Part shown: piece by piece, positions 1 to 44,274 of the stretch | How the letters are laid out: every line of letters starts with the position of its first letter | Position numbering within the stretch: position 1 is the first letter of the stretch | Assembly (NCBI GenBank): GCA_002868945.1 | Contig: PKTX01000055.1 | Span: 37,651 to 81,924 of the forward strand | DNA from: Desulfobulbaceae bacterium | GTDB taxonomy: Bacteria; Desulfobacterota; Desulfobulbia; Desulfobulbales; SURF-16 | DNA length: 44,274 nucleotides | Direction of reading: 5' to 3' | Position numbers and translations under genes: made by a program | The notes under the pieces: model-generated | Told to the model about the DNA's origin: nothing | Seen by the model: only the letters and a program-made list of their open reading frames with translations | Databases searched by the model: none

Positions 1-119
1 ATCGTAGCGAAAATTCAAGAAATCGAGGCCAGATTTTCATGGATTTGAGGCGAATAGCAGAGCTATTTAACGAAAAGCCATGGGAATATGGACCGATTTC
101 TCGAATTTGCAGTAGATTT
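1..119. repeat. Long imperfect palindrome (REP/MITE-like), left edge
   Basis: The first ~119 bases fold back on themselves. The centre is AATAGC-AGA-GCTATT (53-67). The outer arms 1-25 and 94-119 are imperfect reverse complements, with a core of CGATTTCT(T/C)GAATTT, and the middle arms (around 30-45 and 78-92) also pair with a few mismatches. No protein is recognisable here. The element lies just past the 3' end of birA (minus strand), so it would form a hairpin in that transcript's tail. It probably extends left beyond the window. Whether it is a dispersed family is inference. Confidence 0.55.
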
Positions 120-140
120 ATGTCTAAGTCCGACAGGCTC

Positions 141-938
141 CTAGCCAACCTGCAGCTGCACGTCACCGGAGAGCACCTCGTGCAGGGTACCGGTATCATC
201 CCTGATAAAGAGCAGGCCGTTGTCGTCGATGCCGCACGACACGCCGTTGACCACGACGCCCTTGGCCGTCAACCAGGTAAGACGCCGGCCCATGGTAATA
301 TCACGCTGGCGCCACCGCTCCCTGACAGCCGGCCACTGCTGTTCCTCAAGCTCCTGGAGAACCAGATCCAGGTGGACAACCAGGCTCTCCAGCACCTCCC
401 CTTGCTCGAGGGGGTGTCGGCAATACTGGGCCAGGGCGCCGGCTCGGTTTGCTATGGCAGGCGGATAGCCGGCCGCCGGCCGCCTGAGATTGAGGCCGAC
501 CCCCAGAACCACCAGCGGCCCGTCCGGGGCCGACATGTCCGATTCCGCCAGGATACCGCCGCACTTTTTTCCGGCAATGATGATGTCATTGGGCCACTTG
601 AGCAGCACCGGCTCACAGAGCAAAGGCGACAGTGCCTCGGCCACGCCAAGGCCGGCAGCCAGGGTGATCCTGGCCATTTCCTGCCAGTCGAGCCGCGGCC
701 GCAGAACCATGGAGAAGTAAAGGCCATCACCCGGACTCGACAGCCACTTCTTGTCAAGCCGCCCCCGGCCGGCCAGTTGGTGGCCGGCAACAATGACCAG
801 TCCGGTGGCCGCGCCCAGGCGGCCCTGCTCCAGGGCCACCTCATTGGTGGAGCCGGTCTCCGGCAGATAGCGCAGCTCATGGCCGGCCACCCGGCCCGCT
901 GCGCAGAGTTCCTCTAAGTGTTGTTTTTTTATGCTCAT
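141..938 (-). CDS. birA: Biotin--[acetyl-CoA-carboxylase] ligase BirA (catalytic form)
   Basis: This 265-residue protein activates biotin with ATP to biotinyl-5'-AMP and transfers it to the lysine of biotin carboxyl carrier proteins in the cytoplasm. Visible motifs are ETGSTN near residue 28, the biotin/ATP loop GRGRLDKKW near 57-65, KWPND near 114, GGILAE near 127 and GVGLNL near 146, followed by a C-terminal SH3-like region. It has no N-terminal DNA-binding HTH, so it is a monofunctional ligase and not a biotin-operon repressor like E. coli BirA. The ATG at 938 is preceded by AAAGG. It stands alone on the minus strand; bioA lies far away at 37.9-39.2 kb. The family assignment is firm. Confidence 0.95.
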   Translation of the reverse strand: MSIKKQHLEELCAAGRVAGHELRYLPETGSTNEVALEQGRLGAATGLVIVAGHQLAGRGRLDKKWLSSPGDGLYFSMVLRPRLDWQEMARITLAAGLGVAEALSPLLCEPVLLKWPNDIIIAGKKCGGILAESDMSAPDGPLVVLGVGLNLRRPAAGYPPAIANRAGALAQYCRHPLEQGEVLESLVVHLDLVLQELEEQQWPAVRERWRQRDITMGRRLTWLTAKGVVVNGVSCGIDDNGLLFIRDDTGTLHEVLSGDVQLQVG

Positions 939-1314
939 CTGTCGCGCCTTTGTCTTGTGGTCGCCATCACTTTTTTATACATTGCGGAGAACGTCTGCCG
1001 GCCCATGGACCGATTAGGGGTCAGAAGTCAGGAAACAGAAGAAAAGCCTGAAGGGTATCTTGATACAAGACGATCTTTCGGAGTCTCGCAGGCGCGTCTG
1101 CTTGCGGAAAATAAGCACGCCCGGCAAGAAGTGCCGGTTGGGTGCAGGTATATATTCGCTATCGGAGTCTCCACTTCGTTTCGCCAGACTCCGAAAGATC
1201 GGGCCGGCAAGCGAGTTTACCTGACTCCGAGAGGGCCCTTTCTGGACAGGCAGCACCGAGTCACGATAACCTCATAGTATCGCCCCCCCTACCAACCTGC
1301 AAAGGAGAAATACC
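939..1314. other. Intergenic region with an inverted-repeat element
   Basis: The 376 bases between divergent birA and the tautomerase gene carry no credible gene. They contain a direct-repeat-like stretch (GGTCAGAAGTCAGG near 1018) of a type also seen near 41.35 kb and 44.03 kb, and the 16-bp inverted repeat annotated at 1071-1201. The tautomerase/ligA promoter must lie here, but I could not single out a convincing -35/-10 pair. Confidence 0.5.
1071..1201. repeat. Inverted-repeat element with 16-bp perfect arms
   Basis: The arms CGATCTTTCGGAGTCT (1071-1086) and AGACTCCGAAAGATCG (1186-1201) are perfect reverse complements separated by 99 bases. A third copy of the core, ATCGGAGTCT, sits at 1161-1170. 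The core TTTCGGAGTCTCGC also occurs inside the element at 4108-4350, so the two look related. The element has no coding capacity. It is probably a non-autonomous element or structured intergenic repeat; its exact class is unknown. Confidence 0.6.
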
Positions 1315-3512
<2,198 letters not shown>

Positions 3513-3543
3513 AATAGATATGCCGACAGCCAAGGAGGAAGCC

Positions 3544-3819
3544 ATGAAGAGATGTGTCCGCGCCGTTGTTTCCGGCAAGGTGCAGGGTGTTTTTTTCCGC
3601 GCCTTTACCCAGGAGGAGGCACAACGCCTCGGCCTGGAGGGCTGGGTACGAAACCTGGCCGACGGCCAGGTTGAAACCCTTTTTTGCGGTCCAGCAGACA
3701 AGGTTGAGGCAATGCTTGCCTGGCTTACGGAGGGCTCCCCACAAAGCCGGGTGGACCACCTCGATTATAAAGAGGTAAACGAACCGCCCGGCAACCGCGG
3801 ATTTGACATTCGTTATTGA
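3544..3819 (+). CDS. acyP: Acylphosphatase
   Basis: A 91-residue cytosolic enzyme hydrolysing acyl phosphates such as carbamoyl or acetyl phosphate. The family signature is intact: GKVQGVFFR with the phosphate-binding R19, and GWVRNL with the catalytic asparagine N37. The protein ends FDIRY, as is usual. I place the start at the ATG at 3544 because AAGGAGG lies 5-6 bases upstream. Starts further upstream would add residues not found in the family and overlap ligA. It is likely cotranscribed with ligA. Confidence 0.93.
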   Translation: MKRCVRAVVSGKVQGVFFRAFTQEEAQRLGLEGWVRNLADGQVETLFCGPADKVEAMLAWLTEGSPQSRVDHLDYKEVNEPPGNRGFDIRY

Positions 3820-4382
3820 CTGATCTGCAGCCGGCCTCGGTTTTTTTTGAGATCAGGCGAACGTTTCCACCGTCGCCCCATTCAGCTCGTTGAGATGGAC
3901 ATTATTTCAGCACAGCGCCGAGATCTCTAAACGGCCCAGTCGACGGCCCCTTGCGCCGGCCGGCCAGAGCCCCTGTTGTTGACAAAAAAGGAAGTCCTAT
4001 TAAAGTGAATGTATAAATATACACCAGATGCGGCCGACCAGGTTGAGGGCCGGCTGCAGCACGGTTTTCCTTGGGCGGCGCGATCTGCCCCCAACCGGCT
4101 ATCCTGTCAGCCCGTTGAAAAACGTAGCGAGCACAGCTGAGGCAAGGAAAAATGAGGCGAAAAAATGCGCGCCCGGAGGAGGTAAGGGAGCCTGCGACAC
4201 TCCGAGTACCCTCGGGGTGCAGTTTACATGGGGTTTAGGAGCATTTCGGAGTCTCGCTTCGCTCGCTTAGCTCAAGCCGAATTTTGACGCCGCATCAGCA
4301 GATAGCGAACGAAGAGAGACCTTCGAGCGTAGTAGATTTTCAACGGGCTGCTATGTGCCGTCATCAACAATAAGGGTGCTTT
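3820..4382. other. Intergenic region carrying a MITE-like element
   Basis: The 563 bases between acyP and the zinc-ribbon gene show no supportable gene. The right half is the 243-bp terminal-inverted-repeat element annotated separately. The left half contains an AT-rich patch (3980-4025, TTGACAAAAAAGGAAG followed by TATAAATATA) that could be a promoter for the zinc-ribbon/ATP-grasp pair: TTGACA at 3979-3984, with a TA-rich block about 24-35 bases downstream. That spacing is too long for a standard sigma-70 site, so I do not call it one. Confidence 0.5.
4108..4350. mobile_element. MITE-like element with 14-bp perfect terminal inverted repeats
   Basis: The termini CAGCCCGTTGAAAA (4108-4121) and TTTTCAACGGGCTG (4337-4350) are exact reverse complements bounding 243 bases. 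The interior is rich in CG and short repeats (TTTCGGAGTCTCGCTTCGCTCGC around 4236) and has no open frame of note. It shares a core with the repeat at 1071-1201. No transposase is encoded, and I see no clear target-site duplication in the flanks. Size and termini fit a non-autonomous miniature transposable element; mobility is inferred. Confidence 0.65.
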
Positions 4383-4655
4383 GTGGAAACGAGACCGGAT
4401 TCAGTCAAGCGACGCCGGCAGCTGCGTCAGAAGAATTCCCTGCGGATTATCTGCCCCAACTGCGGCAACGACCATTCCTTTTTCGAGGTGGCGGACGGTG
4501 TCATCCTCACCTCCAGATATACGCAGAACAGGGATGGCAGTTTCAGTCAGGATGGTGATGAATCACAGATCATGGGTGAGGTGCGCTTCTTCTGTGCCGA
4601 GTGCAACGAAGATCTCACCGCCCATCACCAGCGCTTTGTGGAGATGCTCTTTTGA
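4383..4655 (+). CDS. Small zinc-ribbon protein, unknown function
   Basis: A 90-residue protein with a basic N-terminus (residues 1-22) and a probable single zinc ribbon formed by C24-x2-C27 (CPNCGN) and C71-x2-C74 (CAEC), separated by a hydrophilic beta-rich stretch. It begins at GTG 4383. Its stop TGA overlaps the TTG start of the next gene in a TTGA arrangement, so the two are translationally coupled. I do not recognise a named family. The even spacing of CxxC pairs and the coupling suggest a small partner or substrate-recognition protein for the ATP-grasp enzyme downstream, but that is inference. Confidence 0.7.
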   Translation: METRPDSVKRRRQLRQKNSLRIICPNCGNDHSFFEVADGVILTSRYTQNRDGSFSQDGDESQIMGEVRFFCAECNEDLTAHHQRFVEMLF

Positions 4656-5422
4656 CGGACAGGCAGCTCATCCCTGATAACAACACCCTCTTCCACTGTT
4701 TCCAGAACCTCGGCAATCAGCACTGTTTTGTCGGTCGCCTTCGCCTCAAGGCTGCTGAAGAGTTCCTTCTGCATGACCTGGAGGGTCGCGGCGTTCTCCT
4801 CTTTCCCAGTGGCTTGTCGCAGCTTCTGGCCCGCTCCAAGGTGGCCCAGGCCCGTCTTCTCGGCCACTTCATGGTCCCGCTGACAATGGCTGTTTTTGAC
4901 CACCATGAGCTGCTGGAGGCCGTTAACCGCTATGGCCGCCACCAAATAGGCCCGGTTATCACCAAGGCGGACCGTAAGAACGGGGGCCAGGGCATCAACA
5001 AGTGGTCCTCCATAGAGGATGTCTTTAATCAGGCCGGCCGGGGTGCCCTTGCCTATCCCTTTGTCCTGCAGCCCTTCTTTGCCGATGCCGCCGATATTCG
5101 GGTTATTTGCCTGGATGACTACCAGGAGAGCTACACCAGGCACAATCCGGATAACTTTCGCAACAACCTGCACTGTGGCGGCGTCGGCAAGAGCGTAGAG
5201 CTCAGTGAGGCGCAGCAGCAGCTCTGCCGGGCCGTCATGGAGCGGGGCGCCTTTCCCTATGGCCATATCGACCTGCTGGTCAGCAGTGACGGTGCCAGTT
5301 ACCTGAGCGAGATCAACCTGCGTGGCGGCCTGCGCGGCGCCCGCATAAAAGGGGCCCGCTACCAGGAGCTGGTCGACCGCATCCACCGCGATTTCATCCG
5401 GCAAAACTGCATCCGGGACTGA
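4652..5422 (+). CDS. ATP-grasp domain protein (RimK-like ligase), unknown substrate
   Basis: The protein is about 256 residues from the TTG at 4652. It shows the ATP-grasp layout: a lysine/glycine-rich ATP loop (TKADRKNGGQGI), an adenine-pocket strand (ALAYPFVLQPF), the strand ADIRVICLDD, and the metal-binding EINLRGG near the C-terminus, preceded by HIDLLVSSDG. Such enzymes join a carboxylate to an amine through an acyl phosphate. I chose TTG because TGGAG sits about 8 bases upstream and the start overlaps the zinc-ribbon stop; an upstream ATG at 4601 would lie wholly inside the zinc-ribbon gene. Peptide ligase (RimK-type) is the most likely class, but the substrate cannot be read from sequence. 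The gene converges on dsrC. Confidence 0.75.
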   Translation: MTDRQLIPDNNTLFHCFQNLGNQHCFVGRLRLKAAEEFLLHDLEGRGVLLFPSGLSQLLARSKVAQARLLGHFMVPLTMAVFDHHELLEAVNRYGRHQIGPVITKADRKNGGQGINKWSSIEDVFNQAGRGALAYPFVLQPFFADAADIRVICLDDYQESYTRHNPDNFRNNLHCGGVGKSVELSEAQQQLCRAVMERGAFPYGHIDLLVSSDGASYLSEINLRGGLRGARIKGARYQELVDRIHRDFIRQNCIRD

Positions 5423-5532
5423 TCCCCGTTGCTGAGGGGCAGTCTGCGGCGCGTCCTCTCCGAGCCCCTCTCTCGGCCGCAAGTCGGCCTGTCCCCCAGG
5501 CCTCCATATGCTGCCCTGGCCAAATGTGCCGC

Positions 5533-5575
5533 AAAAAAAAAGGAGATTGAATCGTCAGATTCAATCTCCTTTTTT
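5533..5575. terminator. Bidirectional rho-independent terminator between ATP-grasp gene and dsrC
   Basis: A perfect 13-bp stem, AGGAGATTGAATC (5541-5553) with GATTCAATCTCCT (5558-5570), closes a GTCA loop. It is flanked by an A-run on the left and a T-run on the right, so both strands end in a U-tract. It serves the ATP-grasp transcript on plus and dsrC on minus. Confidence 0.9.
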
Positions 5576-5615
5576 ATATCATGCAACAGCTGCCGAGGCA
5601 GCTGTAATCTACTGC

Positions 5616-5936
5616 TTATACACAGCCGGTGGGCTTGGGCAGACCAGCCATCTTACAGGCGCCTTTACCAGGTCCTGAGGGGAACAGCTCGTAGATGCGC
5701 TTCAGCGGGAAACCGGTGGTCTTGGACAGGATACGAACCATGGGAGCAATACCGTTCTTCTTGTAGTAGTCCTGAAGAGCGTTGATTACTTTCCAGTGCT
5801 CGTCGGTCATGTCAGTGATACCTTCCTCACTTTTTACATACTCGACCCACTGCTCATTCCACTCTTCCATACCATTGGTCAGGAAGCCGTCCTCATCTAC
5901 GCTAAAGCTTGATCCGCCGTACTCGATAGAAGCCAT
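5616..5936 (-). CDS. dsrC: Sulfur-relay protein DsrC (TusE/DsrC family)
   Basis: DsrC carries sulfur in dissimilatory sulfur metabolism. During sulfite reduction DsrAB forms a trisulfide between its two C-terminal cysteines, later reduced by DsrMKJOP at the membrane. This 106-residue copy has the full flexible tail, with C94 and C105 eleven residues apart in GACKMAGLPKPTGCV. That makes it a functional DsrC and not a TusE, which lacks the first cysteine. The Shine-Dalgarno AAAGGAGGAAT is near perfect and GC is lower than in its neighbours, consistent with high expression. It is monocistronic, as dsrC usually is in sulfate reducers. dsrAB is not in the window. Confidence 0.97.
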   Translation of the reverse strand: MASIEYGGSSFSVDEDGFLTNGMEEWNEQWVEYVKSEEGITDMTDEHWKVINALQDYYKKNGIAPMVRILSKTTGFPLKRIYELFPSGPGKGACKMAGLPKPTGCV

Positions 5937-6014
5937 ATTGATTCCTCCTTTAAATTTTCCTAAAAATAGGGTTATCCTATATAAAAATCAAAACCTTCCA
6001 TAAAAAGATGTTCT

Positions 6015-6043
6015 TAATTACAGTATCCCTGTTTTTTTGTCAA
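6015..6043 (-). promoter_or_regulatory. Candidate sigma-70 promoter of dsrC
   Basis: On the minus strand, a perfect TTGACA (6043-6038) is followed after 17 bases by TAATTA (6020-6015) in very AT-rich DNA. Transcription would start near 6008 and give a leader of about 70 bases before dsrC. The -35 is strong but the -10 is only partly matching, so confidence is moderate. Confidence 0.45.
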
Positions 6044-6123
6044 TGGCATGGTCTCTTTTTTTTCAAGGCAATGAATGACCATTCAGCTTTATCTATACGT
6101 ATTTATTAATATATTTTTTTTAT

Positions 6124-6831
6124 TCACAGACCTTTCTTCGGAGCGCCACTGTGGCTCGGTTCCATTAATTCCTTAAAGAAGATGATGGAAGGAAAGTTGG
6201 CGGAATAGAGGGTGGGCAGCCTGCTGCTTGATTTGGCAACAAAGATGAGGTGGCCGATGCCATAGGCGGCGGCACTGGCCAAGACCCGTTCATTATCATC
6301 GGCCAGCAGGGTTCTCTTTTTGTCATAGGCGATCCTGCCCTGCAATTTTTCCCAGAAGAGCGGCTCTTCCTTGGCCAGCCCTATTTCATCGGCACAGATC
6401 AGCTCATCAAACTCCCGGGCCAGCTTGGTTTTGGCCATTTTGATGGCCAAGGTCTTGGGGTGGGCATTGGTCACCAGATATATTCGCTTGCCATGATTTC
6501 GACAAAACTCGAGAAATTCAAGGACATATGGATGAATGGCAATAAGATGATCAACCTCTTTCTTGAGCCTTTCGATATCGAGATCAAGCTGTTCCGACCA
6601 AAAATCAAGGTCGGTCCAGGCCAGGCCCCCCTCCTGTTCCTTATATTTGGCCAGCAGTTCCTCTTCCGCCGTAAAGATGGAGATATTATTCTGGCTGGCG
6701 TAGACCTCGGGCACATACTGCTCCCAGAAATAGTCATCAAAATGCTTATCCAGCAAGGTGCCGTCCATATCCAGCAGCACGGTATCAATATCACGCCAAT
6801 CTATGACGGCCTCTCTCTTCTTGTTACGCAT
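6124..6831 (-). CDS. HAD-family hydrolase, GMP/IMP nucleotidase (YrfG)-like
   Basis: A 235-residue haloacid-dehalogenase-fold phosphatase. Motif I DMDGTL follows an N-terminal DWRDIDTVLL that closely resembles E. coli YrfG. Motif II is LVTNAH, motif III the lysine in GLAKEEPLFW, and motif IV LLADDNERVL. The cap insertion contains YFWEQYVPE and LDFWSEQLDLD, again YrfG-like. YrfG dephosphorylates GMP and IMP. I start at the ATG at 6831 (MRNKKREAV), with AGGGAG just upstream, overlapping the YkgJ gene by 8 bases; the longer frame runs into that gene. Last gene of the pyrK operon, so a nucleotide-related role fits, though substrate specificity is inferred. Confidence 0.85.
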   Translation of the reverse strand: MRNKKREAVIDWRDIDTVLLDMDGTLLDKHFDDYFWEQYVPEVYASQNNISIFTAEEELLAKYKEQEGGLAWTDLDFWSEQLDLDIERLKKEVDHLIAIHPYVLEFLEFCRNHGKRIYLVTNAHPKTLAIKMAKTKLAREFDELICADEIGLAKEEPLFWEKLQGRIAYDKKRTLLADDNERVLASAAAYGIGHLIFVAKSSSRLPTLYSANFPSIIFFKELMEPSHSGAPKKGL

Positions 6832-7573
6832 GGCTCCCTTTTCCGTTAAGGATATCCTCCACTCTTTTTCCTGCAATGTTCTCCTGCAATACCGACTGGA
6901 TAAAGCTGCTGACCTGGTCATACTCATCATCTGGTATGAGAAAGCCAGGCAAGGGCCGCGCCTTTTTTAAGCGCGCCCTGGCCTGAGCGATGCAGGAGGC
7001 GGAGGCCAGGCAGCGGGCCGTGGCCTCCTTATCGACGTGGTCACAGAGGGCAAGCAGCACGTCATAAAGGTTACCCCAGTATTGTCCCTGGCCGATATGT
7101 TCGATGAGCTGCTGGCCGGCCGTGCTCGCCGTAATGTAATAGGCAGGCAGCTCGGCGCTGTCACCCTGCCTACAGGTGTGCAGCGAAGCCATGCAGCGGC
7201 AGGCAAAGGGCCGTACCGGATAGATCCGGCACCTCTCCTCCTGCAGAAAGAGGCAGGCCCGGCCCCTTGTGGTTGCCGTCGCCTCAGCCATCTCCTGTCT
7301 GCCAGTCAAGCATTGTTCAGCAAACTCATTGGTGGTTTGTAAAGGCTGGCGGCCAGCAGGGGCGCTCTCCAATTTTGCCGCCAACCAGGCCTTAAGCCCA
7401 TGGTGGCGCACATAGTCATGGATCAGGTCAGCCTCCACCGCCGTAACGTTGACATTTTGCGTACAACAGACACTACAGCCTTCGTGGCAGGCCAGGTTCA
7501 AGGAGCTGGCCGACAGCCAGCGGTCAAAGCTGTGGTAGACCACGGCCACAAGATCTTGACGGATATGGCTCAT
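6824..7573 (-). CDS. YkgJ family cysteine-cluster protein
   Basis: A 249-residue protein of the YkgJ/CxxCxxCC family, thought to bind zinc or an iron-sulfur cluster. The N-terminal cluster CHEGCSVCC (about residues 29-37) and the central CLFLQEERCRIYPVRPFACRC block carry the family's conserved cysteines, including the YPxRPxxCR motif. The function is not established. It begins at an ATGA overlap with the YkvA gene upstream and overlaps the HAD gene downstream, so it is part of a tightly coupled operon with pyrK-pyrD. A role in metal handling for those enzymes would be speculation. Confidence 0.85.
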   Translation of the reverse strand: MSHIRQDLVAVVYHSFDRWLSASSLNLACHEGCSVCCTQNVNVTAVEADLIHDYVRHHGLKAWLAAKLESAPAGRQPLQTTNEFAEQCLTGRQEMAEATATTRGRACLFLQEERCRIYPVRPFACRCMASLHTCRQGDSAELPAYYITASTAGQQLIEHIGQGQYWGNLYDVLLALCDHVDKEATARCLASASCIAQARARLKKARPLPGFLIPDDEYDQVSSFIQSVLQENIAGKRVEDILNGKGSHA

Positions 7574-7851
7574 TGCGGCCGGTCCTTCTGCTGCTCGTCA
7601 CGGTGCTTTTTATGGTCGAGAATCTTGCTGATCAGTTTTTCAGGGGTATATTTCAGGGCAAGTATATACATCAGAATGGCCAGGGCCACATCATCAACCC
7701 ACCCGGCCAGGACAATGTGGTCGGGAATAACATCCAGGGGAAAGATCAGATAGAAAAAGCCGGCCAGCAGCAGAAGCTTGACGCTCCACGGTGCATCTTT
7801 ATGGAGAAATATATGCCAGAGAAGGCGTACCTTGGCCAAAAAACCCATCAT
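7570..7851 (-). CDS. YkvA/DUF1232 family small membrane protein
   Basis: A 93-residue protein with the DUF1232 core SVKLLLLAGFFYLIFPLDVIPD followed by GWVDDVALAI, the family's hallmark PxDxIPD...xxxDD arrangement, and probably two hydrophobic hairpin segments (about residues 22-43 and 49-67). The C-terminus is charged and soluble. The function is unknown. It overlaps the pyrD stop (ATGATGG containing TGA) and the YkgJ start by 4 bases each, indicating translational coupling. Confidence 0.85.
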   Translation of the reverse strand: MMGFLAKVRLLWHIFLHKDAPWSVKLLLLAGFFYLIFPLDVIPDHIVLAGWVDDVALAILMYILALKYTPEKLISKILDHKKHRDEQQKDRPQ

Positions 7852-8762
7852 ACCCTCACACTGCCAATAAGCTCCGTGGCCGACTGTCTGCCGCTCTTTT
7901 CGAGATAATCGGCAAATTCGCTGACCAGGGCGCCGCTGAGTGCCGGATTGATGAAGTTTGCGGTGCCGATCTGCACGGCAGTGGCCCCGGCCATCATGAA
8001 TTCGACAACGTCCGCAAGGCAGCTGATGCCGCCAATACCGATCACCGGAATCTTGACGGCCCGGGCCACCTGATAGACCATGCGCAGGGCCACCGGTTTA
8101 ATGGCCGGCCCGGAGAGCCCGCCCATGATATTGGCCAGCTTGGGTCTGCCTGTCTTGATATCAATGGCCATGCCGATGAGGGTGTTGATCAGGCTGACTG
8201 CCGTGGCACCGGCCGCTTCCACGGCCCGGGCGATCTCTGTGACATCCGTCACATTGGGGGAGAGTTTTATAATAACCGGTTTCCTGGTCACAGCACACAC
8301 GGCCTCGGTGACGCGCGCCGCCATGGCCGCATCAGTGCCAAAGGCAACGCCGCCCTTTTTGACATTGGGACAGGAAATGTTCACCTCAATGGCGGCAATA
8401 TCGTCAATAACGGCCAGACGAGCGGCCAGCTCCCGGTAATCCTCCAGGCTGTCACCAAGAATGTTAACCACCACCGGCACGCCCAGGCCACGGAGCATCG
8501 CCATTTTTTCCGTAATAAAACGCTCTACCCCGACATTCTGCAGGCCAATGGCATTGAGCATACCGCTGGCGGTTTCCACAACACGGGGCGGGGCATTGCC
8601 GGGCCGGGGATGCAGGGAAATGCCCTTCACCACAATAGCCCCCAGGCTGGTCAGATCTACATAGGGCTGAAATTCCTCGCCATATCCGAAGGTACCCGAG
8701 GCGGTCATAATAGGATTGGCGAGCTGCCACGCCCCTATGCTTACTTTGGTATCTACAGCCAT
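7848..8762 (-). CDS. pyrD: Dihydroorotate dehydrogenase B, catalytic subunit PyrD
   Basis: A 304-residue FMN TIM-barrel enzyme oxidising dihydroorotate to orotate in de novo pyrimidine synthesis. It is a class 1B enzyme: the active-site base is cysteine C131 in NISCPNVKKGG, K46 lies in VVKGISL, and MASGTFGYG-type and GGISCLADVVEFMMAGA phosphate-binding loops are present. Class 1B enzymes form a heterotetramer with PyrK, which is encoded immediately upstream and overlaps by 10 bases. NAD+ is thus the predicted electron acceptor instead of quinone. The length is typical. Confidence 0.96.
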   Translation of the reverse strand: MAVDTKVSIGAWQLANPIMTASGTFGYGEEFQPYVDLTSLGAIVVKGISLHPRPGNAPPRVVETASGMLNAIGLQNVGVERFITEKMAMLRGLGVPVVVNILGDSLEDYRELAARLAVIDDIAAIEVNISCPNVKKGGVAFGTDAAMAARVTEAVCAVTRKPVIIKLSPNVTDVTEIARAVEAAGATAVSLINTLIGMAIDIKTGRPKLANIMGGLSGPAIKPVALRMVYQVARAVKIPVIGIGGISCLADVVEFMMAGATAVQIGTANFINPALSGALVSEFADYLEKSGRQSATELIGSVRV

Positions 8763-9562
8763 ATCTCACCTGCCTCGAAAACAGGCCCATCCTTGCAGAC
8801 GTGGACATATTTTTGATCATTATCGGCAAATCCGGCCCGTTCAACCGTGCAGCCCAGGCAGGCCCCCATACCGCAGGCCATGACAGCCTCCAGGGACACC
8901 TGACATGGCCAGTTGCGCTGCCGGGCCAACGCTGCCACACCCTGCATCATGGGGGTGGGGCCGCAGGTATAGATCGTCGCCTTGCCGCGCACCTTTCGAG
9001 CCAGCAGCTCGGTGACAAAACCGTGCTGGCCGGCTGAGCCATCGTCGGTGGCCAGCGACACCGGCGCCACCGCCTCATACTGTTCCAGCAGGAGGAGTTC
9101 GGAACGGGTGCGGGCCCCGAGCAGGATGGAAATTTGCTCGTCAGGTCGTTGCTGCCTGATCTCTTGTCCCAGATAAAGCAGGGGAGCAACCCCCAGACCG
9201 CCGCCCACCAGGCAGTGATGGGGTGATGATTTTATCTGAAACCCCTTGCCCAAGGGGCCAAGCAGAGAAATGGGCTGGTTTTCCGGCAAGGCGGCCATCA
9301 AGGTGGTACCCTTGCCCACCACGCGGTAGAGCAGGCCGAGCCTGCTCTTGTTTATCTCATGGATGGAGAGGGGCCGGCGCAACAGGGGGTCTGTGGCCCC
9401 CTGTGTCACGGCAACCATGACAAACTGGCCGGGTTGCGCCGCAGCCGTGATCTTTGGCGCCTCAACAGTCATGCACCAGGTATCCGGCCCCACTCTTTTG
9501 TTGGCGATAATTGTGCCTGTTTCCAGATAGTGCAACTCCACCTTACTCACCGCCTCGGTCAT
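8753..9562 (-). CDS. pyrK: Dihydroorotate dehydrogenase B, electron-transfer subunit PyrK
   Basis: A 269-residue FAD/[2Fe-2S] subunit passing electrons from PyrD to NAD+. An FAD-binding beta barrel (about 10-105, with RRPLSIHEI) precedes the NAD-binding domain (GGGLGVAPLLYL) and the C-terminal cluster motif C230-x4-C235-x2-C238-x17-C256 in ACGMGACLGC...HVC. It heads the five-gene overlapping operon. No strong Shine-Dalgarno precedes the ATG at 9562 (only AAAAAG). The 255 bases upstream contain no gene, and I found no clear promoter there. Confidence 0.95.
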   Translation of the reverse strand: MTEAVSKVELHYLETGTIIANKRVGPDTWCMTVEAPKITAAAQPGQFVMVAVTQGATDPLLRRPLSIHEINKSRLGLLYRVVGKGTTLMAALPENQPISLLGPLGKGFQIKSSPHHCLVGGGLGVAPLLYLGQEIRQQRPDEQISILLGARTRSELLLLEQYEAVAPVSLATDDGSAGQHGFVTELLARKVRGKATIYTCGPTPMMQGVAALARQRNWPCQVSLEAVMACGMGACLGCTVERAGFADNDQKYVHVCKDGPVFEAGEIWL

Positions 9563-9817
9563 ATTTGCTTTTTAGACATTTTTTTCGTTTGATTCAGCCG
9601 AAGCGCAAGGCGTCAGGCAAAGCACAAAATGCGTAGATCAGTATGTTTTTCTTGCTTGTCAGCTAACGCCCACTTTCAACCTTAAGAAATATCACGCCAT
9701 GCCGGAACGATACATCAAAAAAGACGCGCTTGTCATATATTCATGCCTCACTTGTCAGTGTCGTGATCAAGCAAGGCAATCAGTTTTTTTTGGTCAACAG
9801 GCTGAGGGCAATGTTCG

Positions 9818-10708
9818 TCAATCTGATGATAACTTGCTGATTAAATTGTGAATTCTTTCAAGATCATCGAGTGAATAATATTCTATTTCGATTTTGCCAC
9901 GGTCACCGTTCTGGACAATGCGCGACTTTGTACCGAACTGCCGGATAAAATCATGGGTCAGAGTTCGGCAATATGAGGCTGGTATGGGTTTTTTGGCAAC
10001 AGGACGGCTTTCGCCCTTGGCCGTACTCTGTTTTTGCTTGCTGCTTCGCACCAGATTTTCGGTCTGGCGGACAGAGAGACCCTTTTTGATTATTTTGTCG
10101 CGTATCTCCCTGGCCTCGTCATGATCCTTCACGGCCAGCAAAACGCGGGCATGCCCCATACTTAAACGACCGGCGCCGATATCATCCTTGATGAAATCCG
10201 GCAACTGCAAGAGACGCATGGTATTGGCCACGGTTGACCTTTCCTTGCCGACGCGCTTGGCCACTTCTTCCTGGGTCAAAGAAAACTCTTTAACCAGCTG
10301 CTGATAGGCAAGGGCCTCCTCAATGGCATTGAGGTTCTGGCGTTGGATATTTTCAATGAGGGCCAGCTCCAGGCGATCCTGGCTATCCACATCCCGGACA
10401 ATAACCGGCACATCGGTGAGACCGGCCAGGCGCGAGGCGCGCAGTCGTCTCTCCCCGGCAATGAGGATATAACGCTCATCAGTCTCACCGTGAGGAGTAA
10501 CAACCAGGGGTTGCAGAATACCTTTTTCAGCAATGGACTCTGCCAGCTCCTGGAGGGCATCCTCATCCATCTCCTTGCGAGGCTGATAGGGGTTTGGCTC
10601 TATGACATCGATATTACAGAGAATATACTTGCCCTCTGCGGCTACCACATCAAAATCTTCAGCCAGCAAGGCGTCCAGCCCTCGGCCCAGGCGATTACCG
10701 CTACTCAT
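9818..10708 (-). CDS. parB: Chromosome-partitioning protein ParB (Noc/Spo0J family)
   Basis: A 296-residue CTP-dependent DNA clamp that loads at parS and spreads. The N-terminal RLGRGLDALL is the ParA-stimulating segment. The CTP-binding boxes include PYQPRKEMDE and GERRLRAS, the helix-turn-helix reads TQEEVAKRVGKERSTVAN, and a C-terminal dimerisation region follows. I start at ATG 10708, with AGGGAGG about 8 bases upstream. A TTG at 10714 overlapping the ParA stop is possible but too close to that Shine-Dalgarno. The parAB pair with a nearby parS marks a chromosomal, probably origin-proximal, segregation locus. Confidence 0.96.
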   Translation of the reverse strand: MSSGNRLGRGLDALLAEDFDVVAAEGKYILCNIDVIEPNPYQPRKEMDEDALQELAESIAEKGILQPLVVTPHGETDERYILIAGERRLRASRLAGLTDVPVIVRDVDSQDRLELALIENIQRQNLNAIEEALAYQQLVKEFSLTQEEVAKRVGKERSTVANTMRLLQLPDFIKDDIGAGRLSMGHARVLLAVKDHDEAREIRDKIIKKGLSVRQTENLVRSSKQKQSTAKGESRPVAKKPIPASYCRTLTHDFIRQFGTKSRIVQNGDRGKIEIEYYSLDDLERIHNLISKLSSD

Positions 10709-10710
10709 AG

Positions 10711-11523
10711 TCAACCCCTCCCTGCATTCGCTCTTTGTTGTTGCTTGAGAAATTCCTTGCCCAGGTTCATATAGCTCAGGGCACCCGCCGAATTTTTATC
10801 ATAGACAATCACCGGCTTGCCGTAACTGGGGCACTCACTGAGCCGCACATTGCGGGGGATCACCGTGTTATACACCTTGTCGCCAAAATGCTTCTTGACC
10901 TCTTTGGCCACCTGGTAAGTCAGCTTATTGCGCCGATCATACATGGTTAACAGCAGCCCTTCAATAACAAGAGCGGAGTTGTAGGATTTTTTCACAAGCT
11001 TGATGGTTCGAACCAGTTGACTGAGGCCCTCCAGGGCGAAATATTCACACTGCATGGGAATTATCACCGAGTGGGCGCCGCTGAGGGCATTGAGGGTGAG
11101 CAGACCCAGCGAGGGAGGGCAATCCACCAGGATATAGTCATATTCGCCGGCCACCTGCGCCAATACGCGCCACAGAAATTGCTCCCTCTTTTTTTCATGC
11201 ATCATCTCGACCTCCACCCCGATAAGGTCGATACCGGTGGGCAAGACCCAGAGGTTGTCAATGGCCGCAACCGGCCTGATCACCTCAGGCGTCTTTTCAG
11301 GACTCAAGTAACAATGGTAGAGATGCTTCGTTTGGGGGGATGTGACAGGAACACCGACAGCACTGCTGGCATTGCCTTGCGGGTCGGAATCAACCAGCAG
11401 GGTTTTTTTGCCCAGCATAGCCAGGGCAGTCGCCAGGTTCACCGCCGAGGTCGTCTTGCCCACACCTCCCTTCTGATTGGCCATGGTAACAATTTTTGCG
11501 CCTTCCTTTCTCGTTTCCGTCAT
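10711..11523 (-). CDS. parA: Chromosome-partitioning ATPase ParA (Soj family)
   Basis: A 270-residue deviant Walker ATPase driving ParB-parS complex movement. It has the signature KGGVGKTT, switch and Walker B segments (VDSDPQGNASSA and ILVDCPPSLGLLTLNA), and the C-terminal nucleotide pocket (TVIPRNVRLSECPSYGKPV). I start at ATG 11523 (MTETRKEGAK), which gives family length; the upstream in-frame extension from a TTG has no homologous look. The gene abuts parB and lies 256 bases downstream of the next gene, with parS in that gap. Confidence 0.96.
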   Translation of the reverse strand: MTETRKEGAKIVTMANQKGGVGKTTSAVNLATALAMLGKKTLLVDSDPQGNASSAVGVPVTSPQTKHLYHCYLSPEKTPEVIRPVAAIDNLWVLPTGIDLIGVEVEMMHEKKREQFLWRVLAQVAGEYDYILVDCPPSLGLLTLNALSGAHSVIIPMQCEYFALEGLSQLVRTIKLVKKSYNSALVIEGLLLTMYDRRNKLTYQVAKEVKKHFGDKVYNTVIPRNVRLSECPSYGKPVIVYDKNSAGALSYMNLGKEFLKQQQRANAGRG

Positions 11524-11738
11524 ATTCGCCTCTGCATTTTCATAAACCAATGGCCGTGCCCCCTCTGCCCCTCGCAGCAAGACGCGACCCCCCACCATTA
11601 ACAACTACATATAGAAACCCCGCGACGGCCCTCACTCACGCAAACCAAAAAATGCCGCGGGATGAATCGAAAAGGCGACAATATTCTTTACAAGATACGC
11701 TATTTCACATGAATAACAAGTCCTTTTGCCGACACCTT

Positions 11739-11770
11739 GCGTGTATTGTTCCACGTGGAACAATACACGC
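11739..11770. other. parS: parS centromere site within a 32-bp perfect palindrome
   Basis: The core TGTTCCACGTGGAACA (11747-11762) matches the bacterial chromosomal parS consensus. The symmetry continues outward perfectly to 11739 and 11770 (flanks GCGTGTAT and ATACACGC). It sits about 215 bases upstream of parA, where ParB would load and could also repress parAB. The core identification is well supported; the role of the extra symmetry is unknown. Confidence 0.93.
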
Positions 11771-11779
11771 CGCCTTGGT

Positions 11780-12925
11780 CTAAACAGTCGCGACAGCAAG
11801 AACAAGCTCAAGGGTTCTGACCATGCTGGCTAGAGATATGTGTTCATGGACTGAATGGACATCCTCCATGCCGATACCAAGGATCGCGGTTTGCAGATGG
11901 CGACTGTTAAAGATGTTGGCATCACTACCGCCGCCGGCAACAACGTAAGAAAGCTGGCGACAATCAAGACGCTCAGAGGCCTGCCGGGTCAGGGCGAGCA
12001 GTGGGCTTGACTCGTCGAGAAGCATGGCTGGATACTGCTCCGGAAAAGAAAGGGAAAAGAAGGGCGGCTCACCGGCATTGGTGGTGCCAGGGATGTAACG
12101 TTTAAAGATATGGGAATAAATCGCCTCATGTTTTTCAAGAAGATCGGCGGAATGACTGCGGATTTCACCACGAAAATGTATAGTGTCTGGAACGATATTA
12201 GTGGCGGTGCCGCCACTGACAAGGCCGATGTTGGCGGTGGAGTAGTCGTCGATCTTACCCACCGGCAACTCGGCAAGGATGGCCGCTGCCAGGGAAAGGG
12301 CATTAATGCCAGCCTCCGGGGCCAAGCCGGCATGAGAGGCCCGGCCGACAATTTCCGCCTCGACATACACTGCGGCAGGGGCACCGACAATAACGTTGTC
12401 AAGGCCGGTGGAGTCAAGGGCAAAGCCCATGTCGGCCCGAAGCCTGGCAGGATCAAAGGCCTTGGCGCCCAGGAGGCCTATCTCCTCGCCGGTGGTAAAG
12501 AGCAACTCCAAGGGAGGGTGCGACATTTTTTTTTCAAAGAGAACCTGCACCATTTCCATAAGAATGGCGATGCCCGCCTTATCATCACCGCCAAGAACGG
12601 TATCACCTTTTGAAGTAAAGATGTCGTTATGGCGCTGCACCCTGACGCCGATACAAGGATTGATCACATCCATGTGGCAGTTAAAAAAAAGGGGTTGTTT
12701 GGTAGTATCGCTGCCGGGAATTGTAACAATGAGGTTGCCGGTATCTGAGCCGGTGATCTGAGCGGAATCATCAACCGTCACGGTCGCCCCGGGAAAACCA
12801 TCAAAGAAATCGGACAAATAGCCGGCCAGCTTCCCTTCAGACTTGCCGGGGCTGTCAATCTCGCACAGGGTGACAAAATAATGGGCGAGTCTTTCGGAGT
12901 TTATTGCAAAAAATGAAGAAGACAT
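11780..12925 (-). CDS. M20 family metallopeptidase (PepT-like tripeptidase/aminoacylase)
   Basis: A 381-residue di-zinc peptidase. Metal and catalytic residues are visible: H84 and D86 in CHMDVI, the bridging aspartate in GGDDKAG (about 113-118), E147/E148 in TTGEEIGLLG, D171 in ALDST, and the final histidine in EDVHSVHEHI. A dimerisation/lid domain lies at about 190-300. Lack of a signal peptide indicates a cytoplasmic peptide-processing role. It resembles the shorter PepT-like enzymes of the M20B/M42-adjacent group; the exact substrate is not deducible. It is divergent from the cupin gene and ends 18 bases left of the parS palindrome region. Confidence 0.9.
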   Translation of the reverse strand: MSSSFFAINSERLAHYFVTLCEIDSPGKSEGKLAGYLSDFFDGFPGATVTVDDSAQITGSDTGNLIVTIPGSDTTKQPLFFNCHMDVINPCIGVRVQRHNDIFTSKGDTVLGGDDKAGIAILMEMVQVLFEKKMSHPPLELLFTTGEEIGLLGAKAFDPARLRADMGFALDSTGLDNVIVGAPAAVYVEAEIVGRASHAGLAPEAGINALSLAAAILAELPVGKIDDYSTANIGLVSGGTATNIVPDTIHFRGEIRSHSADLLEKHEAIYSHIFKRYIPGTTNAGEPPFFSLSFPEQYPAMLLDESSPLLALTRQASERLDCRQLSYVVAGGGSDANIFNSRHLQTAILGIGMEDVHSVHEHISLASMVRTLELVLAVATV

Positions 12926-12948
12926 GAACGAACTCGCAGGAGGTTAAA

Positions 12949-13317
12949 ATGATAAAAAGGGTGAGCAGCTATGATAGCATAAAAGCCTTTATCACTAAAG
13001 ACGGATCTGTGATCAGGGAGTACATGCATCCGGATATACACAAAAACAAGGAAATTAGTGTGGCTGAGGCGCGGCTGGCACCCGGCCGGAAAACCTTGGC
13101 GCATCGCCATGAAAGCAGTGAGGAGATTTATGTAATCCTGGCAGGAAGCGGCTGGATGCAGCGCGGCGACAATCGTTTTGCCATAGAAAAAGGCATGACC
13201 GTCGCCATACTGCCGGGCGAGGTGCATGCCTTGGAAAATAGCGGCACAGAGGATCTCGTCATCCTCTGTTGTTGTGCACCGCCATACAGTGATGCGGACA
13301 CAAGGTTGATTGAATGA
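12949..13317 (+). CDS. Cupin domain protein
   Basis: A 122-residue single-domain cupin. Motif 1 contains HRHESSEEIYVILAGSG (metal-binding H, H, E) and motif 2 PGEVHALENSG (H). The metal site is thus complete, with a beta-barrel fold and a CCC run near the C-terminus. Its Shine-Dalgarno GCAGGAGG is strong. It is divergent from the M20 peptidase, with only 23 bases between start codons, so promoters overlap the opposite coding regions. The substrate is unknown; such proteins can be sugar isomerases, dioxygenases or binding proteins. Confidence 0.88.
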   Translation: MIKRVSSYDSIKAFITKDGSVIREYMHPDIHKNKEISVAEARLAPGRKTLAHRHESSEEIYVILAGSGWMQRGDNRFAIEKGMTVAILPGEVHALENSGTEDLVILCCCAPPYSDADTRLIE

Positions 13318-13520
13318 TATTGATAAGCCCGGGGAGCATGGACAAATGGTCGTGGAAGTCGGTCGCAGCTATCTTAACAAGCCGCCGCATCAGAAAATGT
13401 CTACAATCAGGCGAAACAGGAAAAAGAAACGAGCCATGTGACTGCAAAAGATAGGCGGCAGATCGCAGATGCGCCGCTATGAACCGGCCGTCTGACTCTC
13501 TTTTTGGCGGAACTGTCCCC

Positions 13521-13952
13521 TTACGCCTCGGAGACAATGTCCTGGCCAAGGGCAACTTCCATGGCCCGCACGGGACAGACGGCAACGCAGAGACCGCAGC
13601 CGGTGCACTTATCCGGATCAAAGAGCACTGACATGTCGGTGCGATCAAGATAAAGGGCATGGGTGGGACAGATGCCGGTGCAGGCGCCGCACTGGATGCA
13701 GTGGCTGTCATCACGGCGGATGATGGTGGAAATCGGCTCTATTTTGACGCCGTAATTCTGCAAAAACTCGAGGGCCTTTTTGACATTGCTTCTGTGGCCG
13801 GTAAGCTCAAGGACCATGAGGCCGTCATTGCCGGGCAGGATGGTGGCCTTAAGTATGTTGAAGTCAACATCATACTTCTTGACCAACTCACAGATAATAG
13901 GCTTATCGCCGGTCTCCTTGGGAAAATGCAGGACATATATTTTGGTGTTCAT
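13521..13952 (-). CDS. NIL-domain/2x[4Fe-4S] ferredoxin protein
   Basis: A 143-residue protein with an N-terminal NIL (ACT-like) domain (about 1-78) and two [4Fe-4S] binding sets, C85-C88-C91-C95 and C116-C119-C122-C126, each ending in CP. The NIL domain is known from MetN-type ABC transporters as an amino-acid-binding module. Fused to ferredoxin it is common in anaerobes, where roles in homocysteine or sulfur incorporation into methionine have been proposed. I choose the ATG at 13952 (MNTKIYVLHF); no good Shine-Dalgarno is evident, and an upstream ATG at 13966 is possible. It stands alone, convergent with the cupin gene. Confidence 0.88.
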   Translation of the reverse strand: MNTKIYVLHFPKETGDKPIICELVKKYDVDFNILKATILPGNDGLMVLELTGHRSNVKKALEFLQNYGVKIEPISTIIRRDDSHCIQCGACTGICPTHALYLDRTDMSVLFDPDKCTGCGLCVAVCPVRAMEVALGQDIVSEA

Positions 13953-14118
13953 GGCTTCGTGTGCATGTAGAGGTTTAACTAGGGGCCTATGACCTGGCAC
14001 GGCAAGGCAAAACAGCCAGGCAACAGGTGTGGGGGTCTCGGACATGATCTGGGTGGCTTCAGTGAAAACCGAAGGTCTCACACTCTACCAAATGAAAGAT
14101 AAAGCGTAAACAGTGCTT

Positions 14119-14829
14119 TTAGGAGCTCTGGGGCGAGAAGCGATAGCCGACACCACGCACTGTTTCAACGGCAGGGGCGGCTGTGCCAAGCTTTTTACGC
14201 AGGCCGGAAACCAACACATCAATGGCACGCTCAGTGAGGCTATAGTCAAACCCTCTGATATCATTGATAATCTGTTGTCGACTATAGACCCAACCAGGCT
14301 TTCTGATCAAAAGCTGTAAGATCTGAAACTCGGAGTGGGTGAGATGAATCTTACTGCCGGCCACATAAACCTCGTACCGATGGGGAAGTATGCTCAGTTG
14401 ACAGTCGCCAAAGAAAATTTCATCATCGTCTGATCGACCAGCCGCGGCAGGGGAGGTACGGCGCAGCAGTGCGTTTATACGGGCAATAAGAATTTTGGTG
14501 CTGAAGGGCTTGGCCAGATAGTCATCAGCGCCGGCACTGAGGCCGGCGACGATATCCTCCTCTTCTCCCTTGGCGGTGAGCATCAGCACAGGCACAAAAC
14601 TCTCATACTCTGTGCGGATGGTGCGGCAGACGGCAAGGCCGTCCATGCCGGGCAGCATCAGGTCAAGGACAATAAGATCAGGTTGATGACGATCAAAAAG
14701 CTGCAGACCCGATTCTCCGTCATCGGCACAAAAAACCTGAAAGCCGGCCTTGACCAGGTTGTAGGTCACCAGCTGCTGGATATCTTCCTCATCCTCGATA
14801 AGTAGTATGGAACGTGGGCTATCTATCAT
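14119..14829 (-). CDS. phoB: PhoB-type response regulator
   Basis: A 236-residue OmpR/PhoB-family transcription factor. The receiver domain has the acidic pair EDEED, phosphoacceptor D56 in VLDLMLP, T near 84 (LTAKG) and K in AKPF. The winged-helix domain ends with the recognition helix (RAIDVLVSGLRKKLG) and the family ending VRGVGYRF. It closes the pst operon, 15 bases after phoU, which supports the phosphate-regulator call. No PhoR histidine kinase follows in the window. The start is taken at ATG 14829; a TTG at 14835 is an alternative, and neither has a clear Shine-Dalgarno. Confidence 0.92.
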   Translation of the reverse strand: MIDSPRSILLIEDEEDIQQLVTYNLVKAGFQVFCADDGESGLQLFDRHQPDLIVLDLMLPGMDGLAVCRTIRTEYESFVPVLMLTAKGEEEDIVAGLSAGADDYLAKPFSTKILIARINALLRRTSPAAAGRSDDDEIFFGDCQLSILPHRYEVYVAGSKIHLTHSEFQILQLLIRKPGWVYSRQQIINDIRGFDYSLTERAIDVLVSGLRKKLGTAAPAVETVRGVGYRFSPQSS

Positions 14830-14844
14830 AGACAAAGCAGAAGA

Positions 14845-15525
14845 CTAGATCTGCTCCTCATGTCTGACAATTCTGCCCTGCAACATGTAGATGATATCCT
14901 CGGAGGTATTAGTGATATGATCGGCGATACGCTCAACACCGCGGGCAATGGCAAGCTGCATGGGGAGGAAGACCTGCTGGCCCGGATCGGTCCGGGCGAT
15001 TTGCTCAAGCTGACGCCGAATGGTGCGCTTGGCCTCATCCACCTCATCATCCTGCAGACAGATACGGTAGGCAAGATCGGCATCCTCATTGACAAAGGCA
15101 TCAAGGCAGTTACGAAACATTGCCTGGGTGGTAACAAACATCACCTCAAATTCCTGAGGAAAAACTATCTCGGCAGGATTTTCGGCATCCTTGCGGGCCG
15201 CGTGCAGGAGCAGAACCTTATCGGCGATTTTACAGGCCAAGTCTCCGATCCGCTCCAACTCACGGTTCATCTTCAAGGCAGTGACCACAAAACGCAGGTC
15301 ACTGGCAACGGGTTGGTGGAGGGCGAGAATCTTCAGACAGTCCTCCTCGACATTGACCTCAAGGGCGTTAATTTTGGAGTCAGCGGCCTGAACCTCAGCG
15401 GCCAGAACCGGATCCATGCTCCGCACTGCCGTTATGCTGTTTCTGATACCCTCCTCGACAATGGTACCAAGATAGAGAAGGTGCTGCTTGAGCGAATCTA
15501 TGGCGGAATGGATATTTGTTGTCAC
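14845..15525 (-). CDS. phoU: Phosphate signalling protein PhoU
   Basis: A 226-residue all-helical protein of two repeated three-helix PhoU domains, each with the metal-binding E-x3-D type motif (ELERIGDLACKIAD near 100 and GVERIADHITNTSED near 198). PhoU links Pst transporter occupancy to the PhoR/PhoB system and restrains phosphate uptake. It lies between pstB and phoB, 17 bases after pstB. Length and motifs are normal. Confidence 0.95.
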   Translation of the reverse strand: MTTNIHSAIDSLKQHLLYLGTIVEEGIRNSITAVRSMDPVLAAEVQAADSKINALEVNVEEDCLKILALHQPVASDLRFVVTALKMNRELERIGDLACKIADKVLLLHAARKDAENPAEIVFPQEFEVMFVTTQAMFRNCLDAFVNEDADLAYRICLQDDEVDEAKRTIRRQLEQIARTDPGQQVFLPMQLAIARGVERIADHITNTSEDIIYMLQGRIVRHEEQI

Positions 15526-15542
15526 AACGTCTCACCTTACTT

Positions 15543-16331
15543 TCAGCCGAATCGGCCGGTTATATAATCTTCTGTAGCCTTTTTCACCGGAACGGTAAAG
15601 ACCCGGTTGGTGGGGCCGAACTCTATCAACTCTCCCTCATAGAGAAAAGCGGTATAATCGGAGATACGCGAGGCCTGCTGCATATTATGGGTAACAATAA
15701 TAATAGTATATTCTCCGTTCAAATCGCGAATAAGATCTTCGATATGGGCGGTTGAGCGGGGATCCAGGGCAGAGCAGGGTTCATCCATCAGGATAATCTC
15801 CGGTGATACGGCAATGGCCCGGGCAATACAGAGACGTTGCATCTGGCCGCCGGAAAGACCCATGGCCGACTCGTGCAGGCGATCCTTCACCTCATTCCAA
15901 AGGGCGGCACGGCGCAGTGACTTCTCCACCGTTTCGTCAAGGATGGGCTTTTCATTGATGCCGGCAATGCGCATACCGAAGATGACATTTTCATAAATTG
16001 ATTTAGTAAAGGGATTTGATTTCTGAAAGACCATTCCCACCCGTCGGCGCAGGTCAATGACATCAACGGCCCTGTCAAAGATGTTGCGATCGTCAAGTTT
16101 GATACTACCGGTGATGCGCAGACCGTCAATCAGGTCATTCATGCGATTGATACACCGGATAAAGGTGGACTTGCCGCAGCCGGAGGGACCGATCAGGGCA
16201 GTTACCTGATGACGGGGAATGGCAAAGCTGATATCAAAAAGGGCCTGGGCCTCACCATAAAAGAGGCTGAGGTTGTCTGCCTGGACAATGGCATCATCAA
16301 TGGTAATAATGGCCTGTTCGGTGTTTTTCAT
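15543..16331 (-). CDS. pstB: Phosphate ABC transporter ATPase PstB
   Basis: A 262-residue ATPase energising phosphate import. Walker [11 protein letters not shown]-loop [12 protein letters not shown] signature LSGGQMQRL, Walker [14 protein letters not shown] and H-loop VTHNMQQA are all present, and the PstB-typical [11 protein letters not shown] tail closes the protein. I start at ATG 16331 (MKNTEQAI), overlapping the pstC-pstA-pstB series only by adjacency to the pstA stop at 16345. The longer frame into pstA has no family support. Confidence 0.96.
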
Positions 16332-16344
16332 AGCTACAAAGCTC

Positions 16345-17961
16345 TTAGTCGTTGGTAATAGCAAACTTCTTTTTCATGCGGGAGCGCAGGACAATGGCGG
16401 AACTGGTCATGGTAATGACAATGGCCAGCAGCAGCAAGGTGGTGACAAAAACCATGGGCTTGGCGGCCTCGACATTGGGAGACTGGAAACCAATGTCGTA
16501 AATATGGAAGCCGAGGTGCATAAACTTGCGATCAAGGTGAAGAAAGGGAAAGGTGGCGTCAAGGGGCAGGGCCGGGGCAAGTTTGACCACGCCGGTAATC
16601 ATCAAGGGCGCCACCTCCCCGGCGGCCCGAGCCATGGCCAGAATAAAGCCGGTCAAGATACCGGGCGAGGCCATGGGCAGCAGAATACGGGTCAGGGTCT
16701 GCAGTTTGGTGGATCCCAGGGCAAAGGAGGATTCGCGCAGGCCGCTGGGAATGGCACCCAAGGCCTCTTCCGTGGCAACAATGACCACCGGCACGGTGAG
16801 TAGACCCAGGGTAAGACTGGCCCAGAGAATACCACCAGTACCAAAGGTAGGTGTCGGCAACTGCTCCGGGAAAAAAAGCTGATCAATGGAGGAGCCGATG
16901 CCGTAGACAAAAAAGGCCAGACCAAAAATGCCATAGACAATGGACGGGATACCGGCCAGATTATTAACGGCAATACGCACCAGGCGCACCAGCAGGCCCT
17001 CACGGGCATATTCGCGCAGATAAATACCGGCCAGCACGCCCAGGGGAAAGGAGAGTATGCTCATGATAAAGATGAGCATAATGGTCCCGAAGATGGCCGG
17101 GAAAAGACCGCCCTCTGTATTTGATTCCCGGGGTTCGGCAGTAAAAAGCTCCCAGACCTTGCGCAGATAGATACCGGTCTTGGCCACGGGAGACATGTCA
17201 TTGGGCCGGTAGGCCCGGATCACCGACATCAGGGCAATCGTCTGCTGTCTACCGCCGGCATCCTCAAAAAGGGCGGTGTTGGCCATAAGATCCCGCTCTC
17301 GAACCTCATAGCGGCTGACATGAGCCTGAAACTCCTGGGAGAGACTCTCTTTACGACGCTGAAGAGCTGCCATCTGAGGATCTGCCTCTTTGTCGTGGTA
17401 GACAAGCTTGGCAATCTTGCCGTCCAGCCGTTCCACTTGCGCATTAAGGGTACTGAGCTCAGCCTGGATATCCTGGAGCTCTTCCAGGCCGGGACCAAGG
17501 GCTGCCAAGGCGCTCTTGAAGCGGGCCCAGGGATTATCAGTAGCGGGCACTTCCAGAGAAGGCAGCTCCAGGCCGGCAAGATAGCCGTAGAAATTGCCAT
17601 AGGCACTACGCTCAAGAAGCACCGCCTCTCTGGGAGCGGTTTTCTGCTGTATATGAGCCTCGGTAAGCCACTTGAAGTCGAGAGGGTAGAGGTCTCGATT
17701 GCCTATCTTGACCTGATGGCGGATGCCGGCCTGTTCATCATCGGTGGTCTGGACAACCTCGCCCAGATAGGCGGAACCATCCTCCATCTCAAAATGGACA
17801 AGGTCAGCGGGCCAGTAGACCGCAATACCATTCTTGACAATGACAAAGAGCAGGGCAAAGGTCAGGACAAGGATGAGGGTCAGGGCGGCGCCGGTGGCCC
17901 AGACAAAGGGCTCACCATCCTGCCAGTATTTGTTTTTCAGAATCTTCTTGAGCACAGGCAA
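16345..17961 (-). CDS. pstA: Phosphate ABC transporter permease PstA, long form
   Basis: A 538-residue permease, nearly twice the classic ~290. The C-terminal half (about 290-530) is a standard PstA with six membrane spans and the EAA loop region ([26 protein letters not shown]). The N-terminal half has one membrane span (about 20-45), a periplasmic beta-rich stretch and a predicted coiled coil (about 160-245, with [19 protein letters not shown]). This long form occurs with long PstC in some Proteobacteria. The extra domain would sit in the periplasm and may contact PstS or the extended PstC; that is inference. It is 7 bases downstream of pstC. Confidence 0.94.
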
Positions 17962-17968
17962 TCACCAT

Positions 17969-20176
17969 CTAGTAACGCATATATTTCTTCCGCAGTCTTT
18001 CACGGACCAGTTCAGCGCCGGTATTGACCAGAAAGGTCATGACAAAGAGCAGCACGGCGCAGAGAAAGAGGACCCGGTAGAGGGTACCGTCCACCGGGGC
18101 CTCCGGAATTTCCACGGCAATATTGGCGGACAGGGTGCGCATGCCGTTGAAGATGGAAAGATCCATAATGGGTGTATTGCCGGTGGCCATAAGGACAATC
18201 ATTGTTTCACCCACGGCCCGGCCCAGACCGATCATGGCGCCGGCAAAAATACCGGGGCTGGCCGACGGTAGAATAACGCGCCAGACAGTCTGCCAGCGAC
18301 TGGCACCCAGGGCCATGGAGGCGGCAGTCAGGCTGGTGGGGACATTGGAGAGGGAATCCTCGGCAATGGAAAAGATAATGGGGATAACCGTAAAGCCGAG
18401 ACCAAAGGCGATGATGATGCAGTTGCGCTGGTCATAACGGCTGCCGGTGCTGTCAAAGAGAAAGCGGCTGAAGTTACCGTCAAAAAGCAGGTTTTCCAGG
18501 GGAGGCCCGAGGAGATAGGCAAGATAGGCACCTACCAGAAGAACCGGCAGGATTAAAATAAACTCATAACCGGGCCGCATTTCTTGCACCACCTGGAAGC
18601 GCTGACAGTATTGCCACACCAGAATAAAAAGGAGAAAGGCGCCGGGCAACAGCAAAAAACTCAAGAGCAACGCGACAATATGGGTCTCGATAAAAGGGGC
18701 CAGAACCAAGGCGATCAGGAAACCGATGACCACCGAGGGCACAGAGGCCATGACCTCCACCAGCGGTTTAATAAGACGCTGCAAGTGGGGCGGCGCAAAG
18801 TGGCTGATATAGACGGCCCCGAAGGTGGCCAGCGGCAGGGCAAAAATCATGGCATACATGGTGCCCTTGATGGTGCCGAACAACAGCGGCGTAATGGAAA
18901 ATTTCGCCTCATAATCGTCACTGCCTGCCGATGATTGCCAGACGTAATCGGGGGCATCGTAATTTTCATACCACACCTTGCCGAACAGGGTCCGCAGATT
19001 GATTTCCGGATGAGGATTATGCAGGGCATTGACCTGCAGAACATTATCGGCACCGAGGGAGATAAGGCTGTTGCCGCGCGAGGAAAGGGCAATCAGGTTA
19101 TGGGGACCGGCCATGTTGAGCAGATGCCGCTCACTGGTCATGTGGTCAAGGTGCAGACGCCCCTCATTATCAAGAGAAAGAAGGGATTTATCACGCTGTG
19201 AGGGGAGAATATAGCGCACCGCGCCCTGATGGCTTTGCAGGGTATGGATCTTACGCAGTTTTTTTGTTTCACTCGCCTCGCTGTCGCGCACTCCCATCCA
19301 GGTGGTAAGCGAGCCGCCGGCCGTGCCCACGGCCAGGGATTGAGAGCCAAAGACCATGGCCATGGCAGTGATCGGTTCTTTAAAGGCGGGCATGGTGTCG
19401 GTGAGGGTGATATCCGCATCAGCCAGACGCCAGCGCAGCAGGGTGCCGCCTTGCGTACCGGCAAAGAGGGCACGGCCGTCCCGTGCCAGGGCAAAAGCGG
19501 TGATCTCCTCAAAATAGGGGGCAATGGCCTGGCGCTCCTCGGAAATGGTTTCATCACCAAAGAGATCCTCGCGCACCGTGCGCCGCCAGATGGAAAAACC
19601 ATTGTCGGCGTGCAGGCTGACGCGCAGCAGCAGGCCTTCCTGCTCATTGAAAACAGCAAGACTGTCTACCACGGCCGCCTCGTGTTCAGGGGGGGGCAAA
19701 TGGTCGATTATCTCGGTCAGAGGCACAATGGTACGACGGCCTTGCTGATCGAATTGCGGCCGAAAATCAATGCGAGCCACGCTCAGGCTGCCATCATCCC
19801 AGAGCAGGCCATAGTGATTCGGAGCCACGGTAGTGACCTGTCTGAGCAATCGATTCGAGCCGGCAGCAAGATCAACCGCGACAGCGTTGTCCGTGTCGGC
19901 CAAGGGCCGAAAAAGCAGGCTGCCGGTGCTGTCGAGACTAAAGATATTCTGCTGATAATCATCAATGCCCAGGGCCACAAGCGGAGCGCGTTCCGATCCC
20001 TGACTGAGGGTGGCAAGAGGCTGCACCGAGGCCGGCTTGAAGAGAGGGATGGTCACTCTGACAATGAGAAAGAGGATGGCGATAACACTAAAGATAACCG
20101 CCACGCCGCCAACGGTAATAATGTGGCGCGCCACTGTATCAAGCTGTTTGTTGCGACGCAGTAAACGAGAATCCAT
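17969..20176 (-). CDS. pstC: Phosphate ABC transporter permease PstC, long form with periplasmic propeller-like domain
   Basis: A 735-residue permease, more than twice the classic size. One membrane span (about 22-45) precedes about 370 residues of repeating beta strands with WD/PQQ-like features (LLFRPLAD, FSLDSTGS, LFAGTQGGTLLRW, LAVGTAGGSLTTW), suggestive of a seven-bladed beta propeller in the periplasm. The permease domain (about 430-735) has the EAA-type loop AEDSLSNVPTSLTAASMALGA. It pairs with the similarly enlarged PstA. It starts at ATG 20176, downstream of a strong hairpin that separates it from pstS. Confidence 0.94.
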   Translation of the reverse strand: MDSRLLRRNKQLDTVARHIITVGGVAVIFSVIAILFLIVRVTIPLFKPASVQPLATLSQGSERAPLVALGIDDYQQNIFSLDSTGSLLFRPLADTDNAVAVDLAAGSNRLLRQVTTVAPNHYGLLWDDGSLSVARIDFRPQFDQQGRRTIVPLTEIIDHLPPPEHEAAVVDSLAVFNEQEGLLLRVSLHADNGFSIWRRTVREDLFGDETISEERQAIAPYFEEITAFALARDGRALFAGTQGGTLLRWRLADADITLTDTMPAFKEPITAMAMVFGSQSLAVGTAGGSLTTWMGVRDSEASETKKLRKIHTLQSHQGAVRYILPSQRDKSLLSLDNEGRLHLDHMTSERHLLNMAGPHNLIALSSRGNSLISLGADNVLQVNALHNPHPEINLRTLFGKVWYENYDAPDYVWQSSAGSDDYEAKFSITPLLFGTIKGTMYAMIFALPLATFGAVYISHFAPPHLQRLIKPLVEVMASVPSVVIGFLIALVLAPFIETHIVALLLSFLLLPGAFLLFILVWQYCQRFQVVQEMRPGYEFILILPVLLVGAYLAYLLGPPLENLLFDGNFSRFLFDSTGSRYDQRNCIIIAFGLGFTVIPIIFSIAEDSLSNVPTSLTAASMALGASRWQTVWRVILPSASPGIFAGAMIGLGRAVGETMIVLMATGNTPIMDLSIFNGMRTLSANIAVEIPEAPVDGTLYRVLFLCAVLLFVMTFLVNTGAELVRERLRKKYMRY

Positions 20177-20222
20177 GCGGCGTTAATACTCCGGAAAAGG
20201 CAGAATAAAATAAAAAATAAAG

Positions 20223-20268
20223 AGACAACAGGAAGAGGCACCCGATCGGGTGCCTCTTCCTGTTGTCT
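20223..20268 (-). terminator. Intercistronic attenuator/terminator between pstS and pstC
   Basis: A 46-base perfect palindrome (arms AGACAACAGGAAGAGGCACC and its complement) follows pstS in the direction of transcription. It is succeeded on the minus strand by CTTTATTTTTTATTTTATT, a U-rich tail. This is the arrangement of an intrinsic terminator with read-through, so pstS mRNA should exceed pstCAB mRNA, as is usual for a binding protein relative to its permease. Confidence 0.85.
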
Positions 20269-20289
20269 AGTGAGTTCGGCGGCCTGCTA

Positions 20290-21267
20290 TTACAAAAGAG
20301 AGAGCTGCTTTTCAACAAACTGGGCTGGCAGGGGCAGATAGCCGTCCTTGACAACAATCTCCTGACCCTCCTTGGAGAGGACGAATTTGAGAAATTCCCT
20401 GGTCAGAGTGGGCAAAGGCTGGTTGGGCTCCTTCACCACATAGATGTACAGGGTCCTGGCCAGCGGATATCTGCCACTCAGGACATTTTCATAGTTGGGG
20501 GCATAGGCCTCTTCACCCTCCTTGGCGGAGAGGGCCAGGGCCTTGACTCCGGAGGTCCGATAGCCGATACCGGAATAGCCGATGGCGGCACTATCCTCGG
20601 TAACAGCCATAACAACCGAGGCGGAACCGGGCTGCTCCTTGACCGTATCCTTGTAATCACCCTTAAAGAGGGCCTTTTTCTTGAAATAACCATAGGTGCC
20701 GGAGGCGGAATTACGGCCATATATACTGATGCCGGCCTGCTGCCATTGGCCGGTGAGGCCAAGCCCTCCCCAGGTGGAGATATCAGCCAGACCGCCCTTA
20801 CGCGTCTTGGAGAAAACAGCGTCAACCTGGGGCAGAGACATAGCCTCAAGGGGGTTGTCCTTGTGGACATAGACGGCGAGGGAGTCAAGGGCGACGCCGA
20901 TGCGGGTGGGCTTGAAGCCGTATTTGGCCTCAAACTTGTCCTCCTCGACATTTTTCATGGCCCTGGACATGGGGCCCAGCTGGGCGGTACCGGCGATCAG
21001 GGCCGGTGGTGCGGTGGAGGAACCCTTGCCCTCGACCTGAATTCTGACGTTGGGATATTTTTTGCGAAAGGACTCGGCCCAATAGGTCATCAGATTATTA
21101 AGGGTGTCGGAACCGATGGAGTTGAGGTTGCCGGAAACACCGCTGGTTTTCCGGTACTCCTTGATATCGGCATCAACCGTGGTGGCGGCGCCGGCCATGG
21201 AAAGGCTGCTCAGAGTGGCGGCGCCGACCAGCGCGGCAAAGATAAGGGGGCGAATAGGTGACTTCAT
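20290..21267 (-). CDS. pstS: Phosphate-binding periplasmic protein PstS
   Basis: A 325-residue periplasmic phosphate receptor. It begins with a signal peptide (MKSPIRPLIFAALVGAATLS, predicted cleavage after SMAGA). The mature part shows the binding residues typical of PstS: GSDTLNN near the start, GKGSSTAPPAL, and RNSASGTYGYF. The chosen ATG at 21267 has AAAGGAGA 8 bases upstream. The frame stays open for another 68 codons upstream, but that part precedes a clear Shine-Dalgarno and signal peptide, so I leave it out. First gene of the pst-pho operon. Confidence 0.95.
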   Translation of the reverse strand: MKSPIRPLIFAALVGAATLSSLSMAGAATTVDADIKEYRKTSGVSGNLNSIGSDTLNNLMTYWAESFRKKYPNVRIQVEGKGSSTAPPALIAGTAQLGPMSRAMKNVEEDKFEAKYGFKPTRIGVALDSLAVYVHKDNPLEAMSLPQVDAVFSKTRKGGLADISTWGGLGLTGQWQQAGISIYGRNSASGTYGYFKKKALFKGDYKDTVKEQPGSASVVMAVTEDSAAIGYSGIGYRTSGVKALALSAKEGEEAYAPNYENVLSGRYPLARTLYIYVVKEPNQPLPTLTREFLKFVLSKEGQEIVVKDGYLPLPAQFVEKQLSLL

Positions 21268-21705
21268 CAATGTTTCTCCTTTGGTAAGTGGCGTTCCAAC
21301 AAGGATTCGTTTTGAGGTACGGCAGGGGGCCACAATAAGCACGGGCATCTTTTTAAAATTGCCGAGATTATCTTTAAGCACCACGCCGTGATCGCCCAAA
21401 AGGCCTTTGCTGGTCAGGCACTGATTGTGATGGGGCATAGATACTTCTGCCCGGGACCATACGAGCCGCATGTGCGGTACCAGGGCTGATAGTGCCAGGC
21501 CGATATTATGAAAATGTTAAAAAAAAATGATGATTCGATGAAATCGACCGAACCTTTTTCAACATCGGCAATGTCTATTATTATGCCGCATCAAACAAAG
21601 GATAACTGTGCCAGGCAAATGTTAAGATTGTGTTAAAAATGGCCCGGGCAAATAAAAAAAATGCTTCCCACTGAAACTCAGCCATCCGTAAAGAGGAAAA
21701 GGTCT
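21268..21705. other. Divergent pstS/msrAB intergenic region with long pstS leader
   Basis: These 438 bases separate pstS (minus) from msrAB (plus). The half nearest pstS is GC-balanced leader with small hairpins (for example GGGCA/TGCCC at about 21434-21453) but no riboswitch I can name. The half nearest msrAB (21500-21660) is AT-rich and carries TTAACA repeats that could bind PhoB (annotated separately). The exact start sites of either gene cannot be read. Confidence 0.5.
21620..21636 (-). promoter_or_regulatory. Candidate PHO box (TTAACA-N5-TTAACA)
   Basis: On the minus strand, TTAACA-CAATC-TTAACA gives two direct repeats with the 11-base period used by PhoB/PhoP-type regulators. A further TTAACA lies at 21515-21520. 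The site is upstream of pstS, whose operon also encodes the regulator. It is identical in layout to the Bacillus PhoP box consensus TT(A/T/C)ACA-N5 repeats. Binding is not shown, and the distance to pstS (about 350 bases) implies a long leader. Confidence 0.45.
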
Positions 21706-22755
21706 ATGAATATGAAAGGGATAACAAAGAAACTGTGCTACTCGCTCCTTGTTTTACTGGCCCTGCCCGTTGTCAGCCACGGCAACAGACGGCTGGAAAA
21801 GGCCACCTTTGCCGGCGGCTGTTTCTGGTGCATGGAGGCTCCTTTTGAAAAGCTGCCTGGGGTGACGACCGTGGTCAGCGGCTACAGCGGCGGCAACACG
21901 GCAAACCCCACCTATGAGGAGGTCTCGGCCGGCAACAGCGGTCACCTGGAGGTGGTGCAGATAGAGTATGACCCGCAAGAGGTGAGCTATGCAGAGCTCC
22001 TGGAGGTCTTCTGGCGCCAGGTGGACCCCACCGACCAGGGCGGCCAGTTTGTTGATCGCGGCAGTCAATACGCCACCGCCATCTTCTACCACAACGAGGA
22101 GCAGCGTCTGGCGGCCCGCAAATCGCGGCAAGCCCTGGCGGCAAGCGGTCGATATGATGGCGATATTGTCACCCCCATCCTGGCGGCCCAGCCCTTTTAT
22201 GCGGCCGAGGAGTATCATCAGGATTATTACAGGGAAAACCCCATCCGCTATAAGTTCTACCGCTATCGTTCCGGCCGCGACGACTTTCTGGACAAGGTGT
22301 GGGGTGAGGAGAAAAACAACCCGGAGGCTCAATTACCCGAACGGCTCACCGACCTGCAGTACAAGGTGGTGCGTGAAAACGGCACGGAGCCACCCTTTGA
22401 CAACGAATACTGGGACAACAAGAGGGCGGGTATCTATGTAGATATCGTCTCCGGCGCACCCCTCTTCAGCTCCACGGACAAGTATGATTCAGGCACGGGC
22501 TGGCCCAGCTTCACCAGGCCCATTGAGCCGGAAAACCTGAAAGAGGTACAGGACCGCAGCCTGTGGAGGACGCGCACCGAGGTGCGCGGCGTCAAGGCCG
22601 ACACCCACCTGGGCCATGTCTTTGACGATGGACCGCCTCCCAGCGGTCGGCGCTACTGCATCAACTCCGCGGCCCTGCGCTTTATTCCCCAAGAAAGGTT
22701 GGCGGCAGAGGGCTATGGCAACTACCTGTCGCTCTTTGGGCCGGACAAGGAGTGA
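21706..22755 (+). CDS. msrAB: Fused peptide-methionine sulfoxide reductase MsrA-MsrB, exported
   Basis: A 349-residue bifunctional repair enzyme reducing both S- and R-methionine sulfoxide in proteins. An N-terminal signal/anchor ([20 protein letters not shown]) indicates the periplasm. MsrA (about 30-200) has the catalytic C42 in GGCFWC. MsrB (about 208-345) has [12 protein letters not shown] and the catalytic cysteine in [12 protein letters not shown]. The CxxC zinc pairs of many MsrB proteins are absent, and the serine/threonine at positions often occupied by a resolving cysteine suggests reduction by an external thiol donor. The start is ATG 21706 with GAGGAAAAGG upstream; ATG at 21712 is equally possible. 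It is divergent from pstS. Confidence 0.95.
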
Positions 22756-22792
22756 TGGTCTGGCAACGCCAAGAAAAAGGCTTCGCCCCTCC

Positions 22793-23560
22793 TTATGAGG
22801 CAGGCTGATCAGGCACCACCAGCAGTCGCCCCTTATGACGGACAATATCCACCTGCACGTCGTAGACGGCGGAAATCATCTCCGTCGTGAGCTGCTCCGG
22901 GCTGCCGGCGGCAAAGACCCTGCCCTGCCGGACCAGAAGAAAGCGGTCCATGAAGCGCAGGGCCAGATTAAGATCATGCAGGGTAATGACCACGCCCACC
23001 CGCTGCTCATCGGCCACCCGGCGGATGATCTGCAGGATCTCAAGCTGGTTTTTGAGATCCAGGCTGCTGGTGGGTTCATCAAGCAGAAGCACCCTGGGCT
23101 CCTGAACCAGTGCCCTGGCAATACAGACCTTCTGCAGTTCACCGCCGCTCAGCTCATCGGTACGGCGCAGGGCCAGGTGAGCCAGCCCCAGCCGGCGCAG
23201 GGCGCCATCGGTTTTCTGCAGATCCGCGCGGCTGCTGTGCCAGCGCAGGTGGGGCTTTCTCCCCAGCAGTACCGCATCAAAAGCTGTCATGCCAGCCCCT
23301 TCGGCCCGTTGGCTGACATAACCAAAATTCCTGGCAATCTTCTGCTTGGCCATTGCCGCCACCTTGATGTTGTCAAGAAGCACCTGGCCGGACCAGGGCC
23401 TGAGCATGGCATTGACACAGCGCAACAGGCTGGTTTTGCCCACGCCATTGGGACCCAGAATCGTCAGAATCTGGCCGGGTTGCAGGGTAAAACCGAGATC
23501 ATGGAGAATGATGCGGCCGTTGCTGTAGCCCATGCGCAGCTTGTCAACCTCCAGCATCAT
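22793..23560 (-). CDS. FecE/BtuD-type ABC transporter ATPase
   Basis: A 255-residue ATPase of the iron-siderophore/B12/metal import class. Walker A is GPNGVGKTS, the signature ELSGGELQKV, Walker B PRVLLLDEPTSSLD, and the H-loop ITLHDLNLAL. The QRAEGAGMTAFDAVLLGRKPH region is typical of FecE. It starts at the ATG overlapping the permease stop by one base (TGATG). Last gene of the DUF4198-FmdE-ABC operon, so it likely drives import of whatever the periplasmic partner binds. Confidence 0.94.
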   Translation of the reverse strand: MMLEVDKLRMGYSNGRIILHDLGFTLQPGQILTILGPNGVGKTSLLRCVNAMLRPWSGQVLLDNIKVAAMAKQKIARNFGYVSQRAEGAGMTAFDAVLLGRKPHLRWHSSRADLQKTDGALRRLGLAHLALRRTDELSGGELQKVCIARALVQEPRVLLLDEPTSSLDLKNQLEILQIIRRVADEQRVGVVITLHDLNLALRFMDRFLLVRQGRVFAAGSPEQLTTEMISAVYDVQVDIVRHKGRLLVVPDQPAS

Positions 23561-24630
23561 CACCTTTGCCTGCTGATCAGAATAGAGAGAAAGGCCGGCG
23601 CCCCCAGAAAGGCGGTGAGAATCGCCACCGGCAAGACATGCGGTGCCAACAGCTGCCGGGCCGCCGTATCTGCCGCCAGGAGGAGGGCCGCGCCCACCAG
23701 GGCGGCGCCAGGCATGACAAAACGATGGTCGTCGCCGATAAGCCGTCGCACCACATGGGGACAGATGAGGCCGACAAAGCCGATTATACCCAGAAAGGAG
23801 ACAATGCAGGCTGTCACGGCCGAGGCCGTGATCATGCCCAACAGCCGCACCCGCTCCACCCGCACTCCAAGACTGCGGGCCGTTTCATCGCCGGCCGCCA
23901 TGGCGTTGTAATTCCAGCGGTTGCACGCAAAAAAGAGCAGGGCAGCAGCCACCATGACCGCCATGATAGCCACCTCGCGCCAGCCGGCCCGGCCGCTATC
24001 ACCAAAGCTCCAGAAGAGCATGGCTGCCAGCTGCACATCATCGGCAAAATATTGCAGGAACATGGTGCCGGCTGAACAGAGGGCCCCCAGGGCCACGCCG
24101 CTCAACACCATGACCTCGGGCGTGGCACCGCGCCGTCCGGCAATGGCGATAATAACCAGGGAGATGAGCATACAGCCGGCAAAGGCGCTGGCCGTGGTGA
24201 GCCACGGCTTGACAATGGTCAGCACGGTTGTCTGGCCGGGCTGCATAAAACCGCTGCCCAGCACCATCACGGCAAAGGCGGCGCCAAAGGCCCCGGCCTG
24301 GGAAAGTCCCAGGGTAAAGGGCGACCCCAGAGGGTTACGCAGGATCGACTGCATGGCGGCTCCGGCTGCCGCCAAGCCGGCCCCGGCCAACAGCGCTGCC
24401 AGGGCCTGAGGCAGTCTGATGTTGAAAATGATGATACGCAGGCGCTCATCGCTTGCCGAACCTACCAGGGTGCGCAACACCTCTGGCACGGGCAGGCGAA
24501 CCGGCCCCAGGGAGACGGCCATGATCAACAGACCAGCACAGAGCAGGCTCAAACCGGCCAGGAAGATGACCTTGCCGGCCAGGTAGTTTCCATATGCCAC
24601 CCAGAGGCGTTCTTCATCAAGAGACGACAT
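23560..24630 (-). CDS. FecCD/BtuC-type ABC transporter permease
   Basis: A 356-residue polytopic membrane protein of the FecCD family with about nine or ten predicted spans. Characteristic segments are LAALLAGAGLAAAGAAMQSILRNPLGSPFTLGLS, the cytoplasmic coupling region AAGDETARSLGV, and GFVGLICPHVVRRLIGDDHR near the C-terminus. It starts at ATG 24630 (MSSLDEERLW), 5 bases before the end boundary of the binding-protein gene. The upstream extension is poorly hydrophobic and lies inside the neighbour. It forms the channel for the operon's ABC importer. Confidence 0.93.
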   Translation of the reverse strand: MSSLDEERLWVAYGNYLAGKVIFLAGLSLLCAGLLIMAVSLGPVRLPVPEVLRTLVGSASDERLRIIIFNIRLPQALAALLAGAGLAAAGAAMQSILRNPLGSPFTLGLSQAGAFGAAFAVMVLGSGFMQPGQTTVLTIVKPWLTTASAFAGCMLISLVIIAIAGRRGATPEVMVLSGVALGALCSAGTMFLQYFADDVQLAAMLFWSFGDSGRAGWREVAIMAVMVAAALLFFACNRWNYNAMAAGDETARSLGVRVERVRLLGMITASAVTACIVSFLGIIGFVGLICPHVVRRLIGDDHRFVMPGAALVGAALLLAADTAARQLLAPHVLPVAILTAFLGAPAFLSILISRQR

Positions 24631-24634
24631 GCTG

Positions 24635-25798
24635 TCAACGGAGTTCCAGGCGATTGAAGGGCAGGCCGCCATACTGCGCCTGCAGGCGGGCAAAGGCCCG
24701 AGCCCCGTTCAGAAACAGGGAGATCTCCTCGGCCCGGGCCAGGGGCTCGATATCGGCAAAGTGTTGCGGGTAAAGAACCTTGCCCACATAATAGGCATTG
24801 GCAAAGATGGTTTCAAAGTTCTGGGTGTAGGAGTTGTAGGGAAAGAGACCGTAGATCCGAGACCACCGCACGGCAGACAGGGCCTGGTAGGCGGCATCGT
24901 TACGCAGCTCATCCAAGGCATTGCTGCCGGCGGCCAGGGCCATGGTGGAAAGATCCACAAAAATCACCTGCGGGTCACGCCGGACAATGAGCTCCTTGGC
25001 CACCATGGCATGGGAAAGGGGCCGGTCGCCAGGAGTCGGAGCGGCAATGTTGTCGGTACCGGTAAAGACAAAGGGTGCAAAGGAGGGCTCGGTGGACTGA
25101 AAACCCTGGGGACCACGCTGCCCCAAACCACCGACATAGCAGGAGGGCCGCTCTGTTACCGGAATATTACTGGTACGCCGGCGCAGGTCCTCCTCCATGG
25201 CCGTGAAAAAGGCAATTACCTTTTCGGCCCGCTCCTGCCGGCCCAGGACAGCAGCCATCAGACGCAGGGCCTGCTCAAGATGAGGCCGGCCGTAGGTAAG
25301 GTTGCCATACTCCAGGGTAATCACCGGAATACCGGTCTTGGCCTGGAGCCGATCAGCATCCTGGCCGGCAAAGGTCTTGAAGATCACCTGGGGTTGAGGC
25401 TGCAGGGCGGCGATGAGCTCCGGGTTGTCACGGCCGCGGAATTGGCCGAAAAGGGGATAGGTGGCAAACTGCGGATTGGCCATGGCATAGGGCCTGGCAT
25501 CAATGGGGGCAGGGCCCTGCTCAATGCTGTCCACCGCCACAATGCAATCCTGGGCCTGCAGATAGGTGAGCAGCCGCAGACAGCCGGGGCCGGAACAGAT
25601 CACCCGTTCCACCTGGTCGGCAATGGTGACCCGACGACCGGCCGCATCCCTAATGGTGCGGGCCGCCTGGGCCTGCGTTACCAAGGCCAGGAGGACAAGG
25701 AGGCAACCCATCACCCGGAAAAAACGGGGCAGGCCAGGCCCCTTGCCCCGATGTTGTTGGCAGGATCGGCCCCGAACAGGTGTGCGGATATGGTTCAT
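24635..25798 (-). CDS. Periplasmic metal/siderophore-type substrate-binding protein
   Basis: A 387-residue protein of the TroA/FepB-like cluster. A long basic n-region (1-28) leads into a signal peptide (VMGCLLVLLALVTQAQA), with mature start near ARTIRDAAGRRV. The RDAAGRRVTI and VERVICSGPGCLRLLTYL segments are the normal N-lobe opening of this class. It shares an ATGA overlap with the FmdE gene. This class binds ferric siderophores, haem, cobalamin or, in some operons, nickel, molybdate or tungstate. The operon context and operator favour nickel, as discussed in the findings. Confidence 0.88.
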   Translation of the reverse strand: MNHIRTPVRGRSCQQHRGKGPGLPRFFRVMGCLLVLLALVTQAQAARTIRDAAGRRVTIADQVERVICSGPGCLRLLTYLQAQDCIVAVDSIEQGPAPIDARPYAMANPQFATYPLFGQFRGRDNPELIAALQPQPQVIFKTFAGQDADRLQAKTGIPVITLEYGNLTYGRPHLEQALRLMAAVLGRQERAEKVIAFFTAMEEDLRRRTSNIPVTERPSCYVGGLGQRGPQGFQSTEPSFAPFVFTGTDNIAAPTPGDRPLSHAMVAKELIVRRDPQVIFVDLSTMALAAGSNALDELRNDAAYQALSAVRWSRIYGLFPYNSYTQNFETIFANAYYVGKVLYPQHFADIEPLARAEEISLFLNGARAFARLQAQYGGLPFNRLELR

Positions 25799-26370
25799 TT
25801 CGGCCAGCCCCGCTCATAGTCGACCAAACAGTCGAGACAGACCGTTTGGCCATCCTGGAACCGGGCCGATTGTTCGGTGCAGCTCTCGCCGCACTGCCGA
25901 CACACCACGGCGGCAAGGAGGCGCGCCCGGCTCGGCGCTTCATAGGACGGCTCCTTGAAGTCAAAGAGCTCGGCAAGGGGGGCTGTGAGAATATGGCTCT
26001 GCAGGGCCTGACGATCCATGTCAGCGGCGGACAACGGTTTTTTAAAGACCAGACGGATGGCGCCGCCGCTTGTGCGACAGAAAAAGGTGAAGGCCATTTT
26101 ACCGCGATCACGCCACAGGAGGTTCCCCTTGCCCACTGTACAGCCGGTCAAGACCTGCACCGCATCCACACCGCAGGCATCGTTTTCGCTGACGCAGACC
26201 ACCTCCTCATCCGTGGCAAAAGAGAGGCCGAGCCGTTGGCCGGCCGCCTCGCAGGCCCGCACGCCAATGGCCAGCCCCGGACAGCTGTGACCATGAAATT
26301 CCCGGCAGCGCTGCCAGGCACCGGCCAGGGTGGTAGACATGGCTGTCTCTGTTTTATCGTGACTCTGCAT
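25795..26370 (-). CDS. FmdE-family protein with C-terminal zinc ribbon
   Basis: A 191-residue member of the FmdE family, named from the molybdenum formylmethanofuran dehydrogenase operon. The N-terminal FHGHSCPGLAIGVRA motif, NDACGVDAVQVLTGCTVGKGNL and the following beta region are conserved hallmarks. The C-terminal CRQCGESC...CLDCL is a four-cysteine zinc ribbon. The biochemical function is unknown; the family recurs beside metal transporters and metalloenzymes. I start at ATG 26370, with AAAGGAGG about 10 bases upstream; a longer reading would overlap the DUF4198 gene. It is overlapped by the binding-protein gene (ATGA). Confidence 0.9.
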   Translation of the reverse strand: MQSHDKTETAMSTTLAGAWQRCREFHGHSCPGLAIGVRACEAAGQRLGLSFATDEEVVCVSENDACGVDAVQVLTGCTVGKGNLLWRDRGKMAFTFFCRTSGGAIRLVFKKPLSAADMDRQALQSHILTAPLAELFDFKEPSYEAPSRARLLAAVVCRQCGESCTEQSARFQDGQTVCLDCLVDYERGWPK

Positions 26371-26404
26371 GGTTATCCCGCCTCCTTTGCAGCAGTGGAG
26401 ATGA

Positions 26405-27187
26405 TTACCTCTCCTGCTCATAGTCATCCATGTAGATCCAGAGCACGGCGCCCAGCTCCACCGGCTTAGGCGTGCCACTTGGGTCAGGCAGGGTGTAGTC
26501 GGCCTCGTTTAAGGCGGCAAAGCCCCACCAGCCGGCCCGCGGACACGTAAAGGTGAAGACGCCGTTTTCATCAGCCTTGACCACCTGGGTGACATGGTAG
26601 TCACTGGGGGCCTTGAGATGACCATCCTGGTTATAAAACTCCACCTCCACCTCGGCGCCCGGTACCGGGCGGCCGCCCAGCAGCACCTGGCCACTGAAGC
26701 TGTTGCCGGCATAGTTGGCAAAGGGCCGCGTCAGGGGGATTATTTCGGTGGGCAGACCCACGGCCTCATCCCAGCCGCTATCAGCGCCATAGGCGGCGAT
26801 AATGGTCTTGGTGTAATGGACGATGGAAAGATCCTCGGCCGCCTCCCAATAGGGCGTGGGCTCCATGACAACGTGATAGACACCGGGCCGCGTCACCCGG
26901 TAGAGGGTCTGCCAGGCCTGGTGTTCCATCACCGTGGCAGATTTAAGGAACGGAGCGAGATCCTGTCGCCTCTCGTTGCTTATCACATAAAACTGCTCCG
27001 GTTTGGCCAGATCCATGCCGATTATCTCAAAGGGGTGAGAAAAGGAGAGGTTGAACTCCACATTCCTGCTCTCCTGGGTCACCACGTTTGTCGATGGCAC
27101 AACCATACCGAAATGGGCCTGGGCCTGGCCGGCTGTAGCCACGAGAGCAACTCCCAGTGCCAGTCCCAACACGTTTTTCCTCACCAT
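26405..27187 (-). CDS. DUF4198 family periplasmic protein (NikK/NikM-associated type)
   Basis: A 260-residue exported protein. The signal peptide MVRKNVLGLALGVALVATAG ends at QAQA, leaving the mature start HFGMVVPSTN, a histidine-first N-terminus typical of DUF4198 and suitable for metal binding. An Ig-like/carboxypeptidase-regulatory-like beta domain follows (GQVLLGGRPVPGAEVEVEFYN, ENGVFTFTCPRAGWWGFAAL). DUF4198 proteins often accompany nickel or cobalt uptake systems. It heads the operon DUF4198-FmdE-binding protein-permease-ATPase, behind a promoter and operator at 27234-27273. The metal choice is inferred from context. Confidence 0.88.
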   Translation of the reverse strand: MVRKNVLGLALGVALVATAGQAQAHFGMVVPSTNVVTQESRNVEFNLSFSHPFEIIGMDLAKPEQFYVISNERRQDLAPFLKSATVMEHQAWQTLYRVTRPGVYHVVMEPTPYWEAAEDLSIVHYTKTIIAAYGADSGWDEAVGLPTEIIPLTRPFANYAGNSFSGQVLLGGRPVPGAEVEVEFYNQDGHLKAPSDYHVTQVVKADENGVFTFTCPRAGWWGFAALNEADYTLPDPSGTPKPVELGAVLWIYMDDYEQER

Positions 27188-27233
27188 TTTCTCACCTCTC
27201 TGCCGCAGCCCGAACCAGGGGCCGCGTCTTGTT

Positions 27234-27260
27234 GTGTTACCTTTTTCTATAAAGTATTAC
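27234..27260 (-). promoter_or_regulatory. Candidate NikR-type operator overlapping the DUF4198 operon promoter
   Basis: On the minus strand, GTAATAC-N13-GTAACAC (plus: GTGTTAC 27234-27240, GTATTAC 27254-27260). I recall a comparative-genomics NikR consensus for Desulfovibrio of GTGTTAC-N13/14-GTAACAC; this site matches 12 of 14 positions with the right spacing. It covers the predicted -10, as a repressor site should. The consensus is from memory and needs checking. Confidence 0.5.
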
Positions 27261-27273
27261 CGCCGATTCACAA
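27246..27273 (-). promoter_or_regulatory. Candidate promoter of the DUF4198-FmdE-ABC operon
   Basis: The minus strand reads TTGTGA (27273-27268), a 16-base spacer, and TATAGA (27251-27246). Transcription would begin near 27239, giving a leader of about 50 bases before the ATG at 27187. It lies inside the GTGTTAC/GTATTAC pair, supporting a repressor-controlled promoter. Confidence 0.45.
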
Positions 27274-27296
27274 AAAAGGGCTTGTCGCCCTAAGCA

Positions 27297-27323
27297 GTAA
27301 CACTAGTTGAATTTTTGTGTTAC
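27297..27323. promoter_or_regulatory. Second half-site pair GTAACAC-N13-GTGTTAC
   Basis: An exact inverted repeat, GTAACAC (27297-27303) and GTGTTAC (27317-27323), with the same 13-base spacer as the promoter-proximal pair and a further GTTAC at 27333. The orientation is everted relative to the recalled NikR consensus, so it could be an auxiliary or unrelated site. Confidence 0.35.
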
Positions 27324-27386
27324 AAAACCACTGTTACCCACTCTTGTCAACTGATATTTGCCTGAAAAAAAAGAGTGGGTGCCGGT

Positions 27387-27413
27387 GACAACAACGGCCG
27401 TGCCCTTGTTGTC
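27387..27413 (-). terminator. Possible terminator downstream of mscS
   Basis: An 8-bp stem GACAACAA/TTGTTGTC closes an 11-base GC-rich loop and is followed about 17 bases later, in the minus direction, by a run of eight T. A second inverted repeat (ACCCACTCTT 27336-27345 with 27371-27380) overlaps that T-run. It is a plausible but not canonical terminator. Confidence 0.35.
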
Positions 27414-27447
27414 AAGAAATGGAGGCGCCGCAGAAGTGCCGGTCTTG

Positions 27448-28977
27448 TCAGGGATGGTTCTTGCGAATAAGGCGTTTGATAAACCTGCGGATATCACCCA
27501 GGCTGGTGGGTTTAGAGTCGCTCTGTGAATCAGCGATCTGCAGCATTTCAGCCTCATCAAGACGCTGCTTGATAATTGAGGCATAATAATCCGCCAGATC
27601 AGGATGGTTGCGCAACACCTCCTGCATACAGCTCATGTCCACCCTGATCAGGGTAACATCCGTGCCGGCAATGTATTCAAAAAGGGAGGGATGTTCGGTG
27701 AACATGGAGATCAGGCCGAAGTACTGGCCGGCCACCAGTTCGTTGCCCACCATCTTTTCGCCATTGGGCAGTTTAATGCGCGACTCAACCAGGCCGCTGG
27801 TAATAATATCCAGGGCGTCACTGCTGTCGCCTTCCAGCAAAATGGTGCTGCCCGCATCAAAATGGAGTTGATGGCTGGCAAGGGCAATATCATCAATCTC
27901 CTTGTCACTCAGGGAAGAAAAGATGTCGAGACTCTTCAGGGCAAGCTGGATGGTGGAAGGCTCGGCAGTCGGGATCTCCGCCCGCCTGGTCCGCCACTCC
28001 TGGACATTGACAGCCGGGGTGACGCCGGCCCTGGCCAGCACATAATGAATCTCGCGATACAACTCTTCCCGGCCGCGGAACATGGCCGGATAGTTGGCAA
28101 AATGGACCCAGACCATATAGGTATACGGCAGGGTGGAGGCATCGGTGAGACGGACAACCGGAGCCGGATATTTGAGGTTATGCTTGCAGTTGTAGACGGC
28201 CTCCAGCAAAAGCTCCTTGGCAAGACGGGGGTCCACCTCAGCCGGGATCTTAACAAAATACCAGGGCCGATAGCGGTGATGCTGGCCATGCAGGTTTTTA
28301 AAGCCCTGGGAGGCCAGGCGGGCATTGGGGATGACATAGGTGGTATTGTCCCAGCCGTGCAGCCAGGTGGCCCGCCAGTTGATATCAATGATCTGCCCCT
28401 CGGTGCCGTCGTCCAGGCGCAACCAATCTCCCACCCGAAAGGCGCCTTCCAGACTCAGGGCAACGCCGGAGAAAAAGTCCCCCAGGGTCTGCTGCAGGGC
28501 AAAACCGAGCAGGGCAGTGGCCAGACCGGTGGAAATCCAGACACCGGTCAGTGAATAGCCCTGTACCCAGAAGAAGACGCCCAGGCCTATAAGCAGGCAG
28601 GTGCCGGTGATGACGCCATGCAGCAGGCCCGGAACCGCCTGGGGATGAGAACGCCGTTCACCCACATAGCGATGCGACAGATAGGCCTGGCCAACCTTGG
28701 CGACAAACCAGCCGACAACCAGGCAGAAACCCAGAACGGCAAAAGACGACAGGAGCTGCCGCCAACCGGGCACAATGAAAGAGAGAAGGGTGAAAAAAAA
28801 GAGTAGAAGTATGGGGCCAGAGAAGAGACCGACAAGGGCCTCAGCCAGTGATTCGTTGCCTTCACCGGAGCGCCTGGCCCAAAGGCGACGCACCAAAAAG
28901 GCCAGCGCCGCCGTCAGCGTAACCAAGAGGCTGACCACAGGATGGGCGTGATACAGATCAACTGCTCTTTGTAACAT
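27448..28977 (-). CDS. MscS-family mechanosensitive channel with C-terminal cyclic-nucleotide-binding fold
   Basis: A 509-residue channel of the bCNG subgroup. Four or more membrane spans occupy about 15-175; the pore helix ends at LGFALQQTLGDFFSGVALSL; the MscS beta domain follows (GDWLRLDDGTEGQIIDINWR, VIPNARLASQGF). A cNMP-binding fold covers about 365-480 (DAGSTILLEGDSSDALDIITSGLV). In the phosphate-binding cassette the canonical glutamate and arginine are missing: FGLISMFTEHPSLFEYIAG stands where FGE...R(S/T)A is expected. Classical cAMP binding is therefore doubtful. It lies downstream of the ectoine operon on the same strand and would release osmolytes on hypo-osmotic shock. Confidence 0.9.
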   Translation of the reverse strand: MLQRAVDLYHAHPVVSLLVTLTAALAFLVRRLWARRSGEGNESLAEALVGLFSGPILLLFFFTLLSFIVPGWRQLLSSFAVLGFCLVVGWFVAKVGQAYLSHRYVGERRSHPQAVPGLLHGVITGTCLLIGLGVFFWVQGYSLTGVWISTGLATALLGFALQQTLGDFFSGVALSLEGAFRVGDWLRLDDGTEGQIIDINWRATWLHGWDNTTYVIPNARLASQGFKNLHGQHHRYRPWYFVKIPAEVDPRLAKELLLEAVYNCKHNLKYPAPVVRLTDASTLPYTYMVWVHFANYPAMFRGREELYREIHYVLARAGVTPAVNVQEWRTRRAEIPTAEPSTIQLALKSLDIFSSLSDKEIDDIALASHQLHFDAGSTILLEGDSSDALDIITSGLVESRIKLPNGEKMVGNELVAGQYFGLISMFTEHPSLFEYIAGTDVTLIRVDMSCMQEVLRNHPDLADYYASIIKQRLDEAEMLQIADSQSDSKPTSLGDIRRFIKRLIRKNHP

Positions 28978-29338
28978 TATGCCCTCGCTAGGCTAGGCTA
29001 CGGCCGGCAACCGTTCTTTGAGCCAGCTCGCCATGACCGCTTCTTTTCGCAGCTCGGTTGCCCGGCAGCTCTCGGGGTCGGACTGCAGCCGCCAGCGCCG
29101 CATCAGGCAAGACATGATTGTAACGTTCGCCACTTATTTCATCGTGGCGGCATGGCCTGGCAGTTCTAAGTACAGCCTTGTTTTCTCGCGGTGGGTTGAG
29201 ATGGAACGCCGGGAGGCAGCAACCCCCTCACAGGGGAGTGATGCCTCATCAAAGCGTCCACCGCGGCTTTGTCTGGAAAGAGAAACAGTGTGGCCGCCGT
29301 CATTGTGGGGAGTGTCACGTTCCCTCGCGGCTCAGGTG
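28978..29338. other. Intergenic region between ask and mscS
   Basis: 361 bases separate the ectoine aspartokinase gene from mscS, both on minus. The left part contains a possible 40-codon gene (annotated separately). The right part includes a short hairpin CCCCTCACAGGGG (near 29223-29238) and no recognisable riboswitch, terminator with U-tract, or promoter. Whether mscS is cotranscribed with ectABC-ask cannot be told. Confidence 0.4.
28993..29115 (-). CDS. Possible 40-residue basic small protein upstream of mscS
   Basis: An open frame MSCLMRRWRLQSDPESCRAT... of 40 codons ends in TAG 15 bases before the mscS ATG. It is basic and amphipathic, with two cysteines, and I recognise no family. No Shine-Dalgarno precedes its ATG, which weakens the case. 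Its position would allow coupling to mscS translation. It could equally be a chance frame. Confidence 0.25.
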   Translation of the reverse strand: MSCLMRRWRLQSDPESCRATELRKEAVMASWLKERLPAVA

Positions 29339-30754
29339 TTATACCCTGCCCACCTCCACTAAATTCTTGTGCAGGGCAATGATCGCCTTCTGAAAATCCT
29401 CCTCTTCCACGACAAACTGGATATCCACCTGACGCATGCACTTGTGCAGACCCAAAATCTCCACGCCGGCATTGGCCAGGGCATTGACGGCCGTGGGCAG
29501 CACCCAGGTATCCGCCATGTTGGTGCCGATGGCCGACACCAGGGCCACCTTTTTAACGAGGATGTCGGCGGTGGGAAAGGATCTTTTTATGCCGTCGGTC
29601 AGCTGTTTGACCCGGGCCAGGGGGGCGGCAACATAGTGGGTAATGGTGTTGGCATTGGTATCCTTGGCCAGATAACGTATCTTCTGGTCGGTAAAATGGC
29701 GCAGCATCACCGCGTCATGATCCCAGCGTCCCACCATGTCCTGGTCCCAGACCTCTATACCGGTGACCCCTTTACGGCCGGCAATGATCTCCACCTTGGC
29801 ATCCGGACTCTTATAGTCATTGGTGATCAGGGTACCGGGATGATCCGGCTCAAAAACATTCTTGATACGCAGGGGAATATCGGTTTTACGCATTCCCTTG
29901 GCGGCACCGGGATGGATGGCCTCCATCCCCAGGTCGGAGAGTTGATCTGCCACGTCATAGTTGGTGGCGCCGATCACCTCCACCTTGTCCTCACCCACCA
30001 TTTTGGGATCACCACTGCTCAGGTGATACTCCTTATGGATAATACCCTCCCGGGCACCGGTGAGCACCGCAACCCGGCTGAAGGTGATTTCCGTATAGCC
30101 CCGGTCATAGGTATTCATGATCCCTTCCTCACACTGGGTGTAACCGGTGACAATGGGCAATTCATGGGCCAGGTCTATTTCACTGAAATATTTCTTGATC
30201 TTGTCATCAAGACAGAGCTGCTCCGTCTCCATCCAGCCGGAAAGGTCAATGAAGCGGGCATTAACCCCCTTATCCTTAAGAATCAGGTAGCTGTTATGGG
30301 CACTGTGGGCCTCGCCGATGGCCGACAGCATCTCGCGCACGGTCATCAGATGTTCATCAAGCTGAAAATGGCCAAAGGAGCAGAGACGGGTAAGATCCAG
30401 CAGACAGCTGCGCACCCCCTCGATCCTCTCCTTAACAAAGCGATCGGCCTGCATGACATCAAGGCCGAGTCCCTCAAAACCCTTGTTGATGGCGCACATT
30501 TCATGCCCCACCCGGCTGATGGCATCCCCCCAGGCCCACGAGTCGTCATCCTTGGAGAACAGAGAATAGACCCCTGATTTACTGGTCTTTTTATGCTCCA
30601 ACAGCTCATTGGTGATGCCGCCGTAGGCCGACACCACGATAATCCTGTTATAGAGCTCTTCTTCGCTGCGGTCGCCAATGAGAATATTGTCCAGCACATC
30701 GCCGAACTGACTCATGGAGGTACCGCCTATCTTTTCTACAGTATGGTTGCCCAT
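29339..30754 (-). CDS. ask: Aspartate kinase, ectoine-specific (Ask_Ect)
   Basis: A 471-residue aspartokinase supplying aspartyl phosphate for ectoine. The kinase opening KIGGTSMSQFG and the following VVSAYGGITNELLEHKK are typical of the Ask_Ect group, which differs from the lysine/threonine-regulated enzymes in length and ACT arrangement (C-terminal ACT region about 330-470). Ask_Ect enzymes are generally insensitive to lysine/threonine feedback, fitting constitutive osmolyte synthesis. It starts at ATG 30754, with GAGGAG 6 bases upstream, just overlapping the end region of ectC. It is last of ectA-ectB-ectC-ask. Confidence 0.95.
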   Translation of the reverse strand: MGNHTVEKIGGTSMSQFGDVLDNILIGDRSEEELYNRIIVVSAYGGITNELLEHKKTSKSGVYSLFSKDDDSWAWGDAISRVGHEMCAINKGFEGLGLDVMQADRFVKERIEGVRSCLLDLTRLCSFGHFQLDEHLMTVREMLSAIGEAHSAHNSYLILKDKGVNARFIDLSGWMETEQLCLDDKIKKYFSEIDLAHELPIVTGYTQCEEGIMNTYDRGYTEITFSRVAVLTGAREGIIHKEYHLSSGDPKMVGEDKVEVIGATNYDVADQLSDLGMEAIHPGAAKGMRKTDIPLRIKNVFEPDHPGTLITNDYKSPDAKVEIIAGRKGVTGIEVWDQDMVGRWDHDAVMLRHFTDQKIRYLAKDTNANTITHYVAAPLARVKQLTDGIKRSFPTADILVKKVALVSAIGTNMADTWVLPTAVNALANAGVEILGLHKCMRQVDIQFVVEEEDFQKAIIALHKNLVEVGRV

Positions 30755-30756
30755 CA

Positions 30757-31146
30757 CTACTCCTCAACTAATTCATAGGCCCCGTCGCTGTCATGTGTTT
30801 CACGACCGGTGACCGGCGGATTAAAGGCGCAGATGAGACGCATGTCTTCACTGCCCCCCTTTAAGATGTGGCGGTCATGGTTGTTGAGGGCATAAATAAC
30901 CCCGTCATGGATATCGTGGACCTCGCCGGTGGCAAGATCCTCGATGGTGCCGTTGCCGGCCACGCAGTAAACCGCCTCCAGATGATTTTTATACCAGAAT
31001 TCATGCTCACTGCCGGCGGCGATGATCGTCTCATGAAAGGAGAATCCCATGCCGTCCTTCTTGAGCAGAAGGCGGCGGCTGGTCCAGCCGTCGCCCTTGA
31101 CCTCGCGTTCCGAATCGATAATGTCCTGTATGTCCCTGACGATCAT
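30757..31146 (-). CDS. ectC: L-ectoine synthase EctC
   Basis: A 129-residue cupin-fold lyase closing N-gamma-acetyl-diaminobutyrate to ectoine with loss of water. It begins [20 protein letters not shown] and contains [33 protein letters not shown] and the late [16 protein letters not shown] segment, all strongly conserved in EctC, including the metal-ligand residues. Length is normal. The start ATG overlaps the ectB stop by one base (TAATG). Confidence 0.97.
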
Positions 31147-32420
31147 TACATCTCTCCGGTCAGATTTTCCTTTTTCTCCTGCAGGATGGCGGCAATGGAC
31201 TGATCAACAATACCAATGCCCTTGAGCAGGGTTTCCTCGTCAATAACCAGGGCGGGCAGAAACTTGACCACCTGATCATCGGCACCGGCCAGCTCAATCA
31301 CCAGACCGTTTTCAAAACACTTCTCCGAGATCTGGCTGGCCAGGCCCCGCTCCGGGATCTCCAGGCCGTAAATCATGCCGCGGCCTCGCACCGAGGCATT
31401 CAGTTCCGGATATTTGTCGGCAATGGCCTGCAACTCTTTCTCCATGACCGCGCCCTTGTACTTGACCGCCTCGGAGAGATCGAGATTGTCCCAGTAGTGC
31501 ATGGCCTCGTAGGAGGCGACAAAAGCCAGGTTGTTGCCGCGGAAGGTGCCGGTGTGCTCACCCGGCTTCCACTGATCAAGGTCCGGCTTCATAAGGATAA
31601 AGGCCAGGGGCAGTCCGCCGCCAATGGCCTTGGACAGGGTGATGATATCAGGCTTGATACCCGCCTCTTCAAAGCTGAAAAAGTCGCCGCTGCGACCGTT
31701 GCCCACCTGGATATCATCGACAATGAGCAGGATATCAAATTCATAGCAAAGTTCGGAGAGCTCCTTGAGCCAGGCGCTGCTGGCAATATTCACACCACCC
31801 TCGGCCTGGATGGTCTCCAGAATAACGGCGGCCGGCAGATCCAGACCACTGGAGTTGTCCATCAGCAGTTTGCGGAAGAGATCCAGGGTGTTGTAATCAG
31901 GCCCCATATAGCCGTCATAGGGCAGAAAGCTGACATTGGAGCGACTGATATAAGCCTCGTCCCGATAAAAGTTGTTACCGGTGATGGCCAGGGAGCCCAT
32001 GGTCAGGCCGTGGTAGCCGTTGGTAAAGGAGACAACGTTGGAGCGCCCCTTGACCATTCTGGCCAGCTTCAGGGCGGTTTCCACGGCATTGGTGCCGGTG
32101 GGACCGGTAAACTGGATCTTGTAATCCAGGTTGCGCGGCTCCAAAATGGTGTCCTGAAACTTCTGCATGAATTTCTGTTTGGCAATGGTGGCCATGTCCA
32201 GGCCATGCAACACGCCGTCAGACTGCAGGTATTCAATGAGGGCATTACTGATCCGCTCGTTGTTGTGGCCGTAATTCAAGGTGCCGGCCCCGGCGAAAAA
32301 GTCGATATACTCATTGTCCATCTCATCCACCATGACGGATCCCTTGGCCGACTTGAAGATAACCGGAAAGGAGCGGATATAACCGCGGACTCGTGATTCC
32401 ATGTTTTCAAATATACGCAT
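31146..32420 (-). CDS. ectB: Diaminobutyrate--2-oxoglutarate transaminase EctB
   Basis: A 424-residue class III PLP aminotransferase converting aspartate semialdehyde to 2,4-diaminobutyrate, the first committed ectoine step. The PLP lysine is K264 in [11 protein letters not shown], preceded by [23 protein letters not shown] and [11 protein letters not shown] are further hallmarks. I start at ATG 32420 ([11 protein letters not shown]) because GGAGG lies 7 bases upstream and EctB proteins open this way; a start 12 bases earlier is also possible. It overlaps the 3' end of ectA by 14 bases. Confidence 0.97.
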
Positions 32421-32934
32421 TTGTTCCTCCATACATAAAAGTGCTTTTTATCGTTTCAAAAGGTCCCACCCGCATCAGATGCTCGGCCTCTTCGCCGGCA
32501 CCCAGATCCTCCTCGGAAAAGAAGGGCGTGGTGGTAAAAAGATGATCGGCGCTGAAATGCCGCGCCACGGATCGAAAAAGATTGATTGATGGCTTGTTGT
32601 CCAGGGTTATGGTGGCCTCCAGAAAAAGGGGCTGTTTTTCTACAACCAGTTCGATGAGCAGTTTTTTGCCAAGACCCCTGCCCAGCCATTTCTTGCCCAC
32701 TCCCACCTGCCAGACAAAGAGGGTATTATCGTGCCGAGGCGGCGAATAGCCGGTCAAAAAGGCACAGAGATCGCCATTGCTCTCCGCCACCATGCTCGTT
32801 TCCTGAAAATGGTGGGCCATCAAGGCATAGTAATAGGTGGAGTTGACGGACAAAACGTGCGACTGTTCGGCAAGATCACGCATGGCCGGGGCATCACGAC
32901 TGGTTGGTGGTCTGATGATTATCTTTTCTTCCAT
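32407..32934 (-). CDS. ectA: Diaminobutyrate acetyltransferase EctA
   Basis: A 175-residue GNAT acetyltransferase forming N-gamma-acetyl-2,4-diaminobutyrate from acetyl-CoA. The acetyl-CoA loop VGVGKKWLGRGLGKKLL (about 96-112) is clear, and IIIRPPTSRDAPAM and LFVWQVGV fit EctA. I start at ATG 32934 (MEEKIIIRPP), with AGAGGAAA about 11 bases upstream; the longer open frame runs into untranslated sequence. It is the first gene of ectABC-ask. No regulator of the EctR type is nearby; the closest MarR-family gene is at 37.2 kb. Confidence 0.95.
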   Translation of the reverse strand: MEEKIIIRPPTSRDAPAMRDLAEQSHVLSVNSTYYYALMAHHFQETSMVAESNGDLCAFLTGYSPPRHDNTLFVWQVGVGKKWLGRGLGKKLLIELVVEKQPLFLEATITLDNKPSINLFRSVARHFSADHLFTTTPFFSEEDLGAGEEAEHLMRVGPFETIKSTFMYGGTNAYI

Positions 32935-33032
32935 AGAGTAACTATTTCCTCTTTTGGTGGCCTGGTAAACAGTCCATAGTGGGGCTAAAAATCGGCAGTG
33001 CAAGGACGCTCGTCACCGGTTGCAAGGGGCTG

Positions 33033-33659
33033 TTACTTCATAACAACGGTTACCGGGTCTCTCTTTTCAAAGGCGTAATCCAGCTGCTCCAGGAGCTGCT
33101 CGGTGGGGTTTTCCGTATTGACGGAGACCACCATGGTCGGCTCCAGATCGTCCAGCGGGTCGAGTTCCTCCTGCTGCTTTTTAAAAAGGTGCCAATGGGC
33201 GGCATAGCCCGGCCGGCCGGCCGATGTCCGATCATCCATGCGGGCCTTTGTCGCCCTTTCCGAACAGTAGCAAAGAACAAAATAGGGTGTCACCTTGAGC
33301 TCTACAGCAAGCTCAAGAAGATAGTTGCGCTCCTGCCTGGCGCCGTACACGGCATCCAGAACAACGGTTCTGCCGGCCATCAGCTCCTGCCTGGCATAGG
33401 CCAAAAGGGCATCATAGGTGCGACGGTTCATATCAGGCACAGACTGTTCGGACGGCAGGGAGTCGTGCCCACCGCCCCGGGCGGACTCGGCAATACCGAA
33501 GAACTGCTTTTGTACCTTATCAAAGTTAAAATAGGAAAAATCGTGCTTCCTGGCCCATCGTCTGGCAAGCCGTGACTTGCCGCTGGCCGGCAGCCCCATG
33601 AAAACAAAAAAAGAGGGAGGACCGGCTTCTTCTGTTACATCTTGTTTTCCTGCTGTGAT
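33033..33659 (-). CDS. P-loop kinase-like AAA family protein with apparent ATC start
   Basis: A predicted ATP-dependent small-molecule kinase of the COG0645 type (Zeta/gluconate-kinase-like). Walker A is GLPASGKS; DAVYGARQERNYLL and CYCSERATKARMDDR supply the Walker B and lid-like regions. The only in-frame ATG (33599) begins MGLPASGKS, removing the first beta strand and lacking any Shine-Dalgarno. Upstream the frame stays open 20 codons (ending SFFVF, a good beta strand) back to an ATC at 33657-33659, placed exactly 7 bases after AAGGAGG (33667-33673). An in-frame TAA precedes it. I annotate the ATC; length is then 208 residues. The substrate is unknown. Confidence 0.75.
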   Translation of the reverse strand: MTAGKQDVTEEAGPPSFFVFMGLPASGKSRLARRWARKHDFSYFNFDKVQKQFFGIAESARGGGHDSLPSEQSVPDMNRRTYDALLAYARQELMAGRTVVLDAVYGARQERNYLLELAVELKVTPYFVLCYCSERATKARMDDRTSAGRPGYAAHWHLFKKQQEELDPLDDLEPTMVVSVNTENPTEQLLEQLDYAFEKRDPVTVVMK

Positions 33660-33728
33660 GAATATTCCTCCTTATCTGCTGAATTCAGAATAAACCAAAC
33701 AAGCCCCGGACCGCTTTTTTTAATCAGG

Positions 33729-34886
33729 TTATAAAAACGAAGAGATCTTGTCACGTCTTACTGGATGACGCAGGCGAGCCAGGGCCTTTTTTTCAATCTG
33801 CCGAACCCGTTCCCGGCTTACCCCTATTCTGCGGCCGATCTCCGCCAGGGTCAGGCAATCGCACCTGTCCAGGCCATAGCGCATCTCCAACACCCGAGCC
33901 TCCTTGGGTTTCAACTCCGCCAGGATCTCGGCCAAGCCTCGCCGGATTTTTTCCCGGCCGATACTTTCATCCATGGAGAGATGTTGATCGGCAATAAAAT
34001 CACCCAGACAGTTCTTGCTCGTGTCCGAAACGGGCGCATCAAGCGAGATGGTGGGCGGCAAGCCTTTCAAGCGGCGCACCAGGCGCCTGGAAACTCCGGC
34101 CCGACGGCACACCTCCTGCTCCTCCGGCGGTCTGCCAAACTCGTTATGCATCAGGTAATAAAACTTCAAAAACCTGCCCCGTTGCTCGGCAAGATGGGAG
34201 GGCAGCCGGATGGTCCTGGTCTGGTCCACAACAGCCTTGCCCATGGCCTGGCGTATCCAGAAAGGAGCATAGGTGGCAAAGCGGGCCCGCTTTGCATCAA
34301 AACGATAGGCCGCCTTCATCAAGCCAATGGCGCCCTCCTGGACAAGATCCGCCTTGGCCAACCCCCTGCCGAGAAACTTCAGGGCAATGATCTCCACCAG
34401 GGCCAGGTTGCCCAGAACGATTTCCGCTGCCAACCGATCAACCTGCTCCAGACAGGCAAGAATATCCCGCCGCCACCAAGCAGGCAGCCCCTTGCCCTGC
34501 TCAACAGCCTGGCGCAGGCGGCGAACTCGCCTTTTCTGGGGCACCACCGCAGAGGCGCCCCAGCCTCTCACCTCGTGCTGCAGGCGGAGCATGTCCCTGT
34601 CCTCTGTTGCCAGTTCCCGGACAAGACGACAAACCTGGCCAAACAGGGACCAGATAGTACCGGAGAAGTGTTTCTCCTCCGCCCGACTCAGACGGGTAAA
34701 GGGCAGCCGAGTCGAGGTGTCACCTTCCTCACCAGGGCAACAATCCGGTGCCACGTTCTGGGCAGCCGAGCCGGGGCCGCCTTCAGCTTCCGGCAGCCCC
34801 CGCCAGTCAGGAGCGCTGAGAGCCCAGGCCGGAAACTCCTGGGCCGCCGCCTGGTCATAATGATAGTCCTGCAGGTAGTTATCCAT
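33729..34886 (-). CDS. Sigma-70 family RNA polymerase sigma factor, divergent
   Basis: A 385-residue sigma factor. A short region-1.2-like motif (LPFTRLSRAEE, about 61-71) is followed by a non-conserved insert of about 80 residues. Then come region 2 (LVQEGAIGLMKAAYRFD, FATYAPFWIRQAMGKAV, about 150-225), region 3 (about 230-300) and region 4 with the HTH LTLAEIGRRIGVSRERVRQIEKKALARLRH near 345-375. Region 1.1 is missing, so it is an alternative (group 2/3) factor, not the primary sigma. The start ATG 34886 has no clear Shine-Dalgarno and sits 22 bases after asnB, so translational coupling is likely. Its regulon is unknown. Confidence 0.9.
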   Translation of the reverse strand: MDNYLQDYHYDQAAAQEFPAWALSAPDWRGLPEAEGGPGSAAQNVAPDCCPGEEGDTSTRLPFTRLSRAEEKHFSGTIWSLFGQVCRLVRELATEDRDMLRLQHEVRGWGASAVVPQKRRVRRLRQAVEQGKGLPAWWRRDILACLEQVDRLAAEIVLGNLALVEIIALKFLGRGLAKADLVQEGAIGLMKAAYRFDAKRARFATYAPFWIRQAMGKAVVDQTRTIRLPSHLAEQRGRFLKFYYLMHNEFGRPPEEQEVCRRAGVSRRLVRRLKGLPPTISLDAPVSDTSKNCLGDFIADQHLSMDESIGREKIRRGLAEILAELKPKEARVLEMRYGLDRCDCLTLAEIGRRIGVSRERVRQIEKKALARLRHPVRRDKISSFL

Positions 34887-34908
34887 AACGAGTAAAATTG
34901 GGGCGGCT

Positions 34909-36399
34909 TCAGGCGCTCTGCGTTTTCTGAAAAATGGTGAAATAGAAGGCCGACTCTTTGGAGGCGAGGGTAACGGCCGGATAGTCCCGTTGTAAACGAG
35001 CCAGATCCTCTTCATCCATCTGCTGGTCCGCCAGGCGGACACCGGCCAATTCGCAGGCCGACCCGCCGGTCAAGGGCACCTTGCCGCGCCAGAGCGTCTC
35101 TTCAGGCAGCAACCCTCTGCCGCTGAAGGCCTGCCGTAAAATCCACTTGCCTGTTTTCAGGCCATCACTCTCCTCTTTAATCTTCAGATCAGCCGGAATT
35201 TTCATGGCCAGAGCGATCATCTCCTTGTCCAAAAAGGGAATGCGTTGTTCCAGACTGCAGCGCAGGGCCATGCGGTCCGTGCGCTGCAGATTGACATTAT
35301 GGAGAGTGGCAAGACAGCGCCTGCCTTCCTCATTCAACCGGGCCGCAGGGATATGCCACATGTAATGATAACCGCCAAAAAGCTCATCCGCCCCCTCGCC
35401 GCTGAGCACCACATTGCCATGTTCACTTGCCAGCCTGGCAGCCAGATAGCATGGCACGGCCGAACGGATCAGAGCGGGATCATAGGTGCCCAGGCCATGG
35501 ATGACGCGATAAAGGGCCTCGTGATAGTCGTTGAGAGTAAAGGGCCACTCGTGGTGCGTGCTGCCGATATGGTCGGCAACAAGACGGGCGGCCCGCAGAT
35601 CGTCGGCCTCGTTGCCCTGTTCATCACGCATACCCACTGTAAAGGTGTGCAGCTCATCCACCTGACGGGCGGCCAGGGCCGCCACCAGAGAGGAATTCAG
35701 GCCGCCGCTGCAAAAGGCCCCCATGGGCTGGCCGGCATCGCTCACCACCCTCTTGGCAACTGCCCCGGTCAGGCGTTTGCGAATACGCCAGGCAATCGAT
35801 TTTTTATCCCGCAACGGCCGCTGATCCACCTTGGGTAACTGGTAATAGCGGATAAAGCCGTCGGTGGAGGTGTAATAATAACCGGGCGGAAATTCCTGAA
35901 TCTCATCAACCTCGGTTTCCTTCATGGCCTCACGGTCCGAGGTAAAATAGATGGTGCCGTTACGAAAGCCGTAATAGAGCGGCTTGATGCCGATGGGGTC
36001 CCGGGCCAGCATAAAAACGGAGCGTCGCCTGTCAAAAAGGGCAAAGGCAAACATACCGTCCAGATCACGCACCCCGTCCGGACCGCGCTGGCCGTAAAGG
36101 GCCAGAATGACCTCGGCCTCGCAATGGCCCTGAAAGGTGTGACGCTGCAGAAAACGATCACGAATAGCTTGAAAATTATAGATCTCGCCGCTGGCCATGA
36201 CCGCCTTTGACCGGTCGGCCGTCAAGATGGGCTGCTGGTCGTCCAACTCCAGACCATTTGCGGAACCGGCATGTCCCCAGACCATGTAGTCGTTGTCATA
36301 GATACTGCAGGTCGTTGCCCCCCCCTGACTCATGACGCCGAGCATCTGCTTTATTACCTGTTTGTCTCGGCTGCCAAAACAGCCGGCTATTGCACACAT
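34909..36399 (-). CDS. Asparagine-synthetase-like amidotransferase, catalytically altered
   Basis: A 496-residue protein with the two AsnB domains: an N-terminal Ntn glutaminase (C2 nucleophile in MCAIAGCFG) and a C-terminal adenylating domain with SGEGADELFGGY. Several key residues differ from E. coli AsnB. The PP-loop SGGLDSS reads SGGLNSS (N235). The glutamine-binding arginine (R49 of HERLSI) is replaced in VWGHAGSANG, the N of NGEIYN is serine (SGEIYN), and the SDCEVI aspartate is changed (HCEAEVI). It is also shorter than AsnB (about 550). It may use ammonia or a different acceptor, or be a paralogue with another role. It is directly upstream of the sigma factor gene. Confidence 0.85.
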   Translation of the reverse strand: MCAIAGCFGSRDKQVIKQMLGVMSQGGATTCSIYDNDYMVWGHAGSANGLELDDQQPILTADRSKAVMASGEIYNFQAIRDRFLQRHTFQGHCEAEVILALYGQRGPDGVRDLDGMFAFALFDRRRSVFMLARDPIGIKPLYYGFRNGTIYFTSDREAMKETEVDEIQEFPPGYYYTSTDGFIRYYQLPKVDQRPLRDKKSIAWRIRKRLTGAVAKRVVSDAGQPMGAFCSGGLNSSLVAALAARQVDELHTFTVGMRDEQGNEADDLRAARLVADHIGSTHHEWPFTLNDYHEALYRVIHGLGTYDPALIRSAVPCYLAARLASEHGNVVLSGEGADELFGGYHYMWHIPAARLNEEGRRCLATLHNVNLQRTDRMALRCSLEQRIPFLDKEMIALAMKIPADLKIKEESDGLKTGKWILRQAFSGRGLLPEETLWRGKVPLTGGSACELAGVRLADQQMDEEDLARLQRDYPAVTLASKESAFYFTIFQKTQSA

Positions 36400-36479
36400 C
36401 TACTCCATCCTTTTTGTTTCAGTTTCTCCGAGCGTACACCGGCCATGGCCGCGCCACCGGGGGGCTTTCCGCTGCCTGG

Positions 36480-36923
36480 TTACCAGCCCCACAAAAGCCT
36501 TCTGGCCACCCAGCCGGTAACACCGCTCTCATGGCGCACCCTGACCCAGCCCTTGACGCGTTTCTCGGTGCGGAAAACCACACCATATTTGGCCTGGGTG
36601 ACAATACGGAAGTTGGTACCCGGACCGCTGCGAATATTGATGACCGGTTTTTTGACCACCAAATGGGCCTTGCGGCTGGTGAGCGGTGCATAGACCCAGC
36701 CTTCGTCGTTTTCAAAATCGCGCACCTTGTACCAGGAGCCCTTGGAGGCAATAATCTTGAGGGGAAAACCGCGGCCCACCTCCCATTTCACCGAATAGTT
36801 GGTGGATGGTCCGGAGCGTATGTTGACCGTGTCTCGGTCAATACTGACCATTCTGGCCTCAGCCGCCGAGCCCCAGAGAAGCAGAAGAGCACCAAGCAGA
36901 AAGAGTTTTGCCGAAAATCGCAT
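36480..36923 (-). CDS. Exported protein with two SH3b domains
   Basis: A 147-residue protein with signal peptide (MRFSAKLFLLGALLLLWGS, cleavage near AEA) and two bacterial SH3 domains: DTVNIRSGPSTNYSVKWEV at about 31-49, with its WVYAPLTS end, and PVINIRSGPGTNFRIVTQ at about 93-110, with GWVARRLLW at the C-terminus. Such SH3b pairs bind cell-wall peptides or act as targeting modules without enzyme activity. The start is ATG 36923, with GGAGG 11 bases upstream; alternative ATGs a few codons earlier exist. It is 80 bases upstream of the AsnB-like gene on the same strand. Confidence 0.85.
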   Translation of the reverse strand: MRFSAKLFLLGALLLLWGSAAEARMVSIDRDTVNIRSGPSTNYSVKWEVGRGFPLKIIASKGSWYKVRDFENDEGWVYAPLTSRKAHLVVKKPVINIRSGPGTNFRIVTQAKYGVVFRTEKRVKGWVRVRHESGVTGWVARRLLWGW

Positions 36924-37215
36924 TGCTTCAAAAACCTCCATCATTAGGTACTGGGCGCCGCAGTCCGCCACAGTGGGACAACAGTGGCACCGCATGCCGA
37001 ACCCGGACCACCTCTCGGCCCCGTTCAAGGAACCGATCATGGGGCATGGTCGGCAATGGCAATCACTATGTTCGAAAAAACAAGGGGTGGTGACGAGTGA
37101 CGTATCGACCTGGACAGAAGGAAACCGAGACGCCGGACAACGGGATCGAAGCAGACAGCCCACCATGAACGAGGCGAACAGGGCTCTGGAGTAGTCGTTG
37201 TGCCAAAAAGCCCGA

Positions 37216-37761
37216 CTACGTGGATTTGGCGCTGTTCCCTTCTTTTTGTTCGGTAAGCGGCAACATGCCCGCCTTCTCGTCAACTATACGCAGGGCATCA
37301 ACAAAGGTACTGAGGCCGGATTCCAGTTGGCGCAAGACTTCATCAGGCAAGCGATGCAACACATCGGTCAGTGTTCCCTGGGCCGGGCGCGGCGCCTTGG
37401 CCAATAAGGCCGTTCCCTTTTCCGTGAGATAGAGACGGACCACCCGCTGATCAGTGGTTGAGCGTTTTCTGGTGACCAGCTCCTTCTGCTGCACCTTATC
37501 GAGCATGTTGCTGCAGGTGGACTGATGGATGGATAAGGCCCGGGCAAGCCCCGAGACGGTGAGCCCCGGCTCATTGAACAATTCCCACATCATCCAGAGT
37601 TGCGCCGCGGAAAGCCCTGATTCTTTCTCGACCCAGCGGGAGTGGGCCTGGGCGGAACGAAAAATGATCCGAAAATTCTTCAGGATTGCCTGAAAGCGCA
37701 TAAAACGCGGGTCATCTGCCTTATTATGAGGCCGGAGATGCAGTTCATCTGAGTCACTCAT
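37216..37761 (-). CDS. MarR family transcriptional regulator
   Basis: A 181-residue winged-helix regulator. The MarR core is visible: ESGLSAAQLWMMWELFNEPGLTVSGLARAL, the recognition helix region HQSTCSNMLDKVQQKELV and the wing RKRSTTDQRVVRLYLTEKG. C-terminal helices (about 130-175) mediate dimerisation. Ligand and targets are unknown; nothing in the immediate neighbourhood suggests an efflux pump. It has its own AT-rich promoter (37814-37841). Confidence 0.92.
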   Translation of the reverse strand: MSDSDELHLRPHNKADDPRFMRFQAILKNFRIIFRSAQAHSRWVEKESGLSAAQLWMMWELFNEPGLTVSGLARALSIHQSTCSNMLDKVQQKELVTRKRSTTDQRVVRLYLTEKGTALLAKAPRPAQGTLTDVLHRLPDEVLRQLESGLSTFVDALRIVDEKAGMLPLTEQKEGNSAKST

Positions 37762-37813
37762 CCCGTGTTATTTTCACTCTCTTTTTTAAAGTATTTCAAC
37801 AAAATATATTTGC

Positions 37814-37841
37814 ATAATAACATATTGCCCCAATATTGCAA
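37814..37841 (-). promoter_or_regulatory. Promoter and possible operator of the marR gene
   Basis: On the minus strand, TTGCAA (37841-37836), 16 bases, TATTAT (37819-37814) in AT-rich DNA fits sigma-70. It overlaps an imperfect palindrome GCAATA-TGTTA-TTATGC (37812-37828) of the size MarR proteins bind, consistent with autoregulation. Confidence 0.5.
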
Positions 37842-37894
37842 GCAGGCGGCTATAGCCCCGACAGGGGGCGGTGGCATTGGGGGGCCGCACTTTT

Positions 37895-39181
37895 TCAGGC
37901 GGATGAGGAGATGGTGCGCACCACCGTCACAATGGCACGGGCCAGCCGGCTGAGATCCGTGCGGCTGATGATATAGGGGGGCATGATATAGATCAACCGG
38001 CCAAAGGGCCGCACCCAGACGCCCTGCTCAAGAAAGAGTTCCTGCACGGCGGCCACATCCACCGGCTCATGCATCTCCACCACGCCGATGGCCCCGAGTA
38101 CCCGCACATCCGCGACACCGGCCACCTGCTGACAGGGAGCAAGCTCCCGGCTCAGGATTTCCGTAATAACGGCCAGGCGCTCCTGCCAGGGGCTGTCCAA
38201 CAACAATCTGAGGGAGGCCAGGGACACGGCGCAGGCCAGGGGGTTGCCCATGAAGGTGGGACCATGCATAAAAAGACCAGGATCACCCTTTGAAATGGTA
38301 TCCGCCACCTCGGCCGTGGCCAGGGTGGCTGCCAGGGTCATATAGCCACCGGTAAGCGCCTTGCCCAGGCAGATAATATCAGGGCTGATGCCGGCATGAT
38401 CGCAGCCGAACATGGTGCCGGAACGGCCAAAGCCGGTGGCGATCTCATCCAGGATAAGCAGCACGTCAAAACGGTCACAGAGGGCCCGGACACCGGCCAG
38501 GTAGTCGGCATGATAGAAATACATACCGCCCGCCCCCTGCACCACCGGCTCCATGATGACGGCGGCCACCTGATCATGGTGCTGCTCCAGCATCTCGGCA
38601 AAGGGGGTCAGATCCTCTTCGTCCCACGCCTCGTCATAACGACAGGTGGGCCGGGGTGCAAAGAAATGCTGCGGCAGGATGCCCTGAAAGATATGGTGCA
38701 TGCCGTTCACCGGATCACAGACCGCCATGGCCCCGAAGGTATCGCCATGGTAGCCGCCGCGGATGGTGAGCAGACGGTTTTTACCGGCCTGGCCGCGGGC
38801 CTGCCAGTACTGAAAGGCCATCTTGATGGCCACCTCCACCGCGACGGAGCCGGAATCGGCCAGAAAGACGCGCTGCAGAGGGGCCGGGGTCAGCTCCACC
38901 AGGATCTGGGCCAGCTCCACGGCGGGTCGGTGGGTGATACCACCGAACATAACATGGGCCATCTTCCTGAGCTGCTCCTCGACGGCCCTGTTGAGGACCG
39001 GATGGTTATAGCCGTGGATGGCGGCCCACCACGACGACATGCCGTCGATCAGCTCGCGGCCATCAGCCAGGCGCAGACGAACGCCGGCAGCGGATTCCAC
39101 CTCATAGACGGGCAGGGGACCGATCATGGAGGTATAGGGGTGCCAGATATGGCTTTTGTCAAAATCAAGCAGTTCGTTCAT
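37895..39181 (-). CDS. bioA: Adenosylmethionine--8-amino-7-oxononanoate aminotransferase BioA
   Basis: A 428-residue class III PLP transaminase making 7,8-diaminopelargonate in biotin synthesis, with S-adenosylmethionine as amino donor. HIWHPYTSM at the N-terminus, DGMSSWWAAIHGY, SGSVAVEVAIKMA, LLILDEIATGFGRSG and the PLP lysine K274 in LGKALTGGYM are all BioA-typical, as is PTFMGNPLACAVS. No other bio gene is adjacent. It follows hemC by 17 bases on the same strand and may be cotranscribed with it. The start ATG 39181 has a weak Shine-Dalgarno. Confidence 0.97.
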   Translation of the reverse strand: MNELLDFDKSHIWHPYTSMIGPLPVYEVESAAGVRLRLADGRELIDGMSSWWAAIHGYNHPVLNRAVEEQLRKMAHVMFGGITHRPAVELAQILVELTPAPLQRVFLADSGSVAVEVAIKMAFQYWQARGQAGKNRLLTIRGGYHGDTFGAMAVCDPVNGMHHIFQGILPQHFFAPRPTCRYDEAWDEEDLTPFAEMLEQHHDQVAAVIMEPVVQGAGGMYFYHADYLAGVRALCDRFDVLLILDEIATGFGRSGTMFGCDHAGISPDIICLGKALTGGYMTLAATLATAEVADTISKGDPGLFMHGPTFMGNPLACAVSLASLRLLLDSPWQERLAVITEILSRELAPCQQVAGVADVRVLGAIGVVEMHEPVDVAAVQELFLEQGVWVRPFGRLIYIMPPYIISRTDLSRLARAIVTVVRTISSSA

Positions 39182-39198
39182 AACAAAGAAGGGCGCAA

Positions 39199-40140
39199 TC
39201 AGGCGTTATCCGCGGCCTGCTGGCTGCGAATTTCGGCCAGCAGTTCGCGGCCGCCATCCTCCAGGATCCTGGTGCCGAGTTCCGTGCCGATGCGTTCCGC
39301 CTCGGTGCGCGCGCCGCTCTGACTGGCGGTGATATTCTTGCGGCCATCCAGGCTGACCAGGCCGGCGTTCATGGAGATCTGATCACCGGCCAGGGTGGCC
39401 AGGGCATAGGCGGGAATGGAGCAGCCCCCTTCCAGCTTGCGCAGAAAGCCGCGCTCAGCCAGCAGAATGGTCTCACTGTCGACATTGTTGAGACAGGAAC
39501 GCACCGCGCTGCGTTTTTCAGCGGAGAGACCGGCTGCCGCCTCAATGGCCACGCAACCCTGGCCCACCGGCGGCACGAACTGGTTTTCCGGAAAGGTGTG
39601 GACGATCATGTCGCTCAGCTCCATGCGATATACGCCGGCATAGGCCAGCATGATACCGTCGCAGAGACCATCCTTCATCTTCTTGATCCTGGTCTGCAGG
39701 TTGCCCCGGATGTCAACGGTCTCCACATGGGGATAGTGGAGGGCAAGCAGGGCACGGCGTCGCACCGACGAGGTCCCGATAACGATCTTTTTGCCGGTGT
39801 CCGCCAGGGAAAGATCAGCCTGGTGGCTGAGCAGGACATCGTTGGCCTTTTCACGCTCGGTAAAGGCGATGAGCTCAAAGCCCTCGGGCAGGCGCGAAGG
39901 CATATCCTTGGCGCTGTGCACGGCAATATCCAGGGTGCCGTCGGCCAGCTGCTCCTCAAGTTCCTCGGTGAAGACACCCTTGGAGCCGATCTTGGCAATG
40001 GAGGTGTTCAGCACCTTGTCACCCTTGGTCTCCATGGTGATAATCTCTGTTTCTATGCCGGCCGCCTTGAGTCTCTCCTCAACATAGTAGGTCTGCCACA
40101 TGGCCAGCTTACTCTTTCTGGAACCGATGGTTATTTTCAT
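39199..40140 (-). CDS. hemC: Hydroxymethylbilane synthase HemC
   Basis: A 313-residue porphobilinogen deaminase assembling the linear tetrapyrrole for haem, sirohaem and cobalamin. Conserved segments are IGSRKSKLAMWQ, KGVFTEELEEQL, VHSAKDMPSRLP, GTSSVRRRALL and DIRGNLQTRI. The dipyrromethane cofactor attaches to C240 in LRKLEGGCSIP. I prefer the second ATG (40140), since GGAG lies 5 bases upstream. Sirohaem demand is high in sulfite-reducing bacteria, which fits dsrC in this window. Confidence 0.96.
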   Translation of the reverse strand: MKITIGSRKSKLAMWQTYYVEERLKAAGIETEIITMETKGDKVLNTSIAKIGSKGVFTEELEEQLADGTLDIAVHSAKDMPSRLPEGFELIAFTEREKANDVLLSHQADLSLADTGKKIVIGTSSVRRRALLALHYPHVETVDIRGNLQTRIKKMKDGLCDGIMLAYAGVYRMELSDMIVHTFPENQFVPPVGQGCVAIEAAAGLSAEKRSAVRSCLNNVDSETILLAERGFLRKLEGGCSIPAYALATLAGDQISMNAGLVSLDGRKNITASQSGARTEAERIGTELGTRILEDGGRELLAEIRSQQAADNA

Positions 40141-40251
40141 CATTCTCCGTCAACTCCCGCAAAATTATCTCTGTAAAAGGTGTCCACCACTGCAAAGACA
40201 CGAGGACTATGAAGAGAGGCCGCCCCTCTGCTCACACCCAGTTGCCATACC

Positions 40252-40292
40252 TAGTGTCTGTCCAGAAATAGGTCATTTCTGGACAGACACTA
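40252..40292. repeat. 17-bp perfect inverted repeat between hemC and fructokinase
   Basis: TAGTGTCTGTCCAGAAA (40252-40268) pairs with its exact reverse complement (40276-40292) across a 7-base loop. No U-tract follows on either strand, so it is not a standard terminator. The TAGTGTCTGTCC motif resembles termini of insertion elements, raising the possibility of a palindromic remnant or small hairpin repeat. Confidence 0.6.
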
Positions 40293-40422
40293 CCTAACGC
40301 CGTCCAACATTAATTTCCCTGGTCCAGTCTGTCAAAGCCTTTAACCGTGTGCCGGCAAAAGCGGCGCCGCTGCTGGTTTGGCTCTCTGCGCGGCTCGGGG
40401 AAGCAAAGCCGCCTGTCGCCGA

Positions 40423-41283
40423 TCAGGCGGGATAGGCCGGCGTGGCGCCCGGCCTGGAGGCCACATAGGAGCCGAGGCGATTAGCCTCCTCAAGACAGTG
40501 GGCCAGGGAGTCGCCGGCCAGGAAACCGGCGATAATGCCGGCAAAAAAGGCGTCGCCGCTGCCCACGGTGTCGGCCACTGTTACCGGAAAACCGGGGTGG
40601 GCACAACTCTGATGCCGGTTGACCAGCAGGGCGCCGTCACTGCCGCGGGTCACGGCCAGCAGCTGCAGGTCAAAGGCCTGCAGCAGGGCGGCGGCCACCT
40701 CCTCCTCACTGCCTCGGCGGCCGACCAGGGCCGCGTTGAGCTGCCGCAACTCATCACTGTTGACCTTGACCACCCGGGCGGCGGCCAGCGACTCCCGGAC
40801 ATGGGCCATGGGGGTATAAGGGGGGCGCAGGTTGACGTCATAAAAGATGGTGTCGGCCTGCCGCCAGAGCCGACGAATGGCCTGCCTGCTTTCCGGCTGG
40901 CGTTGGGCCAGGGTACCGCAGACCAGATGAAAGGGCCGGCCGGCCAGCAGACGCTCCACCTCCGAGGCCTGGATATGATCCCAGGCCGCCGGTTTTTTGA
41001 TGTCAAAACTGGGTTCGCTGTCGCTTGCCATGCTCACCACCACCCGGCCGGTGGGACGCCTGTCGTCAATCTGGATGGCCTCAGGACTCAGGCCGATCTC
41101 CCGCACCTTGGCCAGGGTCTCGCGGCCCAGATCGTCATCACCAATACGGCTGGCCGCCAGCACCTGCAAGCCACGGGCCTGGAGATGATAGGCCACATTC
41201 AGGGGCGCTCCCCCCAGCACCCGCCTTTCCGGAAACTGATCCCAGACAATCTCGCCGATGGAAACGATTAAACCTTCTGTCAT
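40423..41283 (-). CDS. PfkB-family fructokinase
   Basis: A 286-residue ribokinase-fold sugar kinase, most likely phosphorylating fructose. IVSIGEIVWDQFP and GGAPLNVAYHLQARG at the N-terminus are typical of bacterial fructokinases, and the anion-hole/catalytic motif DTVGSGDAFFAG (about 232-243) is intact. I start at ATG 41283, with AGGGAGGGG upstream; the longer frame has no support. It is divergent from sucrose synthase, whose reaction yields or consumes fructose, which supports the assignment. Confidence 0.92.
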   Translation of the reverse strand: MTEGLIVSIGEIVWDQFPERRVLGGAPLNVAYHLQARGLQVLAASRIGDDDLGRETLAKVREIGLSPEAIQIDDRRPTGRVVVSMASDSEPSFDIKKPAAWDHIQASEVERLLAGRPFHLVCGTLAQRQPESRQAIRRLWRQADTIFYDVNLRPPYTPMAHVRESLAAARVVKVNSDELRQLNAALVGRRGSEEEVAAALLQAFDLQLLAVTRGSDGALLVNRHQSCAHPGFPVTVADTVGSGDAFFAGIIAGFLAGDSLAHCLEEANRLGSYVASRPGATPAYPA

Positions 41284-41634
41284 AACCCCTCCCTGAGCTT
41301 GCACGTTTGTATTCAACTTTCTGCGTTGAGATACCTATTAAACATTCAACGAGAATTCAGACTTCAGAAGTCAGCATACAGCAGAAAAACTTAGAAATCG
41401 TTCGTTCTGACTCCTGCATGCCGTCCCCTGAAGTCCTGGCATATTGGAAAACCTTCGCCATACCACTATCCCCGAAAATATGGTGCCCGGGCAACGGCTT
41501 CGGGTGGTTTGAGTCGTTTGCACCATTAGGCTCTGGATAGTGCCGAAAGTTTTTGCTACCCTGCAGTAAGCAACCCGTGGACTGCCATGCAGTATAGGCC
41601 ACCTGACGACAGATAGCAAAACAAGGATGATTCC
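41284..41634. other. Divergent fructokinase/sucrose synthase intergenic region
   Basis: 351 bases hold no gene I can support. Near 41350 the run GAATTCAGACTTCAGAAGTCAG resembles similar stretches near 1018 and 44030, suggesting a dispersed short repeat. The promoters for both genes must lie here; no single pair stands out. The sucrose synthase Shine-Dalgarno AAGGA is at 41621-41625. Confidence 0.45.
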
Positions 41635-44043
41635 ATGATCAACAGCCTGATGACCTATATCCAAGAGAACAGGGCCGCGGTTTACAGCCTTTTCCGATGC
41701 TTTCAGGAGACCGGCAAGAAGCTGATGCTGCGCACCGAACTCTGGGATGAATTTGAGCACTATTGCAGGACAACCAACAACGATAAACTTCTTGATTCGC
41801 CCCTGGCCAAGGCCATAGCGCATACCCAGGAGGCGGCCATTGTCGCACCCTGGCTCTACCTTGATGTCCGGCCGCGGGTGGCCCAGTGGCACTATCTGCG
41901 CTTCCACTTTGAGACCATGACCTCCGAGGAGGTGTCGGTCTCCGAGTTTCTCGGGTTCAAGGAAGGCCTGATCAACACCGATCCCAATGACCGCATTCTG
42001 GAAATCGACCTCACTCCCTTTGAACGGCACTTTCCCAAGATGACCCAGAGCCGCTCCATCGGCCATGGTGTCGAATTTCTCAACCGCCGTTTTTCCAGCC
42101 GCCTGGCCAGTGACCTCGCCAAGGGGGACGAACTGATCCTCGCCTTTCTCAAGGTGCATGGCTATGGCGGTCTGCCCTTCATGATCAACGACACCATCAG
42201 CAATATGGCCGGCCTGCAGCAGGCCCTGCGCACCGGCATGGAATACCTGGCCGACCAAGCCGGCGATGCCACCTGGCAGGATGTCGCCGCCACCCTGCAA
42301 CTCATGGGCTTTGAACCGGGCTGGGGCAGGAGGGTGGATCGCATCATCGACAGCTTCAGCCTGCTGGCCGATATCCTTGAGGCCCCGGATCACGGCGCCC
42401 TGGAGCAATTCTTCAGCCGCATCCCCATGATTTTCAACGTGATCATCGTCTCACCCCATGGCTACTTCGCCCAGGACAATGTCCTTGGCCTGCCGGACAC
42501 GGGCGGCCAGGTGGTCTACATCCTCGACCAGGTGCGGGCCCTGGAAAAGGAGATGCGGAACCGCATCCACGAACAGGGCCTTGACATTGAGCCGCAAATC
42601 ATCATCCTCACCCGTCTGCTGCCGGAGTCCGAGGGCACCACCTGCAACCAGGTGGAGGAGAAAATAAACGGCACCCAAAACGTCAAGATTGTCCGCATCC
42701 CCTTCCGGAGCAAGGACGGCACCGTCCTGCCCCAGTGGATCTCACGTTTTGAGATCTGGCCCTATCTGGAGCGTTTTTCCCTGGAGGCGGAAAAGGAGAT
42801 CATGGCCCGCCTGGGCCGGCGCCCCGATCTGATCATCGGCAACTATTCGGACGGCAACCTGGTGGCCACCCTCATGTCGCAGCGCCTCGGCGTCACCCAG
42901 TGCACCATTGCCCATGCCCTGGAGAAAACCAAGTACCTCTACTCCGCTCTTTATTGGCAGGAAATGGATGATCAGTACCACTTTTCCTGCCAATTCACCG
43001 CCGACCTCATTGCCATGAACACGGCCGACTTTATCATCACCTCCACCTACCAGGAGATTGCCGGCAGCGACAACATGGTGGGCCAGTATGAAAGCTACTC
43101 CTCATTTACCATGCCGGGCCTGCAGCGCGTCATCAACGGCATCAATGTCTATGACCCCAAATTCAACATCGTCTCGCCCGGCGCCGATGCCGATGTCTAT
43201 TTCCCATACAGTGACACGGAACAACGTCTCAGCGGCCTGCATGGCGACCTGCAGGACCTCATCTTCGGCGACGGCCGAGACGACAGCCGCGGCATCCTGG
43301 CAGAGCAGGACAAGCCCTTTATCTTTTCCATGGCCCGCCTCGACCATATCAAAAACCTTACCGGTCTGGTGGAGTGGTATGCCACAAACGACAGACTGCG
43401 CCGACTTACCAATCTGCTGATTGTCGGCGGCGCCATCCATCCGGATCAGTCGTCCGACAACGAGGAACGGCAGCAGATCATGCGTCTCCACGCCCTCTAT
43501 GATGAGCACAGTCTCGATGGCCAGGTGCGCTGGCTCGGCACACGTCTGGAGAAAAACCTTACCGGCGAGCTCTACCGCTTTCTGGCGGACCGACGCTCCG
43601 CCTTTATCCAACCCGCCTTTTTCGAGGCCTTTGGTCTCACCGTCATCGAGGCCATGGCCTCGGGCCTGCCCACCTTTGCCACCCGCTACGGCGGCCCCCT
43701 GGAGATCATTAAACATGGCGTTTCCGGCTTCCACATCAACCCCAACCATGGTGATGAGGCGTCCGAGCAAATCGCTGATTTCTTTGAACGCTGCCAGAAG
43801 GAGCCGGAGCACTGGTATGCCCTTTCACAAGGGGCCATCAACCGCGTCCAAGAGCATTACACCTGGAAGCGCTATGCCAAACGGCTGCTGTCGCTGACCT
43901 GTATCTACGGCTTCTGGAAATACGCCACCAACCTGCAACGCCAGGAGACCAACCGCTACCTGGAGATGTTCTACCACCTGCAGCTCAAGCCCCTGGCCGC
44001 GAGACTGGAGGAGAAGAAGTTAGAAAACAGAATTCAGGATTGA
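41635..44043 (+). CDS. Sucrose synthase
   Basis: An 802-residue GT4 glycosyltransferase interconverting sucrose plus NDP with NDP-glucose plus fructose. The length equals plant and cyanobacterial enzymes. The N-terminal regulatory part (about 1-260) precedes the GT-B catalytic part with ISPHGYFAQDNVLGLPDTGGQVVYILDQ-type nucleotide/sugar entrance (reading VSPHGYFAQDNVLGLPDTGG near 279), HALEKTKY, SPGADADVYFPY and the E-x7-E motif FFEAFGLTVIEAMASG. Sucrose-phosphate synthase and phosphatase are not in the window, so the direction of use is open: glycogen/NDP-glucose supply or osmolyte turnover. It starts at ATG 41635. Confidence 0.95.
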   Translation: MINSLMTYIQENRAAVYSLFRCFQETGKKLMLRTELWDEFEHYCRTTNNDKLLDSPLAKAIAHTQEAAIVAPWLYLDVRPRVAQWHYLRFHFETMTSEEVSVSEFLGFKEGLINTDPNDRILEIDLTPFERHFPKMTQSRSIGHGVEFLNRRFSSRLASDLAKGDELILAFLKVHGYGGLPFMINDTISNMAGLQQALRTGMEYLADQAGDATWQDVAATLQLMGFEPGWGRRVDRIIDSFSLLADILEAPDHGALEQFFSRIPMIFNVIIVSPHGYFAQDNVLGLPDTGGQVVYILDQVRALEKEMRNRIHEQGLDIEPQIIILTRLLPESEGTTCNQVEEKINGTQNVKIVRIPFRSKDGTVLPQWISRFEIWPYLERFSLEAEKEIMARLGRRPDLIIGNYSDGNLVATLMSQRLGVTQCTIAHALEKTKYLYSALYWQEMDDQYHFSCQFTADLIAMNTADFIITSTYQEIAGSDNMVGQYESYSSFTMPGLQRVINGINVYDPKFNIVSPGADADVYFPYSDTEQRLSGLHGDLQDLIFGDGRDDSRGILAEQDKPFIFSMARLDHIKNLTGLVEWYATNDRLRRLTNLLIVGGAIHPDQSSDNEERQQIMRLHALYDEHSLDGQVRWLGTRLEKNLTGELYRFLADRRSAFIQPAFFEAFGLTVIEAMASGLPTFATRYGGPLEIIKHGVSGFHINPNHGDEASEQIADFFERCQKEPEHWYALSQGAINRVQEHYTWKRYAKRLLSLTCIYGFWKYATNLQRQETNRYLEMFYHLQLKPLAARLEEKKLENRIQD

Positions 44044-44178
44044 GAATTCAGCGCCGCCGCCGGGCTCTGACCGGTTTGAACGTTAATGAAACTAATTGAA
44101 GTTTCATAAGAGAATTCAAGAGACACCAGCATGGCATGGTCATTCGTTTTTGGCTTTGACCATGAAATGCCTCCCCCA

Positions 44179-44226
44179 AAACGGAAGAAGGCGACCAGGG
44201 CTTACCCTGGTCGCCTTCTTCCGTTT
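44179..44226 (+). terminator. Strong hairpin downstream of sucrose synthase
   Basis: A 22-bp perfect stem (left arm 44179-44200, right arm 44205-44226) with loop CTTA lies about 135 bases after the stop. The stem ends in AAAC/GTTT and lacks a long U-run because the tandem repeat begins within its right arm. It is likely a terminator, possibly bidirectional. Confidence 0.75.
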
Positions 44227-44274
44227 CCTAACTTCCGTTTCCTAACTTCCGTTTCCTAACTTCCGTTTCCTAAC
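44219..44274. repeat. 14-bp tandem repeat, at least four copies, at window end
   Basis: Four exact copies of TTCCGTTTCCTAAC fill 44219-44274 and reach the last base. The first copy begins inside the terminator's right arm (TTCCGTTT), so the array appears to have grown out of that arm. It probably continues past the window. Confidence 0.9.

Follow-up and report, generated by a model that had tools for sequence, protein, structure and literature searches.

A putative NikR-controlled operon joining a NikK-like protein, an FmdE-type protein and a Fec-type importer in a Desulfobulbaceae bacterium

A five-gene operon in the genome of a sulfate-reducer-type Desulfobulbaceae bacterium (assembly GCA_002868945.1) combines genes for a secreted DUF4198 protein, an FmdE-type protein and a Fec-type ABC importer, and raises the question of which metal the importer serves. 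The operon lies in a window of 44,274 nucleotides, the whole stretch of DNA analysed (contig PKTX01000055.1, positions 37,651 to 81,924). Its genes are all on the minus strand, in the order nikK(DUF4198)-fmdE-fecB-fecC-fecE:

26405..27187, minus strand: nikK-like gene for a secreted DUF4198 protein, 260 aa (PF10670, 2.5e-61)
25795..26370, minus strand: fmdE-like gene for a 191-aa protein without a visible signal peptide (PF02663, 1.4e-35), with AAAGGAGG before the ATG
24635..25798, minus strand: fecB-type substrate-binding protein gene, 387 aa (PF01497, 1.5e-13)
23560..24630, minus strand: FecCD-type permease gene (fecC), 356 aa, ATG at 24630 (PF01032, 2e-84)
22793..23563, minus strand: FecE-type ATPase gene, 256 aa (PF00005, 2.1e-31)

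The reading that we favour, with a probability of about 0.8, is that the operon is a NikR-repressed nickel-acquisition system. The shared strand, the Pfam domain matches and the tight gene junctions (a 4-base overlap of fmdE and fecB, a 4-base gap between fecB and fecC, and overlapping fecC and fecE) agree with a preliminary description of this locus, which had placed the DUF4198 protein, FmdE and the importer in one operon. The presence of PF01497, PF01032 and PF00005 within it identifies a Fec-type (BtuCD-F-like) ABC importer; as there is a single FecCD permease gene, the permease would be a homodimer. No catalytic subunits of formylmethanofuran dehydrogenase (Fmd/Fwd) were found among the nine proteins scanned in the operon and the flanking DNA (20290-30757). 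Close relatives of the operon are present in many other anaerobes, including the culturable Desulfofustis glycolicus DSM 9705 (L226) and Desulfogranum marinum DSM 2058 (L229), and a search of plasmids gave distant relatives only (<40% identity in the best 8 of 171).

Analysis of the region upstream of nikK revealed two operators with a hairpin between them:

27297..27323, minus strand: operator 1, perfect GTAACAC-N13-GTGTTAC, -136 to -110 relative to the start of nikK
27277..27291, minus strand: terminator-like hairpin, 5-bp stem then a T run (consensus match only)
27234..27260, minus strand: operator 2, GTAATAC-N13-GTAACAC, the weaker site, -73 to -47 from the nikK start

The NikR-like GTAATAC-N13-GTAACAC motif reported earlier before the operon is present at 27260-27234, where it is the one exact match within the window; a better second site, 63 bp further upstream at 27297-27323, had been overlooked. 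The claim that a promoter overlaps the operator was not borne out, since a consensus scan identified no sigma-70-like promoter in the intergenic region upstream of nikK. The hairpin is probably the end of the upstream mscS-type gene, or else a leader hairpin. Fixed helical phasing of the operators finds no support: the 63 bp correspond to about six turns, but the distance varies from 53 to 172 bp in relatives. Operator 1 fits the rule for the delta-proteobacterial NikR regulon, GTGTTAC-N13/14-GTAACAC or its reversed form, in the reversed orientation, and agrees in every letter with the reversed NikR signal that Table 4 of PMC545781 gives for D. psychrophila (Desulfotalea). In that paper the D. 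psychrophila cluster 422176-177 has two reversed NikR sites. Across the 3.7-Mb genome, perfect GTRWYAC-N13-GTRWYAC was found in two places only, operators 1 and 2. Allowing one mismatch added 10 further places, including the nikR and nikM promoters, the remainder being mostly intragenic.

The preliminary description had proposed a search for a nikR gene and for the motif before known nickel genes, and both were found. The same genome encodes NikR (C57:54659-54886, E 6.8e-34 to NikR_C) as well as [NiFe] hydrogenases, and in addition to the one-mismatch sites at its nikR and nikM promoters, the motif occurred upstream of 13/16 nik loci with a spacer of 13, compared with 0-1/16 at each of 15 other spacers. 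Related fecBCE operons fall into group 1 and a group 2 of seven relatives whose binding proteins lack the cysteine loop described below; a locus whose gene is cut by a contig end (L075) is excluded from the promoter counts. A spacer-13 site with no more than one mismatch was present at 18/32 group-1 promoters, compared with 0-1/32 at each of 15 other spacers and a mean of 0.02/32 when the promoters were dinucleotide-shuffled. When a matrix built from the nik-operon sites only was applied, 27/32 group-1 promoters scored above 99% of control windows (chosen without overlap with operators) and 5/32 had no convincing site; on reversed strings, 1/32 exceeded this level. No operator was detected in the group-2 operons (0/7). 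The spacer, shuffle, reversed-string and group-2 controls rule out a chance motif. Only 15/64 promoters outside the group-1 class scored above the control level (80 loci minus 15 already counted and L211, which was too short), so NikR control is not universal. Binding of NikR to these operators is predicted from the motif.

The identity of the first gene provides a second link to nickel. Two histidines of its product are conserved:

27113..27115, minus strand: His25, N-terminal residue of the mature DUF4198 protein, predicted metal ligand (31/31 rows)
27035..27037, minus strand: His51 (mature residue 27, S-H-P-F motif), second candidate ligand (31/31 rows)

As described earlier, the mature protein begins HFG, directly after an AxA cleavage motif (AQA), and its PF10670 domain, secretion and N-terminal histidine are the features of NikK. 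It is the only DUF4198 copy in the genome, relatives carry counterparts (54-70% identical) inside nikMLKQO operons, and the genome's own nikMLQO operon, on C57, lacks nikK (NikL being named by position and similarity to the NikL of relatives, its sole Pfam match lying below the cut-off). For these reasons the protein is probably a displaced NikK. The genomic context fits a component for the K-less NikMLQO, which it would then serve.

The delta-proteobacterial NikR regulon with its NikKMLQO ECF transporter shares this operator, down to the reversed form seen in D. psychrophila (PMC545781; PMC2667541), and the DUF4198 protein matches the NikK of such systems by position and sequence. Unlike in NikKMLQO systems, NikK here lies apart from nikMLQO and heads an operon for FmdE and a Fec-type importer; in the available text of PMC545781 on the NikR regulon, fecB and fmdE have 0 occurrences. 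DUF4198 is reported as a nickel-binding family with an N-terminal-His nickel site (Kd 18 nM) that also binds Zn and Co (PMC12537917). The Ideonella sakaiensis protein in that report belongs to the same Pfam family and likewise has an N-terminal histidine after its signal peptide. Its reported neighbourhood contains NikR and TonB receptors, a Fec-type importer not being among the neighbours listed, and its second ligand is His18, in contrast to the conserved mature residue 27 here; the nickel sites of the two proteins may therefore differ.

The substrate-binding protein carries a distinctive loop:

25574..25597, minus strand: CSGPGCLR loop, residues 68-75 of the binding protein, signature of the NikR-linked branch

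The protein falls in a branch with an ICSGxGCLR loop, in which Cys68 is present in 79/80 relatives and Cys73 in 69/80. The loop is missing from 7/7 group-2 proteins, whose operons also lack the operator. A sequence search and a structural comparison, the latter using an alignment of 67 of the 80 relatives plus the operon's own protein, identified TM0189 of Thermotoga maritima (2ETV) as the closest solved binding protein (E 3.4e-65; Z 41.5, rmsd 1.7, 327 residues). TM0189 has VAVGPGALR, with no cysteines at the CSGxGC positions, and its annotation goes no further than putative iron protein, a point against the nickel reading. CeuE, the binding protein of the Helicobacter NiuBDE system, has the same fold (Z 21.2, rmsd 4.2 over 293 with 4LS3; Z 21.2 with 4INP) at 13% identity across the structural alignment, and was absent from the 10 sequences found with the binding protein at E up to 0.1. 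NiuBDE (CeuE/FecDE) of H. pylori and H. mustelae is an experimentally demonstrated Fec-type ABC nickel importer whose genes are NikR targets (PMC5140060). It belongs to a different lineage, the CSGxGCLR loop being a property of the operon's binding protein, and the account of NiuBDE available in PMC5140060 describes no FmdE or NikK partner. The earlier proposal of a nickel importer from a class seldom assigned to nickel holds with a qualification: nickel is supported, on stronger grounds than were originally given, but NiuBDE (PMC5140060; 4LS3, 4INP) had already made nickel a known cargo of Fec-type importers, and the operon is a variant of this theme.

The FmdE protein retains a complete metal site:

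26281..26298, minus strand: FHGHSC motif of FmdE (His26, His28, Cys30), metal-site ligands together with Cys66 at 26173-26175

His26 and His28 were conserved in 31/32 rows (one gap) and Cys30 and Cys66 in 32/32; each of the four Zn/Ni-site ligands known from the 2GLZ structure is kept. The ligand assignment comes from PMC2954224, in which the PF02663 structures 2GLZ, 2GVI and 3D00 likewise have the FHGHxC plus Cys site and a C-terminal four-cysteine zinc finger, and most FmdE members adjoin metal-ion transporter genes. That work settles neither the metal nor the role of FmdE; the present FmdE is tied to nickel via NikR.

Gene order in some relatives places fecBCE beside nickel genes. One locus has contiguous nikMLQO-fecBCE-fmdE (L176) and another the order fecBCE-fmdE-nikLQO (L216); nikR adjoins fecBCE in a member of the same genus (L249) and lies ~3 kb away in L180. 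In a draw of 242 genomes, NikR was tallied in 30/33 group-1 genomes versus 180/209 others and NikM in 23/33 versus 104/209 (the query being NikKMLQO-type, so that other NikM types may escape); neither discriminates group-1 genomes from the rest. The higher frequency of NikM alongside the operon also gives no support to the idea that the operon replaces NikMNQO by mutual exclusion. A close NikM was missing in 8/28 group-1 genomes; these have [NiFe] hydrogenases (9/9 searched, G186 included) and mostly lack NicO (missing in 9/10 searched, the operon's own genome included).

Could the importer carry another cargo? Cobalt, or cobalt together with nickel, under NikR control that reflects shared chemistry, appears unlikely. 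H. pylori NiuBDE carries nickel, cobalt and bismuth (PMC5140060), and some NikK1ML1QO systems have been reassigned to cobalt by B12 context (PMC2667541), but the recurrence of NikR-type operators at fecBCE promoters and the nik genes neighbouring fecBCE in relatives speak against it, as does a search of 22500-28000 that matched no cobalamin riboswitch or other Rfam family at E up to 1. Still less probable, in our estimate, is that nikK is the sole nickel gene and that fmdE-fecBCE imports an iron-siderophore, molybdate, tungstate or a corrinoid, having come to lie behind the operator by chance. A solitary nikK behind two perfect operators in a genome of the same genus (G157), which as nickel-locus synteny also speaks for the nickel reading, would suit this idea, and so would the iron-siderophore and molybdate binders among the folds nearest the binding protein and the derivation of the FmdE name from Mo/W enzymes; the positions of fecB in relatives, directly behind the operator with no nikK present, and in 4/80 loci linked with nik genes or with nikR, argue the opposite.

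A different question is the form in which nickel would arrive. The cargo could be a nickel complex (a metallophore, Ni-histidine, Ni-thiolate or sulfide species) instead of bare Ni(II), a refinement of the nickel reading that we consider possible but somewhat doubtful. Fec-type proteins generally have chelates as ligands. The title of entry 4LS3 records H. pylori CeuE with a Ni-His complex, and the names of relatives suggest a reduced, sulfide-rich habitat; against a metallophore, none of the operon's five genes is a metallophore synthesis gene.

In the NikR-repressed nickel system proposed here, nickel scarcity would release NikR from its operators. Periplasmic Ni(II) would be bound by the N-terminal histidine site of NikK for NikMLQO, and possibly also for FecB. 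The CSGxGCLR-type FecB would hand nickel, either free or bound in a small chelate, to an ATP-driven (FecC)2(FecE)2 importer. In the cytoplasm, a dimer of FmdE with its His-His-Cys-Cys site would take or check the incoming metal before it is passed on to mature [NiFe] hydrogenase. In this lineage the nikK promoter would be the older element, and the fmdE-fecBCE block apparently a later capture behind it.

Many FecBCD-type operons in anaerobe genomes are annotated as iron or B12 uptake. Tentatively, and at a little under even odds, we suggest that a widespread and distinct nickel-importer family has been filed among the iron-siderophore transporters: Fec-type, with an ICSGxGCLR loop, usually with an FmdE-type cytoplasmic metal handler, under NikR control in several lineages, and with Cys68 ligating nickel or nickel-thiolate directly, unlike the side chains known in siderophore binders. 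The CSGxGCLR signature, an FmdE partner and the operator would then allow many such operons to be reassigned to nickel, the limiting metal for [NiFe] hydrogenases and CO dehydrogenases. For the FmdE family, familiar chiefly as a neighbour of methanogenesis genes, this would mean a testable metal-handling role, and nikK would provide a case of a gene that changes partners between importers of the ECF and Fec types.

The window operon is closely packed, and its first gene (a probable nikK) encodes a DUF4198 (PF10670) protein. The preliminary description had proposed a NikR-like site in its promoter; this site was borne out, and a second, perfect site (GTAACAC-N13-GTGTTAC) was identified, with a short terminator-like hairpin between the two operators. 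Upstream of the operon lies a gene for an MscS-type channel that includes a cyclic-nucleotide domain; at its other end, the operon meets a methionine sulfoxide reductase gene tail to tail.

27187 to 22793, minus strand: five-gene operon for a secreted DUF4198 protein, an FmdE-family protein, a PF01497 binding protein, a FecCD permease and a FecE-type ATPase
27234-27260: NikR-like site
27297-27323: second, perfect site

Within the 3.7-Mb genome, perfect matches to GTRWYAC-N13-GTRWYAC occurred only at these two sites. One-mismatch matches were found at 10 further places, including the nikR and nikM promoters (contig 57), the remainder being mostly intragenic. An intergenic one-mismatch site (C41:8419-8445, locus L147) was located ~75 bp upstream of an ORF encoding a membrane transporter, named YeeE-like by eye. 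A 2004 study (PMC545781) gives the delta-proteobacterial NikR signal as GTGTTAC-N13/14-GTAACAC and that of Desulfotalea psychrophila as the reversed form GTAACAC-N13-GTGTTAC (Table 4), with two NikR sites in one D. psychrophila cluster. Compared with this reversed form, the upstream site of the window fits in both half-sites and in the spacer.

A relative of the binding protein (E up to 1e-20) was present in 43 of 242 genomes drawn from the class, and these formed two groups: group 1 (33 genomes, at least 45% identity), with a CSGxGCLR loop in nearly all members, and group 2 (the remainder, 32-38% identity), with PLG-GALR or similar and no cysteines in the 7 proteins aligned. A site (up to one mismatch, spacer 13) was detected in 18/32 group-1 promoters; none of the 15 other spacers tried gave more than one, and dinucleotide shuffles gave a mean of 0.02. 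Using a matrix built from 15 nik-operon sites only, 27/32 group-1 promoters (reversed strings, 1/32) scored above the 99% level set by 1696 control windows. The group-2 operons all scored low (7/7), even over 1600 bp, and no site was found in any of them. When 64 additional loci in named genomes were scored, 15 exceeded the 99% control level (reversed controls, 1), indicating that predicted NikR control of the Fec-type operon is frequent within the class and scattered outside it.

Seven group-2 fmdE-fecBCE operons (L078-L084) encode an FmdE 54-67% identical to that of the window, together with a binding protein that lacks the cysteine loop, and have no NikR-type operator; they probably specify a related importer whose substrate is a different metal or complex. 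In a Spirochaetales bin (L227), a perfect inverted repeat (GTGCTAC-N13-GTAGCAC) lies ~87 bp upstream of fecB, which suggests a NikR operator with shifted specificity. In two genomes a perfect NikR-type site precedes a gene adjoining the fecBCE operon, a possible further NikR target; its ~200-aa product has a weak FmdE likeness, with the metal-binding residues absent by eye.

L065: site 2044-2070; gene 2429-3031, plus strand, PF02663 E 0.0066, below cut-off
L064: site 7019-7045; gene 6303-6908, minus strand, no family matched

Downstream of the single nikR in this genome lie nikM, a nikL-like gene, nikQ and nikO. Across 16 nik loci, one in this genome and 15 in related genomes, a site (up to one mismatch, spacer 13) preceded the nik operon in 13, and the 15 other spacers tried each gave at most one; the three loci lacking it (L158, L166 and L167) encode a more distant NikM (38-49% identity). 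A scan of named genomes yielded 432 binding-protein relatives, the best 80 of which were mostly from Desulfobacterota, with others from Synergistales, Spirochaetes, Planctomycetota, Bacteroidales and one Methanolobus bin. FmdE adjoins the importer on either side in most of these 80 loci, and a nik gene is close by in 4 of the 80, many of which end early at contig ends.

L176: nikM-nikL-nikQ-nikO-fecB-fecC-fecE-fmdE, all in the same direction
L216: fecBCE-fmdE, then nikL-nikQ-nikO
L249 (same-genus genome G119): fecBCE, then nikR
L180: nikR ~3 kb upstream

By tally, NikR was present in 30/33 group-1 genomes versus 180/209 others and NikM in 23/33 versus 104/209, so that neither tracked the presence of the operon in these genomes. 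Because of this, the lack of a close NikM in 8/28 group-1 genomes argues only weakly for replacement.

The window DUF4198 protein is the only PF10670 protein of the genome, and the genome's nikMLQO operon has no DUF4198 gene. Counterparts in relatives (54-70% identity; L154, L156, L158-L162, L165 and L169) are encoded by genes that share an operon with nikM and nikL and, in most cases, with nikQ and nikO. In the same-genus genome G157, the gene for a counterpart (74% identity) follows two perfect sites on its own, with no fmdE-fecBCE after it, and lies downstream of the counterpart of the window's aspartokinase gene. Capture of fmdE-fecBCE behind a nikK promoter appears the likeliest history. 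An Ideonella DUF4198 protein is described as binding nickel with a Kd of 18 nM via its N-terminal histidine (PMC12537917). His25, the first mature residue, and His51 were conserved in 31/31 alignment rows, two of which are the window's own gene.

The window FmdE has the FHGHxC motif and later cysteine of structure 2GLZ (sequence match E 2.8e-12) and four zinc-finger cysteines. According to the 2GLZ study (PMC2954224), this motif and cysteine bind a mixed Zn/Ni ion, and most FmdE genes adjoin metal-ion transporter genes. In a tree that included one long-branched paralogue from this genome, the window FmdE grouped with the FmdE of group-2 operons and not group 1 (98/100), indicating a mosaic operon. 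Three more FmdE-family proteins are encoded in this genome (C19:10317, C83:114284 and C49:7853), the last by a gene adjoining that of a membrane protein, TauE/TSUP-like by eye.

The structure model of the binding protein was confident (pLDDT 91.8). Its best solved match was TM0189 of Thermotoga (Z 41.5, rmsd 1.7, 327 residues), followed by iron, siderophore and molybdate binders; Helicobacter pylori CeuE with Ni or Ni-His ranked after these (Z 21, 13% identity). Cys68 was kept in 79/80 and Cys73 in 69/80 of the best 80 of 432 relatives. Because in the model Cys68 falls at the end of a strand (66-69) and shortly ahead of a helix (73-79), our guess is that it may touch the ligand. The substrate could possibly be cobalt or a chelate rather than bare nickel. 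Fec-type nickel import is already known from Helicobacter NiuBDE (PMC5140060). No FmdE-linked Fec-type importer assigned to nickel was found in a search of titles and abstract starts that covered part of the literature; FecB, FmdE and DUF4198 do not occur in the available portion of a cable-bacteria nickel paper (PMC11247825). Predicted expression of the window operon under NikR is well supported by the sequence evidence. From this regulator, the neighbouring genes and the NikK and FmdE families, we infer that the importer transports nickel; the [NiFe] hydrogenase large subunits encoded in this genome are nickel enzymes to be fed.
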